Source of the DNA: Polycladomyces zharkentensis
GTDB lineage: Bacteria > Bacillota > Bacilli > Thermoactinomycetales > JIR-001
Length of the DNA stretch: 64,000 nt
NCBI RefSeq assembly: GCF_016938855.1
Contig: NZ_JAFHAP010000008.1
Location: 310,280 to 374,279 of the forward strand
Direction of reading: 5' to 3'
The position numbers and the translations under genes were made by a program. Under the pieces are notes generated by a model. The model had not been told where the DNA came from and made no database searches. It saw only the letters and a program-made list of their open reading frames with translations. Of the stretch, positions 1 through 64,000 are shown piece by piece. Within the stretch, counting starts at the first letter, position 1. The number at the start of each line of letters is the position of its first letter.

Positions 1-83
1 GGGTTATCGGGCAGGGCGGACGCAACAAATGGATTTCATTTCTTGGGCAGGTGGCGGCAAAGCGTTGTTTTTGTATCAACCGT

Positions 84-467
84 TTAAAACCTCAATTTCC
101 CGTAAAACGGCCTCCCTGTTTCCATCACCACGGATTCCCGGGATAATGCAGCTGTCAGCAGCGGTTGGGCACCGAGAACGATGGACAATAAGCCGGGGGA
201 TACGTCTGCATCCAAAGCCAAGAAGAAAAACAACTGATATCCAACTTGCATCGTCAAACCGGTGATGATCACATCCCGCCACTCCGATCGATCCCTCGGC
301 CAAGCGGGACGCAAACATAGGGATATCCCCCACATCGGTACCATGGCCCATATATGACGCAACGACAGAAAAGCCATCGGCGAAGCGTCTTGCAATCCCC
401 ACTCCACAAAAATGGCGCCGCTGCTCCACAACAGGACAAACACTGCCGGTATGATCCACTTCCCCAC
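84..467 (-). pseudogene. truncated EamA/DMT-family transporter
   Basis: The reading frame starts with GTG at 467 and gives about 112 residues typical of the first half of a drug/metabolite transporter of the EamA family: a hydrophobic start (MGKWIIPAVFVLLWSSGAIF), and the conserved stretch SIVLGAQPLLTAALSRE. Full-length members are near 290-300 residues with ten membrane segments; here the similarity stops after about four segments and the frame closes at 84, with no continuation in other frames up to the window edge. The upstream side is cut by the IS200/IS605-like remnant whose right end lies 32 bases before the GTG, so the native promoter is probably lost. It is most likely a dead gene fragment. 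Confidence 0.6.
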
Positions 468-498
468 TCAACATCGACCTCTTTCCCGGCTTATCTCA

Positions 499-690
499 GT
501 GACTTGCTCCGCACGGCTAAAGTACCGGAGGCACTCCCTTCGGTCGCCGTGGGCTTCTCGCTTCATCCGGCATGGCAACCCACATCCATCCGCGAAGGCT
601 TCGTCCAATCTTGGAAAAGGGTCGGTTCTGATTGTCCGTATTTCTGCCCAGGAACGTATCCCAATCGGAGGATTTCTGCGGCATTGACCT
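499..690 (-). ncRNA. omega-RNA-like right end of IS200/IS605 remnant A
   Basis: The last ~190 bases of copy A cover the tnpB stop region and the right end. They are better conserved against copy B than the coding part is, and contain the GAAGCCCACGGC ... GCCGTGCGGAGCAAGTCAC arrangement, in which a hairpin is followed by the cleavage end. This is the layout of TnpB guide RNAs (omega RNA, earlier described as HEARO-type RNA). The sequence after GTCAC (TGAGATAAGCCGGGAAAGAG) would be the guide. Whether it is transcribed is not known. Confidence 0.45.
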
Positions 691-1008
691 CTCTGCCTGC
701 CACATATCCGCATGGGCAACGATAGATACGTTTTTTTCATGTCTCCTTTACGCTCTGACCACATTTGGAGCATGCCTGTGACGTGTTGTGAGGATCGACC
801 GTGATCACCTGCTTGTCGGTTGTCTTGTAAGCCGTGAATTGAACCGGCATCCTCCAACCGGCATCAGCCCGTGGATTGTGATTCTTCATCAGCATGGATC
901 AGAAGGGAATTGAAACAATGTCAGACTTGTGAGAGAGGAAGCCTTCCCGCGTCCGACGCTCGCTTCTCATCCCAACCCTAAAGGGCTGGGTTTTCCCGCT
1001 CGCTCTAT
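499..1008 (-). mobile_element. IS200/IS605-type deletion derivative, copy A
   Basis: This 510-bp segment and the one at 18561-19086 share their left end (GCGAGCGGGAAAACCCAGCC), an internal stretch of a TnpB gene and their right end (GGAGCAAGTCAC). The TnpB part is the C-terminal zinc-finger region, readable only with frameshifts: FTAYK, then VDPHNTSQACSKCGQSVKET, a stop, and CPCGYVAGREVNAAEIL. No tnpA and no full tnpB remain. The left end follows TTTAT directly, which is a plausible target/TAM motif. The left end lies in the 3' end of the DUF5680 gene and the right end just before the broken EamA gene. Confidence 0.75.
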
Positions 1009-1475
1009 ATAAAACCACCCTGATATCGCAATTCATACACTTTTGTATCTTTCAGGCGGATTTCCTCATATCCATGAAAGCGATCCAGTGTTCCCTCCCA
1101 TTGGTTCAGATAGATAAGCGACCCATTTTTCCAGATGTCCGGCCCCCGATAAGGCGCCTCCTCCGATCCCAAGCGCAATGCTTCTCGCAAGAATGCATAG
1201 ATGGAACGAATCTGTTCCCGATCGCTGATGTTGAGCACTCCTCCCCCATAGCTCATAGCCCATACGGGTTGGTCCAAATGATATACCGTTTCCATCCCTG
1301 TAAACCTCTCCATACCGAAATAGATATCCCGGTAGAAATAAGCACCATCACGATATTCCAATTGTTTGGATCCTTGTAACTGTGGTGGGACGGTAGCATC
1401 GTCTCCTTGGGAAGCATATGTGGATCGTTTGGCTGTTAGGAGGAAAGAAATGAGTCTGCGGTGCATATGGATCAT
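1005..1475 (-). CDS. DUF5680 domain protein, 3' end altered by IS insertion
   Basis: The 156-residue product resembles the DUF5680 family: an N-terminal helix (LISFLLTAKRSTYASQGDD), the core YRDIYFGMERFTGMETVYH and a C-terminal YELRYQGGFI. Function is unknown; the fold is a small globular cytoplasmic domain. The stop codon TAG lies at 1005-1007, inside the left end of IS remnant A, so the last residue(s) of the protein are set by the insertion. Because the family ends near this point, the product may still be active. The start ATG has no strong Shine-Dalgarno sequence, and the internal ATG three codons later is an alternative. Confidence 0.6.
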   Translation of the reverse strand: MIHMHRRLISFLLTAKRSTYASQGDDATVPPQLQGSKQLEYRDGAYFYRDIYFGMERFTGMETVYHLDQPVWAMSYGGGVLNISDREQIRSIYAFLREALRLGSEEAPYRGPDIWKNGSLIYLNQWEGTLDRFHGYEEIRLKDTKVYELRYQGGFI

Positions 1476-1664
1476 CTTTGTGGTTTGTTATGCAAACCTG
1501 TATGTAATATTATACGGTTTGTTGAAATCATGACAGCAGAAAGATTGCATTAATTCCCACTTCTTCTACATCATATCATAGATATTGGAACTTGTAACAA
1601 GCGAAAAACACATGGATGAAAAGGGGGTAGAAAGAAAAAATACCGAGCCGGCAAAGTATTTCCC

Positions 1665-1991
1665 CTAGCTCCGCGGTCCCCACAGCATCACGGACACCCC
1701 AATCAAGCAGATCCCTGCTCCAATCCAGTCATAAAAATCGGGGGTCTTCTTATCGATGACCCATCCCCACAAAACGGACATAACAATGAACACTCCCCCG
1801 TAAGCAGCGTAAACCCGCCCAAAGGAAGGGAAAGATTGAAAAGTGGCGATTACCCCGTACAAGGCCAAGGTAAGCCCGCCAACCATTCCCCAGTAAAACG
1901 GCTTTCCCTCCCGTAACCAAAGCCAGATCAGGTATCCTCCGCCTATTTCCGCCAAACCGGCAAGAAAAAACAAAATCGCTGCCTGAATCAT
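1665..1991 (-). CDS. ynfA: YnfA/UPF0060 family small membrane protein
   Basis: The product of 108 residues has four membrane segments and the family signatures [40 protein letters not shown] and [17 protein letters not shown]. Members belong to the DMT superfamily and are presumed small-molecule exporters; the physiological substrate is not known. I start at the ATG at 1991 because GGGGTG lies 7-8 bases upstream; a start 21 bases further out has no such site. The upstream DNA is a murD fragment that runs directly into this start, so expression signals may be borrowed. Confidence 0.85.
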
Positions 1992-1999
1992 TGGTTTGT

Positions 2000-2149
2000 T
2001 CACCCCATCCATTTACCAAGCCGGTCTTCAAAGAAAAGCCTGGTTCCTTCTCCGATCCACGCGATCGGCTGATCAAAGGATTCCAATGCCCGGACCGCAG
2101 CTTGCGCATTGGTAGCTTTGGAGTCATTATAATACGCGACACCTTCCAC
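2000..2149 (-). pseudogene. murD fragment
   Basis: One open frame reads VEGVAYYNDSKATNAQAAVR followed by ALESFDQPIAWI, which matches the conserved C-terminal-domain start of UDP-N-acetylmuramoylalanine-D-glutamate ligase (the DSKATNxxAAxxAL block). Only about 40 of the ~450 residues are present, with no start and no ATP-binding region. It ends in a stop at 2000 just inside the ynfA ribosome-binding region. It is a relic. Confidence 0.75.
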
Positions 2150-2282
2150 CCCGGATTACGTGATCGTCACGGCAATTCTGTTACTGCTGGCCATCGGGGT
2201 TGTCATGGTGTACAGCGCCAGTGCCGCCTATTCGTATCATCTTGCCGCCAACGTTAACTGCGAATCGGCCAACATAGTATAA
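2148..2282 (+). pseudogene. spoVE/ftsW N-terminal fragment
   Basis: The plus-strand frame beginning at 2148 reads TPDYVIVTAILLLLAIGVVM then VYSASAAYSYHLAAN and stops at 2280. TPD, LLLLAIGxVMVYSASA is the first membrane segment of the SEDS proteins SpoVE/FtsW. The fragment meets the murD fragment at 2148, but in the opposite orientation. In dcw clusters murD and spoVE/ftsW are neighbours on the same strand, so this is a scrambled remnant. Confidence 0.7.
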
Positions 2283-2424
2283 CATTCAAAAGGGGTCCAT
2301 ATGAAGGATAAGTGAATCATCATGGCCGGAAGCAGAATTCGGTATGGTGGGGCATATGCTTGCTCTTACTCTCTCTCATCCTCCTTCACAGAATGATATA
2401 TACAGTGAAGGAGGTGTCTTCTTC

Positions 2425-2710
2425 ATGTGTTTGCCATGCACCAGTAAACGTTAGATTCACTCAGTCAGCAACGGTGTACGCGTCGGTGGTCGTGTCCCGA
2501 TCGCTACCCAACAATCTGTCCGAAGTACCGCTAATGCTCTTGTGGGCAAAGTGGTGATAGTCCGTACCACATTGGGATCGTTTGTCGGTTGCCTTCTTGG
2601 TGTGTCACGAAGGAGCATTCGGTTACTTGTCTTCAACGGGGTTTTCTTCATGTCCATGACAATCCCCAGACGGATCATTTTTTCCATTTTTCGCTTCCCT
2701 TGCCCATAAA
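2425..2710 (+). pseudogene. possible small-protein relic with early stop
   Basis: A good ribosome-binding site (AAGGAGGTG) precedes an ATG at 2425, but the frame stops after nine codons (TAG at 2452). The same frame is then open to 2710 and contains ALVGKVVIVRTTLGSFVGCL, a pattern seen in small beta-barrel spore-associated proteins. The frame is followed directly by a terminator at 2724. The family is not recognised with confidence, and the frame may be non-coding. Confidence 0.25.
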
Positions 2711-2723
2711 TCTCGGCGGTCAT

Positions 2724-2750
2724 CCCCGGTTATCTGGGGCTTTTTTTACT
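2724..2750 (+). terminator. intrinsic terminator
   Basis: CCCCGGTTATCTGGGG forms a hairpin followed by a run of seven T (CTTTTTTTAC). It closes the plus-strand stretch before lexA and would isolate lexA from upstream readthrough. Confidence 0.75.
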
Positions 2751-2854
2751 CTATAACAGGAGGCAATCCGAAGGGGCGATATTGTCGAAGCATCAGACTT
2801 ACCACTCCAGAGGTATCACTAAAGGGAAGTATGTCAATCGTGGAGGCATGTTTT

Positions 2855-2872
2855 CCGGAACACATATTCCGG
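2855..2872. promoter_or_regulatory. putative LexA operator
   Basis: CCGGAA-N6-TTCCGG is a perfect inverted repeat and contains GAAC-N4-ATTC, one base away from the Bacillus LexA box core GAAC-N4-GTTC. It lies 12 bases before the -35 element of lexA. A second GAAC...GTTC pair (2874-2889) has a spacing of eight and overlaps the -35 box. Autoregulation of lexA is the expected role (family knowledge). Confidence 0.5.
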
Positions 2873-2883
2873 GGAACTGATGT

Positions 2884-2912
2884 TTGTTCTTTGGAGCAGA
2901 TTCGTGTATACT
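2884..2912 (+). promoter_or_regulatory. lexA sigma-A promoter
   Basis: TTGTTC (2884-2889) and TATACT (2907-2912) are separated by 17 bases and lie 40 bases before the lexA start. The inverted repeat at 2855-2872 sits immediately upstream. Confidence 0.55.
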
Positions 2913-2952
2913 GGAGAAAATGGGAAACATCATCGACTAGGAGTTGAGGGTG

Positions 2953-3582
2953 ATGACAACGCGACTCTCCTCGCGGCAAAAGGCAATCTTGGACTACATA
3001 AAGAAATCGGTCAAAGAGAGGGGATATCCACCGTCTGTTCGCGAAATCGGAGAAGCAGTGGGCTTGGCGTCCAGCTCGACGGTACATGGTCATCTTGCCC
3101 GTTTGGAAAAGAAGGGGTTCATTCGACGCGATCCCACCAAACCGCGGGCCATTGAACTATTGGATCGCGGTGATCCGGAGGAAACGGTCCGCTCCTCTGA
3201 CACCGTATTGGTACCGCTGGTCGGGAAAGTCACCGCGGGGGAACCGATCACTGCCATCGAAAATGTGGAAGAATACCTCCCTCTCCCTCGTCGCCTGGTC
3301 GGCAATGCAGAACGGGCGTTTGTCTTGTCCGTTCACGGCAACAGTATGATCAACGCCGGTATTCTCGACGGTGACCATGTGGTGGTGCGTCAGCAGAACA
3401 CCGCCGAAAACGGGGATATCGTCGTGGCGATGACCCATGACGGGGAAGCCACCGTAAAACGCTTCTACAAAGAAAAGGATCATATCCGCCTGCAACCGGA
3501 AAACGACGAGATGGAACCGATCCGCCTGACAAGTGTCAGTATTTTGGGGAAAGTAATCGGGGTATTCCGGGAAATTCATTGA
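2953..3582 (+). CDS. lexA: SOS repressor LexA
   Basis: The 209-residue protein is the DNA-damage repressor that cleaves itself when RecA is activated. The N-terminal winged helix ([20 protein letters not shown], residues 6-25, and the [16 protein letters not shown] recognition part) is complete. The cleavage site is A95-G96 in GKVTAGEP; the catalytic serine is S131 (HGNSM) and the lysine K169 (ATVKRF). I use the ATG at 2953 because AGGAG lies nine bases upstream; the in-frame TTG at 2944 touches that site. The gene stands alone between two terminators, with its own promoter and a likely self-operator. Confidence 0.97.
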
Positions 3583-3611
3583 GAAACAGAGAAGTGACTG
3601 AGGCCATCAAC

Positions 3612-3643
3612 AAACCCAGCGGAAATAACGCTGGGTTTGTCAT
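3612..3643 (+). terminator. intrinsic terminator after lexA
   Basis: AACCCAGCG-gaaata-ACGCTGGGTTTGT forms a 9-bp stem 30 bases after the lexA stop, with a short T-rich tail on the plus strand. Confidence 0.7.
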
Positions 3644-3697
3644 TGTTGCAGCCTCAGTTTTCTCCTGTCAATTTACAACATTGATGCAAGAACACCA

Positions 3698-4069
3698 CTA
3701 CGCGTCTAAAGGATCAATTCCTGCTTTTTCGGCTTCCTTGATCCGCTTTATGAGTTTCTCCAATGGAATACCCGCATAATTGGTACTCGTATAATCCAGC
3801 TGATACACAAAACCGGCTGCGGACCTCGACTCCGTAAGTGGATGGATCTCCAGTTTCCATCCATTCAAATCATGTGCAAGATGCTCCTTTTGCTCCTCAT
3901 TCTCGATTGCAAAAAATGCAACTCCTCCGGGACGGTCCACAAAATGATCGTGATACACACAATGACCTCTTTTTTTGTCCCCGATATAATCATTAAATAA
4001 AGCATTTGCTTCTCTTAGCTTCAATTGTTCAGGAGCGTTGGCGACTACAAGATAACACCGGGGTTTCAT
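3698..4069 (-). CDS. conserved hypothetical protein, 123 aa
   Basis: The ATG at 4069 is preceded by AAGGAGGTG at ideal distance, which fixes the start; a longer reading frame upstream to 4315 has no coding support. The product begins MKPRCYLVVANAPEQLKLRE and has a basic, helical C-terminus (GIPLEKLIKRIKEAEKAGID). No membrane segment or signal is present. I do not recognise the family. It is monocistronic and faces lexA. Confidence 0.6.
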   Translation of the reverse strand: MKPRCYLVVANAPEQLKLREANALFNDYIGDKKRGHCVYHDHFVDRPGGVAFFAIENEEQKEHLAHDLNGWKLEIHPLTESRSAAGFVYQLDYTSTNYAGIPLEKLIKRIKEAEKAGIDPLDA

Positions 4070-4334
4070 TATTTTCACCTCCTTGTATCGCAAATGAAAA
4101 ATGAATGAACATTTTCGATCACACAAAAGGGAAATCCTTCTCCGGTACACAGTAGCCAACTCTGAGATTTGTAATGATACCCTTATGGAACGAAGGGTAA
4201 GAGTGGACCATTGTCTCCAAAAAGGATGTCTGCCCTGGAGAATCACCCACCCCAACAACACATCAGCAACCGTGAATAAAAAGACGAGAATAAGAAAAGC
4301 CTGATATTTGAACAAACCAAAATGGGTGATAAAG

Positions 4335-5516
4335 ATGAGAAAAGGTTATCTGATCTTCATCGCATTGGTCCTACTTTTGGCGGGATGCAATCCAACCAAA
4401 CAAAGCAGGGAAGCAAATCCTCGTCCCAAGCAGCTGAGCAATCAGGCTGCTCATCCGGAAACAGTGCCCATGGAGAGCAGAGGCAGGATACTCCCTGACA
4501 AAAGAGGGGATCATAACCTCCCAACCAACGCATCCAAACCCCGCATTGAGTCCATTGGCTTTTTGGAACCGGTCAACCCCGTGCAAGCAGTTTCCGATGT
4601 CAATGAAGCCGGTCGGAACTTGACTTACATCGGTTTTTTCAGTTACCGCGTTCAACCCAATGGAGATTTGATTCCTTTAAATGATGCGATCCCCTTGTCA
4701 GCCGCCAAACGGAACCGTGCAGTCCCGATGTTGGTGATCACCAACTTCGCTAATGGAAATTTCCAGCCGGATATCGCTCACCGGATCTTTACGGACCCCA
4801 CGGCGTCTCAACGGCTGATTCAAAACGTAATCCGTGTCATGAAGCAAAAGGGATACCGTGCCTTAAACATAGACTTTGAACACATCCGCGAAAAAGATCG
4901 GCAGCTGTACAATGGATTTTTGGCGAGATTCGTGCCACAGATCAAAAAGGAAGGCTATCCGGTATCCACCGCCCTGGCTCCAAAATCCAGTGACAAACAG
5001 GCTGGTCCTTGGCATGGTGCCCATGATTATGCCTTCCATGGAAAAATAGCGGATTTTGTCATTTTGATGACCTATGAATGGGGTTGGACCGGCGGACCTC
5101 CCATGGCCGTTTCTCCGATCCCTCAGGTTCGTAAAGTCGTGAATTATGCCGTTTCCAAGATCCCTCGGGAAAAGATCATCATGGGAGCGCCGCTGTACGG
5201 TTATGACTGGACCCTGCCATACAAAAAAGGCGGCCCCCCGGCTAAACGGGTGTCGCCGCAGGAAGCCGAGACTTTTGCTCACATGAAGTCGCTGAAAATC
5301 CAATACAATAACCGAGATCAAGCTCCGTACTTTTTCTACACGGATCAACGGGGCAAAAAACACGTGGTCTGGTTTGAAAACGCACAGAGTGCCCAAGCCA
5401 AATTCAACTTGATCAAGGAGTATCGGCTTCGGGGGATCGGCTATTGGGTTCTGGGCGAGGATTTCCCCAGGAACTGGTCCCTGCTGCAAGATAACTTCAA
5501 CATCCGTAAGTATTGA
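4335..5516 (+). CDS. glycoside hydrolase family 18 lipoprotein (spore-type)
   Basis: The 393-residue product starts with a lipoprotein signal (LVLLLAGC, lipidated Cys18), followed by a ~45-residue polar linker and a GH18 barrel like those of the spore cortex hydrolases YaaH/SleL and YdhD. The catalytic region reads YRALNIDFEH with the proton donor Glu182; the terminal GYWVLGEDFPRNW is the usual last strand. Those relatives carry LysM repeats, which are absent here, so the enzyme is anchored by lipid instead. The start at 4335 is preferred over the ATG at 4308 because it gives a clean signal peptide and is preceded by GGGTG. The likely substrate is peptidoglycan or an N-acetylglucosamine polymer. 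Confidence 0.85.
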   Translation: MRKGYLIFIALVLLLAGCNPTKQSREANPRPKQLSNQAAHPETVPMESRGRILPDKRGDHNLPTNASKPRIESIGFLEPVNPVQAVSDVNEAGRNLTYIGFFSYRVQPNGDLIPLNDAIPLSAAKRNRAVPMLVITNFANGNFQPDIAHRIFTDPTASQRLIQNVIRVMKQKGYRALNIDFEHIREKDRQLYNGFLARFVPQIKKEGYPVSTALAPKSSDKQAGPWHGAHDYAFHGKIADFVILMTYEWGWTGGPPMAVSPIPQVRKVVNYAVSKIPREKIIMGAPLYGYDWTLPYKKGGPPAKRVSPQEAETFAHMKSLKIQYNNRDQAPYFFYTDQRGKKHVVWFENAQSAQAKFNLIKEYRLRGIGYWVLGEDFPRNWSLLQDNFNIRKY

Positions 5517-5572
5517 ATCAAAAAGGGAAAGGGCAACCGACGTAATTGCGACCATTACGTATCCACCGGAAC

Positions 5573-5604
5573 AAGAACCCCGTATAAACATGCGGGGTTC
5601 TTGT
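5573..5604 (+). terminator. intrinsic terminator after GH18 gene
   Basis: ACAAGAACCCCG and CGGGGTTCTTGT form a near-perfect 12-bp stem around TATAAACATG. It can serve either strand. Confidence 0.7.
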
Positions 5605-5624
5605 ACAAAAACGAAACACGATCG

Positions 5625-5770
5625 CAGAAATTCATGCTGGCGGTGTATGCGGGGGAAGCTTCAACCGTCCATCATTAGCTGTCCGATGACACAAATCAGC
5701 CCTCCCACTACAAATGCCCACAGCATGGGCAATGCAGGGAATAATTTCTTTCCGTTGATAACTGATGGAT
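5625..5770 (-). pseudogene. spoVAE fragment
   Basis: The minus strand reads FPALPMLWAFVVGGLICVIG then QLMMDG, a stop, and in another frame SPAYTASMNF. This is the first membrane segment of the SpoVA channel proteins (closest to SpoVAE/SpoVAEb, LWAFxVGGLICxIGQLLxD). Only ~45 residues remain, with a frameshift. The rest of the 378-bp gap between the GH18 gene and the next lipoprotein shows no gene. Confidence 0.6.
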
Positions 5771-5894
5771 GACAGCAAAGCTCCTGTTGCCACGGACGAT
5801 TCACACCTTGCGCTTTTCCCCTTCTCATTTGGTTCAACACATGTTCATACGTTACAATAGCCGAACAACAGCTTCCGCTGCTCCCGATAAATCA

Positions 5895-6365
5895 TCAAAC
5901 CGCAATTCCCGAATCGGTCTTGCGGAAGTTTGAAACCGTGTTTCGCCAACAAATCAACCGGTCTACCCATGCGGAATAACAGAATAAAATTTCTCTTAAC
6001 TGCTTCGCTTGATCCGCTTTCATCAATGTTCCATACGTAGATCCTTTTGCAGAAACCCTTATGAATTCAGCATTTCCGTATTTGCCAAACCAAACAAGAT
6101 ACGTCTCTTTCTCCTTGTTCTCGTAATTCACTTGGAAACGGGCATCCTCTTTTCTGGACATTGACGGATTTGTTCCTTCTTTCCAATTGACGTTCTCTAC
6201 AATCGTCATTACCTTTTCAACGATCTTCGTTTCATCAATCGTTGTTTTGTATCCATTCGTTTTTTGAATCACAATTGCAATGGGTTTTCTTGCAGGCATT
6301 TCACTGCAACCCACTAACCCGAGCAACAGCACACAGAAACATAGCAAAAACGAAATTTTACGCAT
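5895..6365 (-). CDS. small lipoprotein with doubtful C-terminus
   Basis: The 156-residue product has a lipoprotein signal (LLLGLVGC) and an extracytoplasmic domain with TIVENVNWKEGTNPSMSRKE, DARFQV and YLVWFGKYGNAEFI, a pattern common in small YhfM-like lipoproteins of Bacillales. Similarity fades after KQLREIL: the last ~30 residues (CYSAWVDRLICWRNTVSNFR) are Trp/Cys/Arg-rich and look like frame readthrough, so the gene may carry a late frameshift. Function unknown. Confidence 0.6.
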   Translation of the reverse strand: MRKISFLLCFCVLLLGLVGCSEMPARKPIAIVIQKTNGYKTTIDETKIVEKVMTIVENVNWKEGTNPSMSRKEDARFQVNYENKEKETYLVWFGKYGNAEFIRVSAKGSTYGTLMKADQAKQLREILFCYSAWVDRLICWRNTVSNFRKTDSGIAV

Positions 6366-6431
6366 TTCAATTCAACCCCTTAATCGGAACATCTCAAAAA
6401 CCGTCTTGGATGAAGACAGCCAGAACCGCTC

Positions 6432-6460
6432 TTGGGCGGGATCACGGAATATGCTACAAT
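6432..6460 (+). promoter_or_regulatory. sigma-A promoter of the ANT(6)-like gene
   Basis: TTGGGC (6432-6437) and TACAAT (6455-6460) have a 17-base spacer and lie 35 bases before the start codon. Confidence 0.55.
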
Positions 6461-6495
6461 CCAAAAACAAAAGAGATTGAATGGGGGGGAGAACA

Positions 6496-7368
6496 ATGAG
6501 AAGTGAAAAGGAAATGCTCGATTTGATACTGAATTTTGCGAATGATGATAAACGGATCCGCGCGGTCATATTGAACGGATCACGCGCCAATCCGAATGCG
6601 CCCCGCGATCTGTTTCAAGACTACGACATCATGTATATCGTATCCTCCGTGGATGATTTTGTCCAAGACCGCAGTTGGATCAATACCTTCGGAGAATTGA
6701 TCATGATGCAAACGCCCGATGAAAAAGTTTTCCCGCCACCAGATCCTAACGATGGCAGCTTTGCATTTCTGATGTTGTTCACGGATGGGAATCGGATCGA
6801 TCTCACGTTTTATCCCGCTGACAATATATCCGAATTGCGTTTGGAAAGCACCAGTTTGCTTCTGCTGGATAAGGACGGAATATTGGAACCGTTGCCACCG
6901 GCAAGTGACAAAGATGGTGTCCCTGCACCTCCTGCTGAAAAAGAGTTTCAGGACTGTTGCAACGAATTTTGGTGGATTACAACAAACATCGCCAAAGGAT
7001 TGTGGCGCAAGGAGCTTCCATATGTGAAGTACATGTACGATCGTCCTGCACGGGATGCGCTTAACGCGATGTTGAGTTGGTATATTGGTACTCAAACAGG
7101 CTTTTCCGTCGATACAGGAAAGTTTGGCAAGTATTTCGAGAAGTATCTTGATCCGAAGCGTTGGAAAGCATTCGTCCAAACATTCCCTGATGGCGAATAC
7201 GATAATATTTGGCAGTCCCTTTTTGTGATGTGTGATCTCTTTAGGGAGACCGCGATTGAGGTGGCGCTGCATTTTGGATTCCCCTATCCATATGACGATG
7301 ATCGGAGAGTCACCGATTATCTGAAACGCGTACGGGTTCTTCCACGAGACGCGGAATCCATATTTTAA
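6496..7368 (+). CDS. aminoglycoside 6-adenylyltransferase family protein
   Basis: The 290-residue protein belongs to the ANT(6)/AadK nucleotidyltransferases, which transfer AMP to streptomycin-type aminoglycosides. The active-site signature is VILNGSRANPNAPRDLFQDY followed by DIMYIV, with the metal-binding DYD, and the third acidic residue is in GNRIDLTFYP. The C-terminal helical part (FWWITTNIAKGLWRKELPYV, MLSWYIGTQTGFSVDTGKFG) is also typical, and the length is normal (280-300). The ATG at 6496 follows a GGGGGGAG site. The gene has its own promoter and sits between relics. Intrinsic Bacillus AadK proteins are similar, so it may be a chromosomal family member; resistance cannot be inferred from sequence. 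Confidence 0.85.
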   Translation: MRSEKEMLDLILNFANDDKRIRAVILNGSRANPNAPRDLFQDYDIMYIVSSVDDFVQDRSWINTFGELIMMQTPDEKVFPPPDPNDGSFAFLMLFTDGNRIDLTFYPADNISELRLESTSLLLLDKDGILEPLPPASDKDGVPAPPAEKEFQDCCNEFWWITTNIAKGLWRKELPYVKYMYDRPARDALNAMLSWYIGTQTGFSVDTGKFGKYFEKYLDPKRWKAFVQTFPDGEYDNIWQSLFVMCDLFRETAIEVALHFGFPYPYDDDRRVTDYLKRVRVLPRDAESIF

Positions 7369-7560
7369 CAGGATGCCGCCAACAAAAGTGTGCGCCAAGC
7401 ACATCGGGAGAAATTTCACTCCGGTCTGCGAACGAAACCAAAGACAAACCCCGCTGGGGTCACCGGATCAAAAATGAACACAAAACCCCACGTAGGAGAG
7501 CCAAGGTTTGTTTCTGAACAAAAATTTCTTGACGAGGAGCAATCATGGCGTTCATTTGCT

Positions 7561-7608
7561 AAACAAAAATCAGACTACCGACCATGCTCGGCAGTCTGAT
7601 TTTTGTTT
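7561..7608. terminator. bidirectional terminator, 3' of aspB
   Basis: ATCAGACT...AGTCTGAT with an inner CCGA/TCGG pair forms the stem; A-run and T-run flank it on both sides, so it works on either strand. It overlaps the aspB stop. The 190 bases before it (7369-7560) contain no gene. Confidence 0.8.
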
Positions 7609-8788
7609 ATTGATACTTTTCAACGAAACGTTGAATCCGGTCCAGCGCTTTTTCCAGTTGTTCCATGGATGTCGCATACGAGATGCGGATATGATCGGGA
7701 GATCCGAATCCCGATCCGGGTACAACCGCCACTTTTTCTTCGTCCAACAAGGCTTTCACCCATGCATCCACATTCTCGAAGGGTGAAGCATCCGTGGCCG
7801 CACGCACATTGACGAACGCATAAAATGCTCCTTGCGGTGGCAAGATGCGGAACCCGGGGATCTCGGACAGACGTTTCACCACGAAATCGCGGCGTTCCTT
7901 GAAGGCGGCCCGCATGGTGTCCACCGGTTCCTGCGTACCGGTCAACGCGGCAATCGCCGCATATTGAGCGATGGAGGTGGGGTTGGAGGTGCTGTGGCTG
8001 GCCAATCCCGTCATCGCTTTGATGATACGGGCATCTCCAGCGGCATAACCAATCCGCCAACCGGTCATCGAGTAAGTTTTGGATACACCGTTGATGACAA
8101 TGGTATTCCGGTAGAAGTCCGGCCCCAGGCTGGCGATGCTCACATGTTTTTCTTCACCGTAAATCAGGTGTTGATAAATTTCGTCGGAGATGATCGCCAC
8201 ATCGTGTTCAAGGCACACTTCACCGAGCGCCCGCAGCTCCTCCGCCGTATAGACCATTCCGGTCGGATTGGAAGGACTGTTGATCAGAAACGCGCGTGTC
8301 CGATCGGTGATCGCGGCGCGCAGTTGCCCCGGCGTGATTTTGAATCGTTGTTCCTCAGTCCCTTCCACGATCACCGGAACGCCTCCGGCCAACTTCACCT
8401 GCTCAATGTAGCTGACCCAGTACGGAGCCGGGATAATCACTTCGTCACCGGGATCCAACATGGCCTGAAACAAGTTGTACAGTGCATGCTTGGCACCGAC
8501 TGTCACCACAATCTGATCCGGTTCATAACGCAAACCGTTGTCTTGACGAAACTTGTCGGCGATGGCTTTTTTCAACTCGGGAATCCCGCCTGAAGCCGTG
8601 TATTTCGTGTGCCCCGCACGCATGGCTTCTTCGGCCGCCTTCAAGATGTGTTCCGGCGTATTGAAGTCCGGCTCGCCGGCGCCGAGGCCGATAACGTCAT
8701 GTCCTTGTTGTCTCAGTTCTTTCGCTTTAGCGGTGATGGCCAGCGTGGACGAAGGGGTCAGTTGCTGAGCCCGCTCAGAAAGTTTCAT
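7607..8788 (-). CDS. aspB: aspartate aminotransferase, class I
   Basis: The 393-residue fold-type I PLP enzyme interconverts aspartate and 2-oxoglutarate with oxaloacetate and glutamate. The PLP lysine is K237 in NGVSKTYSMTGWRIGY; INSPSNPTGMVY and SDEIYQHLIYG hold the cofactor ring and phosphate; HIRISYATS carries the substrate-carboxylate arginine. It is of the thermophilic Bacillus AspB subgroup. AGGAGGAGAACC before the ATG is a strong ribosome-binding site. In B. subtilis aspB also follows the pan-ypm block, so position agrees with the call. Own promoter and own terminator, thus monocistronic. Confidence 0.95.
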   Translation of the reverse strand: MKLSERAQQLTPSSTLAITAKAKELRQQGHDVIGLGAGEPDFNTPEHILKAAEEAMRAGHTKYTASGGIPELKKAIADKFRQDNGLRYEPDQIVVTVGAKHALYNLFQAMLDPGDEVIIPAPYWVSYIEQVKLAGGVPVIVEGTEEQRFKITPGQLRAAITDRTRAFLINSPSNPTGMVYTAEELRALGEVCLEHDVAIISDEIYQHLIYGEEKHVSIASLGPDFYRNTIVINGVSKTYSMTGWRIGYAAGDARIIKAMTGLASHSTSNPTSIAQYAAIAALTGTQEPVDTMRAAFKERRDFVVKRLSEIPGFRILPPQGAFYAFVNVRAATDASPFENVDAWVKALLDEEKVAVVPGSGFGSPDHIRISYATSMEQLEKALDRIQRFVEKYQ

Positions 8789-8823
8789 GGTTCTCCTCCT
8801 CCAAATCCCCTGGTTTGCTCCAT

Positions 8824-8852
8824 ATTGTACTGCAACTGTCTGTATACATCAA
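8824..8852 (-). promoter_or_regulatory. aspB promoter
   Basis: On the minus strand TTGATG (8852-8847) and TACAAT (8829-8824) are 17 bases apart, 36 bases before the aspB ATG. Confidence 0.55.
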
Positions 8853-8914
8853 TCGTTAACCGTTGACCGAAGGTTCAAACCGGAGGAATGAACAGGCGTA
8901 TTGGGTGACAGAAG

Positions 8915-8952
8915 GGTGAGCCTTTTTCATCGGAAAAAGACCCACCCTTGTT
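8915..8952 (-). terminator. hairpin after ackA
   Basis: GGGTGGGTCTTTTTCC pairs with AAAAAGGCTCACCC around a short loop just after the ackA stop. The stem is long, but the following T-run is poor, so it may stabilise the 3' end rather than terminate strongly. Confidence 0.5.
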
Positions 8953-8954
8953 CA

Positions 8955-10157
8955 TCATGAATGTTTCACCAGATTTTTGGTCTCACGCGCAATCATCAAT
9001 TCCTCGTCGGTCGGGATGACCAACACGGACACCCGGGAGTTTTCCGTACTGATGATCCGCTCTTGTTTGGAGCGTTCGGCATTTTTCTCCCGATCCAACT
9101 CTACACCCAGGAAATTCAACCCCTTGCAGACGCGTTCGCGCACGAGCGAAGCGTTTTCCCCGACACCGGCAGTGAAAATGATGGCATCCACGCCGTCCAT
9201 GGCCGCCGCAAAAGCCCCGATCGCCTTGCGCAGGCGATATGTATACATATCCAACGCAAGACGGGCCTGATCGTTACCCTCAAACATCGCTTCGGTGATT
9301 TCGCGCATATCGGCGGACAATCCCGACACGCCCAAAAGACCGCTGTGTTTGTTCATCATGGAATTGACTTCGGCCAACGTCAATTCCTCTTTGGCCATCA
9401 CAAACGGGACGATGGCTGGGTCGATGCTGCCGCAACGGGTTCCCATCATCAATCCTTCCAACGGGGTCATACCCATGGTGGTATCCACGGATTTTCCGTG
9501 TTGAACGGCCGCGAGGCTGGCCCCGTTGCCGATGTGGCACGAAATGAGCTTCAACTCTTCCAACGGACGCCCCAATACTTCCGCCGCGCGCAATGTTACG
9601 TATTTATGAGATGTACCGTGGAAACCGTACCGACGGATCTTGTACTTCTGATACAGCACCCGAGGGAGCGGGTACATAAACGCATAGTCCGGCATTGTCT
9701 GATGGAACGCCGTATCGAATACCGCCACATGTCGGGCATGGGGCAAATGTTGGCGTGCCGCTTCAATCCCGAGCAGGTTGGGCGGATTGTGCAGCGGCGC
9801 CAAATCCACGTTGCGCCGGATCTCACGGATGACTTCGTCGTCGATAACGACGGATTCAGAAAAAGATTCGCCGCCGTGAACCACGCGGTGGCCGACAGCG
9901 GCAACCTCCTCAACACTTTGGATCACGCCTTTTTGCGGATCGGTCAACAAAGAGAGCACTTTGTTCAATCCTTCACTGTGATCCAAAATCTCCGCCGTTT
10001 CCACCCATTCGTCCCGGTCGGTTACGCGATGCGTCAAAATCGCGCTGTCCGTACCGATCCGTTCGACCAAACCATTGGCCAGAACCGACTCGTCTTCCAT
10101 CTCAAACAACTGATACTTAATGGATGAACTCCCGCAATTGATCACCAGAACCTTCAT
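8955..10157 (-). CDS. ackA: acetate kinase
   Basis: This 400-residue enzyme makes ATP and acetate from acetyl phosphate. It has the N-terminal phosphate-binding INCGSSSIKYQLF, the catalytic VAVFDTAFHQTMP (Asp) and the RYGFHGTSHKYV block, and the C-terminal GIDAIIFTAG-type nucleotide loop (here GVDAIIFTAGVGENA). The ATG overlaps the stop of hbd by four bases, so the two are translated together. Pairing acetate kinase with a 3-hydroxyacyl-CoA dehydrogenase points to acyl-CoA/overflow metabolism. Confidence 0.96.
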   Translation of the reverse strand: MKVLVINCGSSSIKYQLFEMEDESVLANGLVERIGTDSAILTHRVTDRDEWVETAEILDHSEGLNKVLSLLTDPQKGVIQSVEEVAAVGHRVVHGGESFSESVVIDDEVIREIRRNVDLAPLHNPPNLLGIEAARQHLPHARHVAVFDTAFHQTMPDYAFMYPLPRVLYQKYKIRRYGFHGTSHKYVTLRAAEVLGRPLEELKLISCHIGNGASLAAVQHGKSVDTTMGMTPLEGLMMGTRCGSIDPAIVPFVMAKEELTLAEVNSMMNKHSGLLGVSGLSADMREITEAMFEGNDQARLALDMYTYRLRKAIGAFAAAMDGVDAIIFTAGVGENASLVRERVCKGLNFLGVELDREKNAERSKQERIISTENSRVSVLVIPTDEELMIARETKNLVKHS

Positions 10158-11044
10158 TGGACATCCTTCCTATCCAACCGATCTCCGTCTTCGTTGTAGC
10201 GGAAAAAGCCTTCCCCTGTTTTGACGCCGAGATGCCCGGCGCGCACCATCTTTTTGAGCAACGGTGCCGGCCGGTATTTGGTGTCACCGTACTCGCGGAA
10301 AAGACGTTCCATGGCGGCGAGTACGGAATCCAAACCAAAGTGATCGGCCATTTCCAGCGGACCCATGGGGAAATGGTATCCCCGTTTCATCGCCAGATCG
10401 ATCTCCTCGGCGGATGCCACCCCTTCCATCAGGGTGTGGATGGCTTCGTTGATGAGAAGGATGATCAGCCTGGTCGTGACAAAACCGGGCGACTCATAGA
10501 CTTCGATTCCGACCAGATCCATCTCCTTGACCCAGTCACGAATGGTCTCAAACGTTTCATGCGATGTTTTGAGTCCGCGAACGATCTCCACCACGTCCAC
10601 TTTGGCCACCGGATGAACAAAATGAAGGCCGATCACACGATCGGGCCGTTGGGTCGCAGCGGCGATTTCCGTTAAACTCAAAGTGGATGTATTGCTGGCC
10701 AAGATGACTTCCGGCCGGCAAATCCGGTCACATTGAACAAACACATCCTTTTTCACATCCAGGTCTTCATAGACCGATTCGATGACCAAATCGGCACTTT
10801 TCAGTGATGCGTAATCCGTCGTGAACCGAATGCGGGAGAGAATTCCCTTCTTCTCGGCAGCCGTAATTCCCCATTTGGCCAGCTGCTTGTCCAAGCTGAT
10901 CTCGATATGATGGCGGGCTTGTTCAGCGTGTTTCGGGGACTGCTCCAACAGTGTCACCTCAAATCCTTTTTTGGACAACAGTTCGGCAATCCCCTGGCCC
11001 ATCGTGCCACCACCGATCACTGCGATTTCATGAATCGATGACAA
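10154..11044 (-). CDS. hbd: 3-hydroxybutyryl-CoA dehydrogenase
   Basis: The 296-residue NAD(P)-dependent enzyme oxidises 3-hydroxybutyryl-CoA or reduces acetoacetyl-CoA. GGGTMGQGIAELLSKKG is the Rossmann loop; the catalytic pair is seen in HFVHPVAKVDVVEIVRG (His) and the glutamate in that block, and SPGFVTTRLI plus GYHFPMGPLEMADHFGLDS form the C-terminal domain. The length is that of the mmgB/hbd group. It overlaps the protease gene upstream by 17 bases and ackA downstream by four, so it is in the middle of an operon. Confidence 0.93.
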   Translation of the reverse strand: MSSIHEIAVIGGGTMGQGIAELLSKKGFEVTLLEQSPKHAEQARHHIEISLDKQLAKWGITAAEKKGILSRIRFTTDYASLKSADLVIESVYEDLDVKKDVFVQCDRICRPEVILASNTSTLSLTEIAAATQRPDRVIGLHFVHPVAKVDVVEIVRGLKTSHETFETIRDWVKEMDLVGIEVYESPGFVTTRLIILLINEAIHTLMEGVASAEEIDLAMKRGYHFPMGPLEMADHFGLDSVLAAMERLFREYGDTKYRPAPLLKKMVRAGHLGVKTGEGFFRYNEDGDRLDRKDVQ

Positions 11045-12566
11045 GGCACATCTCCTTCCCTTCTACCCGATCTTGGCCTTGTCCCGATACCGCGTCCTTC
11101 ATCATCATGCGGAATTGCTCTCCGGAAAGCGTTTCTTCCTGCAGCAGTACCTGCAAACAGGCGTCAAACAGTTTGCGGTACCGGGACAGCATGTCGTACG
11201 TTTCTTTTTGCAGTGCATTCAAAATCCGGGTCGACTCTTCCTGCATCTTTTCCTTGTTGATCCACTCCGGATCGATGATGCCGAGATCGGAAAGACCCGT
11301 TTCGATCAAGGTCCGGGTGTACTGGTTGGCTTTTTGGTAATCGTTGCGAGCGCCGGTGCTGCGGTTGCCGTAAATCAGTTCTTCGGCAGCTGCACCCGCA
11401 AGGCAAATCTTGATCTGGTCCTCGATCTGTTTCCGCGTGTACAGATACCGGTCTTCACCCGGATGCTGGCGCACATATCCCAGTGCCTGTCCGCGCGGTG
11501 ACAGGGCCACTTGCGAAACGGAACCGGGTCGGACCAGCTCCGAGACGATGGCGTGCCCCAATTCGTGAATCGCCACACGCTCACGTTCTTCTTGCGTCGC
11601 TTCCCTGTCCGTTTTTTCTCCCATCATCACCTTGTCGACCGCAGCGGACAAATGACGTTGCGTAATTTCCGGACTGTTCTCCCGCATCGCATAAATCGCC
11701 GCCTCATTGGTGACACTCTCCAACTGTGCTCCGGAAAATCCGAAAGTCTCCACAGCCAGACGTTCCAGGCTCACATCCTCGGCCAGCGGCTTGTTTTGTG
11801 TGTGCAGCCGGAGAATGTGCAGACGGGCTTTTTTGTCGGGCAGATCCACTTCGATCTGCCGATCAAACCGCCCCGGTCTGAGCAATGCCGGGTCCAGCAT
11901 ATCCTTCCGGTTGGTGGCCGCGATCACGAGAATACGAATGTCTTGATCCGTCGAGATGCCGTCCATCTCCGTGAGCAGCTGGTTGAGCGTCTGATCGTAC
12001 TCACGGTGTTGTGAACCTTCCCGATGTCCGCCGATGGCGTCAATTTCGTCAATGAAAACAATGCCGCTGGTTTTCTGATTTCGTTTGGCCAACGTCCGCA
12101 CTTCTTGGAACAATTCACGCATCCGTTGGGCGCCCACTCCGACATACATTTCCACGAATTCGCTCCCGGACGCGGAAACGAACACCGAATCGGTATAGTG
12201 AGCCGCCGCCTTCGCCATCAGGGTTTTCCCCGTGCCTGGCGGGCCGGAGAGCAAAATTCCCTTGATGGGGCGGATGCCGTATTGCGAGATTTGGTCACGG
12301 TGGATCAGAAAGTCCAGCGCCTCTTTCAGCTCCTTTTTGGCGCGCTCGTGACCGCCGATATCGTCGAACGACGTCGTAGGCACCGATGCTTTGCTCTGAA
12401 CCAACTTTTTCCGGCCGAAAGCAAACCCGCTGCCGCGCGATTGCGCAAACAGATACACGCCCGTGCCAATGGCCAGCAACGTGACCAACGGCAAGACACT
12501 GTAGCCCAATGTCAACAGAAACACGATCACCGCGGAGGCGGAACCGAAGGCAATCGCTTTACCCAT
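11028..12566 (-). CDS. FtsH-like AAA+ zinc metalloprotease, short form
   Basis: The 512-residue protein has two N-terminal hydrophobic segments (residues ~5-20 and ~23-40) forming a hairpin, without the ~70-residue extracytoplasmic domain of normal FtsH (610-670 residues). The AAA module has Walker A GPPGTGKT (108-115), Walker B IVFIDEIDA (169-177) and the arginine-finger region ALLRPGRFDRQIEV. The protease domain has HELGH (334-338) and a third zinc ligand near D409 (STGARNDYQKA). It should degrade membrane or cytosolic proteins with ATP. It overlaps a small membrane-protein gene (8 bases) and hbd (17 bases). It is probably not the housekeeping FtsH, which is usually near tilS-hpt. Confidence 0.88.
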   Translation of the reverse strand: MGKAIAFGSASAVIVFLLTLGYSVLPLVTLLAIGTGVYLFAQSRGSGFAFGRKKLVQSKASVPTTSFDDIGGHERAKKELKEALDFLIHRDQISQYGIRPIKGILLSGPPGTGKTLMAKAAAHYTDSVFVSASGSEFVEMYVGVGAQRMRELFQEVRTLAKRNQKTSGIVFIDEIDAIGGHREGSQHREYDQTLNQLLTEMDGISTDQDIRILVIAATNRKDMLDPALLRPGRFDRQIEVDLPDKKARLHILRLHTQNKPLAEDVSLERLAVETFGFSGAQLESVTNEAAIYAMRENSPEITQRHLSAAVDKVMMGEKTDREATQEERERVAIHELGHAIVSELVRPGSVSQVALSPRGQALGYVRQHPGEDRYLYTRKQIEDQIKICLAGAAAEELIYGNRSTGARNDYQKANQYTRTLIETGLSDLGIIDPEWINKEKMQEESTRILNALQKETYDMLSRYRKLFDACLQVLLQEETLSGEQFRMMMKDAVSGQGQDRVEGKEMCLVIDS

Positions 12567-13098
12567 TATCCTTCACCCCGGAGTTCGATTTATGCAACGG
12601 GAGAACGCGGTAAAGGGTATGCGGCCCACGATGCAGCTCCACGTAGAGAAACTGATCGTCCATCGTAATATCGTAACGGATCTGCATCGATTTGGCCACC
12701 GTTTCCACCGATTTCGGAATTTGCGAATATCGCGCGTTCACCAATCCTTCCTCAATGTCGAAAACCATCCGATTCCAAGCGCGGTTCAACACGGGGTCCG
12801 GCTTGTCTGCCAACTGAATGGTCACCGCGCGTTCACCCACCATGTTTTTCACACGTTTGTTCAAATCTGGAAATTGAGTGGTAAAAGAAAAAGCGGCATC
12901 TGTGTTTGCTTTTATCCATACACGATCGGGTTCGATGCGCAATTCGACCAATTGAAAATGGGGTTCGTTTGTCAGCATCGCCTCGATCGGTTTTTTCAAC
13001 GCCCACCACTGATAAGCAAAATATCCGCCAAACAACAAGAACAGCGTGACAACCAAGCTGAGAATCGCAGCTGTGACGCGCGTTTTCACGGATGTCAC
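12559..13098 (-). CDS. single-span membrane protein, unknown
   Basis: The 179-residue product has one N-terminal membrane anchor (AAILSLVVTLFLLFGGYFAY) and an outside domain rich in beta strands (FQLVELRIEPDRVWIKAN, DQFLYVELHRGP). I do not recognise the family. It is the first gene of the operon with the FtsH-like protease, hbd and ackA, and its overlap with the protease suggests it may be a partner or substrate adaptor of that protease (inference only). Confidence 0.65.
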   Translation of the reverse strand: MTSVKTRVTAAILSLVVTLFLLFGGYFAYQWWALKKPIEAMLTNEPHFQLVELRIEPDRVWIKANTDAAFSFTTQFPDLNKRVKNMVGERAVTIQLADKPDPVLNRAWNRMVFDIEEGLVNARYSQIPKSVETVAKSMQIRYDITMDDQFLYVELHRGPHTLYRVLPLHKSNSGVKDNG

Positions 13099-13174
13099 GC
13101 CCCCTCTCTACGATTCTTTCGATCACAATCAGTATATCATAAAATATATATGGATTGATGGAAGGAATCACTGG

Positions 13175-13206
13175 AAAAACAAAAAAACGGCGGAAGTCCG
13201 CCGTTT
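13175..13206 (-). terminator. intrinsic terminator
   Basis: AAACGGCGGA-ctt-CCGCCGTTT on the minus strand followed by TTTTGTTTTTCC; it begins right after the stop of the lipoprotein gene at 13206. Confidence 0.85.
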
Positions 13207-13853
13207 CATCGCAAAGGGTGAAACACATAGCGAATGGTCTGCCGCAGTTGACCTTCGGAGCGAATCTCGGTCACCAACTGCTCCAGTTTATGGTTTTTCG
13301 GTACGTACCACAATCGATACCGCACGTCAAAGCGGTGTCCGATGATCTCTGCGAAGTCACTGGGCGGCGAACCCATCCATTTGCCGAGTATCTTTCCAAC
13401 TTGGCGTCCGTTCAGATCCTTCTGAAGCACAATGACCCGCTTCCCCTGCCATTTGACCGATCCGATTCGTTCCACCCGCCCCTCTACGCGCTGCATCCAA
13501 AGCAGGTGATCGCGCGGAGACATCAATCCCAGTTGTCTGGGTGAAGCCGTTTCCTGCGTACCCGACCGGGACAAATGAATGCGATCCCCTTTCTTGACCA
13601 CACGGATTTGTTTTCCCTCGTTTTTCATCATCCAGTCTTGTCCCGATTGTTCACCGTTCATGGTGATGGTTTCCCCACTGCCGTTTACAGTGAGCCGAAA
13701 CGCGTATCGTTTTTGTGCCAATTGCTTTCCGACAACGGACCGCCATTCCTTGGCCGCTTGGACTTCCACGGATTGATCGGAGGAAGCGGCGGGCGCCGCG
13801 GGAGAACAAGCGGCCAGCAGAATCAGGAGGAAAAGGTAAGAAAACCGTCGCAT
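13206..13853 (-). CDS. lipoprotein, unknown
   Basis: The 215-residue product has a lipoprotein signal (LFLLILLAACS) and an extracytoplasmic beta-rich domain with YAFRLTVNGSGETITMNGEQ and WYVPKNHKLEQLVTEIRS. This resembles lipoproteins that measure or carry small ligands (sporulation-type or LppX-like lipoproteins), but no family can be named. It is followed at once by a terminator and is probably transcribed alone. Confidence 0.65.
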   Translation of the reverse strand: MRRFSYLFLLILLAACSPAAPAASSDQSVEVQAAKEWRSVVGKQLAQKRYAFRLTVNGSGETITMNGEQSGQDWMMKNEGKQIRVVKKGDRIHLSRSGTQETASPRQLGLMSPRDHLLWMQRVEGRVERIGSVKWQGKRVIVLQKDLNGRQVGKILGKWMGSPPSDFAEIIGHRFDVRYRLWYVPKNHKLEQLVTEIRSEGQLRQTIRYVFHPLR

Positions 13854-14030
13854 GCCAGTCGTCCCCCTTCGCCGTTGGTATCATTCCATTGTATGATGAC
13901 GACTGGCGGTTCACGACTCACCAAAAAGAAAATGCCCGGATTTACGGGCAGTTGGACAAACGTACAAAATGTGCTAGACATATTGGATACATCTCGGGTG
14001 ATACTATTCCTACCCGAGGAGGTGAGCGTC

Positions 14031-14225
14031 ATGACCGCTTCCCTTTCCTCCGGTTGGATTTTGGAGGTGCTGAAATCCCATCTGTCCGACGAAGAGTGGG
14101 ACCGGATTCAGACAGTGATGCATGCGGAATCGTGGGCCTCCCCTTCTGCCCGTAAACGGCGTTGGCGGACGGAAGAGGAGGAGATCCCCTTGCGGTTCAC
14201 ATTGGACATCGATGTAAAATCTTGA
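14031..14225 (+). CDS. small acidic protein, 64 aa
   Basis: GAGGAGGTGAGCGTC before the ATG at 14031 is an excellent ribosome-binding site, and a terminator follows 55 bases after the stop. The product, MTASLSSGWILEVLKSHLSD then EEWDRIQTVMHAESW and a basic-acidic tail ending FTLDIDVKS, is soluble and unrecognised. A longer upstream reading frame (from 13575) is antisense to the lipoprotein gene and is not supported. Confidence 0.6.
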   Translation: MTASLSSGWILEVLKSHLSDEEWDRIQTVMHAESWASPSARKRRWRTEEEEIPLRFTLDIDVKS

Positions 14226-14280
14226 TTCAGTACCTAGTTTGACTACATTTCTCCTGCCTATACCTCTCCCCAACATTTAC

Positions 14281-14303
14281 CTGCCCCGCCGGGGCATTTT
14301 TTT
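14281..14303 (+). terminator. intrinsic terminator
   Basis: TGCCCCGCCGGGGCA is followed by seven T. It closes the 64-aa gene and abuts the mtaD stop on the other strand. Confidence 0.85.
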
Positions 14304-15598
14304 CAGCGAGCAATTGCCTGAAAAGCCCGATTTGCCTCGTAAATGATCCGTTCTTCATCCAATGTCAGACACTCGCGATCCTTCATGATCGGCCGGCCGT
14401 CGACGTAAACGTCCCGTACATCCGTGCTGACGGCCGCATAAGCCAAATGGGACTCCACATCATGCAGCGGCTGCAAATGAGCCTGGTGCAGTGCCACCGT
14501 GATGAAGTCCGCTTTTTTCCCCGGCTCCAACGTGCCGATTTCCCGGTCAAGGAATAAGGCTTCCGCGCCGTAGATGGTTCCCATGCGAAGGGCCACATCC
14601 GCCGTTACCGCCAACGGATCCTCATTGGCTCCTTTGTGGATCAGCGCGGCCAGACGGATTTCTTCCAGCATGTCCACATTGTTGTTGCTTGCAGGTCCGT
14701 CCGTTCCCAATGACGGTCGCATCCCGTGCGCCAGCATTTTGGGGATCGGCGCGATGCCGCTGCCCAGTTTGAGGTTGCTTCCCGGGTTATGCGAGACTTT
14801 CACGTCCTTTTCCGCCAACAACGCGATCTCTTCATCGTTCAGATGAACCGCGTGAGCCACCAGACAAGGCAAGTCGAACACACCCAGTTTGTCCAAGTGC
14901 TCCACGGGACGAACACCATACTGATCCACGTTTTGTTGGACTTCGGCGGCCGTCTCCGACATGTGGGTATGAATGGGCAATTGATACTCCGCGGCACTTT
15001 CCACAAACCGCCGGATGAAGTCTGGCGAACAGGTATACGGTGCGTGAGGGGCCATCATCGTCGTGATCCGGCCGTCCGCTTGATTGTGCCAATCTCGGGC
15101 GAATTGGACGGCTTCTTTCCATTTGGCCTCCTGCTCCTCTTCCGAACAGAGGCCGATCGCACCACGGCACAGACGGGCGCGGATCCCCGCCTCCGCCACG
15201 ACTTCGGCCACTTGATCCATGTGATCATACATGTCGAGGAAACACGTCGTACCACCTTTGATCATCTCCAATACGGTAAGCGCTGTTCCCCAGCGAACCT
15301 GTTCGGGACCGAAACGCGCCTCCATCGGCCACATTTTTTCTTCCAACCACGTCTTCAGCGGCAGATCGTCTCCGTATCCGCGCAACAGCGACATGGCGGC
15401 GTGGCCGTGGGTATTGACCCATCCCGGTAAAATGGCATGTCCGCTCATGTCGATCACTTCATCATAACCGGAACGATCTTCCGGTATGGGACCGACGTAT
15501 GTAATCCGGTCGTTTTCCACCGCCAACGCGGCATTGGTCAACGGTTTTTCCCCGTCCTTCATGGTCAGGATGGTTGCATGGATAAACAATCGTTTCAA
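14303..15598 (-). CDS. mtaD: 5-methylthioadenosine/S-adenosylhomocysteine deaminase
   Basis: The 431-residue amidohydrolase deaminates S-adenosylhomocysteine, methylthioadenosine or related adenosine derivatives. The metal-binding HxH is in WVNTHGHAAMSLLRGYGDDL; further ligands are in PIHTHMSET (His), and LVAHAVHLNDEEI; SLGTDGPASNNNVDMLEE carries the catalytic aspartate. The length fits (about 430). GGGGAGG lies nine bases before a TTG at 15598, which I take as start; the GTG at 15616 overlaps that site. It stands alone facing the 64-aa gene. Confidence 0.9.
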   Translation of the reverse strand: MKRLFIHATILTMKDGEKPLTNAALAVENDRITYVGPIPEDRSGYDEVIDMSGHAILPGWVNTHGHAAMSLLRGYGDDLPLKTWLEEKMWPMEARFGPEQVRWGTALTVLEMIKGGTTCFLDMYDHMDQVAEVVAEAGIRARLCRGAIGLCSEEEQEAKWKEAVQFARDWHNQADGRITTMMAPHAPYTCSPDFIRRFVESAAEYQLPIHTHMSETAAEVQQNVDQYGVRPVEHLDKLGVFDLPCLVAHAVHLNDEEIALLAEKDVKVSHNPGSNLKLGSGIAPIPKMLAHGMRPSLGTDGPASNNNVDMLEEIRLAALIHKGANEDPLAVTADVALRMGTIYGAEALFLDREIGTLEPGKKADFITVALHQAHLQPLHDVESHLAYAAVSTDVRDVYVDGRPIMKDRECLTLDEERIIYEANRAFQAIAR

Positions 15599-15674
15599 AA
15601 ACAGACGCCTCCCCACACATGAATTGCCAGTCAGAAACCACGATAACCGAAATAGCGCGGAGAAACAAGAGGGC

Positions 15675-16631
15675 TCACTCGGGTAACCACTTTAGGATAT
15701 CCGTCAGATCGTGCCGCGAAACTTCAGCAAGCAACCCGGCAAACAAATCCCCTTTTTCCGCCAAGCGCCCATGAATGGTGGCCAGCGTAAACTGTTCCGG
15801 ACGAATACCTTGATTTAGTTCTTCCCATGTCAGCGGAGTGGATACCGGTGCACCTTTACGCGCGCGGGGTGAATAAGGGGCGATCAGGGATTTGCCTCGC
15901 CAGTGCTGCAAGTAATCGAAATAAACCTTGTCCCCTCTGTTTTTCACCGTCCGCTCGATCGTGATCAAACGCGGATATTTTTGAGCGAGATACATGGCGA
16001 CAAACCGGCTCACCTTGCGTGTATCCTCAAAGGTGTAGCGGCGGTGAATCGGCACGTACACCTGCAAACCGGTCGCGCCGGACGTTTTGACGTACGACGA
16101 CAGTCCCATGCCGTCCAATACCTCTTTGGTGTAAAACGCCACTTCCACCACTTTTTCAAACGGCGGCGCAGACGGGTCCAGGTCAAACACGAGTTCGGGC
16201 GGCATGTCCGGGGCATCCACGCGGTCAAACGAAAGGTGAAACTCCAAGCAGGCCAAATTAGCCAGCCACGCCAATGTGGCCGCATCTTCCAAGAGTATGT
16301 ATTCGACTTCGTTCCAAGTGCCGGTGCGCACCCATTCGGGAGCGTGTGACGGTACATTCTTCTGATAAAACGATTTGCCATGCACCCCGTCCGGAAAACG
16401 GATGGTCGTCAGCCATCTTCCGCGGCAATGGGGCAACATCCACGGAGCCAATCGTGTCAGGTGCAACAGATACGACCATTTGGTGATCCCGTCGTCGGGA
16501 TACATCATCTTGTCCGGATTGGAAATCGTCAGTTCTTTTCCTTCCACACGAATCGTGCGTGTTTTTTTCGCACCCACGGCGACTTCACTTCCTGCGCCCA
16601 TTTTTTCGGGACAAACGTCCAAATGTCCCAT
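15675..16631 (-). CDS. LigD-type NHEJ polymerase/primase domain protein
   Basis: The product of ~318 residues corresponds to the polymerase domain of bacterial LigD, the archaeo-eukaryotic primase fold that fills gaps and adds nucleotides at DNA ends. It begins with VEGKELTISNPDKMMYP, has the metal-binding LVFDLDPSAP, the nucleotide-binding TSGATGLQVYVPIHRRY and the C-terminal YSPRARKGAPVSTPLTWEEL. No ligase or nuclease domain is attached; the ligase is a separate gene at 17406-18323. The start is uncertain (ATGs at 16631, 16601): the longer open frame to 17084 is the antisense of the Phe/Pro-repeat gene and is rejected. Confidence 0.9.
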   Translation of the reverse strand: MGHLDVCPEKMGAGSEVAVGAKKTRTIRVEGKELTISNPDKMMYPDDGITKWSYLLHLTRLAPWMLPHCRGRWLTTIRFPDGVHGKSFYQKNVPSHAPEWVRTGTWNEVEYILLEDAATLAWLANLACLEFHLSFDRVDAPDMPPELVFDLDPSAPPFEKVVEVAFYTKEVLDGMGLSSYVKTSGATGLQVYVPIHRRYTFEDTRKVSRFVAMYLAQKYPRLITIERTVKNRGDKVYFDYLQHWRGKSLIAPYSPRARKGAPVSTPLTWEELNQGIRPEQFTLATIHGRLAEKGDLFAGLLAEVSRHDLTDILKWLPE

Positions 16632-16688
16632 TCTTACATACATTGGGAATGTGCCTGCACGATTAAGAAAGAAGAGGAGGAATATCAG

Positions 16689-17060
16689 ATGGCAAAAGAA
16701 GAGAAAGCCCCAAAGAAAACGAAAGCGACTGCCCAAGTGAAAAGCGAAGCTGAAGCCGCCTTGAACGAAAACGAATTGGATTACCCCGCTTATGGCTATG
16801 GCGCGGAAGGTTTTTACGAAACCCCCGGTTATTGGGATGATCCGTATCCCGCCACCAGCGAGTATTTTTCGACGGGCGACGGTTATTACCCGTACGATTA
16901 CGGTACTTACGATTACGGAACCGCGACAGTCCCGGGGGATGCGAACGCAGATGTTAGCATATTCCCCTTTTTCCGTCCGTTCCCGTTCTTCGGCTTTCCT
17001 TTCTTCCGCCCGTTCCCGTTTTTCGGGTTCCCGTTCTTCCGTCCGTTCCCGTTCTGGTGA
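16689..17060 (+). CDS. Phe/Pro-repeat protein, spore-coat-like
   Basis: AGAGGAGGAATATCAG before the ATG at 16689 is a strong start. The 123-residue product has three parts: a Lys/Ala-rich basic head (residues 1-25), a Tyr/Gly/Asp-rich middle (YPAYGYGAEGFYETPGYWDD, YYPYDYGTYDYG) and a tail built of three copies of an FFRPFPFFGFP-type unit ending in PFPFW. Such low-complexity Tyr- and Phe-rich proteins are typical of spore coat or envelope proteins (inference). It is divergent from the LigD-polymerase gene, and the next 200 bases hold a decayed second copy. Confidence 0.7.
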   Translation: MAKEEKAPKKTKATAQVKSEAEAALNENELDYPAYGYGAEGFYETPGYWDDPYPATSEYFSTGDGYYPYDYGTYDYGTATVPGDANADVSIFPFFRPFPFFGFPFFRPFPFFGFPFFRPFPFW

Positions 17061-17260
17061 CAAGTCCACTGTCGCTCCGACCAATAAAACAAAGCGGAAA
17101 AACCAAAAGAAAACGACCGCTCAAGCGAACGCGAAGTCGCCCGCTGCGGTCCGGGAATTGATCAAGGATATCCCGATTATTCGGTTGATCCGGATCCCGC
17201 CGCCAGCCCAGGAACCGTGTCATCGGGTGACGGACAGCTCATCCTCTCAGACACAATATG
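17061..17260 (+). pseudogene. decayed tandem copy of the Phe/Pro-repeat gene
   Basis: Directly after the stop one frame reads NKTKRKNQKKTTAQANAKSP (compare KKTKATAQVKSEAEA of the intact gene), and a second frame reads GYPDYSVDPDPAASPGTVSS followed by GDG (compare ETPGYWDDPYPATSEYFSTGDG). The order and spacing match the head and middle of the intact gene, with a frameshift and no start. It is a tandem duplicate that has decayed. Confidence 0.55.
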
Positions 17261-17405
17261 ACCGTCACCCTTATTGTTTCCCCTTATCCCCCCATCCCTA
17301 TTCGCATCCCCCACCGTCCTTACACTCCCGTACCCTTGCTGATCATCCGAACCCTTTCGCCCGCTTCGGCAAGGAATTCATCCTCGCGACAAGCGGGCTT
17401 TTCAT

Positions 17406-18323
17406 TCAAGTTGACAAAGAGAACCCTTTGATGACGGGAGAACGCAACGTTCCATCCGGCGTCCAGGACAGGAACCGTACTTGCACGGTCAACAACGGCT
17501 GCAACCAAACGACGGTATCCGTTGACGGAAAACGCGGTGCGACGGCAATCGGCGGTTTGGATATGCGCAATTGTGGAAGAAATTGCGTCAGTACGGTAAG
17601 TTCCTTTTGATTCAATCCGGTAGCCGCTTTCCCGATATACCGTTCGGGCGCGACGGCGGGTTCCCCCAATATCAGCGCGTTTGCACGTCCTTGCCGTAAA
17701 GTGGCTCCGATCACTGCCGCCCGCATCTCGTGAAAATGTTTTACCTTCAGCCATGTGGGATGTTTCTTCCCCACATGATACATACCCTCACGTTCCTTGA
17801 TGACGATCCCTTCCATTTCTTTCTCCTTTACGGTCTCAAACAGGGCCGTACCGTCTTCATAATTGTCGCAGACATGGATTCGCTTCAATCCGGGAGGAAT
17901 CAGCCGGGACAGCCGTTCGTAACGTTCAAACAGGGGACGGTCCGTCCACCAGCGTCCGTCGGCGAACAACAAATCAAACACCATATAATACACCGGAATG
18001 TGAACCATCAACCGTGATTGGTTGGCCGGAGATCCCAAGTCCCGTTTCAACACCCGAAAAAAATCGGGACGTCCGCCTTCGAGCGCCACCACTTCTCCGT
18101 CGAGCAGCACGCTCTCACATTCCAGCAACGACAACTCCGTCAGCAGATCGGGATATGTGTGCGTTCGCTCGTTTTGCTTGCGGTTGTACAGCCACCACCC
18201 GGATTCGTCTTTGCAGGCCAGCAGACGAACACCGTCCCATTTGACTTGGTACCAGTACCTGTCGCTTTCGGGAATCGACTCTTGCGGGATCGGCTCCATC
18301 GGTTGAATTGCGGGCATTCTCAT
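17406..18323 (-). CDS. ATP-dependent DNA ligase (NHEJ type)
   Basis: The 305-residue enzyme seals nicks using ATP. The adenylation motif KxDG is YQVKWDGVRLL, the next motifs are LLDGEVVAL and YMVFDLLFADGRWW, then MEGIVIKERE and TWLKVKHF. The OB-fold domain follows and ends VRFLSWTPDGTLRSPVIKGF, typical for LigD/LigC ligases. The ATG at 18323 is preceded by GGAGGGAG. Together with the polymerase and Ku genes close by, it makes a split version of LigD. It may repair double-strand breaks in germinating spores, as in B. subtilis (family knowledge). Confidence 0.93.
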   Translation of the reverse strand: MRMPAIQPMEPIPQESIPESDRYWYQVKWDGVRLLACKDESGWWLYNRKQNERTHTYPDLLTELSLLECESVLLDGEVVALEGGRPDFFRVLKRDLGSPANQSRLMVHIPVYYMVFDLLFADGRWWTDRPLFERYERLSRLIPPGLKRIHVCDNYEDGTALFETVKEKEMEGIVIKEREGMYHVGKKHPTWLKVKHFHEMRAAVIGATLRQGRANALILGEPAVAPERYIGKAATGLNQKELTVLTQFLPQLRISKPPIAVAPRFPSTDTVVWLQPLLTVQVRFLSWTPDGTLRSPVIKGFSLST

Positions 18324-18560
18324 TTTGCGTCTCCCTCCACGGTTTAGTCTGCCCCAATCCCAATGAAAAGCCCAACCCAATCTCAATCCGGAAAGCGCAG
18401 AATGTGATCGTCGGCAATATCCGCTGCCTTGCCCGCATCTTCTCCCCCCGGCTCCGAGCAGTCTTCAGCCCCGGGTCCCGGCAGGACAGAGCGAAGAGTA
18501 AGCCGGAAAAGGATGCGATGACACGCCCTGCCGAGACATATCACCAAAACGCCGGTTTAT

Positions 18561-19086
18561 AAACAGCGAGCGGGAAAACCCAGCCCTCTCGCAAGTCCGA
18601 CAATTTCCCGTATTTCTCAAGGACCATTTTCATTCCTTTGGATTGCCTTTGAAGACTTAAACATTCGGGCGATGGTAAAAAATCACCATCTTGCCAAGAG
18701 CATTGCAGACGCTGGTAGGAGGATGTTGGTTCAATTCACGGCTTACAAGGCAGAGTGGGCCGGTAAGCTAGTGATGGAAGTGGATCCTCGCCACACGTCG
18801 CAAGTTTGCTCGGAGTGCGGTCGGATCGTAAAGAAGACCTTAAAAGAACGTACATTGTTGCTCATGCGGATATGTGGCAGACAGAGATATCAATGCGCAA
18901 GAAATATCCTGCATCGAGCGATGGGAACCGTTCCTGAACCGAAATACGGACAATGAGAATGAAACCTTTTCCAGGCTTGGACGAAGCCTTCGTGGATGGA
19001 TGTGGGTTGCCACGCCAGATGAAGCGAGAAGCCCACGGCGACCGAAGGGAGTGCCTTAGGTGCTTCAGCCGTGTGGAGCAAGTCAC
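18561..19086 (+). mobile_element. IS200/IS605-type deletion derivative, copy B
   Basis: This 526-bp segment matches copy A (499-1008) at both ends and in the TnpB remnant. Readable TnpB pieces are SIADAGRRMLVQFTAYK, VDPRHTSQVCSECGRIVKK (first zinc-finger Cys pair) and, after a frameshift near 18855, SCGYVADRDINAQEIS. The N-terminal ~75% of tnpB and any tnpA are gone. The left end again follows TTTAT (18556-18560). The 237 bases before it (18324-18560) show no gene. Confidence 0.75.
18890..19086 (+). ncRNA. omega-RNA-like right end of IS200/IS605 remnant B
   Basis: It is the counterpart of the right end of copy A, about 85-90% identical over the last ~135 bases by eye. It has the GAAGCCCACGGC, GCTTCAGCCGTG and GGAGCAAGTCAC blocks in the same order. 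The following sequence (GAGTCGCTCTTTTTCCACCA), inside the DUF962 gene, would be its guide. Expression is unknown. Confidence 0.45.
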
Positions 19087-19370
19087 GAGTCGCTCTTTTT
19101 CCACCACTGCGCCCACTTTCTCGCCAACCAGTACGGTCCGATCAGCAAAAAACGGGGATTGCTGAAAAACGAAGGCTTTTTTCCTTCAAATGCATGACCG
19201 ACAAATTGTAAAATCCATCCCGCCACAAACAGGATAAGGGCGGTTTTCCATTGAAAAAGCACCAGCGGAATCGAGATGACGATCATCGGGATGCCGAACG
19301 CATGCGTCAGTTGGTTGATCGGATGTTGGTGATCCTGTTTGTATTTCTCCAATAATTCAGATAAACGCAT
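19083..19370 (-). CDS. Mpo1/DUF962 family membrane protein
   Basis: The 95-residue product begins MRLSELLEKYKQDHQHPINQ, with the conserved H-x2-N, followed by two membrane segments and HAFEGKKPSFFSNPRFLLIG, the signature of the YGL010w/Mpo1 (DUF962) family. The yeast member is a dioxygenase of fatty-acid alpha-oxidation; the bacterial role is not established. The stop codon (19083-19085) is part of the right end of IS remnant B, so the C-terminus ...WWKKSDS was set by the insertion. Confidence 0.8.
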   Translation of the reverse strand: MRLSELLEKYKQDHQHPINQLTHAFGIPMIVISIPLVLFQWKTALILFVAGWILQFVGHAFEGKKPSFFSNPRFLLIGPYWLARKWAQWWKKSDS

Positions 19371-19480
19371 ACACCAAACACCTCCCGTATTTCTTTTTCG
19401 CTTCGTTCCGACAACTCCCCTTCTGAATGTCCCGGTTGTCCCATATAGATAAAAAAAGCGGATTTCAAATGGAGGCGGCC

Positions 19481-19810
19481 ATGAAACCGGGAATGAAACA
19501 AATCTTGATGCAGTCTGTCATTTTCACCGCATTGGCGGTCAACGTGATGTTGGGTGCCCTTCTTTGGGCGAGGGGGCAAGTGTCTCTGCCGGCCACTGCG
19601 CCCACCGCCGCCGTACCCGTCTTGCCGGGTGAACGGGTGGAGGTGCGGGATCGGTTTGAAGGAGTCGAACGACACGGTGACTGGTGGATTGAAACGTATG
19701 AGAAAGTGGAGTATCGCTACGATCGTTACGGTCGGTTGTTGGAGGCCCTTCCCACTGGAGAAAAAACCTATTTGCGATACTGGGGCAATCAAAAGCGGCC
19801 GAAACCGTGA
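19481..19810 (+). CDS. short membrane-anchored protein, unknown
   Basis: The 109-residue product has an N-terminal membrane segment (LMQSVIFTALAVNVMLGALLW) and a polar outside part rich in Tyr and Arg (WWIETYEKVEYRYDRYGRLL). GGAGG lies just before the ATG at 19481; ATGs at 19469 and 19493 are alternatives. It converges on the Ku gene. I do not recognise it. Confidence 0.5.
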   Translation: MKPGMKQILMQSVIFTALAVNVMLGALLWARGQVSLPATAPTAAVPVLPGERVEVRDRFEGVERHGDWWIETYEKVEYRYDRYGRLLEALPTGEKTYLRYWGNQKRPKP

Positions 19811-19814
19811 GCAC

Positions 19815-20609
19815 TTATTCCGTTCCGGCCGCCTTCTTTCTTTTTTGGGCCGCTTCGATGCTCGCCTTGAGCGCTTCCATCAGATCGACCACTTTTTCCG
19901 GTTCGGCTTCCGGCGCCTGCACAATTTCTTCGCCGCTGATTTTCTTTTCAATCGCTGCTTGCAACGCTTCGCGGTAATCGTCCCGATATTTTCCGGGATC
20001 AAACGATGTGGACAAGCTTTCGATCAGCTGGCGCGCCATTTCCATTTCTTTTTCCGGCAATGCCGTCTCTTCCGGAACCCCCGGCACCAATGCCGCAGAA
20101 CGCACTTCATCAGGGTAGAAGATCGTTTCCATCACCAGACAGTTTTGATACACCCTGACCACTGCCAGGCTTTGCTTGGAACGAATCGTGATCTGCGCCA
20201 CGCCGATTTTCCCCGTCTCCTCCATCGCTTCCCTGAGCAGGGTGTACGCCCGTTCACCGGTATCTCCCGGACCCAAATAATAGGTGCGGTCAAAGTAGAT
20301 CGGATCGATTTCCCGCAAATCCACAAAGTCGAGAATTTCGATTGTTTTGCGGTTTTCCGGTGCGATCGCCTCCAATTCCTCTTTTTCCATCAATACGAAT
20401 TTCCCGTCCGCGTATTCCACACCTTTCACGACATCGGCCCACGACACTTCCTCCTGGCAATAAGGGCAGGTGCGCGTATATTGCAACGGCGTCCGGCACT
20501 TCTTGTGCAACAGGCGAAACGGCACTTTTTTCCCTTCGGTGGCCGCATACATTTTGACCGGAATATTGACCAAACCGAAACTGATCGCACCTTTCCATAT
20601 GGTATGCAT
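19815..20609 (-). CDS. ku: Ku DNA-end-binding protein
   Basis: The 264-residue homodimeric Ku protein encircles DNA ends and recruits the ligase and polymerase in non-homologous end joining. It has the opening MHTIWKGAISFGLVNIPVKM, the YTRTCPYCQEEVSWADVVKG block, and PIYFDRTYYLGPGDTGERAY. The C-terminal tail is Lys/Ala-rich and probably contacts the ligase. The start at 20609 follows a GGAGGG site. The partner genes are at 15675 and 17406. Confidence 0.95.
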   Translation of the reverse strand: MHTIWKGAISFGLVNIPVKMYAATEGKKVPFRLLHKKCRTPLQYTRTCPYCQEEVSWADVVKGVEYADGKFVLMEKEELEAIAPENRKTIEILDFVDLREIDPIYFDRTYYLGPGDTGERAYTLLREAMEETGKIGVAQITIRSKQSLAVVRVYQNCLVMETIFYPDEVRSAALVPGVPEETALPEKEMEMARQLIESLSTSFDPGKYRDDYREALQAAIEKKISGEEIVQAPEAEPEKVVDLMEALKASIEAAQKRKKAAGTE

Positions 20610-20624
20610 GGCGTATCCCTCCAT

Positions 20625-21992
20625 TCACGTGGACAATTGTTGCCAGCGTTGCCGGGTCAAATCGGGGCGTCCCTCGATGAAATGGCACAATCCTTCGTAA
20701 AAGACGGGTTCTTTCCATTGGGTGCACAGCTGTTGCGCTTGTTGGAACAGCCGGGTTGCTTCCGCAACACGCCCCTGTTCCAATAAGATGCGCCCCTTTT
20801 GAAAACAACCCATTGCTTGCACGGATGGCACCGACTGCTGCATGACCGTCTCCGCCAGCGATTCCGCCCGGGAAAACTCGTTCAGATGGGTCAGCAACTG
20901 GGAACGGATCAACAACCAATCCGGTTGCTGTTTGACCTCATCCGGCACCCGTGTCATGATTTGTTCCGCCTTGGTCCATTCACCCTGCTGCATCCGCATC
21001 CAAAGCAGGGTGAACAGCAAATCCGGGTTCTGGGGAGCCAAACACAACCCCTTTTTCAGCCACATCTCGGCATCCGTCGTTTTGCCGAGCGCCCACAGGT
21101 TCCAACTGATTCCGTGGTAAGCGGCAGGATTGACGGGATCGTGCGACAGCAATTTCCGATACCACAATAAGGCTTCCTCCGGCTTGCCCATCTCCTCATA
21201 GTCGTGGGCGATCGCTTCCATCACGTGAGGGTGACGTGTTTTTTCGTATACCCAGATTCGCCAGTACAGACCGTTTTCCCGTTCCCCTATCCGCTGATAA
21301 CACTGTGACAGAGACAGCATGGATTCCCAATCTTCCTCATCCAGCAGGATCGCCTGATAAAAGTGGCGGATCGCTTCCATGTATTCTCCCAGACGGAAGT
21401 GACACGTTCCGATGTTGAACCACGTATCCGGATTGTGCTGGTCGTACGACAGCGCTTTTTGAAACGCCCGGATCGCTTGGCGGTCATCCCCGCGTTTGAC
21501 CCGTACACATCCCAGCATATGATGGGCAAAGCCGAGAAAGACATCATGCGTCGCCGTTTTGGCCACCATTTGGAACTGACGGTCCGCTTCGTCCCAATCA
21601 CCGGACTGAAAGTGGCTGAGCGCCAAATAGATGCGTCCGAGCAGAAAGTCGGGTTCTTCCTCCACCACCTGCTGAAATGCATCCTCCGCTTGCGCAAACA
21701 TCCGCAATTGGTAATATCCCTGACCCTGCCGAAACTGTCGTACCGATTCCTCACGCAGCCAGAATTCGTCTTCCAGCACCTGATCCTGCACGGACAACTC
21801 GGGATGACGCTGAAGCAAACGTGCCATCTGTTCCTCCACCAATGCCCACGACTCCAGCAAATGGTGGCATGTTGTCTGGATCTGGTGAAACCGTTCTTTG
21901 AGTCGTTCACGCTCCTGAGCGGTTCCGGCGGGATATTGGGCTTCGATTTCGGACAACCCTTGCAGGATGGTATCGATCCACTGGCGAAACAC
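20625..21992 (-). CDS. tetratricopeptide-repeat protein
   Basis: The 455-residue product consists of an N-terminal helical part and about nine TPR units, for example YYQLRMFAQAEDAFQQVVEE, AIRAFQKALSYDQHNPDTWF and EEALLWYRKLLSHDPVNPAA. There is no signal peptide or enzyme motif, so it should be a cytoplasmic scaffold. I start at the GTG (21992) with GGGGAGG seven bases upstream; the ATG six bases earlier is too close to that site. It lies 15 bases upstream of ku and is probably cotranscribed with it. Function unknown. Confidence 0.75.
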   Translation of the reverse strand: MFRQWIDTILQGLSEIEAQYPAGTAQERERLKERFHQIQTTCHHLLESWALVEEQMARLLQRHPELSVQDQVLEDEFWLREESVRQFRQGQGYYQLRMFAQAEDAFQQVVEEEPDFLLGRIYLALSHFQSGDWDEADRQFQMVAKTATHDVFLGFAHHMLGCVRVKRGDDRQAIRAFQKALSYDQHNPDTWFNIGTCHFRLGEYMEAIRHFYQAILLDEEDWESMLSLSQCYQRIGERENGLYWRIWVYEKTRHPHVMEAIAHDYEEMGKPEEALLWYRKLLSHDPVNPAAYHGISWNLWALGKTTDAEMWLKKGLCLAPQNPDLLFTLLWMRMQQGEWTKAEQIMTRVPDEVKQQPDWLLIRSQLLTHLNEFSRAESLAETVMQQSVPSVQAMGCFQKGRILLEQGRVAEATRLFQQAQQLCTQWKEPVFYEGLCHFIEGRPDLTRQRWQQLST

Positions 21993-22092
21993 GTTCATCC
22001 CTCCCCGGCAGCGGTTTTCGCTATGAGTATCTCCCGTCGTCCGTTTTCCATGCTGAAAAATGGTGGGATCAAAGGGGTGATCCCGCCGAGCC

Positions 22093-22126
22093 GAAAAAAA
22101 AAGCCGTTCCCTGTTGGAACGACTTG
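22093..22126 (-). terminator. terminator after panD
   Basis: AAGTCGTTCC-aacag-GGAACGGCTT on the minus strand followed by eight T. It ends the birA/pan run. Confidence 0.85.
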
Positions 22127-22188
22127 TTGATTCATTCGTGAATGGTCCCGCATGACTAAAGCAACTCATTGCGATGGCTTCCCGCTTT

Positions 22189-22572
22189 TTATAAAATCGT
22201 GCCGTGTATTTCTTCCCCGATCACCGTCTGGATCTCGTTGTTCTCTCCCATGATTGCGATCTTGGGTTGGTGACGGGCGATCTCTTCCTCACTCATCAAA
22301 GCATAAGAGATGATAATCACCTTATCCCCCGGCTGTACCAACCGGGCCGCTGCCCCATTCAAGCAAATCGTCCGGCTGCCGCGCGGACCGGGAATGACGT
22401 AGGTTTCCAAACGGGCCCCATTGTTGTTGTTGACAATCTGCACTTTTTCGTTGGGCAAAATGTCGACACGTTCCAAAATCTCCTCGTCGATGGTCACACT
22501 GCCCACGTAGTTCAGGTTGGCTTCCGTCACCGTGGCCCGGTGAATCTTGGCTTTCATCATCGTGCGAAACAT
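22189..22572 (-). CDS. panD: aspartate 1-decarboxylase proenzyme
   Basis: The 127-residue precursor cuts itself between Gly24 and Ser25 (NYVGSVTID) to give the pyruvoyl cofactor, and makes beta-alanine from aspartate for pantothenate. [17 protein letters not shown] and [11 protein letters not shown]-type blocks (here [13 protein letters not shown]) are intact, and the length is standard. It overlaps panC by 16 bases. Confidence 0.96.
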
Positions 22573-23429
22573 GCTCCGTCCCCCTCTTCCGGCAGAATCA
22601 GGTTATCGATCAACCGCGTGGAGCCGAACCGAACCGCCACCGCCATGATGATGCGCTCGTTTTCCAAACGGTCAACCGGCTCCAGACGCGGATAGGTCAG
22701 CACCTGCACGTAGTCGATGTCTGCCAGCGGTTGTGTACGGATTTCTTTTTCCAAAAAAGCAGTCACATCTGCCGCCCGTGTCAGTCTGCCCGCTTCAATT
22801 TGCTCCTTTGCCGTGCGCAGAGCCCGGTACAACACGGTCGCTTGCTTTCGTTCCTCCGGTGTCAGGTACACGTTGCGGGAACTCATCGCCAAACCGTCCG
22901 GCTCCCGGACGGTCGGACAGGGTACGATCTCCACCGGAAAATTGAGGTCTTCCGTCATCTGCTGAATGACCGCGACTTGTTGCGCGTCTTTCAAACCGAA
23001 ATACGCCTTGTCGGGTTGGACGATGTGAAACAGCTTCGTCACCACGGTCGCGACTCCGTCGAAATGGCCGGGACGCGATACGCCGCACAAAGGCTCGGTG
23101 ATCCGTCGCAGGGTCACGGTGGTCAACGATTCCGACGGATACATCTCGTCAACACTGGGTGCGAACAAAAAGTCCACGCCCGCAGCTTCGGCGATCGCCG
23201 CATCTCGTTCCAGATCTCTGGGATAGCGGTCGTAATCCTCATTCGGCCCGAACTGCAACGGGTTGACAAAAACGGATACCACAACCGTGTCGCACTCTTG
23301 GCGAGCCCGATCCATCAGGCTTTGATGGCCTCGATGCAAGTAACCCATCGTCGGTACGAAACCAATGGTTCCCGCACGAAGCGGTCGCAAGGTTTGCCGC
23401 AATTCCTGAATCGAATGAATGATCTTCAT
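22557..23429 (-). CDS. panC: pantothenate synthetase
   Basis: The 290-residue ligase joins pantoate and beta-alanine with ATP. The nucleotide-binding HxGH is in [13 protein letters not shown], the [18 protein letters not shown] block binds pantoate, and the KMSKS-equivalent is MSSRNVYL. The start overlaps the panB stop by four bases. Confidence 0.97.
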
Positions 23430-24289
23430 TTTCTGCTCAATCCTTTACCTCCATACAATGTGGCCATTGCTTCGTTTGAAAGATGGAATACGTGTTCTTC
23501 CTGCGGGAAACGCGTTTCCCTGACCGCTTGCACATAACGCCGGATTCCTTCCTGCATCACCGCTCCCGCCTCGGCAAACGCTTGGACGAAGGAAGGGTTC
23601 ACTTCGCTGGCGATTTGCAGCACGTCGTGGAAGACCAGCACCTGACCGTCACAGTAGCGGCCCGCCCCGATCCCGATCGTCGGGATGGTGATCGCTTCCG
23701 TAATTTCTCGTGCCAACTCCTCCGGCACGCACTCCAACACCAACGCGAACGCCCCGGCTTCTTCCAACAAACGGGCATCGCGTATCAGGCGCTGCGCCGT
23801 TTCGGCATCGCGCCCCTGCACCCTGTAACCGCCCAGTTGATGAACCGATTGCGGTGTCAAGCCCAGGTGGCCCATCACCGGTATGCCAGCCGCCACACAA
23901 GCGCGTACCACTTCCAGGATTTCTTCACCGCCCTCGATCTTGACGGCTTTGGCTCCAGCCTCCTGCATGAGACGTCCGGCGGCCCGAAGCGCATGCTCCG
24001 TTCCCAGATGGCAGGTCAGAAACGGCAGATCGGATACGACAAATGCATGTTTCGTTCCCCGGGTAACCGCTTTCGTATGATGCACCATATCGTCGATGGT
24101 GACCGGAATGGTGGAATCATACCCCAATACCACCATTCCCAGCGAATCCCCCACCAGAATCACGTCCACCCCGGCCTGATCCGCCAATTTGGCCGAAGGA
24201 TAATCATAGGCCGTGATCATGGCGATTTTCTGTCCTTTCGCCTTCATGTCGCGCAACATGCGGGTGGTGATTTTTTTCCGCCCTTCCAT
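23426..24289 (-). CDS. panB: 3-methyl-2-oxobutanoate hydroxymethyltransferase
   Basis: The 287-residue enzyme makes ketopantoate from 2-oxoisovalerate and methylene-tetrahydrofolate. The metal-binding VILVGDSLGMVVLGYDST, the catalytic AVKIEGGEE and PVMGHLGLTPQSVHQLGGY blocks are all present. It heads panB-panC-panD, as in B. subtilis, and is separated from birA by a terminator-like hairpin. Confidence 0.97.
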   Translation of the reverse strand: MEGRKKITTRMLRDMKAKGQKIAMITAYDYPSAKLADQAGVDVILVGDSLGMVVLGYDSTIPVTIDDMVHHTKAVTRGTKHAFVVSDLPFLTCHLGTEHALRAAGRLMQEAGAKAVKIEGGEEILEVVRACVAAGIPVMGHLGLTPQSVHQLGGYRVQGRDAETAQRLIRDARLLEEAGAFALVLECVPEELAREITEAITIPTIGIGAGRYCDGQVLVFHDVLQIASEVNPSFVQAFAEAGAVMQEGIRRYVQAVRETRFPQEEHVFHLSNEAMATLYGGKGLSRK

Positions 24290-24335
24290 CTCGTTTCCCT
24301 CCGATTGCTCCTGAGCCGAACGGAACCCGCCAAAG

Positions 24336-24379
24336 ACAAAAAACGCCTCCCAGCCGGAAAAAGGACTGAAAAGGCGTTG
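24336..24379 (-). terminator. terminator between birA and panB
   Basis: AACGCCT and AGGCGTT flank a 23-base loop on the minus strand and are followed by TTTTTTG. It could end the birA transcript or attenuate panBCD. The 170 bases between it and birA (24380-24549) show no gene. Confidence 0.6.
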
Positions 24380-24549
24380 GTTTCACCCTTTTCTCTGTCT
24401 CCGTCCCTCAGGCTCAGAGCAGATTTGCAAAAACGATTCAGTTTTCCCTTATGATGTCCATCAGTTCCAAAGTGACGTGCAACTCCCGCAAATGGGATAT
24501 TGCCGTCACCTTAAGGGTAACGCAAATGAACCGGTTTGGCAATCCCCGC

Positions 24550-25527
24550 TCATACCTGCCGGATGTCCGCCGAGTAGACGGGAACGACTCCTTCGTCGGT
24601 TTCCAACAGCAACGCTCCGGAAGCATGAAGCCCCTTGGCTATGCCCTGTCGCGGCCCTTGCGGGGTATGAGCCGTTACGGATTGGCCGAGCATGCAGGCG
24701 AAAGATTCCCAGGAACGGCGAATCGGTTCAAATCCTTCGGTCAGATACAGATCATACACATGCTCCAATTCTTCCAAAATCGCCGCAATCAGCTCCGCCC
24801 GCCGATAGGTGCGCCCGCTTTCGGCGGTCAGGGAGGTGGCGATGGTTTTCAAATCCTCGGGAATCGATGAAGCCGGTGTGTTGACATTCACCCCGATCCC
24901 CAGAACGACGTAATGAATTTGATCCTGCTCCCCTCTCAATTCCGTCAGGATGCCGCACACTTTTTTTCCGTTGATCAACAGGTCGTTGGGCCATTTGATC
25001 GTCACCGGCAAACCCGTTTCCTTTCGGATGGCCCGCGTCACCCCGACTGACGCCATCAGCGTCAACTGTGGAGCGAGATTGAGCGGGATCGGTGGCCGCA
25101 ACAACAAACTCATCCATATACCGGATCGCGGCGGTGAGTGCCATTTGCGCCCCATGCGTCCGCGGCCCTGGGTTTGTTCGTCGGCGAGAAACAAGGCCCC
25201 CTCTTCGGCACCGGACCGCACGCCTTGGTGAGCCAACCACTGCGTCGAACCCACCGATTCCACATAATGAATGGTATGTCCGAACCGTCGCGTGGAAAGC
25301 AATGCCTTGATCTCCTCCGGCGCAATCCGATCCGGCTGATAACGGAGACAATATCCCGCTTTCGGTTTGGCCTCGATTTCATACCCCGCTTTCCTCAGTT
25401 CGTCGATATGCTTCCAGATGGCCGTCCGGGTACAACCCAATTGTCTGCTGATCTCCTCACCGGATACAAAATGATCGGCATGCTCGACCAGCAACGCCAA
25501 CAGGCGTTCGCGGATCTCACTTCCCAA
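24550..25527 (-). CDS. birA: bifunctional biotin-protein ligase / biotin repressor
   Basis: The 325-residue protein has an N-terminal winged helix (SGEEISRQLGCTRTAIWKHI) and a biotin ligase domain with GRGRMGRKWHSPPRSGIWMS, GVNVNTP and a C-terminal SH3-like part. It activates biotin with ATP, biotinylates carboxyl-carrier proteins and represses biotin genes when biotinyl-AMP is bound. It overlaps cca by 11 bases, the same order as in B. subtilis. Confidence 0.96.
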   Translation of the reverse strand: MGSEIRERLLALLVEHADHFVSGEEISRQLGCTRTAIWKHIDELRKAGYEIEAKPKAGYCLRYQPDRIAPEEIKALLSTRRFGHTIHYVESVGSTQWLAHQGVRSGAEEGALFLADEQTQGRGRMGRKWHSPPRSGIWMSLLLRPPIPLNLAPQLTLMASVGVTRAIRKETGLPVTIKWPNDLLINGKKVCGILTELRGEQDQIHYVVLGIGVNVNTPASSIPEDLKTIATSLTAESGRTYRRAELIAAILEELEHVYDLYLTEGFEPIRRSWESFACMLGQSVTAHTPQGPRQGIAKGLHASGALLLETDEGVVPVYSADIRQV

Positions 25528-26743
25528 ATCGCCTTCCCTCCTCCAACAAACGGGAACGTTCGTTGGGCAACCGTCCCAACGCCACTTGCTCCAACAAATA
25601 CGCCAAAGCCTGTCCCACCCACCGACCGGGAGGTTCTCCCGTCACCCGGATCAGATCGCTGCCGTCAATCGCGAGATCGGACAGCTGTCGTACAGGCATT
25701 TCCTTTGCCCATCTCTCAAACAGGACTTCCAGTCGTTCGGCTGTCTCTGTTTCCAGATGACCCATTACCCGGCTCCATTGAAGAGACTGCAACACCGGCT
25801 CCGTTCCGTGTTGAAGAAGGAGCCGTTTCCCTTCGGTCGGCGTAATCGGGTGCCAATGCCGACTGTCGAACGCCAACTGATAGATCCGGTTGATCATTTT
25901 CACATCCGCCGACTTTAACCGCAACAAACGCAAATGACGCGCCGCTTGTTCCGGAAGAACGTGGCAATCGTGCAACAATAACCCCCATCTGCCTTCGCGG
26001 GTGGTAAGACGGTCGAATCGTTCCGCCGGCAGCAGTGCCGCCTTTTGGATATGGTTCCAGCGGTGAAACGGCGGCAGGTGGGGTAACAGTTCCCATTCCT
26101 GCAGATACTGCACCCCGATGGAAGGAGATGGCACCGACCACATTTTCTCCAACTCCGCCGTCACCCGTTCCACGGCCAGATGTCTCAGCGTATGGCGCAT
26201 CCGGCGGATGGCACGTCCTGTCTCGTCAGTGATCCGAAACCCCAGTTGAGCACTGAAACGAATGGCCCGCAGCATGCGTAATGCATCCTCCGTGAATCGC
26301 GCTTCCGCGTTTCCAACCGCTCGGATTCGCCTCTCTTTCAAGTCTTTCTGTCCGCCAAACGGATCATACAGTCGCCCTTCCCGATCCATCGCCATCGCAT
26401 TGACGGTAAAATCCCGTCGTGCCAGATCTTCCTCCAAACGGGAAACAAAGACCACTTTGTCGGGTCGGCGATGATCCGAATAGCCTGTCTCAACCCGAAA
26501 AGTGGTCACCTCTACCGGTTGTCCGTGGTGTATCACCGTTACGGTTCCATGTTTCAGACCTGTCGCTGCCGTACGGGGAAACAACGCCTGCACCGTTTCC
26601 GGCCGGGCATCCGTTGTGACGTCGTAGTCCTTCGGCTGTTTGCCCAACAACTCGTCACGAACGCAACCCCCGACCAGATACGCTTGATATCCTGCAGACT
26701 CCAGCCGTTCCATCACCCACCATGCCGCTTTTCGTGGGTCCAT
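25517..26743 (-). CDS. cca: CCA tRNA nucleotidyltransferase
   Basis: The 408-residue class II enzyme adds or repairs the 3' CCA of tRNA. YLVGGCVRDELLGKQPKDYD is the nucleotidyltransferase head with its DxD-type metal site; RRDFTVNAMAMD and RMLRAIRFSAQLGF follow, and EDLARRDF is the neck. AGGAGG precedes the ATG at 26743, so a start 27 bases earlier is not needed. It lies ten bases after bshA. Confidence 0.95.
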   Translation of the reverse strand: MDPRKAAWWVMERLESAGYQAYLVGGCVRDELLGKQPKDYDVTTDARPETVQALFPRTAATGLKHGTVTVIHHGQPVEVTTFRVETGYSDHRRPDKVVFVSRLEEDLARRDFTVNAMAMDREGRLYDPFGGQKDLKERRIRAVGNAEARFTEDALRMLRAIRFSAQLGFRITDETGRAIRRMRHTLRHLAVERVTAELEKMWSVPSPSIGVQYLQEWELLPHLPPFHRWNHIQKAALLPAERFDRLTTREGRWGLLLHDCHVLPEQAARHLRLLRLKSADVKMINRIYQLAFDSRHWHPITPTEGKRLLLQHGTEPVLQSLQWSRVMGHLETETAERLEVLFERWAKEMPVRQLSDLAIDGSDLIRVTGEPPGRWVGQALAYLLEQVALGRLPNERSRLLEEGRRFGK

Positions 26744-26753
26744 CTTCGTCCTC

Positions 26754-27881
26754 CTACTTTCGTGGCTCATTCAATACCCGCCGATACAACGCTTCGTATT
26801 CGTCCGCGATTTTCTCCGCACTGAACTGTTCCCGCGCCCGTTTCAACCCGTTTTCAGAAAAACGCCGGTGTTTGACCGGGTCCGTCAAAATCTCCAGCGC
26901 ATATGCCGCCATTCGATCCACATCCCCGATGTCCGCCAGGTACCCGGTCTCCCCGTGCTTCACTACCTCCGGCAAACCGCCCGCGTTGGATGTGACGGCC
27001 GGGACGCCGCAGGCCATCGCTTCCAGTGCAACGAGTCCGAAGCTTTCCTTCGCGGAAGGCAACAACAGCAAATCAGCGAGGGAAATAAGCTGCGCCACTT
27101 CGTCCTGTTTCCCGAGAAAGACCACTTTTTGATCCAAATTCAGCTCATGCACAAGCTCGGTCACCCGTGGCCATTCCGGCCCGTCACCCACCAGCAACAG
27201 TCTCGCGGGGATTTGGCGCTGCACTTTTTCAAACACACGGACCACGTCATCCACCCGTTTGACGGCACGGAAATTGGAGATATGAAGCAGCAGCTTTTCA
27301 TCCGGTCTCGCGTATTGGGGCCGGATGTGCGAGACGTCGCGCGGATAGTAGACACGCGGATCGACGAAGTTGTAGATGCGTTGAATGGACGAATCCACGC
27401 AAAACGACTCACGCGTCTGCTTCACCAGATCGTCCGACACCGCCGTCACCGCATCACTCTCATGTATGCCAAAACAGATGATGTCCCGAAGTGACGGATC
27501 TTCCCCCAATACGGTAATGTCCGTTCCGTGCAGGGTCGTCACCACCCGAAACGCCCCGCCGGTCATTTGTTTGGCCAGATACGCGCAGATGGCGTGCGGA
27601 ACGGCGTAGTGGACATGCAGAATGTCCAATCGATGGATCTTGGCCACTTGGGCCATCCGGTTGGCCAATGCCAGATCATAGGGAGGATATTTGAATACTG
27701 CATAACGGTTCGCTTCCACTTCGTGATAATGGATATGATGATGAAATCGTCCGAGACGAAATGGCATGCTGTACGTGATGAAATGAACCTGGTGACCACG
27801 CTCCGCCATCATCTTGCCCAGTTCCGTGGCCACCACACCCGATCCCCCGTGTGTGGGGTAACATGAAATGCCGATTCGCAT
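26754..27881 (-). CDS. bshA: N-acetyl-alpha-D-glucosaminyl L-malate synthase
   Basis: This GT4 glycosyltransferase of 375 residues joins UDP-GlcNAc and malate in the first step of bacillithiol synthesis. [20 protein letters not shown] is the acceptor and UDP region, [15 protein letters not shown] a hallmark of BshA, and [20 protein letters not shown] the donor-binding motif. Its neighbours bshB1 and cca have the same order in B. subtilis. Confidence 0.96.
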
Positions 27882-27899
27882 CCTGCTGATGCCTCCTCG

Positions 27900-28607
27900 T
27901 CACAGGAGCCGATCCATCGCCAACGGACGGGTCTTTGCCAATCCTTCCCCGTACAATGCGCGTATTTGATGGCCCCAAAGTTGATCCCGCCCCCGGATCA
28001 TCGCCAGATAGCTGGGATGATTGAGCGGTGTGTCCACTTCGCCCCGGGAGCGGTCAAACTGACTGGCATAAGCCAGGATCGCCTCCATCTTTCGTTCGTA
28101 GACATCCGTGATATCGACAATGACGTCAGCCGGACCCACATCGTTGATAAAGTAATGGAACACTTGTTCCACCCGATGGGCGGGCCAGTCCCCGTCCACT
28201 TTTCGGTTGCGGATTCCGGCGTCAAACACTGCTTCCTTCACCATCCGGCTGCAGGCCACATGGTCGGGATGACGGTCCTCGCTGTACGGAGCCAACACGA
28301 TGCGCGGGCGCAATCGTCGGATGACCTCAATCATGCGTCGAATCTGTTCATCCGTCCCCTTCAGCCCCCGGTCTGGAAATCCCAGATTGACCCGTTCGGT
28401 AAGGCCAAGGACAGCAGCCGCTTTTTCCGCCTCCTGTCGGCGCAGTTCCACCGTACCGTTGGAGGAGAGTTCTGCTGCCGTCAGATCGCAGATCGCCACC
28501 GAAAATCCCTGGGTCTGGTGTTTGGCCAAAATGCCGCCAGCTCCGATCTCCACATCATCCGGATGGGCGCCAAATGCCAGAATGTCAACACGTTGGCCGA
28601 CTGTCAT
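27900..28607 (-). CDS. bshB1: bacillithiol biosynthesis deacetylase BshB1
   Basis: The 235-residue zinc hydrolase of the LmbE/PIG-L fold removes acetyl from GlcNAc-malate. The metal and catalytic motif is [14 protein letters not shown]; the second histidine block is [15 protein letters not shown]. The start ATG at 28607 has GGGGGGAAACGC upstream and overlaps the mgsA stop by four bases. Confidence 0.96.
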
Positions 28608-29029
28608 GCGTTTCCCCCCTCTCTGGCATTGGCCTGATTCACGATTTCCCGCCATGCAAAATCTCCTTGTTGGATCGAGCGGATCATCACTTCCGCCGCC
28701 GCGAGATTGGTAGCCACGGGAATGCCGTGCACGTCGGCCAACCGGAGCAGTGCCAGGATATCCGGCTCGTGCGGTTGGGCCGTCAACGGATCGCGGAGAA
28801 AAATGATGCAATCCATTTTGTTTTCCGCTACCAGTGCCCCGATTTGTTGGTCGCCGCCGAGCGGTCCCGACAGGAACCGGTGGACGTGCAGACCTGTCGC
28901 CTCCATGATCTTCTGACCCGTCGTTCCTGTAGCGTAAAGATGGTGTTGCTTCAATATATCCCGATAGGCGATCGCAAAATTCACCATTTGCTCTTTTTTC
29001 CGGTCGTGCGCGATCAAAGCAATGTGCAT
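28604..29029 (-). CDS. mgsA: methylglyoxal synthase
   Basis: The 141-residue enzyme converts dihydroxyacetone phosphate to methylglyoxal and phosphate, a bypass of lower glycolysis. [43 protein letters not shown] and [20 protein letters not shown] are the family blocks. Start at 29029 with GGGAGGG upstream. Methylglyoxal is detoxified with bacillithiol, which fits its pairing with bshB1/bshA. Confidence 0.95.
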
Positions 29030-29033
29030 CGGC

Positions 29034-30020
29034 TCATCCCTCCCGTGTGAAAGAATGGGCATGCGTAAACAATGCCGGCGTTCCTCCGGTGTGCCAAAAC
29101 AGGACACGGGAACCGATTCTGCCGCGATGGAACAGATCCAACAAACCCGCCAACGCCTTGCCGGTATAGATGGGATCGGCGAACAACCCTTCCGCCCTGG
29201 ACAAAAGACGGATGGCTTCATTGCCCGCATCCGACGGAACCCCGTATTTTTTCCCTATGTAGCCGTCTTCTATGTGCACGTCAGCGGGTGAAACACGTCG
29301 ATCCGAACCCAAAAATGCCAAAAGATCGTTCGCCATGCGAACAACCACCCGTGTCAGCTCGTCCGCTTTCAGCCATACGCTGATCCCGATCAGCCTGATC
29401 GGGGCGGGACGAAGCACTTTCCCCGCCAACAAACCGGCCAACGTACCGCCACTGCCGACAGCCAGTACGATCGACTCCGGCTGGGTTCCCGCTTCTGCCA
29501 GCTGATCCAGCAATACATCCCACGCCCGCTTATAACCGTAATCCCCGATGGGTGTGGAACCACCGACCGGAATCACATATGGTTTTTTCCCTTTTTGCCG
29601 CGCTTCATCGGCCCATTTCTCCATTTCTTCGAGCAGTGGTTCGGACCCGTACACACCGGTCGTTTTCATTTCCGCACCCAAAATATGGTCCAACAACAGG
29701 TTCCCCTGTTGCGTACCCATATGCTTCCCGGCAAAACAAAGCCATGGTTCCATTCCGGCACGCCGCGCACATGCCGCCGTCAGCCGCGCGTGGTTGGACT
29801 GCGGGCTGCCGCCGGTGATCACCGTGTCGCATCCTTTTGCCAACGCATCGCCCAACAGATATTCCAGTTTGCGCACCTTGTTTCCGCCGAACGCAATCCC
29901 GGTCAGATCATCCCGTTTGATCCAGCATTCCTCCAGCCCTGTGACCCGCTCCAAGCCGTGCAGGCGGTGTAGCGGCGTCTCTCCCCACATCAGCGGATAG
30001 CGGGACAAGTGTGCATCCAC
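29034..30020 (-). CDS. D-cysteine desulfhydrase / ACC deaminase family PLP enzyme
   Basis: The 328-residue fold-type II PLP protein has the lysine in [17 protein letters not shown], the phosphate and substrate loop [20 protein letters not shown] and the glycine-rich [14 protein letters not shown]. Members either break D-cysteine or 1-aminocyclopropane-1-carboxylate into ammonia and a keto acid; sequence alone cannot choose, but D-cysteine desulfhydrase is more common in Bacillota. This gene is an insertion relative to the B. subtilis dapB-mgsA order, sitting between the two without breaking the operon. Confidence 0.82.
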
Positions 30021-30033
30021 CTTGTCACTTCCT

Positions 30034-30837
30034 TTACAAATCCAAGATGTTTTCCAGGCCGTAAACCAGATGATCCAATTCCATCACTTTCTCGATCGCC
30101 AGCTTTACACCCGGCATAAACGACTCCCTGTTCATCGAATCATGACGGATCGTCAACAACTGCCCCGGTCCGCCGAACAGGACCTCCTGATGTGCCACGA
30201 TACCGGGAAGGCGGACGCTGTGGATGCGAAAACCGTTGTAGTATGCACCGCGCGCCCCTTCCATCGTCTCTTTTTCCTCGGGATGTCCTTGGCGAAACTC
30301 ACTCCGTACGTCCGCGATCAACTCCGCCGTCTTGACAGCTGTGCCTGAAGGTGCGTCCAGCTTTTTGTCATGATGCAATTCGATGATCTCCACATGCGGC
30401 AGATACTTGCTCGCCTTGGCCGCAAACACCATCATCAGCACCGCGCCGATGGCGAAGTTGGGTGCCACGATCGCCCCGATGCCCTTGTCCTGACAAAGTG
30501 CATCCAATTCACGCAAATCCTCCCTTGACAGGCCGCTGGTGCCGATTACCGGACGCACGCCCGCTTCCAGCGCGATCTCCGCATGCCGCCGCACTGCATG
30601 TGGCGTGGTGAAATCCACCAGCACGTCGGGCCGGTCTTTGGCGATCGCTTCTTCCACCGATCCTGTAAATGTCACACCCAGTTTGCCGATGCCCGCCACT
30701 TCTCCAACATCTTGTCCCACTGCGGAACGGGAAATGCCGCTGACCAGCGTCATTCCCTCTTCCCGATGCAACAATTTCACCACTTCTTGTCCCATCCGGC
30801 CGCTCGCCCCGGCCACCGCTACACGAATCTCGCTCAT
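30034..30837 (-). CDS. dapB: 4-hydroxy-tetrahydrodipicolinate reductase
   Basis: The 267-residue enzyme reduces the lysine/diaminopimelate precursor; in spore formers the pathway also feeds dipicolinate. VAGASGRMGQEVVKLL binds NAD(P)H, and EIIELHHDKKLDAPSGTA contains the catalytic His and Lys. The ATG at 30837 follows GGGGAGGGAG. It lies 25 bases after ypjD. Confidence 0.97.
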   Translation of the reverse strand: MSEIRVAVAGASGRMGQEVVKLLHREEGMTLVSGISRSAVGQDVGEVAGIGKLGVTFTGSVEEAIAKDRPDVLVDFTTPHAVRRHAEIALEAGVRPVIGTSGLSREDLRELDALCQDKGIGAIVAPNFAIGAVLMMVFAAKASKYLPHVEIIELHHDKKLDAPSGTAVKTAELIADVRSEFRQGHPEEKETMEGARGAYYNGFRIHSVRLPGIVAHQEVLFGGPGQLLTIRHDSMNRESFMPGVKLAIEKVMELDHLVYGLENILDL

Positions 30838-30862
30838 CGGTTGCTCCCTCCCCTGAATGTAC

Positions 30863-31213
30863 TCACGCTTCGGTCGCTTCTGTATTCGATTCGATGCGGG
30901 TCCAGCGATTGGCGTCCCGCGTATTGTATTTGTGCATGACGCGGTCAAACGCCTCTTCCAAATCAATTCCGAGTGAATTGGCAAAACAGATGATGATGAA
31001 CAGGAGATCACCCAATTCCATATCAATGCTGTTCTCCGCTTCACTCTCTTTTTTGGGCTTTTCACCGTAGCGGTGATTCACTTCCCGCGCCAGTTCGCCC
31101 ACTTCCTCGGTCATGCGGGCCAACATGGACAACGGTTGAAAATATCCTTCCTTGAACTGACGGATATATAGATCCACTTCTTGTTGCATGTCATACATGG
31201 TTTTACGATCCAT
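30863..31213 (-). CDS. ypjD: MazG-type nucleotide pyrophosphohydrolase YpjD
   Basis: The 116-residue all-helical protein has the EVGELAREVNH and DMELGDLLFIIICFANSLGI motifs (ExxE...ExxD) that bind Mg2+ in MazG-like NTP pyrophosphatases. It probably cleans damaged nucleotides. The ATG at 31213 follows GGAGGG. It heads the long minus-strand run from ypjD to panD. Confidence 0.93.
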   Translation of the reverse strand: MDRKTMYDMQQEVDLYIRQFKEGYFQPLSMLARMTEEVGELAREVNHRYGEKPKKESEAENSIDMELGDLLFIIICFANSLGIDLEEAFDRVMHKYNTRDANRWTRIESNTEATEA

Positions 31214-31298
31214 TTTGTGAACCCTCCTCAATCTCCTACATGTTACCCCATTTCGGGATCGGAAGACAAATCCCTCATCCATCCTTTACAGATCCTCA

Positions 31299-31328
31299 TT
31301 GATGCCGCAATAACCCCCCTTGTATAAT
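31299..31328 (+). promoter_or_regulatory. promoter of the YitT-family gene
   Basis: TTGATG (31299-31304) and a consensus TATAAT (31323-31328) with an 18-base spacer; divergent from ypjD. Confidence 0.6.
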
Positions 31329-31385
31329 ATAGCAAGTGGTAAACTGGGCATTTTAAATACGGAAAAGAAGCAAAGGCGGGATCAT

Positions 31386-32240
31386 ATGAAAAAGCACGTG
31401 AAAAACATTGCGCTCATCCTGTTGGGTGCATTTATCTATTCGGTCGGTGTCAATTACTTCGCCGTCAACAACCGGCTGGCCGAGGGCGGCTTTACCGGTT
31501 TGGCGCTGCTGGCACACTATCAATTGGGGATCTCTCCGGCACTCATGATTTTCATTCTCAATATCCCGCTGTATTTTATCGGGTACAAAGTGTTCGGAAA
31601 ACAGACGCTCATCTACACCTTGATCGGTACCAATGCGGCGTCCTTGTTTTTGGAACTGACCAAAGGATGGGGCAGTCCGCTCGATGACCTGCTGTTGGCC
31701 GCCCTGTACACCGGTGTGCTGGTGGGGGTCGGATTGGGGCTGATTTTCCGCGTTGGTGGAACCACTGGCGGCGTTGACATCATCGCCCGTCTGCTCAACA
31801 AGTATTTCGACTGGAGTATCGGACGTACGTTCTTCCTGTTTGACTTGGGCGTGTTGACGCTGTCCTATGTGTATATCGGCCGGGAAAAAGCAATGTACAC
31901 CATGGTGGCCGTCTTTGTCGGCGCGCGTGTCGTCGACTTTGTCGTAGAAGGGTTGAATGCGGCCAAAGCGGCGACTATCATCTCCAACTCCGCTGTCGAC
32001 ATCTCCAACAAAATCACCAAGGAAATGGATCGGGGCGCCACTTTGTTAAAAGGGAGAGGCGGCTACACCGGTGTGGACAAAGAAGTGCTCTACGTGGTCG
32101 TCAACCGGAACGAACTGCCCCGGCTCAAACAACTCGTCCACTCCGTCGATCCGTATGCGTTCGTGGTCGTTCACGATGTTCGGGACGTATTGGGAGAAGG
32201 GTTTACCTACGACAGCCTGGAAAAAGCCAAAACGCAATAA
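31386..32240 (+). CDS. ypjC: YitT/DUF2179 family membrane protein (YpjC)
   Basis: The 284-residue product has five to six membrane segments (NIALILLGAFIYSVGVNYF, GVLVGVGLGLIFRVGGTTGG) and a C-terminal DUF2179 cytoplasmic domain (GATLLKGRGGYTGVDKEVLY ... VDPYAFVVVHDVRDVLGEG). Function is not known. The start ATG at 31386 follows GGCGGGATC. In B. subtilis the gene ypjC has the same place between ypjB and ypjD, but here it is on the opposite strand from its neighbours and has its own promoter. Confidence 0.88.
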   Translation: MKKHVKNIALILLGAFIYSVGVNYFAVNNRLAEGGFTGLALLAHYQLGISPALMIFILNIPLYFIGYKVFGKQTLIYTLIGTNAASLFLELTKGWGSPLDDLLLAALYTGVLVGVGLGLIFRVGGTTGGVDIIARLLNKYFDWSIGRTFFLFDLGVLTLSYVYIGREKAMYTMVAVFVGARVVDFVVEGLNAAKAATIISNSAVDISNKITKEMDRGATLLKGRGGYTGVDKEVLYVVVNRNELPRLKQLVHSVDPYAFVVVHDVRDVLGEGFTYDSLEKAKTQ

Positions 32241-32274
32241 TCCCCGTCTGGGTGGACGGGGGCAGGTTTTTGAC
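32241..32274 (+). terminator. terminator after ypjC
   Basis: CCCCGTC-tgggtg-GACGGGG followed by GCAGGTTTTT, directly after the stop codon. Confidence 0.7.
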
Positions 32275-32635
32275 AAAGCTGTCATTTGGAACCGGACTGC
32301 CTTTGGCAACACGCTCAACCCAGTAATCATGACGGGGTTTTTTTGTTGAGGCAGAAAGTCCGGTCCGTTTTCCGAATATAGAGATGGGTGAACATGACAT
32401 GATTGATTGGGGAGAAAAATGAAAAAGACTCGCCTTCTTTTTTTGTTCCTTTTTGTTTAAGGCATGATGGTCATTTTTGAGTATCCGGAGTGTTACTTGG
32501 CGAAATGTGATTTTCCGTTTGAGAACCTTTGTTTGGAACTGCTGGAAAGATGGATTGCTCCATCTCCGGTGTCGGTTTGTGGTTGTTGGGATTGGGATGT
32601 TTCGGGAGCGGAATAAAAAACACAATCGTACAACA
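32275..32635. other. intergenic region without recognised gene
   Basis: This 361-base stretch between the ypjC terminator and the ypjB stop shows no supported gene. A minus-strand frame (HDYWVERVAKGSPVPNDSFV) runs antisense into ypjC and has no start signal. At 32420 a GGGGAG precedes a 12-codon plus-strand frame that is too short to call. Confidence 0.5.
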
Positions 32636-33439
32636 CTACGGAAAACGCACAGCCCGATACTTTTTCCAACTGACATAAGTCAGCACGAACACGATCACAC
32701 CGCCTGTCATCAGCATGAATGAGACGACCGGCATGTCCCATTTACCGTACATGGCCGTCACTTGTTCCTCCGGTCCGTAAAACAGCGGATTCAGCATCCC
32801 GCGCAAACGGCTCACCCCACTGCGCAACAACGCAGGATTCCACGTCGGCCGCGATTGGTTGCGCAAAAAGGACAGCACCGAATCCACCTTGGCCACCGTC
32901 GTCGGAGTCCGCGAGATCACAATGGCGGGGCGTATCAATCGGTAATGATCAATCAGCGCATCCACCGCCATGCGGGCACGGACTTGATTTCCGGCGTTGA
33001 TCGCGCGGTCGATGGCAGCCAAATCCCTTTGCAACACTGAGTAATACTGTCGCCACAGCGGTTGGTTGGGATGCGTCAGCGCATCAAATGCCATCCGCAT
33101 CCGAAGCGCCGCCGCCATCAATGCGGTCGGGTTGGGACGGACGCGATTCAGCTCCTGTTCCATTTCCACCAATGTTTGCGATAACGTGCGAATCTGCTCC
33201 ACCGTCAATCTGAGAGGAGACAGGTTTGCACGGGAAAAACTGCGCGAAAGCACCGTCAACGCATCGCGTGCGGCCAATAAATCCCCCCTCTCCACCAACT
33301 GATACACCCGCTCAGCCTGCCTCGCCCACTGCACCGGTTGCGTTTGTTCCATGGCGAATGCCGGTTCTGATTCATAGGGATGCAAGATGGCGAAACTGCT
33401 CCACAATATGACCAAGAAGCCGGTCCATCTCTTCCACAT
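32636..33439 (-). CDS. ypjB: sporulation protein YpjB
   Basis: The 267-residue product has an N-terminal signal or anchor (WTGFLVILWSSFAILHPY), a helical outside domain (ARQAERVYQLVERGDLLAAR, LSPLRLTVEQIRTLSQTL) and a C-terminal membrane segment (VVSFMLMTGGVIVFVLTYVS). These features and the place between qcr-ypjA and ypjC-dapB identify it as YpjB, a sporulation-associated protein of unknown mechanism. The ATG at 33439 follows GGGAGAGG. Confidence 0.85.
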   Translation of the reverse strand: MWKRWTGFLVILWSSFAILHPYESEPAFAMEQTQPVQWARQAERVYQLVERGDLLAARDALTVLSRSFSRANLSPLRLTVEQIRTLSQTLVEMEQELNRVRPNPTALMAAALRMRMAFDALTHPNQPLWRQYYSVLQRDLAAIDRAINAGNQVRARMAVDALIDHYRLIRPAIVISRTPTTVAKVDSVLSFLRNQSRPTWNPALLRSGVSRLRGMLNPLFYGPEEQVTAMYGKWDMPVVSFMLMTGGVIVFVLTYVSWKKYRAVRFP

Positions 33440-33538
33440 GTGAACCTCTCCCGATATAAAGAAAATTCCTTGTCCATACAGTCTATTCGGGAAGATGGAC
33501 GAGATATGAATGCATTTTTTCATGTGGCGGGATCGGTT

Positions 33539-34237
33539 TCATTTCCTTTGAGGGAGTTGAAATTGTCGGTGATCTTTGTTTGTGCAGCAAACCAGTTTAT
33601 TTTTTATAAGATAAAAAAGGGAATAAATTCCTGCCCCAAGTATCCCGGATCTCTCCGTGTGACAGAACACATCCCCAGTGACCAGGATAACGGGGTGGGC
33701 AAGGATTACCGTAATCAAAATGAGCCGATGATTTTTATGCCGGCTAAAAATGAAGACCACAAAGCGACCGGCCGAAACCGGATCATCTTCCACCATCGAA
33801 TCGGGCTTGATGTTGGAGAAGTAAGGTACGCTGTAGCCGCATGACGTTTTCACTTCACGTATGTTTACATGGATGATTTGTCGTGCACCCGGAAGAAGAT
33901 CAAAATGATGGATCAATTGATTCCATTCCGATGAATCAGGCAATATTACGCGCCCTCGGCCATATAACCGGAGGATCATGGGCGGGCCTTCCAACGCAAC
34001 AAACATCAACGTAATTCTTCCATTCTCCTTCAAGTGTGCACTTGTTTCGTTTCCGCTGCCTGTCAGGTCCAGATAGACCACTTCTGTTGGCGAAAATATG
34101 CGCAGCACATCATATCCTTTTGCAGAAAGATTGATGTGCCCCTCTTTACTTAACGGAGCCGAACCCACAAAAAATAGGCGTTGTTTCTTGATGAAGGCCT
34201 CATGTTCCGGGAGTAAAGCCGGAAAAAGCTTTCCCAT
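33539..34237 (-). CDS. pyridoxamine 5'-phosphate oxidase-fold protein, C-terminus replaced
   Basis: The first ~145 residues match the FMN-binding split-barrel family often found in this length class: LFFVGSAPLSKEGHINLSAK, TEVVYLDLTGSGNETSAHL, NGRITLMFVALEGPPMILRL and IHVNIREVKTSCGYSVPYF. Relatives then continue with EYKGxRDTLxKWAExKGEEG; here the sequence switches after PYF to an unrelated tail (VFIFSRHKNHRLILITVILA ...). The whole is 232 residues instead of ~190. The C-terminal part probably comes from a deletion or frameshift, so activity is doubtful. Confidence 0.6.
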   Translation of the reverse strand: MGKLFPALLPEHEAFIKKQRLFFVGSAPLSKEGHINLSAKGYDVLRIFSPTEVVYLDLTGSGNETSAHLKENGRITLMFVALEGPPMILRLYGRGRVILPDSSEWNQLIHHFDLLPGARQIIHVNIREVKTSCGYSVPYFSNIKPDSMVEDDPVSAGRFVVFIFSRHKNHRLILITVILAHPVILVTGDVFCHTERSGILGAGIYSLFYLIKNKLVCCTNKDHRQFQLPQRK

Positions 34238-34303
34238 CCCGATCCCCCTTTACTGAAGGAGAATTTTTATCCATATATATCAGATCATTTCTTCCAACAA
34301 ATG

Positions 34304-34466
34304 TTACACCTTGGGAGATATGATGTGAACATCCACATATTCCAACTCCCTCATCATCACATTCATGATTGATCCTTTCACGATCTAGTCCCAGCGCGTA
34401 CTGGCGGAAAGACCCATCATAATCTGCGTGATCTTATATTCGCTGCACACGTCCACTATCGGGCAA
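34304..34466 (-). pseudogene. KdpD/universal-stress domain fragment
   Basis: The minus strand reads VDVCSEYKITQIMMGLSAST then RWD, an in-frame stop, and VKGSIMNVMMRELEYVDVHI followed by ISPKV and a stop. This matches the end of the UspA-like domain of KdpD (NVTKIIIGKP...RWKEI...GSIVDKLIRxxxxIDVYVIS). Only ~50 residues remain. The rest of the 287-bp gap between the two flanking genes shows nothing else. Confidence 0.6.
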
Positions 34467-34524
34467 AGGCTTGCCACTCCTTTAAATCGGTTTCTTCTTC
34501 CGACGGGCGTGATAGTATACGAAT

Positions 34525-35139
34525 TCAATCATATCGAACCTTATCAAACCATACGGATTTTCCTGTGACAGGCTGGTCGTAAGAAATGACGAAATGCAAT
34601 ACGGTTGGAGCGGATGACGGATTGATGTATTGATGCGGTACATCCCCGTTGAAGCGGATGACATCATGTTCGTACAGTTGATACCGTTCCCCCTCGATCA
34701 CCACGTCCAACCGGCCGGACATGACCGTGACAAATTCCACCACACCGGGCGGATGCGCCTCCGAATGATAGGAACCATGCGGCTGCAAGTACCCCCGGTA
34801 CAACTCAAACACATGCGGTTGATGCGAACGGAAAACGGGTTCCACCACAAACACTTCGTCGGGATCGGACAAAACGAACCCCTCTCTTTTTCTGGAGACG
34901 GCCACATCCGTCTCCACCGATAACAAGGCAGTGACGGGAACAGACAAACCGTTGGCGATTTTCCAAATCACGGAGAGGGTCGGATTGGCTTCCCCGTTTT
35001 CAATTTTGAGCAGCGTTACTTTGCTGATCCCGATTTGCCTGGCCAATGCTTCCATGCTCAAACCGCGGTGGACACGGATTTTTCGCAGATTGGCGCCCAC
35101 CCGTTTTCCGATGTGCTTCTCTTCCCACGGATTTTCCAT
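34525..35139 (-). CDS. XRE-family regulator with cupin domain
   Basis: The 204-residue protein has a helix-turn-helix (residues ~13-67; LRKIRVHRGLSMEALARQIG, SKVTLLKIENGEANPTLSVI) and a C-terminal cupin (HSEAHPPGVVEFVTVMSGRL, YQLYEHDVIRFNGDVPHQYI) that should bind a small effector. It is divergent from azlCD with a 97-base shared promoter region, so regulation of the AzlCD exporter by an amino acid or related compound is likely (inference). Similar regulator-azlCD pairs are common in Bacilli. Confidence 0.85.
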   Translation of the reverse strand: MENPWEEKHIGKRVGANLRKIRVHRGLSMEALARQIGISKVTLLKIENGEANPTLSVIWKIANGLSVPVTALLSVETDVAVSRKREGFVLSDPDEVFVVEPVFRSHQPHVFELYRGYLQPHGSYHSEAHPPGVVEFVTVMSGRLDVVIEGERYQLYEHDVIRFNGDVPHQYINPSSAPTVLHFVISYDQPVTGKSVWFDKVRYD

Positions 35140-35185
35140 CCTGCTGTTTTTCCCTCCAAGTGTCGTTTTCTTTCGATTTGTATAT

Positions 35186-35228
35186 TATAATGAACCAAAA
35201 GATAAATAAAGTATACCGATAGGATCGA
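35186..35228 (+). promoter_or_regulatory. azlC promoter/operator region
   Basis: A TATAAT (35186-35191) has no clear -35 box at the usual distance. The AT-rich segment is nearly symmetric, so a -10 can be read on both strands. The repeat CGAT-AGG-ATCG (35218-35228) close to the start codon is a candidate operator for the divergent XRE-cupin regulator. Confidence 0.35.
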
Positions 35229-35236
35229 TAAAAGGG

Positions 35237-35956
35237 GTGATACCCATAGCAGAGAAAACACACGCCCAAACCATCACAGCAAGATCGGAATTCACCGCAG
35301 GGGTATTGTCGGCCGTTCCCATCATGGTGGGATACCTTCCCATCGCTGTGGCGTTTGGCATGATCGCTCAGCAGGCCGGAATCCCGCCCCTTTTGTCCGT
35401 TTGTATGTCGGCCTTGGTTTATGCCGGAGCCAGCCAGTTTATGGCCGTCAATATGCTGTCGGCGGGAGCGGGAACGTTGGAAATCGTGCTGGCGACGTTC
35501 GTATTGAATTTCCGCCATTTTGTGATGGGATTATCCCTGATGAACAAACTGAAAAAGATGCCCGCCGCATGGAAAATGGCCGTCTCCAGCGGCATCACGG
35601 ACGAAACCTTCGCTGTCGCCTCCTTGCAAAAAGAAACGATCGGCAAGTGGTTTCTCGCGGGACTTGTCCTCACCTCCTATACCACTTGGGTCGTCGGTAC
35701 CCTGATCGGGGGACTGCTATCTCAGTTCATTCCCCCGAGTATCAGTGAAAGCATGTCGGTGGCGCTGTACGCCATGTTTATCGGATTGCTGATCCCGGCG
35801 GTCAGGGACAATGCAAAATGGGGATTGATCGCCTTGGTCAGCATGGGGCTCAATACGGTGTTGGGCATGTTTCTCAGCAGCGGTTGGTCGATCGTGTTGT
35901 CCACCGTACTGGGAGGAATGGCCGGAGTTTGGTTGAGGAGGAGGAAGAAAGGATGA
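35237..35956 (+). CDS. azlC: branched-chain amino acid exporter, large subunit AzlC
   Basis: The 239-residue membrane protein has five or more spans and the AzlC signatures GYLPIAVAFGMIAQQAGIPP, SALVYAGASQFMAVNML and FVLNFRHFVMGLSL. With AzlD it exports branched-chain amino acids and analogues such as azaleucine. A GTG at 35237 is the only in-frame start near the N-terminal end, although its GGGG ribosome-binding bases lie unusually close. The stop overlaps the azlD ATG. Confidence 0.9.
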   Translation: MIPIAEKTHAQTITARSEFTAGVLSAVPIMVGYLPIAVAFGMIAQQAGIPPLLSVCMSALVYAGASQFMAVNMLSAGAGTLEIVLATFVLNFRHFVMGLSLMNKLKKMPAAWKMAVSSGITDETFAVASLQKETIGKWFLAGLVLTSYTTWVVGTLIGGLLSQFIPPSISESMSVALYAMFIGLLIPAVRDNAKWGLIALVSMGLNTVLGMFLSSGWSIVLSTVLGGMAGVWLRRRKKG

Positions 35957-36258
35957 CCGACCGTCTACTGCTCATCATTTTGGGCATGTCGGTGGTGACA
36001 CTGATCCCCCGATGGCTACCCGTATGGATCATGGATCGTATCACATGGCCCGACTGGGCACGGGAATGGCTGGACAGCATCCCGTATGCGGCATTGGGAG
36101 CATTGATCTTTCCCGGAATTATGTCCGTCACCAACGGAGAACCGTGGATCGGTCTGACCGGAGGGATCGTTGCCGCGGTCCTGGCATATTTGCGGCTGCA
36201 TATCATGTATGTCGTCTTCGGGGCGATATTGACCGTGATGTTGGTGAAAGCGATTTGA
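35953..36258 (+). CDS. azlD: branched-chain amino acid exporter, small subunit AzlD
   Basis: The 101-residue product with three or four membrane segments (IILGMSVVTLIPRWLPVWIM, YAALGALIFPGIMSV, GGIVAAVLAYLRLHIMYVVF) is the AzlD partner. Its ATG is read from an ATGA overlap with azlC, with GGAGGAGGAAGAAAGG upstream. Confidence 0.9.
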   Translation: MTDRLLLIILGMSVVTLIPRWLPVWIMDRITWPDWAREWLDSIPYAALGALIFPGIMSVTNGEPWIGLTGGIVAAVLAYLRLHIMYVVFGAILTVMLVKAI

Positions 36259-36267
36259 ATCAAAATC

Positions 36268-36303
36268 ACCCGGCGGACAAACGGATTTCCCGCCGGGTTT
36301 CGT
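36268..36303 (+). terminator. terminator after azlD
   Basis: ACCCGGCGG and CCGCCGGGT around a 13-base loop, followed by TTCGTT. Confidence 0.65.
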
Positions 36304-36361
36304 TCCACTTGTGGTTTGAAAATCGGGTTGTAGGAGTCTGTTTTGCAAACTGGTTTTTATT

Positions 36362-37706
36362 TTATGATTGAGAGACCCCTTATCCGAATGATCCGCTGCC
36401 ATGCTTCAGAGGCGAACGACAGATCCACCTCGTCCGGCAACCAATCAACCCGGGAGTTCCGGTATTCCTTCACAAATTCAAGGGCTCGGATCAGGCGCCG
36501 GTCCTCAGAAGTGGAATCGAGCCGGAGTGTGTCAAACGGAACAGGATCGGACGATGGTTCTGTCGGAAAAACTTCAGAATCAAGGGAAGGTAGTTATTCC
36601 CTTGACAAGAAGTGACGGCCTCACAGTCATCGAGAAGGTCGGGGATCCTCCCGCGGGTAGCCAGAACCTCCTTGACTAAGCGTCCTGCTTCTGCGTCTTC
36701 GGGATAATCCTGCAAGGCCTGCAGCACTTCAGTGAAGGCCGAAACCAGAGATTCCGTTTTCTCCCGGTGTTGTTCCCTCAACCGCTCCAATTCCTGTTTG
36801 GCCGCTTTATGCAGGCTGGCCATCCGTTTAATGAACAGTGTTCCGAGATGGTCGCGTGTCTTTGTTTGCCCGCGATAAATCAGGCACAGGAGAAGCGTGA
36901 TTCTTTTCTCCTGGGAAAAGTCTTTCATCTCCTGGGCATCCAGAGCTTTCGCCTGGTCTGCAAAATGGTTTACCTTGGCTGGTGGAATACCCTCTATGTA
37001 TGGTTCCGCGTCGCCAAAGGTGGTCAACCAGGCCAGATGGTCTAACCGATCCCTAATCTCCGACAGTTTGGCCTTTTTGGGAAGGTTTTCCAACCGGTTA
37101 TAGTCGCTGAAGTACGACTCTCCCCGTTCCAGCAAGTCCTCCAACCGCTGGATCTCCCGACTGTTAAGACGCAGGAACACCATTTCAAAAAAGCTGTCGT
37201 TGACGGCTTTCCGAATGTGCCGAGACATTCGGTCCAGTGTGCTGAAAGCGGGAAGTTCAAAGCCTTGTCGGATAAGTTCGGCAATCGCCACGTTAATTAG
37301 GTCTGCCGGATGGTCCATGACTTGGGCTGCCTTTTGTACCGCATCCAGGACGACGCGTTTCGCCTCATTCCCAAAGGGCCTTGATCCCTCGAAATTTACG
37401 GATGGCCGTCTGGTGCTCATACCGTGTCCGAGGTTTATCGTATCCCGGAACAGTTTCGGGTGGCAGATTCATTCGGACACGGATATGGTCCACGATCGGT
37501 GCAGGAACCTCTTCCAACTTGGGGAAATAGCCCAAGCGTTGCGAAGTCTTCAACAGAATCATCGCACTCAACAGGGATTTGGGACCACGTGTCAATTCAT
37601 ATACAAAGCGGATTTCTTCTCCGGAAGGTGTGTAGACACGTTCCAGCTCCTTCTCTGTGTACGAGCGCTTGAGCCGGGGGTAAGCTGTACGTTCGATGGA
37701 TGCCAA
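36362..37706 (-). pseudogene. Tn3-family transposase TnpA, N-terminal half, frameshifted
   Basis: The fragment reads in three frames. 37706-37365 gives the DUF4158 start (MASIERTAYPRLKRSYTEKE, FVYELTRGPKSLLSAMILLK). After a shift near 37380, EAKRVVLDAVQKAAQVMDHP, LPAFSTLDRMSRHIRKAVND and DDCEAVTSCQGNNYLPLILK follow. After a second shift near 36530, LIRALEFVKEYRNSRVDWLP and DEVDLSFASEAWQRIIRIRG follow, and the frame stops near 36362. Full TnpA has ~990 residues with a C-terminal DDE domain; here about 440 are left and the catalytic domain is lost, so it cannot transpose by itself. Confidence 0.85.
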
Positions 37707-37735
37707 TGGTTCGTTTCCCCCTTAAGATGCCGTAA

Positions 37736-38701
37736 TCACTTCCACGCGATCTTTTCCACTTCTGCCTGAAGATCAGAACGTGTCGCCTGAACGTAAATCA
37801 TAGTGGTGTCCAAGCTGTCGTGCCCCATGATTTGAGCCAATCGGTGAAGCGGTGTCTTTTCCGCCATGACGTACCCAAACCGGTGTCGGAGATCATGGGC
37901 GCTAAGGCCCTCCAAACCGGCCAAGCGCATGTACTTTTGAATCAGGTGCCGTAAGGCTCGTTCTGTCAAGCGTTTCCCGGTCTTCTCCGATGGAAACAGG
38001 AATTCCGATTCACTTGGCAACGACTTCAGGTACACCGTCAACGCTTCGCGGGCTGTGGCGTTAAGCGGTACCTCCCGCTGTTTGTTCCGTTTCCCTGAAC
38101 GGACTACAAGTGTCCCGCTCCGCTTCCCGATCGTTATATCTCCGGGTTTGAGATTACATACCTCCATCGTGCGTAGTCCCGTATGCAACATAAGCAGAAT
38201 GATCGTTCGGTCCCGGATCGTACCATGACGCTGCACTGCGGAGACTAGAGAGGCCTCCTCTTGATCCGTCATTTGGCGCGGGCTGACTTTTTCCATCGCC
38301 ACCAGTTTGACCGGTCGGGCAGGATTTGCAGGAACCACGCCCCGCTTGACCGCCCATTCAAAAAAGCGCTTGATCGTGATCAACCGTCGGTTGATGGTGG
38401 CCGGCTTTAATGAACGGGCAATTTGCATATACTCCCGGTAGCGGATCAATGTTTTCGTCGTGATCATCGCGGGGTGAAACAACGTTTCCTCTTCGCTGTG
38501 GCTGTTCCATGTCGCCTCAAACCATTCGGCCAAGTGCCGCAAATCGCTGGTGTAGCCCCGAAGCGTTTTGGGGTTGAGGTCTTCATGTCTGGCCAGATCG
38601 TTGATGAAACGATGAATCCACTCTTCAGCCTGATTGGAAATCATGGGAGATTGACTCAAACAGATTCCCCCTTTTGGAGTTTGACTTACATTATCGGACA
38701 T
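37736..38701 (-). CDS. TnpI-type tyrosine recombinase
   Basis: The 321-residue site-specific recombinase has an N-terminal SAM-like DNA-binding domain (NDLARHEDLNPKTLRGYTSD) and a catalytic domain with Arg in LLMLHTGLRTMEVCNL, Lys in VVRSGKRNKQREV, His-x2-Arg in LSAHDLRHRFGYVM, His in LAQIMGHDSL and Tyr in TTMIYVQ. All catalytic residues are present. Its position next to a Tn3 transposase and a site with paired motifs indicates cointegrate resolution, as TnpI of Tn4430 does. The first site motif overlaps its start codon, which allows self-repression. Confidence 0.85.
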   Translation of the reverse strand: MSDNVSQTPKGGICLSQSPMISNQAEEWIHRFINDLARHEDLNPKTLRGYTSDLRHLAEWFEATWNSHSEEETLFHPAMITTKTLIRYREYMQIARSLKPATINRRLITIKRFFEWAVKRGVVPANPARPVKLVAMEKVSPRQMTDQEEASLVSAVQRHGTIRDRTIILLMLHTGLRTMEVCNLKPGDITIGKRSGTLVVRSGKRNKQREVPLNATAREALTVYLKSLPSESEFLFPSEKTGKRLTERALRHLIQKYMRLAGLEGLSAHDLRHRFGYVMAEKTPLHRLAQIMGHDSLDTTMIYVQATRSDLQAEVEKIAWK

Positions 38702-38788
38702 GATATTCTAAGCTTATCTGAAACATTATCGGACATCAAGAGCCGGATTTTAGCGGGATCATATCCGTTAATTACACTTAACGGACAT
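38688..38788. promoter_or_regulatory. TnpI-type internal resolution site
   Basis: Two direct copies of ACATTATCGGACAT lie at 38688-38701 and 38723-38736, and an inverted pair TCCGTTAA-N6-TTAACGGA lies at 38765-38786, ending in a third GGACAT. This is the layout known for Tn4430: an inverted-repeat core plus two accessory direct repeats beside tnpI. It also lies between the recombinase and the antitoxin gene and probably contains both promoters. Confidence 0.65.
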
Positions 38789-38813
38789 TCAAAGTGAAAC
38801 GGAGGAGTCCCCA

Positions 38814-39050
38814 TTGAGTATCGAGAAGGAAGACCTTTACAGGCTCGTGGACCGTCTGGCCGAACAGGACAAAAAAAGCGCCTACGACTTTCTCCGCTAC
38901 TTGATTGACCGACATAAGAATCCTTATTATCACATTGACCAGTTGGAACCGGACGATGTTCCCTTTAACCAAGAGGAACAAGAACAGTTCGACAGCGAGG
39001 ACGAGAAGACTGTCTCTCTGGAGGATTTAAAACGTGAACTCAAGCTATAA
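38814..39050 (+). CDS. antitoxin of type II toxin-antitoxin pair
   Basis: A TTG start at 38814 lies six bases after GGAGGAG. The 78-residue product is helical and acidic (LYRLVDRLAEQDKKSAYDFL, then NQEEQEQFDSEDEKTVSLED, ending LKRELKL) as in short antitoxins that wrap around RelE/ParE toxins. No DNA-binding domain is obvious in the N-terminal half. It overlaps the toxin gene by 17 bases. Toxin-antitoxin passenger pairs beside the resolution site are a known trait of Tn3-family elements. Confidence 0.75.
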   Translation: MSIEKEDLYRLVDRLAEQDKKSAYDFLRYLIDRHKNPYYHIDQLEPDDVPFNQEEQEQFDSEDEKTVSLEDLKRELKL

Positions 39051-39294
39051 GGTCGAGCTGAGGCGACCAGCGGCCAAATTCCTCGCCAAGCAGGACCGTG
39101 CAACACAAAGACGGATCATCCAGGCGCTGGAGGGACTGCAGAAGGTTCCACCGGAGGGGGATATCAAACCGATGAAAGGACACCCCGGCCTATATCGCCT
39201 CCGGATCGGTACATATCGAGCGGTTTACGAAGTGGATCACTCAAAGCGAATCGTCTATGTCAGAGTGATCGGGAACCGTGGGGGATGTTTATAA
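39034..39294 (+). CDS. RelE/ParE-family toxin
   Basis: The 86-residue basic protein begins (GTG) YKVELRRPAAKFLAKQDRAT and has the RelE fold signatures QRRIIQALEGLQKVP, GHPGLYRLRIGTYRAVYEVD and IVYVRVIGNRGG. Such toxins cut ribosome-bound mRNA or poison gyrase; the conserved RLRIGxYRAxYE block favours the RelE ribonuclease type. A terminator follows at 39311. Confidence 0.88.
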   Translation: MNSSYKVELRRPAAKFLAKQDRATQRRIIQALEGLQKVPPEGDIKPMKGHPGLYRLRIGTYRAVYEVDHSKRIVYVRVIGNRGGCL

Positions 39295-39310
39295 TGGGTG
39301 AGAGCCAACG

Positions 39311-39346
39311 AAAAAGCCGTTCCTTTCGCTAGGAATCGGCTTTTTT
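39311..39346 (+). terminator. terminator after the toxin gene
   Basis: AAAAAGCCGTTCC and GGAATCGGCTTTTTT form a long stem with A-run and T-run; works on both strands. Confidence 0.85.
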
Positions 39347-39360
39347 CAATAATACCCATT

Positions 39361-39398
39361 TAAAACCGTATATTTTACACGTATCTCGGACTTACCCC
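39361..39398. repeat. right terminal inverted repeat of the Tn3-type element
   Basis: Read inward from 39398 on the minus strand: GGGGTAAGTCCGAGATACG, TGTAAAATATACGGTTTTA. Length (~38 bp), GGGG end and the AAAA/ACG/TTA inner block agree with Tn3-family repeats. The first seven bases also encode the last Gly and stop of rlmA. The partner repeat was not found in the window. Confidence 0.55.
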
Positions 39399-40270
39399 TT
39401 CTTACCAACAACCATCGTTACATCGATCGTGACGGAAGAAATACCCATTTGGAGAACGCGTTGAATGTTTTTCTCCGTTGTTCCCCAAGACAGTGGAGTC
39501 ATGTAAATCAAGTGCTTCAGGTCTGTCGGATTTAGTCTTCTGCTGTATCGGATTTGTCGAGTATCCACCAGTCTGAAATGCTGGCGGAAATGTGTGACCA
39601 CTCGTTCATTTGAATAAGATTGTTTGTCGGTTTGTCCGTAGAATATATTTCTCAGTTCCTTGAGGTAATCTCTGCCCGGAACAATCTTGATCAATACCCC
39701 GTCATCATGAAGCATTCGCGCAAATTCCGAATAATTGGATGGTGAAAAAATGTTCAGGATGACATCGAATTGCTGATCCATGAAAGGACTTTGGGCCAAA
39801 TCGGCAACGCACCAGATGAGGCCGGGATATTCCCTTGAAGCGATCCGAATCCCATATTTGGATATATCCATACCGACTCCCAATACCTCAGCATCCGTCA
39901 AACCCAAACCCTTTACCAAATCCGCCAAATGGGAACCTTCTCCACAACCGGCATCTAATACGTTGATCCGTTTATGGGTGTTTCCGATTCCATTTCTCAC
40001 GATATCACGGATTTGCTCGACCAATTCACTGAAAAATCCGCTTCTGCAAATAACATGCCTGGACTCAAACATCGCTTTATCATATTTGGCCGGTTTCACC
40101 GGGCGTGGAAGCAAGTGAATATATCCATATTTGGATAAATCAAAGCAGTGACCGGTTGAACAAATCAAACTGCTTGCCTCGTTGAAACTCACAGGCGCAC
40201 CACATAAGGGACACATGAATAGACGACTGTGCTTACGGATTAGACGCTTGGCTCGATCGATTTTTCTCAT
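39392..40270 (-). CDS. rlmA: 23S rRNA (guanine-N1)-methyltransferase, RlmA family
   Basis: The 292-residue protein has the N-terminal zinc site (FMCPLCGAPVSF, SLICSTGHCFDLSKYGYIHL) and the SAM domain (VLDAGCGEGSHLADLVKGLG, GMDISKYGIRIASREYPG, DVILNIFSPSNYSEFARML) of RlmA. It methylates a guanine in helix 35 of 23S rRNA; some members alter macrolide or tylosin sensitivity. The stop TAA is in the terminal repeat of the neighbouring transposon, so the C-terminus ends VVGKKG by insertion, close to the native end. The start at 40270 is the first Met of the homologous region. Confidence 0.9.
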   Translation of the reverse strand: MRKIDRAKRLIRKHSRLFMCPLCGAPVSFNEASSLICSTGHCFDLSKYGYIHLLPRPVKPAKYDKAMFESRHVICRSGFFSELVEQIRDIVRNGIGNTHKRINVLDAGCGEGSHLADLVKGLGLTDAEVLGVGMDISKYGIRIASREYPGLIWCVADLAQSPFMDQQFDVILNIFSPSNYSEFARMLHDDGVLIKIVPGRDYLKELRNIFYGQTDKQSYSNERVVTHFRQHFRLVDTRQIRYSRRLNPTDLKHLIYMTPLSWGTTEKNIQRVLQMGISSVTIDVTMVVGKKG

Positions 40271-40851
40271 GTGGCCCACCACACTTTCGGGGCCTTCCGC
40301 TCGCGTCCCGAATCCCTGGCCAGACGCTTGTTTGCGGAACTCATACATCCATCTCCCAAAGCCTCGCAGATCGTTATCGGATTCGCAGTAAATCGGCGAG
40401 ACGCTCCATATTCACGTTGTAGTGAAATGGTTGACCGATCCATCCGTTTTCCGAGCATGGGGGGCGTAATGGAAACAGAGCAGGCAGAGAGGGTCTTCGC
40501 TGTCTTTTTATGATAAAAAGCTCCTGTTTTTCCGGGGGTTCTTTTGGGCATAAAAAAGCACCTCACTCATTCGTATTCGGTAATGAGAAAGGTACAGCAC
40601 AAATAGACCCAACCTCTGGATGCAAAAACGGCTGAGCCTAAATGTTCCGTACCCAAATTTACCGAATGCGAATGAAGTGGATGCCCATGGAATGGATTCC
40701 TCCGCTGATTCAACATTGAAGTGGTATCTCATGTCAAGTTTACAATGAAAATTCAGGTCTTGACAACACGAAAATGAACAAGCTTGGATCATCCCTTCGT
40801 CCGACACACTATCCGCACCGTTTGGGACATTGTTTCCCGAGCGTCGACTCA
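40271..40851. other. 580-bp intergenic region with long imperfect palindrome
   Basis: A minus-strand frame from 40548 to 40267 has a fair ribosome-binding site (AGTGAGGTG) but no recognisable product and unusual composition; I do not call it. Between about 40555 and 40685 the sequence is an imperfect palindrome: TCATTCGTATTCGGTAA at the left and TTACCGAATGCGAATGA at the right, with partial matches further out and in. Nothing else is seen downstream to the permease stop. Confidence 0.4.
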
Positions 40852-42147
40852 CTACAAGCTTTTTGGACGTTCCCGCCAGACCTGCTCCAGAATGAGTGCG
40901 ATCAGCGTTCCCACCATCAAACCGTTGCCCGCGACATATTGGAGAACTGACGGTACGTGAACAAATACTTCGGGGGGCAGAAACATGACACCGGTACCCA
41001 ACGAAATGGAGACACCGATGATCGTCAACTGCCTCTGGTCCGGTTCCCGACTCCACAAGGAGCGAAGACCGATGCCGACCATTTGGGTGAACGAGGCCAG
41101 CATCGCTGCATACGCCACCGGCCCCGGCAACATCGCCAGAAACGATGTCAGGATGGGGAAAAACGAAACGATCACCAAAGCGGCGCAAGCGATCAGGAAC
41201 GGCATGAGCCGTTTCTGGCCCGTCATCTGAATAAAACCGGCAGAGATGGACAATGGGACCATACCCACAGTGGAAAACAATGCGGACACCGCATTGGACA
41301 GACCGCCGACCCAACTGCTGCGATTCAACGTTGGGATTTCTTCCCCCTTGAACCCCACTACCTGTCGGACAGCGGACACACTGGCCACCACATTGGACAG
41401 CAACACCAGCGCCATCATCACTCCCGTCACCATCAATCCGAGATCCCACCGTGGCAAGCCCCATGCAAAAAGTGCAGGGAATCGGAAGGGAGCAGTCACA
41501 CTCGTCCGTTCATGCCACCCAAGCAGGATGAATACCAGCCAACCCACTGCAATCCCGATCAATACTGCGTAACTTTTAACAAATCCCTTTCCCCAGATTG
41601 ACAATCCGAGCACTGTAAGGAACACACCAAAAGCCGTCAGCGCCATCCCGACAGACATAGGGTGCACCCGGTCGCCAATGCCCAGCATCCCTTTTAAAAA
41701 CGTCCCGCTCAATTGGATGGCCAGCAACAACAAATTCGTACCGATCACCAAGGGAGAAAACAGCGACAATATCCGGCCCGTCCATCCCGATATCCCCAGC
41801 CAAAACAGGACCGCTCCCGTCACCAGCATGGCTCCTTCCAACGCTCGCAACGTAGTGGAGGCCGAAGCACCGGCCTGAACAGAAGAGAGACCGAGGATGA
41901 CAAAGATCCCCAACCACAGCCCTGCCGGTCCATCCACCACAGGCAGACGGTGACCCCACCGGCCTTGCAAGAACGATGTCAGACCCACCACAAACAACGT
42001 ACGCTGCATCAGATCGGCCACCTCCACCGGGGATAAGTGGTAAATCTGACCGATGATCACCGGCAGGGCCAACGCATTGGCCAATAGAAATACCAACCAT
42101 TGCAACGATTCCATCAACGTATCCCACGTGCTGAACACCTTGCGCAT
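40852..42147 (-). CDS. NCS2-family nucleobase (xanthine/uracil-type) permease
   Basis: The 431-residue protein has 12-14 membrane segments and NCS2 features: SLQWLVFLLANALALPVIIG, VVDGPAGLWLGIFVIL, and in the C-terminal half ALFSTVGMVPLSISAGFIQM and SFLAMLPGPVAYAAMLASFT. It should import a purine or uracil by H+ symport; the substrate cannot be assigned, and it is a distant member of the family. The start ATG at 42147 follows GAGTGAGGCG; the frame upstream to 42255 is not supported. Confidence 0.75.
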   Translation of the reverse strand: MRKVFSTWDTLMESLQWLVFLLANALALPVIIGQIYHLSPVEVADLMQRTLFVVGLTSFLQGRWGHRLPVVDGPAGLWLGIFVILGLSSVQAGASASTTLRALEGAMLVTGAVLFWLGISGWTGRILSLFSPLVIGTNLLLLAIQLSGTFLKGMLGIGDRVHPMSVGMALTAFGVFLTVLGLSIWGKGFVKSYAVLIGIAVGWLVFILLGWHERTSVTAPFRFPALFAWGLPRWDLGLMVTGVMMALVLLSNVVASVSAVRQVVGFKGEEIPTLNRSSWVGGLSNAVSALFSTVGMVPLSISAGFIQMTGQKRLMPFLIACAALVIVSFFPILTSFLAMLPGPVAYAAMLASFTQMVGIGLRSLWSREPDQRQLTIIGVSISLGTGVMFLPPEVFVHVPSVLQYVAGNGLMVGTLIALILEQVWRERPKSL

Positions 42148-42205
42148 CCGGTTCGCCTCACTCTTTTTTCGATTATCGAAAAATAAGTATATCACGCGAT
42201 CATGA

Positions 42206-42258
42206 TTGCAGTCACCCGCAGGATTGGATAAAATAGTATATGAATATATGATCAAATA
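42206..42258 (+). promoter_or_regulatory. czrA-czcD promoter and operator
   Basis: TTGCAG (42206-42211) and TAAAAT (42229-42234) are 17 bases apart. Directly downstream, TATATGAATATATGATCAAA (42237-42256) is AT-rich with imperfect dyad symmetry (TGAATATATGATCA), similar to CzrA/SmtB-type operators. It precedes the czrA start by about 28 bases. Confidence 0.5.
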
Positions 42259-42284
42259 ATAAAGAAATGAAGTGAGGAACTGAC

Positions 42285-42602
42285 ATGAGCCATTTCAAAG
42301 CATTGCCGTCACTGGAGCCGCATATCGTCGAAGCGGCCTCGCAAACGTTTAAGGCATTGTCCGACCCTACCAGACTAAAGATTTTGCACCTGTTGTCGAT
42401 GGAGGAATGCTCCGTCAGCCGCATCGCCGAACAGTTGGGACTGACTCCATCGGCGATTTCCCATCAACTGTCCTATCTTCGCACCTTGCGTCTCGTCAGG
42501 CACCGCAGGGAAGGACACACGATTTATTACAGCTGCGATGACGATCATGTGCTGACATTGCTGAGACAAACGATTGAGCATGTTACGCATACATCGAATT
42601 AG
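42285..42602 (+). CDS. czrA: ArsR/SmtB-family zinc-type regulator CzrA
   Basis: The 105-residue winged-helix repressor has the recognition region SVSRIAEQLGLTPSAISHQL. The C-terminal helix carries D86-x-H88-x10-H99-x2-H102, which is exactly the alpha-5 metal site pattern of CzrA (Zn/Co sensing). Cys residues of the alpha-3 site (CVC) are absent. It overlaps or abuts the czcD leader and should repress the czrA-czcD operon until Zn or Co is in excess. Confidence 0.92.
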   Translation: MSHFKALPSLEPHIVEAASQTFKALSDPTRLKILHLLSMEECSVSRIAEQLGLTPSAISHQLSYLRTLRLVRHRREGHTIYYSCDDDHVLTLLRQTIEHVTHTSN

Positions 42603-42612
42603 GGGGGAAACC

Positions 42613-43536
42613 ATGCACCATCATCATGAGCATCATCATGGGCATCATCACGGTCCATTCGAACAACGCATCCGTAACAAAAAGGGATTGACCGTCGCCT
42701 TGGTCATAACGTCAACCATCATGTTTCTGGAAATTGCAGGAGGGATTTTCTCCAACAGTTTGGCGCTGCTTTCCGACGCCGGACACATGTTCAGCGACAC
42801 CGCTTCTCTGGCCTTGAGCCTGTTGGCCATCTGGTTTGCCACCAAACCCCCTTCCCCCCGTAAAACGTATGGTTTTTACCGGTTGGAGATCCTTGCCGCC
42901 CTGATCAACGCGATCGCCCTGTTTATCGTTGCCGGCATGATTTTACTGGAAGCATACGAACGCTTTTTCAATCCTCCGCAAGTTGCGGGAAACACCGTAC
43001 TGATCGTTGCCTTCATCGGATTGATCGCCAATCTGGTCAGTGCGATGGTCCTCGTCAAAACGAGTGATATCAAGGAAAACCTCAACGTCCGCAGTGCCTA
43101 CCTCCATATCTTGGGGGATGCCCTCGGCTCGGTCGGCACCATTGTCGCCGGACTGCTGATCACCTTTTTTTCATGGGATATGGCAGACCCGATCATCAGC
43201 GTGATCGTCGCACTGTTGATCCTCAAAAGCGCCTGGGGCGTTATCCGGGACACCACCCACGTCCTGATGGAAGGTGCACCCCAGACCATTGATCAGGATG
43301 AATTGAAACAAACCCTATTGAGCATCGACAAGGTCATCAATGTGCATGACTTGCACATTTGGACGATCACATCGGGGATGGACTCCCTCAGCTGTCATTT
43401 GGTGATCGAGGATGACGGCGACAGTCAGCGGATTCTGCAGCAAGCCGTGCGAATCATCGAAGATCGCTTTCAGATTCGTCACACCACGATCCAGGTGGAA
43501 ACATCGCACATGCAACACGCCGAACTGGAAGTGTAA
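42613..43536 (+). CDS. czcD: cation diffusion facilitator CzcD
   Basis: The 307-residue Zn2+/Co2+:H+ antiporter has a His-rich N-terminus (MHHHHEHHHGHHHG), six membrane segments with LALLSDAGHMFSDTASLALS (HxxxD metal site on segment 2) and the matching ILGDALGSVGTI (segment 5, HxxxD as HILGD), and a cytoplasmic domain with DLHIWTITSGMDSLSCHLVI. The ATG at 42613 follows AGGGGGGAAACC. It is cotranscribed with czrA. Confidence 0.95.
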   Translation: MHHHHEHHHGHHHGPFEQRIRNKKGLTVALVITSTIMFLEIAGGIFSNSLALLSDAGHMFSDTASLALSLLAIWFATKPPSPRKTYGFYRLEILAALINAIALFIVAGMILLEAYERFFNPPQVAGNTVLIVAFIGLIANLVSAMVLVKTSDIKENLNVRSAYLHILGDALGSVGTIVAGLLITFFSWDMADPIISVIVALLILKSAWGVIRDTTHVLMEGAPQTIDQDELKQTLLSIDKVINVHDLHIWTITSGMDSLSCHLVIEDDGDSQRILQQAVRIIEDRFQIRHTTIQVETSHMQHAELEV

Positions 43537-43651
43537 CCTGGTCAAAGGCAGTTGGGATAACCATAGTCCCTCCCGAATGGATCTGCTATATTATTGATGG
43601 TGACTTCGGTCACGGGTGGGAGAGGGTCTATCAGGGAAAGAAGGTAGGATA

Positions 43652-44935
43652 TTGCGGAACAAGTTGCGGGAACGGTTTGCTCTTCACAGATACCAAACCA
43701 CGTGGAAGCAGGAATTGCTGGCCGGCCTGACTTCATTTTTCACGATCGCCTACATCATCGTGATCAATGCGGCCATTTTGGCTGATGCGGGCATTCCGAT
43801 GCAGGCGGGCATCATCGCCACCGCATTGACCGCATTTGTGGGATGCATGCTGATGGGATGGTGGGCCAACGCGCCGATCGTGTTGGTTCCCGGTATGGGC
43901 GTCAACGCTTTTTTCTCTTATACCGTCGTACAATCGATGCATCTGACTTGGCAGGAAGCGCTCACGGTCGTCTTCCTGTCCGGCTTGTTGTTTACGATCG
44001 TTGCGTTTACCCGGCTGGTCGACTGGCTGAGTGAAGCCGTGCCCTCCTCTCTCAACGCAGGGATCAGCGTGGGGATCGGATTGTTTCTGACATTGATCGG
44101 CCTGCAAAAAGGCGGCATCGTGACCGCCAACGATTACTCCATGATCGCCATGGGCAACTTGGCTGAACCTCGTGTCATCGTGACACTGATCACATTGCTG
44201 CTGACCGTCATTTTGATGATTCGCGGCGTGCGCGGCAACTTCCTGATCGGCATCTTGGCCGGGAGCGCGTTGGCGAGCGTATGGGGGTTAATCGAGCGAT
44301 CCGGCGACACGGATGTGACGCTGCAAACCTATTGGAAAGTGGTGGGTACGCTCACCACTGACGGATGGGATCGCCTGCCGTTCTGGATTGCCACCTTCTC
44401 GTTGACGCTGATCCTCGTGTTTGAAAACATGGGTCTGCTTCACGGCATGTTACCTCGGAAAGAACAATTCCGCCGTTCATTTCAGGCCAACGCCATATCA
44501 GCCATGACAGCCGGGTTGCTGGGCACCAGCTCCACTGTATCCACCGTGGAGAGCGCTGCCGGGATCGCGGCGGGCGGACGAACAGGGATCACGGCGATCA
44601 CCACCGGTGTGTTGTTCTTGCTATCCCTGCTGTTCCTGCCCTGGATGCAATGGATCCCGCCAAGTGCGGTCGCACCCGTCCTGATCGTGCTCGGTGGACT
44701 GATGTTGGGCAACGTGCGCCGGATCCCGTGGGACGATATGAGCGAATGGTTTCCCGCTTATCTCATCGCCGCCGCCATTCCGCTGACTTACAGTATTGCG
44801 GATGGCATGGCATTCGGGTTTATTGCCTATCCGGTGTTGAAAATCGCCAAAGGCCAAGCCAAAAGTGTGCCGATCCCACTGTACATCATCGCTGGACTTT
44901 TTCTGCTCAGTTTTCTCTTGCGAATCTGGATGTAA
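43652..44935 (+). CDS. AzgA-type guanine/hypoxanthine permease
   Basis: The 427-residue product has the AzgA/PbuG signatures QELLAGLTSFFTIAYIIVIN, VLVPGMGVNAFFSYTVV and SSTVSTVESAAGIAAGGRTG, with ~12 membrane segments. It imports guanine, hypoxanthine or adenine by proton symport. I start at a TTG at 43652 with AGAAGG upstream; the GTG at 43616 gives a longer form. No purine riboswitch is visible in the short leader. Confidence 0.88.
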   Translation: MRNKLRERFALHRYQTTWKQELLAGLTSFFTIAYIIVINAAILADAGIPMQAGIIATALTAFVGCMLMGWWANAPIVLVPGMGVNAFFSYTVVQSMHLTWQEALTVVFLSGLLFTIVAFTRLVDWLSEAVPSSLNAGISVGIGLFLTLIGLQKGGIVTANDYSMIAMGNLAEPRVIVTLITLLLTVILMIRGVRGNFLIGILAGSALASVWGLIERSGDTDVTLQTYWKVVGTLTTDGWDRLPFWIATFSLTLILVFENMGLLHGMLPRKEQFRRSFQANAISAMTAGLLGTSSTVSTVESAAGIAAGGRTGITAITTGVLFLLSLLFLPWMQWIPPSAVAPVLIVLGGLMLGNVRRIPWDDMSEWFPAYLIAAAIPLTYSIADGMAFGFIAYPVLKIAKGQAKSVPIPLYIIAGLFLLSFLLRIWM

Positions 44936-44963
44936 AAACCCCCTGCATCATGCAGAGGGGGAA
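44936..44963 (-). terminator. hairpin between permease and mgtE
   Basis: CCCCCTCTGCA and TGCAGGGGG on the minus strand are followed by TTTTTA, so it fits termination of minus-strand transcripts (mgtE) better than of the permease, whose stop it touches. Confidence 0.6.
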
Positions 44964-45164
44964 TGCTGACAAATGGGTCAGACGCATGACAAGGTGATTC
45001 GTTTTTCTCGCTCGCTCCACCTGTACTCTGTGAGGAAACGGAATCAGGCCGACGCTTTGCTAGAGAAGACCGCGACGAAGCGGTCGGATTAAGAACCGCT
45101 CGGGAAACGTTGCAGACGCTCTGGCCCGATTTTCCGTCGTGGAACCCACAGGCTTTGTCCACAA
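44964..45164. other. intergenic stretch, possible IS right-end relic
   Basis: About 200 bases between the two hairpins lack a supported gene. The sequence from 45080 ends GGAACCCACAGGCTTTGTCC then ACAAACTACC, a form like the right-end hairpin and cleavage region of IS200/IS605 elements, but no tnpB coding piece is readable. Not called as an element. Confidence 0.25.
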
Positions 45165-45200
45165 ACTACCTTCCCTTTATCACACAGGGAAGGTTTTTGT
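45165..45200 (+). terminator. intrinsic terminator
   Basis: CCTTCCC-N11-GGGAAGG followed by TTTTTGTTTT on the plus strand; ends plus-strand transcription before mgtE. Confidence 0.75.
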
Positions 45201-45228
45201 TTTCTGGTGAGAGGAATGCGGACAAGAA

Positions 45229-46581
45229 TCAAACGTGCAACAACATCTGGGCGATCGTGAAATAGATGATCAATCCCGTGCCATCCACCAACGTGCTGAT
45301 AAACGGTCCGGAAACCACGGCGGGATCGATACGCAGCCGGTGCAGCACCAACGGCAGGATTGCCGCCACAAATGACGCCCAGATCACGATGACCAGGGCC
45401 GACAACGCCACCACAAAACCGATGTCGTATGAAACACCCAACAGATACGCGCGCAAAAAACCGACTACCCCCATGGCGACACCCAAAAAGACACCGACCA
45501 TCAATTCTTTTCTAACCACCCGAAACAGATCCGAAAACTGCACTTCGCCCATCCCTAACGCCCGCACCAACATACTGACGATTTGGGAACCGGTATTTCC
45601 GCCCGTCCCGATCAATAACGGAACGAAAAAGGACAGGGCGATGATCTTGGACATGGCTTCGTCATAATGACTCAAAACATTGGCCGTATAGGCACCGCCC
45701 ACAAAAAGAATCAACAGCCATCCGATCCGTTTGCGAAACAGCCCCCACACCGACGTTTTGAAATACGGTTCGGTCAGGGGTTGGCTCCCCCCCAGCTTTT
45801 GAAAATCCTCCGTCGTCACTTCCTGGATCACATCGATCAAGTCATCAACTGCAATGATTCCAATCATTCGCTTTTGCGCGTCGATCACGGGCAATGCCAC
45901 AAAATCGTAGCGGAACAACAGCTCTGCGGCTTCCTCCTGTCCCGTGTCGGCGGTGACGGCGATCACGTCTTCCGTCGCGATTTCGGACAGCCGTGTACCG
46001 GGATGGGCCAGAATAATCTCCTTCAAAGAGACAACGCCCACCAATTCACCGCGAACGTTGGTTACGTAGATATAGGAAATGATTTCTGCTTCATGCCCTA
46101 CTTTTCGGACGTGATTCAGCGTTTGCTCCACCGTCCAGCCTTCGCGGGCGGAAATATAGTCAACCGTTGCCAAACTTCCTGCCGTATCTTCGGGGAACGT
46201 CATCAACGTGTCGATCTTTTTTCGGTAATCTTCAGGGAGCAGGTCCAAGAGCCGAGCCGCCTGCAGGGGATGAATGGCCAGCAACATATCCACAACCGTG
46301 TCAGAGGACATCTGCTTCAGCAAAGGAGAGGTGATCTCATCCTCGAGATGGTGCAAAATCCGATACTGCAATTCGGGTTCGATGTACTCCAACGTCTCCG
46401 CCGCGACCGACAACGGCAACATCGAGATCAACTGAAGCTGTTCCTGATGGTCCATTTCACGGAGCATCTCGGACAGGTCATACGGTTGCAACGAACTGAC
46501 GCGTTCGGCCAACGCTTCTTTGTCCTGACGATCCAATACGGCCCGGATTTCTTCCAACGCTTCTGTTTTCATCCCTCTCAC
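45229..46581 (-). CDS. mgtE: magnesium transporter MgtE
   Basis: The 450-residue Mg2+ channel has the N-domain of helical repeats (SLQPYDLSEMLREMDHQEQL), a CBS pair (SEIATEDVIAVTADTGQEEA, IGIIAVDDLIDVIQE) that senses Mg2+, and five membrane segments with the pore region FFVPLLIGTGGNTGSQIVSM and WASFVAAILPLVLHRLRIDP. The GGAGGGTGAGAGGG site fixes the start. The long leader carries an M-box riboswitch that switches the gene off when Mg2+ is high. Confidence 0.96.
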   Translation of the reverse strand: MRGMKTEALEEIRAVLDRQDKEALAERVSSLQPYDLSEMLREMDHQEQLQLISMLPLSVAAETLEYIEPELQYRILHHLEDEITSPLLKQMSSDTVVDMLLAIHPLQAARLLDLLPEDYRKKIDTLMTFPEDTAGSLATVDYISAREGWTVEQTLNHVRKVGHEAEIISYIYVTNVRGELVGVVSLKEIILAHPGTRLSEIATEDVIAVTADTGQEEAAELLFRYDFVALPVIDAQKRMIGIIAVDDLIDVIQEVTTEDFQKLGGSQPLTEPYFKTSVWGLFRKRIGWLLILFVGGAYTANVLSHYDEAMSKIIALSFFVPLLIGTGGNTGSQIVSMLVRALGMGEVQFSDLFRVVRKELMVGVFLGVAMGVVGFLRAYLLGVSYDIGFVVALSALVIVIWASFVAAILPLVLHRLRIDPAVVSGPFISTLVDGTGLIIYFTIAQMLLHV

Positions 46582-46655
46582 CCTCCTTGGCTACCGTTCG
46601 TTCATTTATCATTCCCTCCTGTGCCCGAGAAAGGAACAACTTTTTCAGCCCAATC

Positions 46656-46690
46656 GAAAAACCCCTCATCAACGAGAGGGGTTTTTTGGC
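46656..46690 (-). terminator. M-box-controlled terminator
   Basis: AAAACCCCTC-tcgttga-tGAGGGGTTTT on the minus strand is followed by TTTTCG. CTCGTTGA in its 5' part is the exact complement of TCAACGAG in the 3' end of the M-box, so ligand-free RNA can form an antiterminator instead. Confidence 0.85.
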
Positions 46691-46742
46691 AATAATCACC
46701 TATCCGCATGCCGTTATATCCCGACATTCGGTTGCAACACCA

Positions 46743-46912
46743 CTCCCTCGTTGAGTTTTAGCACTATACGGCATAGGTCGGCAACGGATGCCTCCCAGCT
46801 ACATTAAAAAAGACCTTAATCCGATCTTTCTTGTTGACCCATTGGCGTCTCTCGACATTTTTGGGCAGTAGCCTGTCTCCGTATAGGAGCCTCACCTAAC
46901 AGAGGAGTCCGC
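46743..46912 (-). ncRNA. M-box (ykoK) magnesium riboswitch
   Basis: On the minus strand the core landmarks occur in order: TTAGGTGAGGCTCCTATAC, GCTACTGCCC, ATGTCGAGAGACGCCAATGG, GTCAACAAG, CGGATTAAGG, GTAGCTGGGAGGCA, CCTATGCCGTATAGTGCTAA and AACTCAACGAGG. These match the conserved ykoK/mgtE leader of Bacillus nearly base for base. It lies 160 bases before mgtE and is followed by a terminator, so high Mg2+ should stop transcription. Confidence 0.95.
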
Positions 46913-46939
46913 TATTCGATTTTGTTAAAACCCAGCGTT

Positions 46940-46968
46940 AATATACATGGAAACCAATCCAATGTCAA
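46940..46968 (-). promoter_or_regulatory. mgtE sigma-A promoter
   Basis: TTGACA (46968-46963) and TATATT (46945-46940) are separated by 17 bases, just upstream of the M-box. Confidence 0.75.
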
Positions 46969-47018
46969 CGATCAATCCATGGCCGCTTCGTTAAGATTTC
47001 ATTTGGCCGGATTCCCCA

Positions 47019-47660
47019 TCAACGACCGAACAACCGAAGGAAATCCCGTTTGCGCTCCGGTCGTTCGACCAACCCCAACCGGGCGAACAGCGCCAGGCTG
47101 AACACGCTCAAGCCTGCCGTAAAAACAGCGATCGGATGATCCCACTGCTGCAGCCAGGGCGGCAACCAAGGATGGATATCCAACCCGTAATCAAGCGCAT
47201 CATTGAGCAACACCCAAGCACCAGCCAGAACCAGATGAAACGGACGGTATGTGAAAAATCGGCTGTAGAGCACCGCTTCCGCCGCCATTCCCAGATGGGA
47301 CGACATCAACATCCAATCCGTCCAGTGCAATGCCTGAAAGAACGGGGCCGGCGCCATCCACGCACCCAAAAGAATCATCGCCACCGCCCAAATGCCGTAT
47401 TTAAACAACGTCACTGCCGCAAATGCTTCCAAAAGCGGACTGCGACGCCCCATTATATACAACAGCAGTACCAATGTGAACAGTGTGCTGGCTGTGGGGC
47501 TGTCCGGTACGAACAACTTCAGCCAGCCCTCCGTCATCTCCAGCTGCAAATGATACCAATAAAAGCCATAGACGGAGCCGAGCGCATTGATCACCAACAT
47601 GCTCCACAGAAACCACCGCCGATCCAGTTGCTCCATCCAAAAACGCCACCAAAACTTCAT
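47019..47660 (-). CDS. ypjA: DUF1405 membrane protein YpjA
   Basis: The 213-residue product has about six membrane segments and the DUF1405 features WSMLVINALGSVYGFYWYH, LFVPDSPTASTLFTLVLLLY and WMLMSSHLGMAAEAVLYSRF, plus LNDALDYGLDIHPWLP. Function unknown; in B. subtilis it follows qcrC, as here. The start ATG at 47660 follows GGGAGAATCGGT. Confidence 0.88.
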   Translation of the reverse strand: MKFWWRFWMEQLDRRWFLWSMLVINALGSVYGFYWYHLQLEMTEGWLKLFVPDSPTASTLFTLVLLLYIMGRRSPLLEAFAAVTLFKYGIWAVAMILLGAWMAPAPFFQALHWTDWMLMSSHLGMAAEAVLYSRFFTYRPFHLVLAGAWVLLNDALDYGLDIHPWLPPWLQQWDHPIAVFTAGLSVFSLALFARLGLVERPERKRDFLRLFGR

Positions 47661-47693
47661 ACCGATTCTCCCTGTCTGTTTCATTTTAAGTAG

Positions 47694-47725
47694 CAAAAAA
47701 GGTGATCATGACGACCACCTTTTTA
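47694..47725 (-). terminator. hairpin between qcrC and ypjA
   Basis: AAAAAGGTG and CACCTTTTT flank a short loop. It works in either direction and should reduce readthrough from qcrABC into ypjA. Confidence 0.65.
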
Positions 47726-47737
47726 CACTCTCCCTCA

Positions 47738-48529
47738 TTATTTCTGTTTGGCCAGCCATTCGGCCAGCTTTTCCTTTTCAGCTTCCGTTCCTTGGAACAT
47801 GCCGGGCGGCATCGGTCCAAGACCTTCGTTCATGATTTTGATAATCTCTTCTTTGCTGTGACGTTTTCCCACACCGATCAGGGTCGGACCGTTTACCCCT
47901 TCCAGTTTTTCACCGTGACATTGCACGCAGGCCTGCTGCTTGTAAATCTCGTAAGCGGGATCATTGGGCGCCACGATGGAGCCTTTCGGACCGCCCAATT
48001 GGACCGGCGGCGGCTGAGTGGCGAGCTGCTTCTCGTGCTCATCATACGCCGCCCAGGTCAGGACGACAGTGGCAATCAGTGCGAGCAGCATGATTCCCGT
48101 CGCAACCGGTCGACGCAACGGACGGCGCTCAGGACTCCGATCCAGCCACGGCGCCAAGAGCAGTGCGGTAAACGCGATACCGGGCAAGATCACGGTACCG
48201 ATGACGACGTAAGGTCCGCCGGCCCATTTGAATTTCAGGAGCTGGTACAAGAACAGGAAGTACCAGTCCGGAACAGGGATAAAGCTCGTGTTGGTCGGAT
48301 CGGCCAGTTCACCGAGCGGTGGCTCTTCAGCCATGACAGCCGACATGAATCCCACGAGGACGACAACCGCAACCATCCATTCCTTCAACAAAAAGTTCGG
48401 GAAAAACGGCTCGGTTTTCCCGGGGAACTCGGAGTAATCTTTCGGGTACATCTTCGGGCGATCGGCACGAATGCGCGAGTCGCCGACATAGATGATTTCT
48501 TTGTCGCCCTCACCATGTTGATGTGCCAA
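47738..48529 (-). CDS. qcrC: menaquinol:cytochrome c reductase, cytochrome b/c subunit
   Basis: The 263-residue protein joins the C-terminal part of cytochrome b (subunit IV-like; DWYFLFLYQLLKFKW, VILPGIAFTALLLAPWLD) with a c-type heme domain (QQACVQCHGEKLEGVNGPTL, axial Met near MPPGMF). It is typical of Bacillus-type bc complexes, passing electrons from menaquinol to cytochrome c. Last gene of qcrABC. Confidence 0.96.
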   Translation of the reverse strand: MAHQHGEGDKEIIYVGDSRIRADRPKMYPKDYSEFPGKTEPFFPNFLLKEWMVAVVVLVGFMSAVMAEEPPLGELADPTNTSFIPVPDWYFLFLYQLLKFKWAGGPYVVIGTVILPGIAFTALLLAPWLDRSPERRPLRRPVATGIMLLALIATVVLTWAAYDEHEKQLATQPPPVQLGGPKGSIVAPNDPAYEIYKQQACVQCHGEKLEGVNGPTLIGVGKRHSKEEIIKIMNEGLGPMPPGMFQGTEAEKEKLAEWLAKQK

Positions 48530-48555
48530 TGATTTTCCCCCCTAACGCGTGAGCA

Positions 48556-49227
48556 TTATAGCGGCCCGGAAATTCCTTGTCTTCGAATCAGCAGGAAGTG
48601 AGCGCCCAAGAGAGCCAGCAGGACCGCAGGGAGGAAGAATACGTGCAATGCGAAGAAACGTGCGAGCGTCTGAGCTCCGACGATTTCTCCCCCTTGCAGG
48701 AACGTGGCGATGTACGGGCCGATGTAAGGAACCGATGCCGCGATCTGCACCCCTACTTTCGTGGCGAAATACGCCTTATTGTCCCAAGGCAACAGGTAAC
48801 CGGTAAAGCCGAGTCCCAACATCACGAAGAAGATCAGCATCCCGATCACCCAGTTGAACTCACGGGGATTTTTGTACGCTCCGGTAAAAAAGACGCGCAG
48901 GGTGTGAAGGAACAGCATCACGATCGCCACACTGGCTCCCCAGTGATGCATTCCCCGAACGATGGACCCGAAGGCCACTTCGGTCTGCAGATATTTCACA
49001 CTCGCGTGAGCGTTCACAATATCCGGCACGTAATAGAGGGCCAAGAACATACCGGACAAAATCTGAATCACGACAATAAAAAAGGTCAACCCACCAAAGC
49101 AGTAAATAAATGCTGAGAAATGGTGAGCCGGGTTCACATGCTCCGGAACCTCGTGGTCGGCCACGTCACGCCACAGCGGAGTGATGTCCAGCCGACGATC
49201 CAACCATTCGTACATGCTTCGCAACAT
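48556..49227 (-). CDS. qcrB: menaquinol:cytochrome c reductase, cytochrome b subunit
   Basis: The 223-residue b6-like cytochrome has four membrane helices and heme ligands in HHFSAFIYCFGGLTFFIV-type (here NPAHHFSAFIYCFGG), MHHWGASVAIVMLFLHTLRV and the LPWDNKAYFATKVG region. It contains the quinol sites of the complex together with QcrC. Short gap to qcrA upstream. Confidence 0.96.
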   Translation of the reverse strand: MLRSMYEWLDRRLDITPLWRDVADHEVPEHVNPAHHFSAFIYCFGGLTFFIVVIQILSGMFLALYYVPDIVNAHASVKYLQTEVAFGSIVRGMHHWGASVAIVMLFLHTLRVFFTGAYKNPREFNWVIGMLIFFVMLGLGFTGYLLPWDNKAYFATKVGVQIAASVPYIGPYIATFLQGGEIVGAQTLARFFALHVFFLPAVLLALLGAHFLLIRRQGISGPL

Positions 49228-49233
49228 TCTTGC

Positions 49234-49761
49234 CTACACCCCGCTTCGCGGTTTAATCTTGCCGAGATACAGTTTGCCGTTTTCCACCTTGGTTTCGTAG
49301 GTGTCCAACGGCGCCGGCGGCGGTGTTCCCGGGATGTTGACCCCGTCTTTGTCGTAGCGCCCGAAGTGGCAGGGGCAAAAGTACTCATCTTTGAATTGCG
49401 GGTTCCCGTTCCACATCACAGTGCATCCCAAGTGTTTGCAAATCGGAGAAAGAGCCAGGATTTCACCGTTCGGTGATTTCCGGATCCACGCGGTAAGCGT
49501 TTCCCCTTCTTTGGGTTCGTACCAACCGTCTTTCCGGTGGACCTTGAATGTGATCGCCCGAGGTTGTTCATTAAATTCATTCACGTCACCGACTTCCACG
49601 AACTGGCTTCCTTCTCCCTTTTTCAGCATGGGATCGATGGCAAAGCGCACCATCGGGAACAACACGCCTGAGGCAAGAAAACCGGCTGTGCCCGCCAACG
49701 TGTATGTAAGAAACTGACGGCGGGACACACCGGATTTCTGCCGTCCCTGATCTTTGCTCAC
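49234..49761 (-). CDS. qcrA: menaquinol:cytochrome c reductase, Rieske iron-sulfur subunit
   Basis: The 175-residue protein has a twin-arginine-like N-terminus (SRRQFLTYTLAGTAGFLASG) and the 2Fe-2S motifs CKHLGC and CPCHFGRYDKDG. It takes electrons from menaquinol. It starts the qcrABC operon. Confidence 0.96.
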   Translation of the reverse strand: MSKDQGRQKSGVSRRQFLTYTLAGTAGFLASGVLFPMVRFAIDPMLKKGEGSQFVEVGDVNEFNEQPRAITFKVHRKDGWYEPKEGETLTAWIRKSPNGEILALSPICKHLGCTVMWNGNPQFKDEYFCPCHFGRYDKDGVNIPGTPPPAPLDTYETKVENGKLYLGKIKPRSGV

Positions 49762-49835
49762 GACTCGTCCGACCTCCCTCTATGCGGGTTAAACGTCCAC
49801 CGGACCGGAACCATCTAGCTTACTAGGACATATCC

Positions 49836-49865
49836 ATGATAGCCAACCGTCTCAATGAATGTCAA
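49836..49865 (-). promoter_or_regulatory. qcrABC promoter
   Basis: TTGACA (49865-49860) and TATCAT (49841-49836) with an 18-base spacer, about 75 bases upstream of qcrA. The rest of the 212-bp gap to ypiF shows no gene. Confidence 0.6.
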
Positions 49866-49973
49866 GAATTCGGAGTCTTCCGTATCGATTGATGACCGAA
49901 TCGTTAAAAAGGTGTAACGTTTTCCGTCGCCTTCTTTTTATACTGTATCCCTGATTCCTTCTCTTCATTCAGA

Positions 49974-50426
49974 TCATCCCGTTTGCCATAGTCTGATGAT
50001 GCGTGCCTGCAATCGTTCCGCTTCCGTTTGGATGTCCTGATCCGACACCAACCGGTATACGGTTACCCCGGCCACCAACAGCTTGATGGAATCAGGACTT
50101 TGAAACTCTCCCCACTCTTCGGCGAGATCCTCCGGTACGAGCAGGATGAGATGGTGAAACAGGGAACCTCCCAACTGTGACAGAACACTCTCAACATAGG
50201 GTCGGAATACTTTCGGACTGGCGCCGCTGTATGGAATCGGCGGCAACAGCAACACCCGCCCCGTCAAGGTCTTCTCCAAGAGATCCGCCACCGCACCGAT
50301 TCCCGCTGCCTCTTCCAGCTTCGGCTGTTTCTCCTCAAACCGCAACCGGAAGACCGGCAGGAGCAGCGTGTCCAAAAAAGGAGCATACCGCCCCCATTCG
50401 GTCGTATCCAACTGACTCCACTTCAT
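49974..50426 (-). CDS. ypiF: DUF2487 protein YpiF
   Basis: The 150-residue soluble protein has MKWSQLDTTEWGRYAPFLDT at the start and TGRVLLLPPIPYSG, LFHHLILLVPEDLAEEWGEF within, matching YpiF (DUF2487). It lies between ypiB and qcrA as in B. subtilis; function unknown. Confidence 0.85.
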   Translation of the reverse strand: MKWSQLDTTEWGRYAPFLDTLLLPVFRLRFEEKQPKLEEAAGIGAVADLLEKTLTGRVLLLPPIPYSGASPKVFRPYVESVLSQLGGSLFHHLILLVPEDLAEEWGEFQSPDSIKLLVAGVTVYRLVSDQDIQTEAERLQARIIRLWQTG

Positions 50427-50440
50427 TGATTTCCCTCCAA

Positions 50441-50468
50441 CAAAAAAATCGCCCGGCTTACGCCGAGC
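50441..50468 (-). terminator. terminator after ypiB
   Basis: GCTCGGC-gtaa-GCCGGGC on the minus strand followed by GATTTTTTTG, between ypiB and ypiF. Confidence 0.75.
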
Positions 50469-50480
50469 ATTATATCGAAC

Positions 50481-51032
50481 TTAACGATTGAATTCCAGCA
50501 GGTTCTTCCATTCTTCTGTCAGCTGTAAAAACGCCGCTTTATTTCCTTCGGCCAGCGCCTGGTCAATTTGACGATAAAGATGTTTTTTTTGAAATTCCTG
50601 TACCGCTTTATCGAGGATCATCTCCGCCATCAGACTCAACAGGGGTTCTTGCAACAAGTCTGGTTTTTCCATGGGATTTCCCTCCAATACAGCGGCATAT
50701 TCAGGACAGGTCGCCCTGTCTTTGAAGCTCAGGCCAATGTAGATTTCTTCATCGGGACAGGAACGGATATCATAAAACGCCGTTTCGACGTCGGTATACA
50801 CTTTCCGGTTCTTTTGGAAACGAAACGCGGGCATTTGGGAACATTTCGTGGAGATCAACAAAGTCTTGGGCAAACCGCGTAAGTTGTCGACAAAATGAAC
50901 CCGTTGGAGCAATCGCTCTTCCGAGGAAAGATAGCAAAGCAACCAGGAGGCCTCCCGTTTTTGGAGCTCATAGTGGGTCAAAAACCACTCGATGAACTCC
51001 TTTTTCTCGGACGTCGTCACGCAGTCGCTCAT
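50481..51032 (-). CDS. ypiB: UPF0302 protein YpiB (ReoY-type)
   Basis: The 183-residue protein has the UPF0302 block EKKEFIEWFLTHYELQKREA then SWLLCYLSSEERLLQRVHFV and the C-terminal helix pair YRQIDQALAEGNKAAFLQLT. Homologues (ReoY in Listeria, YpiB in B. subtilis) act with ReoM and ClpCP to control degradation of MurA. GGGGGGATGAACG precedes the ATG. Confidence 0.88.
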   Translation of the reverse strand: MSDCVTTSEKKEFIEWFLTHYELQKREASWLLCYLSSEERLLQRVHFVDNLRGLPKTLLISTKCSQMPAFRFQKNRKVYTDVETAFYDIRSCPDEEIYIGLSFKDRATCPEYAAVLEGNPMEKPDLLQEPLLSLMAEMILDKAVQEFQKKHLYRQIDQALAEGNKAAFLQLTEEWKNLLEFNR

Positions 51033-51126
51033 CGTTCATCCCCCCATCCCGCGATTGAAAATTGAGATATCTTGTTATTTTATTTATTCCATGGGAAGCG
51101 GTAAGTTTCCTTCCGGCAAGCGAAAA

Positions 51127-52257
51127 TTACCGAGTTGGAAAAGGACGGAAAAAATCCTCCTCCATCTCCTTTTCACCCAATCCGGAACCTTGTTGCAAAA
51201 AGCGACGTCCCAACGGTGTCATCCGAACCAGCCAACCGCCACCGGAGGCTTCGCCCAAGCACACCATTCCCAGATGAAGCATCATTTTCAACAGACGGTG
51301 AAATAATTGTTCTCTCGTCTCATAGTAGTAATCCTGTACCCACCCTTCCAGAGCGACAAGCAGATCGGACGATGACATCCAACGGTCGCCGGCCAGTAAA
51401 TCGACCCACCGGATCAACACCGGCAAACAGGGTAACGCGTGTCGATACAGACGAATCCAGAAGTGGATCATCTCCCGGGTTTCATCCGGTCCTTCAGTAA
51501 TGATTTTCCCCGCACCCGCTTCCGTTAAACGGAGATAACCGTCCATTTCTTCGGCGATATATCCCTGATAATACGCATAATCGTAAATCAGCGAAAAACG
51601 GTCCGGATATTGATGATAGCGGCGTCCGAAACCGAACCGGTAACCTTTTTTCATAATCAGCTCTTCGCGAACCGCAAATTGCGCCAGCAACCGGCGTTGT
51701 TGTTGCCGGTAGATGGCGCCTTCAGACGTCAATTGAACGATATGTTGGGAGACAAAGGACAAAAACCGTTTCAAATCCTGTTGAATCAATCCTTGTTCAT
51801 CCCGGTAGACCGTCGGTTCCGGTTGATCCCCGGATAGCGACTGCCTTTTGAGTTCCGCCATCACACGCATCACGCGCTGACGAAAATCGAGAGGCACCCG
51901 ATACAAATGGCGGGAATCGGAGGTAAATCCGGGAAACAGCCAACCGGACCGCAACCCTTTGCTCACCAGTTCACGTGGCTTCCCCTCGTTTTTTCCCCAT
52001 GCCATCCGCTCTTTGCTGAGCAGATCTTCCATGCTGTACACTTCCCGGGAATCAAGGCAGAGCAGTTGCAAAAAACGCCGCTCCTCCTCTTCCAGCCCGT
52101 ACACCAGCGCGCTCAAAACGGAAGGACGCCCCAAGTGGCGAAGCAACGAACAGATCATATGATGTTTGGAATGAGCGTCGCCTTCCACCCCATAATGCTC
52201 CTGCATACGCCGTAATTGTTCGATGTCCGCGTAAGTCAGCAAATCCGCCAGGTTCAC
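51127..52257 (-). CDS. hypothetical 376-aa helical protein
   Basis: GGAGGGG six bases before a GTG at 52257 fixes the start. The product is soluble and mostly helical, with several segments like winged-helix units (LGRPSVLSALVYGLEEEERR; LLVALEGWVQDYYYETREQL; HLGMVCLGEASGGGWLVRMT PLGRR). That overall form recalls the N-terminal domains found before XPB-type helicases, but no helicase domain is present and I cannot name the family. It takes the place that ypiA (a TPR gene) has in B. subtilis. Confidence 0.65.
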   Translation of the reverse strand: MNLADLLTYADIEQLRRMQEHYGVEGDAHSKHHMICSLLRHLGRPSVLSALVYGLEEEERRFLQLLCLDSREVYSMEDLLSKERMAWGKNEGKPRELVSKGLRSGWLFPGFTSDSRHLYRVPLDFRQRVMRVMAELKRQSLSGDQPEPTVYRDEQGLIQQDLKRFLSFVSQHIVQLTSEGAIYRQQQRRLLAQFAVREELIMKKGYRFGFGRRYHQYPDRFSLIYDYAYYQGYIAEEMDGYLRLTEAGAGKIITEGPDETREMIHFWIRLYRHALPCLPVLIRWVDLLAGDRWMSSSDLLVALEGWVQDYYYETREQLFHRLLKMMLHLGMVCLGEASGGGWLVRMTPLGRRFLQQGSGLGEKEMEEDFFRPFPTR

Positions 52258-52379
52258 CGCGACCCCTCCATCCCAACTATTTCCTATTCCTTATCATCGA
52301 CGAAATCGGCGAAACTTACACCTCCGATTCTGGTGATGTCGATGTCTCGTCACGCATGGTAAGCGTGGGGATATAAAGG

Positions 52380-52870
52380 AGGATGGTTTGTGGAGCAAAC
52401 TTGTTTATGAATTTGCAAGTAAAAAATCGCACATTTCTTCGTGCGACCGGACCGTGCATTATTGGCACGGAGTGATGTTTCAGCTTTCTGGGATTTACAG
52501 AAACGAAGCACACGCCGACCATGGGATATTTGAATCATGGAATGTGCTTTGCCCGTTACCCCTTCACGGGGATAGTCAGAGCGTACACGAAAGGTTGGTA
52601 TATTCATCGAACTGTGCGCATCCTGCCGGCAGTAGGATTTTGTACGTCATGACAGGAGGTGCTGGTGGCGAAGACTCCCACCGGGTGAAACCATGAGCGT
52701 GATCAGGAGGAAACGGCATACTGGTAATAGGTGCGCCGCCCATGCGGATAATGCAGCATTGCTGCACCGTATGGGACACACCCCCGAATCCGGGCCTTGT
52801 CCAAAGCGGAAACGGACTTAGGACGACAACAACCCAAGAATCCCACGTCTTCAGACGTGTGGCGTGTCAA
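52380..52870 (+). mobile_element. decayed IS200/IS605-type element, second type
   Basis: The 3' part is recognisable: a TnpB end reading RCAAHADNAALLHRMGHTPE then SGPCPKRKRT and a stop at ~52817, followed by a right-end form (AAGAATCCCACGTCTTCAGA, CGTGTGGCGTGTCAA) with the CCCACGTC/GACGTG hairpin typical of TnpB elements. Upstream, two adjacent hairpins (TCGCAC/GTGCGA and CCGTGC/GCACGG, 52425-52475) may belong to its left end. No complete gene remains in this 620-bp gap. The sequence differs from copies A and B. Confidence 0.45.
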
Positions 52871-52877
52871 TTTTCTG

Positions 52878-53402
52878 CTACATGCGCTTTGAGGGACGGT
52901 TTTCCTTCTTCGTCGGGAGAGCGTGGATGGCAATCGGGTACCTCACACGGCGTTGTGCTTCCTCTTCCGTGTCACGCACTCGCAACAGCCGCCCGATCAT
53001 CAACAAACCTGTACACACCATCCACATTGTCAAGGAGGAGGGACGGATACCCGGCAGGAACAAATGTACACCGTCTCCCAACAAACCGGTCCAGCTTTCG
53101 CGGATGGTGGCGGTCCAAGGAAAAACGGGAACAAAAAAGACTGCATGCAACAACGTTCCCATTCCCCATACCGAAGCCAACGACAAGCCGTAAACCTGGT
53201 TGGAAACGGAACCCAGTCCCACATACACCATCGCAGTCATCACGGCAACGGCAATATGCGTACCGATCAACATATTGGAGGCTGCATCGCCCGAACCGAA
53301 CCACTGCCATATGAGAAAAGGAAACACCCATTTTTTCAACAACAGCAGCATGCCGATGACAAAGACCGCTTCCATCAACCACATATGCGGTTTCTCTTTC
53401 AT
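52878..53402 (-). CDS. multi-span membrane protein, unknown
   Basis: The 174-residue product has four or five membrane segments (MWLMEAVFVIGMLLLLKKWV, THIAVAVMTAMVYVGLGSVS, WGMGTLLHAVFFVPVFPWTA, SSLTMWMVCTGLLMIGRLLR) and a basic C-terminus. The ATG at 53402 follows GGGGAGGGAG. The family is not recognised. Its leader contains a promoter and an intrinsic terminator, and its 3' end is only a few bases from the right end of an IS relic. Confidence 0.65.
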   Translation of the reverse strand: MKEKPHMWLMEAVFVIGMLLLLKKWVFPFLIWQWFGSGDAASNMLIGTHIAVAVMTAMVYVGLGSVSNQVYGLSLASVWGMGTLLHAVFFVPVFPWTATIRESWTGLLGDGVHLFLPGIRPSSLTMWMVCTGLLMIGRLLRVRDTEEEAQRRVRYPIAIHALPTKKENRPSKRM

Positions 53403-53440
53403 CCGACTCCCTCCCCTGCCACAGATGTATGAAAAATGGG

Positions 53441-53468
53441 ACAAAAAAAGAACCGCCTCGCGGCGGCA
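53441..53468 (-). terminator. intrinsic terminator in the leader of the membrane-protein gene
   Basis: CCGCCGCGAGGCGG on the minus strand is followed by TTCTTTTTTTG. It lies between a sigma-A promoter (53523-53551) and the ATG at 53402, 30-40 bases before the ribosome-binding site. Confidence 0.8.
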
Positions 53469-53522
53469 GGCACAGAACGTGCACCAATGGATAGGAGTGG
53501 AGAGAAACCATACTGTACTTTC

Positions 53523-53551
53523 ATTATAGTCATACGATACAGGCAGGTCAA
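53523..53551 (-). promoter_or_regulatory. strong sigma-A promoter
   Basis: TTGACC (53551-53546) and a consensus TATAAT (53528-53523) with a 17-base spacer. The transcript would run about 70 bases to the terminator at 53441-53468. Confidence 0.7.
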
Positions 53552-53635
53552 CAGGTAATTCCCAATTTTCTGTTTTATGAAAAAGAAGATCCATCCTACA
53601 GAACTGCGAGCAACAGAGCGGTTCGGGGAGAGAAA

Positions 53636-53851
53636 ATGAACTCACTGGGGAGACGGGGATGCGCCCCCAACCTGCTGGCCGATGAATGGTCGACCGATGC
53701 CGTCATCCGAACGGCCATCGACTGGGTTCACCGTTGTTGCGGTGTTATGTTTTTGAGCGGACAGATTCCCGGGATTTATTACCTGTTTACGTCGTTGATC
53801 GTGGTATGGGTGTCTCTTTTCATCTGGCGCGTCCGAACCATGGTTCGCTAA
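53636..53851 (+). CDS. possible small membrane protein, 71 aa
   Basis: The ATG has GGGGAG six bases upstream, and the C-terminal half is one hydrophobic segment (GIYYLFTSLIVVWVSLFIWR) followed by a basic end. The N-terminal half is not typical, and no homologue is recognised; it may be chance. The 216 bases after it (53852-54067) before the aroA stop show nothing else. Confidence 0.3.
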   Translation: MNSLGRRGCAPNLLADEWSTDAVIRTAIDWVHRCCGVMFLSGQIPGIYYLFTSLIVVWVSLFIWRVRTMVR

Positions 53852-54067
53852 ACCCGACGCTTTTTGGACACACTCCTCCCCTTGAAAGTGAATCATCCGG
53901 TCCATCCGGTGTTGCTTCGTTTCCAACAAACCTATGGCGTTCCGGTCGGGGAAGAGAAGGGTGACCTTTTTCCCGCGAGCGACCTTTGCGCCGGCGAAAC
54001 CGTAATGCTAAGGAAAAAGGTACACCCGAATCTGCCTAGTCTCCGGATCAATCCCAAACTTTGCCCG

Positions 54068-55357
54068 TCACGCTCCCAATTGTTCCAGCAGCTCGGCGAA
54101 ACCGGGGAAAGACACATCGATGGCGGCCGCATTTTGAACGGTCACTTCGCCCGATGCTGCCAGACCGGCAATCGCCATCGCCATCCCGATGCGGTGATCG
54201 CCGTGGCTGTCGCAGACGCCGCCTTTCAATCGGGTCGGACCGTGGATGATCAGGCCATCTTCCGTCTCCTCCACTTGGGCGCCCAATTTGCGCAACTCCG
54301 TCGCCGTGGTGGCGATGCGGTTCGTTTCCTTCACCTTCAGCTCGGCTGCATCCTTGATGACCGTCGTCCCTTCCGCCTGGGTCGCCACTACAGCCAACAC
54401 CGGGATTTCGTCAATCAAGCGCGGGATGAGATCGCCTCCCACTTCCACGGCACTGAGACCATCCGCCGACACCGTCACATCGCCGACGGGTTCACCGCAC
54501 CATTCCCCTTTCGGTTCCACCACCACTTCAGCGCCCATCATGCGGAACACATCCAAAATACCGGTCCGGGTCGGATTGAGCCCCACATCCCGCACCGTCA
54601 CACGACTGCCCGGCACCATCAGTGCTGCCGACCAAAGGAACGCTGCCGACGAAACATCTCCGGGTACGCGGACGGATTGACCTGTCAACGTTTGGCCGCC
54701 CCTGACGGCCACCCGGCCGGGCTCGGTTTCCAGTTCCACACCGAAAGCCTGGAGCATCCGCTCCGTATGATCCCTGGAAACAGCCGGTTCGCGTACCACC
54801 GTCGTTCCTTCCGCCTGCAAACCGGCCAGCAGAAGACACGATTTTACCTGAGCACTGGCCACCCGGCTCACGTGCTCGATTCCCCTCAAATGCCCCCCGC
54901 GAACGGCGAGCGGCGTAAACGAACCACCCTCCCGGCCGTCAATGAACGCTCCCATCTCCCGCAACGGTTTCACCACGCGTCCCATCGGACGGCGCGCGAT
55001 GGACTCATCCCCGGCCACGGCGGAGAAAAAGGGGCGTCCGGCCAAAATGCCGAGCATGAGTCGAATGGTGGTACCGGAATTGCCCACATCCAACCATTGG
55101 GACGGCTCGCGCAAACCATCCCACCCTTTCCCCTTGATCAGTACCGTCGTGGGGGTTTCGCGTTCGATCTCCACGCCCAGCCGACGGAAACACGCGATCG
55201 TGCTGAGACAGTCCGCTCCCGGCAAAAAACCGTCCACCTGCGTAGTCCCCTGCGCGATGGCTCCAAACATCACCCCGCGATGGCTGATCGATTTGTCCCC
55301 CGGCACCCGGACCGATTGATGAAACGGCCGTTTGGGGGTGGATCGGATGATGTCCAT
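54068..55357 (-). CDS. aroA: 3-phosphoshikimate 1-carboxyvinyltransferase (EPSP synthase)
   Basis: The 429-residue enzyme joins shikimate-3-phosphate and phosphoenolpyruvate. [40 protein letters not shown], and the C-terminal [20 protein letters not shown] are the family motifs. The LxGNxGTT loop has NSGTT rather than the NAGTA of class I enzymes, so it belongs to class II. In B. subtilis this gene is named aroE. Last gene of the trp-hisC-tyrA-aroA operon. Confidence 0.96.
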
Positions 55358-55376
55358 GGTTCTCTCCCTCCCGCAC

Positions 55377-56477
55377 TTATTCGATCACCGTATAATCGGC
55401 TTGTTTGAGCACCGCCACCGCCTGCGTCAAATCTTCTTCGGTACGGAACGACAATCGGAGTACCCCGGCTTCTTCCTCGCGGTTTTCCATTACACCGATG
55501 TTGCTCAAGTTGATGCCATGCTTCCCCAAAAGCGTCGCCACTTCCCCGATCATTCCCGGACGGTCGGGGACGTTTACATAGCATTCATAGGGTCGCAGCA
55601 GGATGCCTTTTTTCCTCTCAGGCAACCGCTCGCGCAGACGTCTCGCCCGGTCGAACAGCGCCTCCACTTCCTGCGCATCACCCGCTTCAATCGCCCGGCG
55701 GAACCGCTGCATCTCCTCCAACCAGTCGTCCATCAACGACAACATCATCTGGCGATTGCTCATCAGAATATCCCGCCACATCACGGGATGACTGGCGGCA
55801 ATGCGCGTCAAATCCCGGAAACCGCCCGCCGCCAACCGGTGGAACCACTCATTCTCCTCATTGTAGCGCCCCACCTGGTTAACCAAGCCGGCCGCGATCA
55901 CATGCGGCAAATGACTGATCGCCCCCACGACCCGGTCATGATGATCCGGGTCCATGATCACCAACTGAGCACGAGTGGCCACCTGCAACAAACGGCTCAA
56001 CCTTTGCACATCCACCAACGGTGTTTCCGGCGTCGGCGTCAATATGTAATACGCATTTTCAAACAGCAACGGATCAGCCGCTTCCACGCCGGAACGGTGA
56101 GAACCGGCCATCGGATGCCCGCCGATGAAAGTGACACCGATCCGGCTCAGCTCCCGGCCGTACCGGACGACCTCCCCTTTGGTGCTGCCGACATCCGAAA
56201 CGATGCATCCCGGTTTGAGCGGCATTTCCCGCAATTGTACCAACAGACGGGTAATCAGCCCGACGGGAACCGCCAAAAACAGAAAATCGGCATCTTTGAC
56301 CGCTTTCGCCATATCCGTGGTTCCTTCATCAATGACGCCGGAGGCGCGGGCCAATTCCAACGAACGCTCGGAAACGTCACAGCCGCAAACCGTGCACCCC
56401 GTCCGCTCCTTGATGCACAAAGCAAGGGACCCGCCGATCAGACCGATCCCGATAACCGTCACTTTCCCTTGATTCAA
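55377..56477 (-). CDS. tyrA: prephenate dehydrogenase with ACT domain
   Basis: The 366-residue NAD-dependent enzyme makes 4-hydroxyphenylpyruvate for tyrosine. [18 protein letters not shown] is the Rossmann loop; [20 protein letters not shown] carries the catalytic His and the substrate-binding residues; the C-terminal ACT domain ([20 protein letters not shown]) allows feedback by amino acids. It overlaps hisC by four bases. Confidence 0.96.
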
Positions 56478-57577
56478 CGGACTTCGTTCCTTTGCCTGCC
56501 CAGACTGACGGCCAATGCGTCCAAGAAGCGGGCGTTTTGTTCAGGTGAGCCGACCGTGACCCGGATGTGCGTCGGATAGCCAAGCGCCTGTCCGGAACGG
56601 ACGATAATGCCTTGTTTCAAAAGCGATTGAAACACTTCGTCAGCCGGCTTGCCCGTATCCAGCAACACAAAATTACCGTGGGAAGGGAAATGGGACAATC
56701 CCCATTCGTGCAACTGGCGGCTGATCGTCTCCACCCCTTCGCGATTGAGACGGCGGCAACGCTCCACGAACGCTTGGTCCGCCAATGCAGCACGGGCAGC
56801 CCGTTGCGCCAGACGGTTGACGTTGAACGGTTCGCGAACACGATCCAGCTCCGTCACGACGTCCGGGTGACCGATGCCGTACCCGATTCGGAAAGCGGCC
56901 AACCCGTAGATCTTGGAAAACGTGCGCAGAACAAACAACTGCGGATAGCGATCCAAAAGAGAAATTGTATCCGGGTAGGCGGGATCGGTCACATATTCAT
57001 AATAAGCCTCATCCACCACAACCAGCACATGCTCCGGCATCCGATCGAGAAAACGGACCAATTCGTCCCGATCCACAATCGTGCCCGTCGGATTGTTGGG
57101 ATTGCAAATCCACACGATGCGCGTCCGTTCGTTCACGGCCGACGCCATCGCCTCCAAATCATGTGTGCCGTCAACCAACGGCACTTCCACCGGTGTGGCG
57201 CCCTCCATCCGCGTCAATGTCCAGTATCGCGGAAACGTCCGATCCGCCATCACCGACTCGGTCCCCGGTTCCAGGTAGGCACGGGCCAACATCTGGACGA
57301 CTTCGTCCGAACCGTTTCCGAAAATCAGGCGCGCTTCGTCCACACCGAGATGAAGAGCCAGTTCCCGACGCAAATCGGGTGCCGCCCCTTCCGGATACAT
57401 GGCAAAAAATTCCCGTTCGGTGGCCAACGATTCCCACACCGCCGGCGAACAACCGAACGGATTTTCATTGGAAGCCAGCTTGATCACTTCTTTGAGTCCC
57501 AGCTCACGCTTTACTTCTTCAAGCGGTTTGCCCGGTTGGTACACAGGCAAACCGCGAATGGCTGCTTTCGGTTTCAT
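56474..57577 (-). CDS. hisC: histidinol-phosphate / aromatic aminotransferase
   Basis: The 367-residue fold-type I PLP enzyme has VIKLASNENPFGCSPAVWES at the N-terminus, WICNPNNPTGTIVDRDEL, VVVDEAYYEYV and the PLP lysine in FVLRTFSKIYGLAAFRIGYG. In this operon position (trpA-hisC-tyrA) it also serves tyrosine and phenylalanine transamination in Bacillus. GGGAGGAG lies ahead of the ATG at 57577. Confidence 0.94.
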   Translation of the reverse strand: MKPKAAIRGLPVYQPGKPLEEVKRELGLKEVIKLASNENPFGCSPAVWESLATEREFFAMYPEGAAPDLRRELALHLGVDEARLIFGNGSDEVVQMLARAYLEPGTESVMADRTFPRYWTLTRMEGATPVEVPLVDGTHDLEAMASAVNERTRIVWICNPNNPTGTIVDRDELVRFLDRMPEHVLVVVDEAYYEYVTDPAYPDTISLLDRYPQLFVLRTFSKIYGLAAFRIGYGIGHPDVVTELDRVREPFNVNRLAQRAARAALADQAFVERCRRLNREGVETISRQLHEWGLSHFPSHGNFVLLDTGKPADEVFQSLLKQGIIVRSGQALGYPTHIRVTVGSPEQNARFLDALAVSLGRQRNEVR

Positions 57578-57611
57578 GCCACGGGCTCCTCCCACCGTTT
57601 TTCTCTCTATC

Positions 57612-58412
57612 TTACTCTGTTTTCAGCTCCCTGACAAATGCCCGGATCTCGGCGAGCGCTTGTTCCCGTTTGGCGGGATTTTGCAGGGCTTCCCGGCGTT
57701 CGCCGATCAAGCGCACCAACGCGCTGCCCACGACAACGGCATCAGCATGGCGGGAAAAACGGCGGACGTGTTCCGGACGCGAAATGCCGAAGCCGATCGC
57801 AGTGGGAACCGGACTGACACGCCGGACTTCTTCCAAAAATGCGTCCACATCCCGTGAAAATCCGTCCCGCACCCCAGTCGTTCCCAGTGAAGAGACACAA
57901 TAGACGAATCCCTGCGCCTGCCCGGCGATCATCCGGACCCGCTCCCGCGACGTCGGCGCCACCAGCGGAATCGCATCCAAACCGTGATCGGCACAAGCAG
58001 TACGCAATGCTTCGTTTTCCTCCACCGGCAAATCAGGAACGATCACCCCGTCGATCCCCGCCTCGCGAGCCGTTTTCGCAAACCGGTCAAAACCCATCTG
58101 TATCAAAGGATTCACATAAGAGAACAAAACCAATGGAACGCGCACCCCCTGCTCACGCGCCGTTTTGGCCAACGCCAACACACGGGACAGATTCATTCCA
58201 TGGGACAACGCCCGGGTGGCCGCTTCCTGAATCACCGGACCATCGGCCAACGGATCGGAATACGGTACACCCAATTCGACCACGGCCACCCCTTCTTCGT
58301 CCAACAGGCGGAGCAGATCCAGGGTCGTTTCCGGATCGGGATCTCCCGCCACCAAAAACGGAATCAGCCGGACTTCCGACGGTTTCCGCAACGCTTGTTC
58401 GATGACCGTCAT
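57612..58412 (-). CDS. trpA: tryptophan synthase alpha chain
   Basis: The 266-residue TIM barrel cleaves indole-3-glycerol phosphate to indole. [20 protein letters not shown] contains the catalytic Glu, and [19 protein letters not shown] the Asp of the active site; [12 protein letters not shown] and [10 protein letters not shown] bind the phosphate. The start at 58412 follows GGAGGCG and overlaps trpB by four bases. Confidence 0.96.
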
Positions 58413-59620
58413 CGCCGTTTCGCCTCCTCCGCCCGAATCGTCTCCACGTCTTTGTCCCCGCGCCCCGACAAACAAATCAACACCGTCTGCTCCCGAGGCA
58501 ACGTACGGGCCAGACGCACTGCCTCCGCCACCGCATGCGCCGACTCCAGCGCGGGCAGGATGCCTTCCGTCCGGCAGAGCAGGCGAACCGCGTCCAACGC
58601 TTCTTCGTCCGTGACCGAAGTATAGCGGACCCGCCCGGACTCCTTCAGATGGGCATGTTCCGGTCCCACACCGGGATAGTCCAGACCGGCGGAGATCGAG
58701 TGCGCCGGTATCACCTGGCCATGTTCATCCTGTAGCAAATAACTGAACGAACCGTGCAACACACCCGGCTTCCCTTTGGACAACGTCGCCGCATGCCGGC
58801 CGGTGGACAGGCCGTGACCGGCCGCTTCCACCCCGTGCAGTTGCACATCGCGATCCGCCAAAAACGCCGCAAACATGCCGATCGCGTTGCTCCCGCCGCC
58901 GACACAGGCCACCACATGGTCGGGGAGGCGGTGTTCGCGGTACAAAAACTGCGCCCTCGCTTCATCGCCGATCACACGCTGGAATGTGCGCACCATCTCC
59001 GGGTACGGATGCGGCCCCACCACCGAACCGATCATGTAAAACGTGTCTTCCACGTGTGTCACCCAATGACGGATCGCTTCACTGGTGGCGTCCTTGAGCG
59101 TCCGGGTCCCTGACCGGACCGGCACCACTTCCGCCCCCAACAATTCCATGCGGAACACGTTCAACTGTTGTCTGCGGACATCTTCTTCTCCCATGAATAC
59201 CTTGCATTCCATCCCCAACAGGGCGGCTACCGTCGCTGACGCCACACCGTGTTGACCGGCTCCGGTCTCGGCAATCAGTTTCTTTTTCCCCATCCGTTTG
59301 GCCAAAAGTGCCTGTCCCAACGTATTGTTGATTTTGTGTGCGCCTGTGTGGTTCAAATCCTCCCGTTTCAAAAACAGCCGGGCGCCGCCCACGTATTCCG
59401 TCAACCGCTGGGCGTACGTCAGCGGTGTGGGACGGCCGGAGTACTCTTCCAACAGGGTCCGCAATTCCTCGTGAAATGCGGGGTCGGCGATCGCTTCCCG
59501 AAACGCCGATTCCAGCTCGTTCAACGCGTACATCAAAGTCTCAGGGACAAAACGACCCCCGAACCGGCCGTATCTGCCGTTTTGATCAACTTGGGTTTCC
59601 AATGGGAGTTGGGTTTTCAC
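58409..59620 (-). CDS. trpB: tryptophan synthase beta chain
   Basis: The 403-residue PLP enzyme condenses indole with serine. [18 protein letters not shown], the PLP lysine in [40 protein letters not shown] and [16 protein letters not shown] are intact. It overlaps trpF by 35 bases, with a GTG or TTG-like start region at 59620. Confidence 0.96.
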
Positions 59621-60248
59621 CGGCTCTCACCCTTTCCACAAACGCCTGGATTTTTTCAGGGTCTTTCCTTCCGTTCGTCTCCACACCGCTGGATACGTCC
59701 ACCCCGTCAGGACGATATGCGGTGACCAGTTGGCCGACATTGTCCGGCGTCAAACCACCCGCCACCCATACGTCACACGGCGTTTCCCGCCACATGCTTC
59801 GGATTTCGGGAATCCGTTCCCAGGAAAACGGCCGTCCCGACCCGCCGCCGGCAGAGTCGAACAATGCCGTATCAATCCACTGTGCATAGGCATCCGGGTC
59901 AGGCAAGGGACCGTCCGGAACAACGGAAAACGCCTTGATCACGTCCACTCCGCATGCTTCTTTGATCCGGCGACAATATGCAGGGGATTCGTCACCGTGC
60001 AACTGGACGGCGGAAAACGAATACCGTTTCAACCATCGTTCTGCTTCTGGAAACGACGCGTTTTGCAACACGGCCACCGCTTTGACAGACGGAGGCAGCG
60101 CGGCCAACAAACGGGGTAACCGCGATTCCGGCACGGTACGCTTACGCCCCGGAACGAGGATGACACCGGCCGCATCCACATCCAAACCGTGAAGCGTCTC
60201 GGCATCCGCTTCCGTTTGCAAGCCGCAGATTTTCACCGCTGTTCGCAC
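59586..60248 (-). CDS. trpF: phosphoribosylanthranilate isomerase
   Basis: The 220-residue TIM barrel has [20 protein letters not shown] (catalytic Cys), [12 protein letters not shown] and [20 protein letters not shown] then [23 protein letters not shown] start at 60248, overlapping the trpC end. Confidence 0.95.
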
Positions 60249-61030
60249 GAGACCGCCCCCGTCAGCAACGCACGTACCGCCGATTCCGGATCATCCTGAC
60301 GCATCAGGGATTCCCCCACCAGCATCCCGTCCACGCCGCAAGCTGCCGCCCGTGCCACATCCTGCGGTGAAGCGATGCCGCTTTCGGTGATGACGGGGAT
60401 CGAATCGGGCAACAAGGGGCATAACCGTTCCGTGGTGGCCAAATCCGTCACAAACGTGTGCAGATCCCGGTTGTTGACACCCAATACATCCGGTTTTGCC
60501 GCCAGCGCCCGGTCCAATTCCTCTTCCCGGTGTACCTCTATCAACACTTCCAATCCCAGTTCGTGCGCCCTGCGGGACAGCGCAACGATGCGCTCCTCAT
60601 CCAATATGGCCGCGATCAGAAGGATGGCGTCGGCCCCGATCAACCGGCTTTCCACCACTTGACTTTCATCAAGCAAAAAATCCTTCCGCAGAACCGGAAT
60701 GTGGACCGTTTGCTTCACCGCGGTCAGGTAATCCGCCCGGCCGCTGAAAAACGTTTCGTCGGTCAACACCGAAATCGCTGCGGCACCTCCCCGTTCATAT
60801 GCCGCTGCGATTTGAACGGGATCGACCGTTTCCCGGATCGTACCCTTTGAAGGCGAAGCCGGCTTCACCTCCGCGATCAAAGCCGGAACACCGTTCTTCC
60901 GCTTCATGGCCTGCGCCAGCGATCGCACTGGCGGCATACGTTCGGCCCGTTTTGCATCTTCCGATGTCAGGCGGCTTTTCAACCGCTGTACTTCCTCCCG
61001 TTTCACCGATACGATTTTGTCAAGAAACAC
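60233..61030 (-). CDS. trpC: indole-3-glycerol phosphate synthase
   Basis: The 265-residue enzyme has ALIAEVKPASPSKGTIRETV (catalytic Lys), VLRKDFLLDESQVVESRLIG, LEVLIEVHREEELDRAL and VITESGIASPQDVARAA then CGVDGMLVGESLMR. A GTG at 61030 with GGAGGTG upstream is the start; the open frame further out is antisense or shadow of trpD. Confidence 0.95.
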   Translation of the reverse strand: MFLDKIVSVKREEVQRLKSRLTSEDAKRAERMPPVRSLAQAMKRKNGVPALIAEVKPASPSKGTIRETVDPVQIAAAYERGGAAAISVLTDETFFSGRADYLTAVKQTVHIPVLRKDFLLDESQVVESRLIGADAILLIAAILDEERIVALSRRAHELGLEVLIEVHREEELDRALAAKPDVLGVNNRDLHTFVTDLATTERLCPLLPDSIPVITESGIASPQDVARAAACGVDGMLVGESLMRQDDPESAVRALLTGAVSCEQR

Positions 61031-62045
61031 GCGAACACACCTCCACCGAAAACCGAACCATCTCCTCCAACTGGCGCAACGCCGCTCCTTCGTCGATCGC
61101 ACGGGCAGCCATCCGCACGCCTTCGGCCAGACTGTCAACTCGATCCGCCACCCACAACACCGCTCCGGCATTGGCCAACACGATGTCCCGCGGCGCCCCC
61201 GGTTCGCCGGCGAGCACCCGGCGGATCAAACCGGCGCTGGTTTGTGCGTCGCCGCCTGCCACCGCTGCCAGCGGTGCAGGGATCAAACCCATTTCCTCGG
61301 GTGTGATGGTATACGTGCGGACACGACCGTCTCGTACCTCGCTCACCCGTGTGGGGCCGGACACGGAGATTTCGTCCAGGCCGTCCATCCCGGCCACCAC
61401 CATGGCCCGCTCAATGCCCAACATCAACAATACGCGGGCGACCGTTTCCGTCAAATCAGGGTCGTACACGCCGACCAATTGGCGACGAACCCCGGCCGGA
61501 TTGGCCAGCGGACCCAGCAGATTGAAACAAGTGCGAAATCCGAGGGCTTTTCTTGCCGGCATGACATGTTTCATCGCTTGGTGATACAACGGCGCGTACA
61601 GAAAACAAATCCCCGTCTGTTCCAACATGGCGCGTGCAGCATCGGGTGTGGTGGAAATCTGCACGCCCAACGCTTCCAGCACATCAGCACTGCCGCTTTT
61701 GGATGAAACAGCCCGGTTGCCGTGTTTGGCCACCTTTACCCCGCAAGCGGAGGCAAGGATCGCGGCGGCGGTGGAAATATTGAACGTACGGCCGCCATCG
61801 CCGCCCGTTCCGCAAGTGTCCACGGCGTCGGTCGCAGGCTTCTCCCAGCGAAGCGCCCGACTGCGGAGACTCTCCGCCATTCCGGCCAACTCTTCGGCCG
61901 TTTCACCCTTCATGCGCAAAGCGGTCAGCAAACCGGCCACTTGCGCCGGCTCCCACAAGCCGTTCATCAATTCATCCATCACTTGACGGGCTTCGTCACG
62001 TGACAAATCGTGTCCTTCCACAACGCGGGTCAACAAAGCAGGCAT
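61020..62045 (-). CDS. trpD: anthranilate phosphoribosyltransferase
   Basis: The 341-residue enzyme has the PRPP loop DTCGTGGDGGRTFNISTAAA, VAKHGNRAVSSKSGSADVLE and FLYAPLYHQAMKHVMPARKA. It is the first structural gene behind the TRAP attenuator; trpE, which would normally come first, is absent between aroH and trpD. Confidence 0.96.
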   Translation of the reverse strand: MPALLTRVVEGHDLSRDEARQVMDELMNGLWEPAQVAGLLTALRMKGETAEELAGMAESLRSRALRWEKPATDAVDTCGTGGDGGRTFNISTAAAILASACGVKVAKHGNRAVSSKSGSADVLEALGVQISTTPDAARAMLEQTGICFLYAPLYHQAMKHVMPARKALGFRTCFNLLGPLANPAGVRRQLVGVYDPDLTETVARVLLMLGIERAMVVAGMDGLDEISVSGPTRVSEVRDGRVRTYTITPEEMGLIPAPLAAVAGGDAQTSAGLIRRVLAGEPGAPRDIVLANAGAVLWVADRVDSLAEGVRMAARAIDEGAALRQLEEMVRFSVEVCSRVS

Positions 62046-62130
62046 CGGTATCCCTCCGGTCGATGATGTGCGGGCTGATGAGACGACCGGCGGGAAGAGA
62101 ACAGAGAAGCAACGGGAGGATCAGTGAGGA

Positions 62131-62163
62131 AAGAAAAACGACCAAAGCAGAGGCGCTTTGGTC
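62131..62163 (-). terminator. trp attenuator terminator
   Basis: GACCAAAGC-gcctct-GCTTTGGTC on the minus strand is followed by GTTTTTCTTT. It lies between the TRAP site and trpD. CGGAGT (62190-62185) and ACTCCG (62168-62163) can pair as an antiterminator, whose 3' arm touches the first base of the terminator stem. Confidence 0.85.
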
Positions 62164-62185
62164 GGAGTTGTCCGTTTCGTTTTCA

Positions 62186-62248
62186 CTCCGCTCCGCTCTG
62201 CTATGCTCTTCCCGTCTCGTCTCCAACTCGGCTCAACTCGGCTTACTC
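62186..62248 (-). promoter_or_regulatory. TRAP-binding site of the trp leader
   Basis: Eleven GAG/TAG triplets can be counted on the minus strand between 62248 and 62186, nine of the spacers being 2-3 bases (GAGTTGAGCCGAGTTGGAG is the clearest part); one extra GGG sits in the middle. Eleven NAG repeats is the number that wraps once around the 11-subunit TRAP ring of Bacillus. Tryptophan-bound TRAP here would block the antiterminator and cause termination. The first repeats overlap the aroH stop. Confidence 0.9.
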
Positions 62249-62652
62249 ATCACTGTATCGGAGAATCCGTCGGGTGTCAATGACTCATTTTTCGCCAGAT
62301 CCGGCCGAAGCGACCGGGCACCGCGCAAATATACGTGTTCGATCTCCTTCTGACCCCGATTCGTATTGATCAGCAGTAACAGACGAATACAACGCGGCAA
62401 ACTTCCCGGCACCGGGATTTCATTGGCACACAGTAAAGGAACCATCTCCCATCCCGGAATGGATCGGATGGCCTCTGTCGGAAACACCGCGTTCAAATCG
62501 GTGGTCATCGTAACGAACACGCAAGCGATATCCTCCGGCGTCACCTGATTGCGCCGGATCATCTCCCGCAACAATTCCTCCGTCGCCGACAAAATCGGTT
62601 CCCCTTCATTTTTTTCCACCGTGGTTGCGCCGCGAATGCCTCGCACCTTCAT
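62233..62652 (-). CDS. aroH: chorismate mutase, AroH type
   Basis: The 139-residue trimeric enzyme converts chorismate to prephenate. VRGIRGATTVEKNEGEPILS (Arg ligands), VFVTMTTDLNAVFPTEAIRS and HVYLRGARSLRPDL match the Bacillus AroH fold, including the C-terminal tail. Its stop codon lies inside the TRAP site and its last ~15 codons contain the trp promoter. It follows aroB by one base. Confidence 0.95.
   Translation of the reverse strand: MKVRGIRGATTVEKNEGEPILSATEELLREMIRRNQVTPEDIACVFVTMTTDLNAVFPTEAIRSIPGWEMVPLLCANEIPVPGSLPRCIRLLLLINTNRGQKEIEHVYLRGARSLRPDLAKNESLTPDGFSDTVMSKPS
62252..62280 (-). promoter_or_regulatory. trp promoter inside the 3' end of aroH
   Basis: TTGACA (62280-62275) and TACAGT (62257-62252) are 17 bases apart, in the last codons of aroH. 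A transcript from here would begin directly at the TRAP site. Confidence 0.6.
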
Positions 62653-62653
62653 C

Positions 62654-63745
62654 TTATTCCTCCTTCAACCGCCGCAACGCTTCGCGTATCACACGCTCCT
62701 CGACTCCTTTTTTCACTTCCACCGTACCGATACCCTTGGGCAAAACAAATACGTATTCCCCTTGTCGCGCTTTTTTGTCCCTGCGCATCAGAGTAAGCAA
62801 TTCCTCATCGGAAAGCGGTTCATCCAAACTTACGGGCAGACCGTACAACGCGAGCAGACGCCGGGTGAACCCGGCCACGTCCCGTGCCGTCCCCAACAGC
62901 TCTCCCAGGATCGCTTCTCCCACCATTCCGATCGCCACCGCCTCGCCATGCGTCCAACGACGGTAGCCTGTCACCGCCTCCAACGCATGGCCGATGGTGT
63001 GACCGTAGTTCAATATGGCGCGCAGACCGGATTCGCGTTCGTCGCGGGCCACCACCTGTGCTTTGATGGCGCATCCACGCACGATTGCTTCCGTCAGCAG
63101 AGCCGGGTCCCGTTGCAACAGCGCCTCATGATGTTGTGCCAGCCACATCGCGAAATCCGCGTCGGCAATCAGTGCGTGTTTGATCACCTCGGCAAAGCCG
63201 GAAGCCAACTCCCGTTCAGGCAAAGTGGCGAGTGTATCCACATCAAACAACACCAATTCGGGCTGATGAAACGCACCGATCATATTTTTGCCCAGCGAAT
63301 GGTTGACCCCCGTTTTCCCGCCCACACTGCTGTCGTGAGCCAACAGTGTCGTGGGGAGTTGCACGAACCGGATGCCACGCATGTAAACGGCCGCCAAAAA
63401 CCCGGCCAAATCTCCGACCACTCCGCCGCCGAGCGCCAACACCGCGCTGTCCCGATCCATGCCGAAGCGAATCGCTTCTTCCACCAACCGGGACAACTGA
63501 TCCAGGCTTTTGGAAGCTTCACCCGCCGGCACCACAATCATCCGAACCCGGTATCCGGCCGACTCCAACGGTGTCAGCACGCGTTTGCCGTAATGCGGCG
63601 CCACACTGGAATCGGTCACGACCAACAGTGAATGTGCGGGCGTGATTTGACGCTGTTGAAGCCAACGGGGCAAATCCGCATACAAACCGGAACCGACCAC
63701 GATGGGATAGGACCGATCGCCCAACGCCACTTCCAACGTGCGCAT
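62654..63745 (-). CDS. aroB: 3-dehydroquinate synthase
   Basis: The 363-residue NAD- and metal-dependent enzyme makes 3-dehydroquinate. VLALGGGVVGDLAGFLAAVY, RGIRFVQLPTTLLAHDSSVG, GKTGVNHSLGKNMIGAFHQP and LNYGHTIGHALEAVTGYRRW (His metal ligands) are intact. aroC ends two bases upstream. Confidence 0.97.
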   Translation of the reverse strand: MRTLEVALGDRSYPIVVGSGLYADLPRWLQQRQITPAHSLLVVTDSSVAPHYGKRVLTPLESAGYRVRMIVVPAGEASKSLDQLSRLVEEAIRFGMDRDSAVLALGGGVVGDLAGFLAAVYMRGIRFVQLPTTLLAHDSSVGGKTGVNHSLGKNMIGAFHQPELVLFDVDTLATLPERELASGFAEVIKHALIADADFAMWLAQHHEALLQRDPALLTEAIVRGCAIKAQVVARDERESGLRAILNYGHTIGHALEAVTGYRRWTHGEAVAIGMVGEAILGELLGTARDVAGFTRRLLALYGLPVSLDEPLSDEELLTLMRRDKKARQGEYVFVLPKGIGTVEVKKGVEERVIREALRRLKEE

Positions 63746-63747
63746 GA

Positions 63748-64000
63748 TCAGAATTTCGCCGCCCTTTCCCTGTACCGCTTCAGTTCATCCAGCAATTCAT
63801 CCATCGTGTCGCTGGAAAATTTCTCGGTCAATGCCCGGGCCACTTCCCATGCCACCACATTTTCCGCCACGACGCAGGCGGCGGGCACGGCACAGCTGTC
63901 GGAACGCTCGATACTGGCCAAGAACGGTTCCTTGCTGTCGATGTCCACACTCCTGAGCGGTTTGTACAGCGTCGGGATCGGTTTCATCACGCCGCGTACC
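63748..64000 (-). CDS. aroC: chorismate synthase, C-terminal part (cut by window edge)
   Basis: The visible 83 residues ([51 protein letters not shown]) are the C-terminal end of chorismate synthase, which uses reduced FMN to make chorismate. The gene (called aroF in B. subtilis) continues beyond the window. It starts the aromatic supra-operon visible here. Confidence 0.93.

Follow-up and report, generated by a model that had tools for sequence, protein, structure and literature searches.

The window (the whole 64,000-nucleotide stretch analysed, C8:310280-374279) belongs to a draft genome of 3.3 Mb in 22 contigs. It contains two short insertions, here called A and B, which carry the only right ends of their type found within it. 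Neither carries tnpA or an open tnpB. Their ends, their lengths (510 and 526 bp) and the TTTAT preceding both left ends are exactly as given in the initial annotation of this DNA, which had regarded them as miniature IS200/IS605 derivatives. The features are listed below, with element positions counted on a complete 1544-bp copy found elsewhere in the genome.

499-1008, minus strand: copy A, 510 bp, an internal-deletion remnant of the 1544-bp tnpB element keeping element positions 1-91 and 1184-1544
1009-1013, minus strand: TTTAT, the target or TAM-like pentamer adjoining the left end of A
971-990, minus strand: left-end subterminal palindrome of A, CCCAGCCCTTTAGGGTTGGG, intact
614-940, minus strand: tnpB 3' remnant of A, a pseudogene with TGA stops that matches TnpB residues 253-371
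499-612, minus strand: right end of A, putative omega-RNA (reRNA) scaffold with two of the five helix 1 pairs broken
483-498, minus strand: guide-position sequence of A, TGAGATAAGCCGGGAA, which directly follows TTTAT where the insert is absent
18556-18560, plus strand: TTTAT, the target or TAM-like pentamer adjoining the left end of B
18561-19086, plus strand: copy B, 526 bp, an internal-deletion remnant keeping element positions 1-27, 70-127 and 1121-1544
18561-18587, plus strand: left end of B, its palindrome deprived of the right arm by a deletion between two CAGCCCT repeats
18630-18971, plus strand: tnpB 3' remnant of B, a pseudogene with TGA stops that matches TnpB residues 257-371
18973-19086, plus strand: right end of B, putative omega-RNA scaffold, the top-scoring copy of the genome (139 bits), with a fully paired core
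19087-19102, plus strand: guide-position sequence of B, GAGTCGCTCTTTTTCC, which directly follows TTTAT where the insert is absent

Copy A is flanked by a DUF5680 gene and an EamA gene, both co-directional with it, and the TAG stop of the DUF5680 gene is supplied by the first bases of A (window 1005-1013). An Mpo1-like gene converges on copy B, which is inserted at the stop codon of this gene and supplies a TGA from its right end (19083-19086). In a sister species, the stop of the Mpo1-like gene is a TAA that forms part of the TTTAT site. Both insertions are found at gene stop codons and replace the stop, A with a TAG and B with a TGA. B also lies inside a small cluster (window 17406-20624) that includes a LigD-like ATP-dependent DNA ligase (17406-18386) and Ku (19815-20624), which identifies it as a non-homologous end-joining locus.

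The genome contains one complete element, a 1544-bp, tnpB-only copy on contig C2 that encodes an intact TnpB of 371 amino acids. A Y1 (HUH) TnpA is missing from A, B and this element, and A and B are therefore filed as derivatives rather than autonomous members of the IS200/IS605 family. Several traits of such derivatives are present. The copies are inserted on the 3' side of a short, fixed target that is not duplicated, and in place of terminal inverted repeats they have a subterminal palindrome at either end, of which the left one is intact in A and broken in B. The tnpB gene of the family is likewise represented, as remnants in A and B and as an intact TnpB in the complete copy. The proposed IS200/IS605 derivation and non-autonomous structure are supported. 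The two copies had also been said to share both ends, which holds for the right end and the start of the left end but not for the left palindrome of B, which has lost one arm. As claimed, the right ends are better kept than the coding part: A and B are 91% identical in their final 114 bp and 79% identical in the tnpB remnant.

Nucleotide searches of the genome returned dozens of partial copies with E values from 1e-100 to 1e-25, and the similarity among copies is not due to chance. A covariance model of the right end gave 110 matches at E<=0.001, the weakest of which may come from related element families; 78 were aligned in detail. The initial figure of two copies falls far short of these numbers, and the search it recommended for further copies with the same ends yielded 44 that retain both. 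Conservation begins sharply at TT(T/G)AT followed by AAAGAGCGAGCGGG (46 left ends aligned) and stops as sharply at CAAGTCAC, that is, at TCAC (64 right ends aligned); A and B both close with CAAGTCAC. The 25-30 bases beyond the element ends hold almost no information in either alignment. This boundary agrees with the role of TTTAT as a target or TAM-like motif that had been proposed. Among the 44 copies with both ends, the target is TTTAT in 20 and TTGAT in 7. Insertion points are depleted in open frames (20/44, compared with 527/680 random flank points).

Empty sites in relatives had been named beforehand as the comparison that could overturn the proposed ends. They were reconstructed from the copies and then searched in two congeners. 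For A, both congeners carry TTTAT followed by TGAGATAAGC or close variants, with no insert. For B, both carry (T)TTAT, then GAGTC or GAACC, then the conserved right flank, and the left side of this site rests on 4-6 bases because the left flank has diverged. TTTAT is thus joined to the right flank in two congeners, and the shared segments do not extend past the ends. Several further copies likewise have precise empty sites in these congeners, where the right flank comes straight after TTTAT and the target is not duplicated. The ends are therefore true insertion boundaries, and each right end is followed by the sequence that stood next to TTTAT before insertion. The empty sites already refute the idea that A and B reflect chance similarity or a host structural or regulatory repeat unrelated to transposition, to which we give practically no credence. 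The many short copies, located preferentially outside open frames, would suit it, but the tnpB remnants inside, the exact boundaries and the complete tnpB copy with the same ends do not. An older shared insertion at the site of one further copy (L049), suspected from an alignment gap, was ruled out on reading the alignment.

The breakpoints of A and B are private, and those of five other remnants, compared with the complete element, differ again. The two copies thus arose by separate deletions, and their near-equal length is coincidental. The initial view of them as a miniature subfamily is not upheld; the real minis have a different interior. The homogeneous non-autonomous form of the family is a class of at least 28 elements of about 236-312 bp, not A and B. 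This class accounts for 28 of the 44 copies with both ends, and its members align to one 293-bp consensus. Their interior is absent from the complete element and unrelated to tnpB, for example, in L053:594-893 (G000 C6:74968-75267; interior TTTGGGTACAATCGAGTCGAGAAGTGCGAAAACACTG...). Conservation among the minis is highest in the scaffold core and in a portion of the left end, and the left end is structured in the mini alignment (-54.0 versus -29.3±4.6 kcal/mol for shuffled columns). The left end (e.g., window 918-1008) contains another long hairpin in addition to the subterminal palindrome. This second hairpin reads GTCGGACGCGGGAGGG...CCCTCTCGCAAGTCCGAC in the consensus and is among the best-conserved parts of the minis.

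Mobilization in trans, which had been suggested for both copies, is doubtful, given that no intact Y1 TnpA was found in the genome and that B has lost its left-end hairpin. Only three fragments of Y1 TnpA genes were detected in this assembly. It is a draft of 22 contigs, some of which (C8, C17) break off within a TnpB copy, so that a full tnpA copy could be missing from it. The recommended search for a full copy succeeded for tnpB (the 1544-bp element on C2) and gave no copy with intact tnpA. Another genus (G018) has intact tnpA-tnpB pairs whose TnpB is 72% identical, and intact Y1 genes are also present in one congener. With no intact TnpA found, A and B are probably immobile today, and the family looks stranded. 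Membership of A and B in an actively moving miniature (MITE/PATE) subfamily, mobilized in trans by a TnpA, is very unlikely in our judgment. Such a subfamily would account for the non-autonomous structure, the intact left-end palindrome of A, the lack of both insertions in both sister species and the large mini class of the same genome. It is contradicted by the private breakpoints, by the lack of like-structured sister copies of A or B among those compared, by the broken left-end palindrome of B and by the failure to find an intact Y1 TnpA.

The TnpB of the C2 element can be aligned with ISDra2 TnpB along its length, has the catalytic D, E and D at the corresponding positions, and matches the NCBIfam family guided_TnpB. 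Its dN/dS between genomes is 0.08-0.19, which indicates purifying selection. The best named matches to the TnpB of the window come from Thermoactinomycetaceae, e.g., Marinithermofilum abyssi. Three congeners carry one copy each of an intact close TnpB, at different loci. Vertical fixation of a single intact TnpB at one locus was considered and rejected, as the flanks differ in the three congeners.

The initial annotation had described the right ends as guide-RNA-like, and comparative evidence supports this description. Of 41 TnpB loci from across Bacillota (Thermoactinomycetaceae, Paenibacillus, Alicyclobacillus, Lentibacillus, Sulfobacillus and others), 35 have a match to a covariance model built from the copies of this genome, located directly after the stop codon of tnpB. 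The cross-species alignment has 22 of 34 pairs changed on both sides and 203 double-changed paired cells, compared with 68±7 after shuffling. Sliding the pairing partners, a control applied to the TnpB-locus alignment, destroys the covariation signal. This alignment was fitted to the model and leans towards structure; both controls nonetheless lie far off. Helix 1 is 98% paired in the TnpB-linked rows, and two of its pairs are broken in A. The right end is thus a TnpB-linked structured RNA, and the family as a whole carries such a scaffold at the tnpB 3' end and right end, with its core intact in B and damaged in A. No Rfam family matches it. Within the genome, the energy alone (-50.6 versus -46.8±3.8 for shuffled columns) is not significant, so the RNA claim rests on cross-species covariation. 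RNAalifold returned no structure for all 42 right ends with the 93-bp and 114-bp forms mixed, whereas it found structure once the forms were separated. Two scaffold forms coexist, one of about 90-93 bp and one of 114 bp with an extra hairpin of about 21-24 nt (L045:2053-2142 compared with most others). Both occur with tnpB in Marinithermofilum abyssi.

The copies of this genome give a contrasting picture. Among 25 of them, one double change was observed against 2.2±1.3 expected, a test of low power at such similarity. Paired cells amount to 91.2% in the copies of this genome and to 91.5% after shuffling, which gives no sign of RNA maintenance. The orphan scaffolds of this genome look neutrally decaying on these counts. 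A fully paired core is present in 20 of 78 copies, B included, and orphan guide RNA function is possible for some of them. The proposal that A and B may still make orphan omega RNAs is accordingly divided: it is possible for B, whose core is paired, and weak for A, with two core pairs broken, while the copies as a group show no RNA maintenance. A search allowing up to two mismatches found no guide targets of A or B in their own genome; in the two congeners the targets are too diverged for such a search to detect. In the mini interior, TTTGGGTACAAT looked plausible by eye as a promoter, but a consensus scan of one mini found none.

It is conceivable, although improbable, that A and B act as functional genes for orphan omega RNAs. 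Transcription would start at neighboring promoters, the RNAs would load in trans into the intact TnpB, and cutting of empty sites would keep the inserts fixed. B has the best-scoring scaffold, and its core is fully paired; A comes immediately after a gene of the same orientation and supplies the stop of that gene, so that read-through could yield A RNA. An intact, conserved TnpB exists, and with no guide targets in the own genome no self-cutting would be expected. This reading is at odds with the two broken helix 1 pairs of A, the neutral pairing of this genome's copies as a group and the promoter scan of one mini, which made no call. A more general and still rather doubtful conjecture is a one-to-many system, in which dozens of orphan omega RNAs would load a single maintained TnpB in trans and each would guard the site of its own insertion. 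If so, even transposase-less leftovers would be protected from loss.

We hold with considerable confidence that A and B are PATE-like IS200/IS605 relics that were placed 3' of TTTAT, underwent independent internal deletion and are now probably immobile. Each would have been placed there as a longer element by single-strand peel-and-paste without target duplication. The family suggests a Y1 TnpA as the inserting enzyme, and the insertion product itself is seen in the empty sites. The middles of both copies were then lost at the observed breakpoints, with one deletion in B joining two short repeats. What remains is the left-end hairpin DNA, the right-end DNA doubling as the omega-RNA scaffold of TnpB, and a flank in guide position that corresponds to the old empty site. 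Were B, or a further copy whose core is intact, to be transcribed, the one intact TnpB could take up the RNA and be directed to cut the empty site of that copy.

Palindrome-associated transposable elements (PATEs) of Haloquadratum walsbyi are IS605-type derivatives that arose by repeat-mediated core deletion. Their ends are IS605-like with palindromes close to the termini, they lack terminal inverted repeats and do not duplicate the target, and they are too short for a transposase (PMC3119063). A and B resemble them in the lack of terminal inverted repeats and target duplication, in being too short for a transposase, in boundaries common with the parent and in their origin from an IS605-type element through core deletion mediated by repeats. 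Palindromes near both termini are present in A, and the left palindrome of B is destroyed. The 236-312 bp minis resemble the "homogeneous" PATE kind. In contrast to PATEs, the family of A and B is bacterial (Bacillota) rather than haloarchaeal, its right end is a covarying TnpB-linked RNA scaffold, and A and B are single deletion products, B without one palindrome. A and B are thus a further example of the already known PATE-type IS200/IS605 derivatives.

ISDra2, also of the IS200/IS605 family, inserts 3' of the pentamer TTGAT, which is also its TAM; its reRNA is expressed and TnpB-bound and spans the tnpB 3' end, the right end and about 16 nt of flank that serve as the guide (PMC8612924). The pentamer target (here TTTAT or TTGAT), the lack of duplication and the TnpB catalytic residues are common to both, and the layout of right end plus flank fits the ISDra2 reRNA. 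Unlike ISDra2, the parent here is tnpB-only, with no intact tnpA. Orphan omega RNAs of IscB reportedly exist in Ktedonobacter beside a single nuclease gene, and PATEs are said to occur beside TnpB elements in Geobacillus stearothermophilus. As in those cases, one nuclease gene accompanies many guide-bearing ends that have none; unlike them, the evidence here is confined to sequence, and the scaffolds show neutral decay.

One genome thus displays a late stage of a TnpB-element family, in which a single intact nuclease gene of the family, conserved by selection, is left among about 80-110 guide-scaffold ends. TnpB-linked and orphan scaffolds are comparable by the same model, which makes functional retention of orphan omega RNAs testable, and the answer from these alignments leans to neutral decay here. 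Moreover, intact and broken scaffolds with known empty sites form a natural panel for biochemical tests.

A second intact TnpB (L087:2166-3588, G000 C21) is only 41% identical, yet it has a left end of the same type, which indicates that different TnpB lineages have one left end in common. Partial traces of the mini interior occur in other families of the order.

Follow-up and report, generated by a model that had tools for sequence, protein, structure and literature searches.

A probable TRAP attenuator in front of trpD and a TRAP-type leader before a separate trpE-trpG fusion in Polycladomyces zharkentensis

The window analysed here, a stretch of 64,000 nucleotides from the genome of Polycladomyces zharkentensis, carries on its minus strand the genes aroC, aroB and aroH, followed by trpD, trpC, trpF, trpB, trpA, hisC, tyrA and aroA. 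The names of trpD and aroH were checked against NCBIfam, while the remaining gene names rest on sequence and gene order. Between aroH and trpD lies a leader with the features listed in Table 1. No trpE is present between this leader and trpD, and trpD opens the operon; the gene calls and the TIGR01245 match agree on this point with the preliminary description of the locus, which had named trpD as the first gene with trpE missing in front of it. An M-box magnesium riboswitch is found elsewhere in the window (46737-46910, minus strand, 144 bits).

Table 1. Locations of the features discussed in the text. Positions without a contig or sequence label are those of the window.
Feature	Location	Strand	Remarks
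trpD	61020..62045	minus	ATG at 62045; TIGR01245, 432 bits; heads the shortened operon trpDCFBA-hisC-tyrA-aroA
aroH, chorismate mutase	62233..62652	minus	TIGR01796; holds the promoter and the first triplets; stop codon 62235-62233
aroB	62654..63745	minus	Upstream gene of the aro block; named by sequence and gene order
Promoter TTGACA-N17-TACAGT	62252..62280	minus	Within the 3' end of aroH; 10 of 12 matches
TRAP-type triplet array, eleven GAG/TAG	62186..62248	minus	Overlaps the aroH stop; ten triplets certainly transcribed
Predicted antiterminator	62147..62201	minus	62201-62185 pairs with 62168-62163 and 62155-62147; nascent-RNA folding, three species
Intrinsic terminator hairpin	62139..62164	minus	11 pairs, then TTTTT at 62138-62134
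Possible Shine-Dalgarno-blocking hairpin	62052..62090	minus	CCGGTCG (62090-62084) with CGACCGG (62062-62056), over GGAGGG (62057-62052)
trpEG triplet array, nine GAG	C4:317385-317433 (L006 8386-8434)	minus	Chain reached by chance in 0 of 3,000
Seinonella trpE triplets	L054 ~1364-1413 (reverse-complement coordinates) = L082 6791-6846	minus	
Two-cluster trpE leader	L044 1705-1729 and 1775-1818		L046 and L048 have a similar layout
T-box leaders before TrpEG fusions from a different class of the phylum	L102 1064-1310; L103 1062-1308; L104 3786-4032		

The promoter of the trpD leader, of the sigma-A type, is the one promoter-like match found, against 0.2 expected in shuffled sequences, and it is invariant across three species of the genus. 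The triplets behind it start at 62248, 62239, 62234, 62229, 62223, 62218, 62208, 62203, 62198, 62193 and 62188, with the second and third overlapping the aroH end. The preliminary description had put the promoter in the last aroH codons and the repeats over the aroH stop, and both statements stand. It had also counted eleven GAG/TAG triplets; all are there, but the first (62248-62246) lies only 3-6 nt beyond the -10 box, at the probable +1 or immediately upstream of it, and may be untranscribed, which leaves ten that are certain in the RNA. Eight neighbouring pairs of triplets are spaced 2-3 nt apart, a chain that was reached by none of 3,000 random 160-nt sequences sharing the dinucleotide make-up of the real one. 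Eleven triplets in 66 nt likewise occurred in none of 200 random 64-kb sequences, where the maximum was nine, in a single case. Among the three species all of the triplets are invariant and the single change within the array falls in a spacer; changes are found in aroH codons, in spacers and in loops, while promoter, triplets and terminator stem have remained unchanged or nearly so. Because an Rfam search of the leader matched no family, its identification rests on triplets, structure and comparison.

The terminator and matching antiterminator previously proposed for this leader were both recovered, the former as a hairpin followed by five T and the latter by folding. The 5' arm of the predicted antiterminator consists of TRAP triplets. 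When the RNA of the three species was folded up to the U-run, the probability of the terminator stem was 0.20-0.39 with the triplets free versus 0.78-0.79 with the triplets blocked; that is, antiterminator and terminator are predicted to be mutually exclusive, with the antiterminator built on the TRAP triplets. Folding of the full-length leader predicts the terminator stem whether the triplets are free or blocked, so that the decision must fall on the nascent RNA. Across nine leaders of the order Thermoactinomycetales, three of the eight pairs of the stem show compensatory changes and 100% of the cells are paired, compared with 28-58% in a sliding control. Further downstream, the hairpin that might block the trpD Shine-Dalgarno sequence has a probability of 0.52-1.00 in TRAP-blocked RNA versus 0.00 in free RNA, although the Shine-Dalgarno sequence itself is mostly paired in both states. 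Its stem is kept in the three species and its loop is variable.

A TRAP attenuator calls for TRAP, and a search of the genome found its gene, mtrB, at G000:C8:385075-385278(-) with an E-value of 1.2e-41. A genome lacking mtrB, which the preliminary description had named as a refutation of the attenuator, is thereby excluded. The gene lies about 12 kb upstream of the trpD leader in the order hbs, folE, mtrB, hepS; folE-mtrB followed by aroB-aroH is the classical gene order. The protein is near-identical to solved TRAP structures throughout the region whose residues we take to bind RNA and tryptophan, and mtrB is present in 39 of the 42 genomes of the order. Together, the anatomy of the leader, its conservation in three species, the covariation and the presence of mtrB argue for the TRAP attenuator that had been proposed in front of trpD.

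The preliminary description had placed the missing trpE elsewhere in the genome, and we found it there as a fused gene, trpEG. Chorismate-binding genes number three in this genome: one at C11 is PabB-like, one at C21 is of the isochorismate or a related type, and one at C4, on a different contig from trpD, encodes a 727-aa protein that joins TrpE and TrpG domains (PF04715, PF00425 and PF00117). This protein scores 1006 bits against TIGR01815 (cut-off 739) and 1052 bits against PRK13566, also over the cut-off, and by these matches it is classed as a clade 3 TrpE-TrpG fusion (TIGR01815). Its neighbourhood reads gpr, spoIIP, yqxA, trpEG, lepA, hemN, where the name yqxA rests on a DUF3679 domain and on position. 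We considered the C11 gene as trpE and rejected it, because it is PabB-like, has the motif PIKGT, and passes the TIGR00553 pabB cut-off while failing the trpE cut-off. The survey of chorismate-binding genes revealed no second trpE in the genome besides trpEG. Unlike B. subtilis trpG, the folate pabA of this genome has no TRAP triplet cluster upstream (L084, reverse-complement 7017-7736), which agrees with the fusion having a TrpG domain of its own.

The trpEG gene has a leader of its own. Its promoter, TTGATG-N18-TATAGT, starts 6 nt past the yqxA stop and is followed by the nine GAG triplets; promoter and triplets form the best-conserved part of the yqxA-trpEG intergenic stretch in the three species, with the differences falling in spacers. 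A loose triplet pattern matched 14 times genome-wide and its reversed control 37 times, which leaves single matches without meaning; nothing stood out in the scan except the overlapping cluster at C4 and the known trpD site. The earlier conclusion that the control of trpE must differ was not borne out in its main part, since trpEG has its own conserved array of TRAP-type triplets. It survives for the details of the leader, namely the Shine-Dalgarno hairpin and the lack of a clear antiterminator/terminator switch.

How TRAP might act at trpEG was approached by folding. The leader has no evident antiterminator/terminator pair, the same hairpin being predicted with the triplets free and blocked, and its U-run does not directly follow the hairpin. 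A conserved hairpin, TCCTCC/GGAGGA, covers the Shine-Dalgarno sequence; in one species its probability rises from 0.02 in free to 0.71 in blocked RNA, whereas in the two others it forms in free RNA too (0.71 and 0.67). A refolding switch over the Shine-Dalgarno sequence, such as the TRAP-dependent one at B. subtilis trpE (PMC11255114), is thus possible, though only partly supported by the folding. TRAP-caused termination at the U-run would be a second, open route: six or seven T stand in a conserved run some distance past the leader hairpin, and TRAP of B. subtilis can bring about termination in vivo even where no functional hairpin is present, provided that an A+U-rich stretch lies downstream (PMC3913778). 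No T-box (RF00230) was matched in the window or in L018, and no other Rfam element in the trpEG leader; the T-box search itself works, as RF00230 is matched in L102-L104.

The fusion occurs in all three genomes of the genus and in none of the 39 others of the order. Elsewhere in the order, trpE stands immediately before trpD at 25 of 27 trpD loci, and an operon that has lost trpE is therefore the derived state. In a sample of the phylum, TrpEG fusions were found in 7 of 398 genomes, and the six outside the genus, all from other classes, are 51-56% identical to the fusion of the genus. No TRAP array was seen in the inspected stretch upstream of these six, and three of them have T-box leaders, so that in another class the same enzyme is found with a different sensor of tryptophan starvation.

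Leaders elsewhere in the order also bear on the compactness of the trpD leader, which the preliminary description had called a compact, coding-overlapping version of the classic one. In Lihuaxuella the promoter also lies within aroH (-35 at 1663, with aroH ending at 1688), and in Seinonella the promoter of the trpD leader begins 5 nt past the aroH stop. Judged from these sequences, compactness is a habit of the order and not of the P. zharkentensis genome alone. Several trpE leaders of the order have two triplet clusters about 45-60 nt apart and not one run of eleven. In G030, about 600 bp separate trpE from a divergent trpD downstream of it (C6:976677-979553; 39% identity), perhaps with trpG between them; the trp operon of this genome is differently built although mtrB is present.

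A second lineage, Seinonella peptonophila and genome G023, has aroH, a TRAP leader with a terminator, and then trpD without trpE. The TrpD tree needs two changes to account for the trpD-first leaders, and Seinonella and G023 do not join Polycladomyces in a single one of 200 bootstrap trees. A TRAP leader directly before trpD therefore seems to have arisen separately in the Seinonella lineage, although the strongest branches alone allow one origin. The idea that Seinonella has no trpE at all was dropped when trpE and trpG were found side by side at another locus, behind a TTGACA-N17-TACTAT promoter. Genome G031 of the order has a TrpE 100% identical to that of S. peptonophila. About eight transcribed G/UAG triplets run across the Shine-Dalgarno sequence and start codon of this trpE, which suggests a direct TRAP block of translation. 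Another cluster of eight triplets (L082 13443-13506) was considered and not taken as a TRAP site. For G023, no trpE was found in the genome, which is 68% complete.

We consider it very probable that P. zharkentensis has kept a working TRAP attenuator before trpD, that its operon trpE was replaced by an acquired, TRAP-controlled trpEG, and that both are under TRAP. With ample tryptophan, TRAP would occupy the GAG/UAG triplets, the antiterminator would not form, and transcription would stop before trpD; with scarce tryptophan, the antiterminator would form and trpDCFBA would be read. The lost trpE would have given way to a horizontally acquired clade 3 fusion placed between yqxA and lepA. Through two transcripts TRAP would then govern the committed step alongside the remaining steps of the pathway, most probably by termination at trpD and by a translation block, U-run termination or both at trpEG. 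The simplest reading of the comparisons comprises a horizontal gain of trpEG, the evolution of a TRAP leader there, and the loss of trpE from the operon, in one order or another.

Three other explanations have to be weighed against this one. Because the assembly is a draft of 22 contigs, one might suppose that the operon trpE is really present and was lost by misassembly. Beyond the draft state nothing speaks for this, no second trpE is found among the chorismate-binding genes (trpEG, the pabB-like gene and the one at C21), and the same arrangement recurs in two further genomes of the genus, one of them a single contig, so that the supposition is already refuted and its probability is close to nil. 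The trpD leader could alternatively be a relic, with transcription of the operon coming mostly from the aro promoter upstream and with TRAP control of importance only at trpEG; trpE is gone, its replacement has a TRAP leader of its own, and control of trpEG alone would limit the flux into the pathway. Yet across the three species hardly any change is seen in the promoter, in any of the triplets or in the terminator, while the adjoining aroH codons and loops have changed, the terminator would with TRAP bound stop read-through from upstream, and the same arrangement is kept in the second lineage, all of which makes a relic quite improbable.

The third concerns trpEG, whose triplets might be a chance feature of a purine-rich leader or serve another function, the gene being controlled otherwise. 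The leader shows no clear terminator switch, and its array comprises no more than nine G/UAG triplets, the spacing of which is broken twice. Against this, seven spacings of the chain are of 2-3 nt and chance did not reproduce it (Table 1), the triplets are invariant in three species while the spacers have changed, a conserved promoter lies directly upstream, and neither a T-box nor another Rfam element is found there. TRAP targets of B. subtilis also include sites at translation start regions (PMC11255114). We regard this explanation as unlikely and infer that TRAP would bind both leaders, which would form a split TRAP regulon, a variant of the known system that the comparisons support well.

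TRAP is a textbook example of control at the RNA level, and what is known of it comes mainly from a single operon layout in Bacillus. Here a split operon and a foreign fusion both carry TRAP arrays in three species, and a second lineage has a parallel solution. On balance it seems probable that TRAP regulons repeatedly outlast the break-up of the trp operon, with the attenuator staying at trpD and a new site appearing at the new anthranilate synthase gene, in a different mode each time: an upstream leader array in Polycladomyces and an array over the start codon in Seinonella. Such cases are natural replicates in which one may ask how a regulator that binds RNA gains a new target, and whether splitting control between termination and translation alters the response of the pathway to tryptophan. 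If our reading is true, trpEG is a horizontally acquired enzyme put under a resident RNA-binding regulator. The split regulon would also set anthranilate synthase apart from folate PabA, whose gene has no visible TRAP array.

A literature search, which covered few subscription papers, turned up no account of trpD standing directly behind a TRAP leader, nor of a TrpEG fusion under TRAP control. The trpD leader resembles that of B. subtilis trpEDCFBA, which is 203 nt long (PMC3913778), in its (G/U)AG triplets 2-3 nt apart, its overlapping antiterminator and terminator, and its possible Shine-Dalgarno hairpin (PMC3913778, PMC11255114). It differs in that trpD comes first and trpE is absent, in a stronger terminator with five unbroken T, and in a promoter within the coding end of aroH. 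In B. subtilis, as here, mtrB stands with folE and the aro genes lie upstream of the trp operon. The trpE leaders of the Thermoactinomycetaceae (Lihuaxuella, Thermoactinomyces, Marinithermofilum and Hazenella) share the triplets, a near-identical terminator and, where tested, a promoter at or in the aroH end, but they lead into trpE, and the triplets of some form two clusters. TrpEG is the same fusion as the clade 3 proteins (TIGR01815) of other classes, which have a T-box (in three cases) and no TRAP array in the upstream stretch that was inspected. At B. subtilis trpG, trpP and ycbK, TRAP blocks the translation of unlinked genes (PMC11255114); Seinonella trpE resembles this type of site, whereas the trpEG site of Polycladomyces differs from it in lying about 120 nt before the Shine-Dalgarno sequence and not over it.
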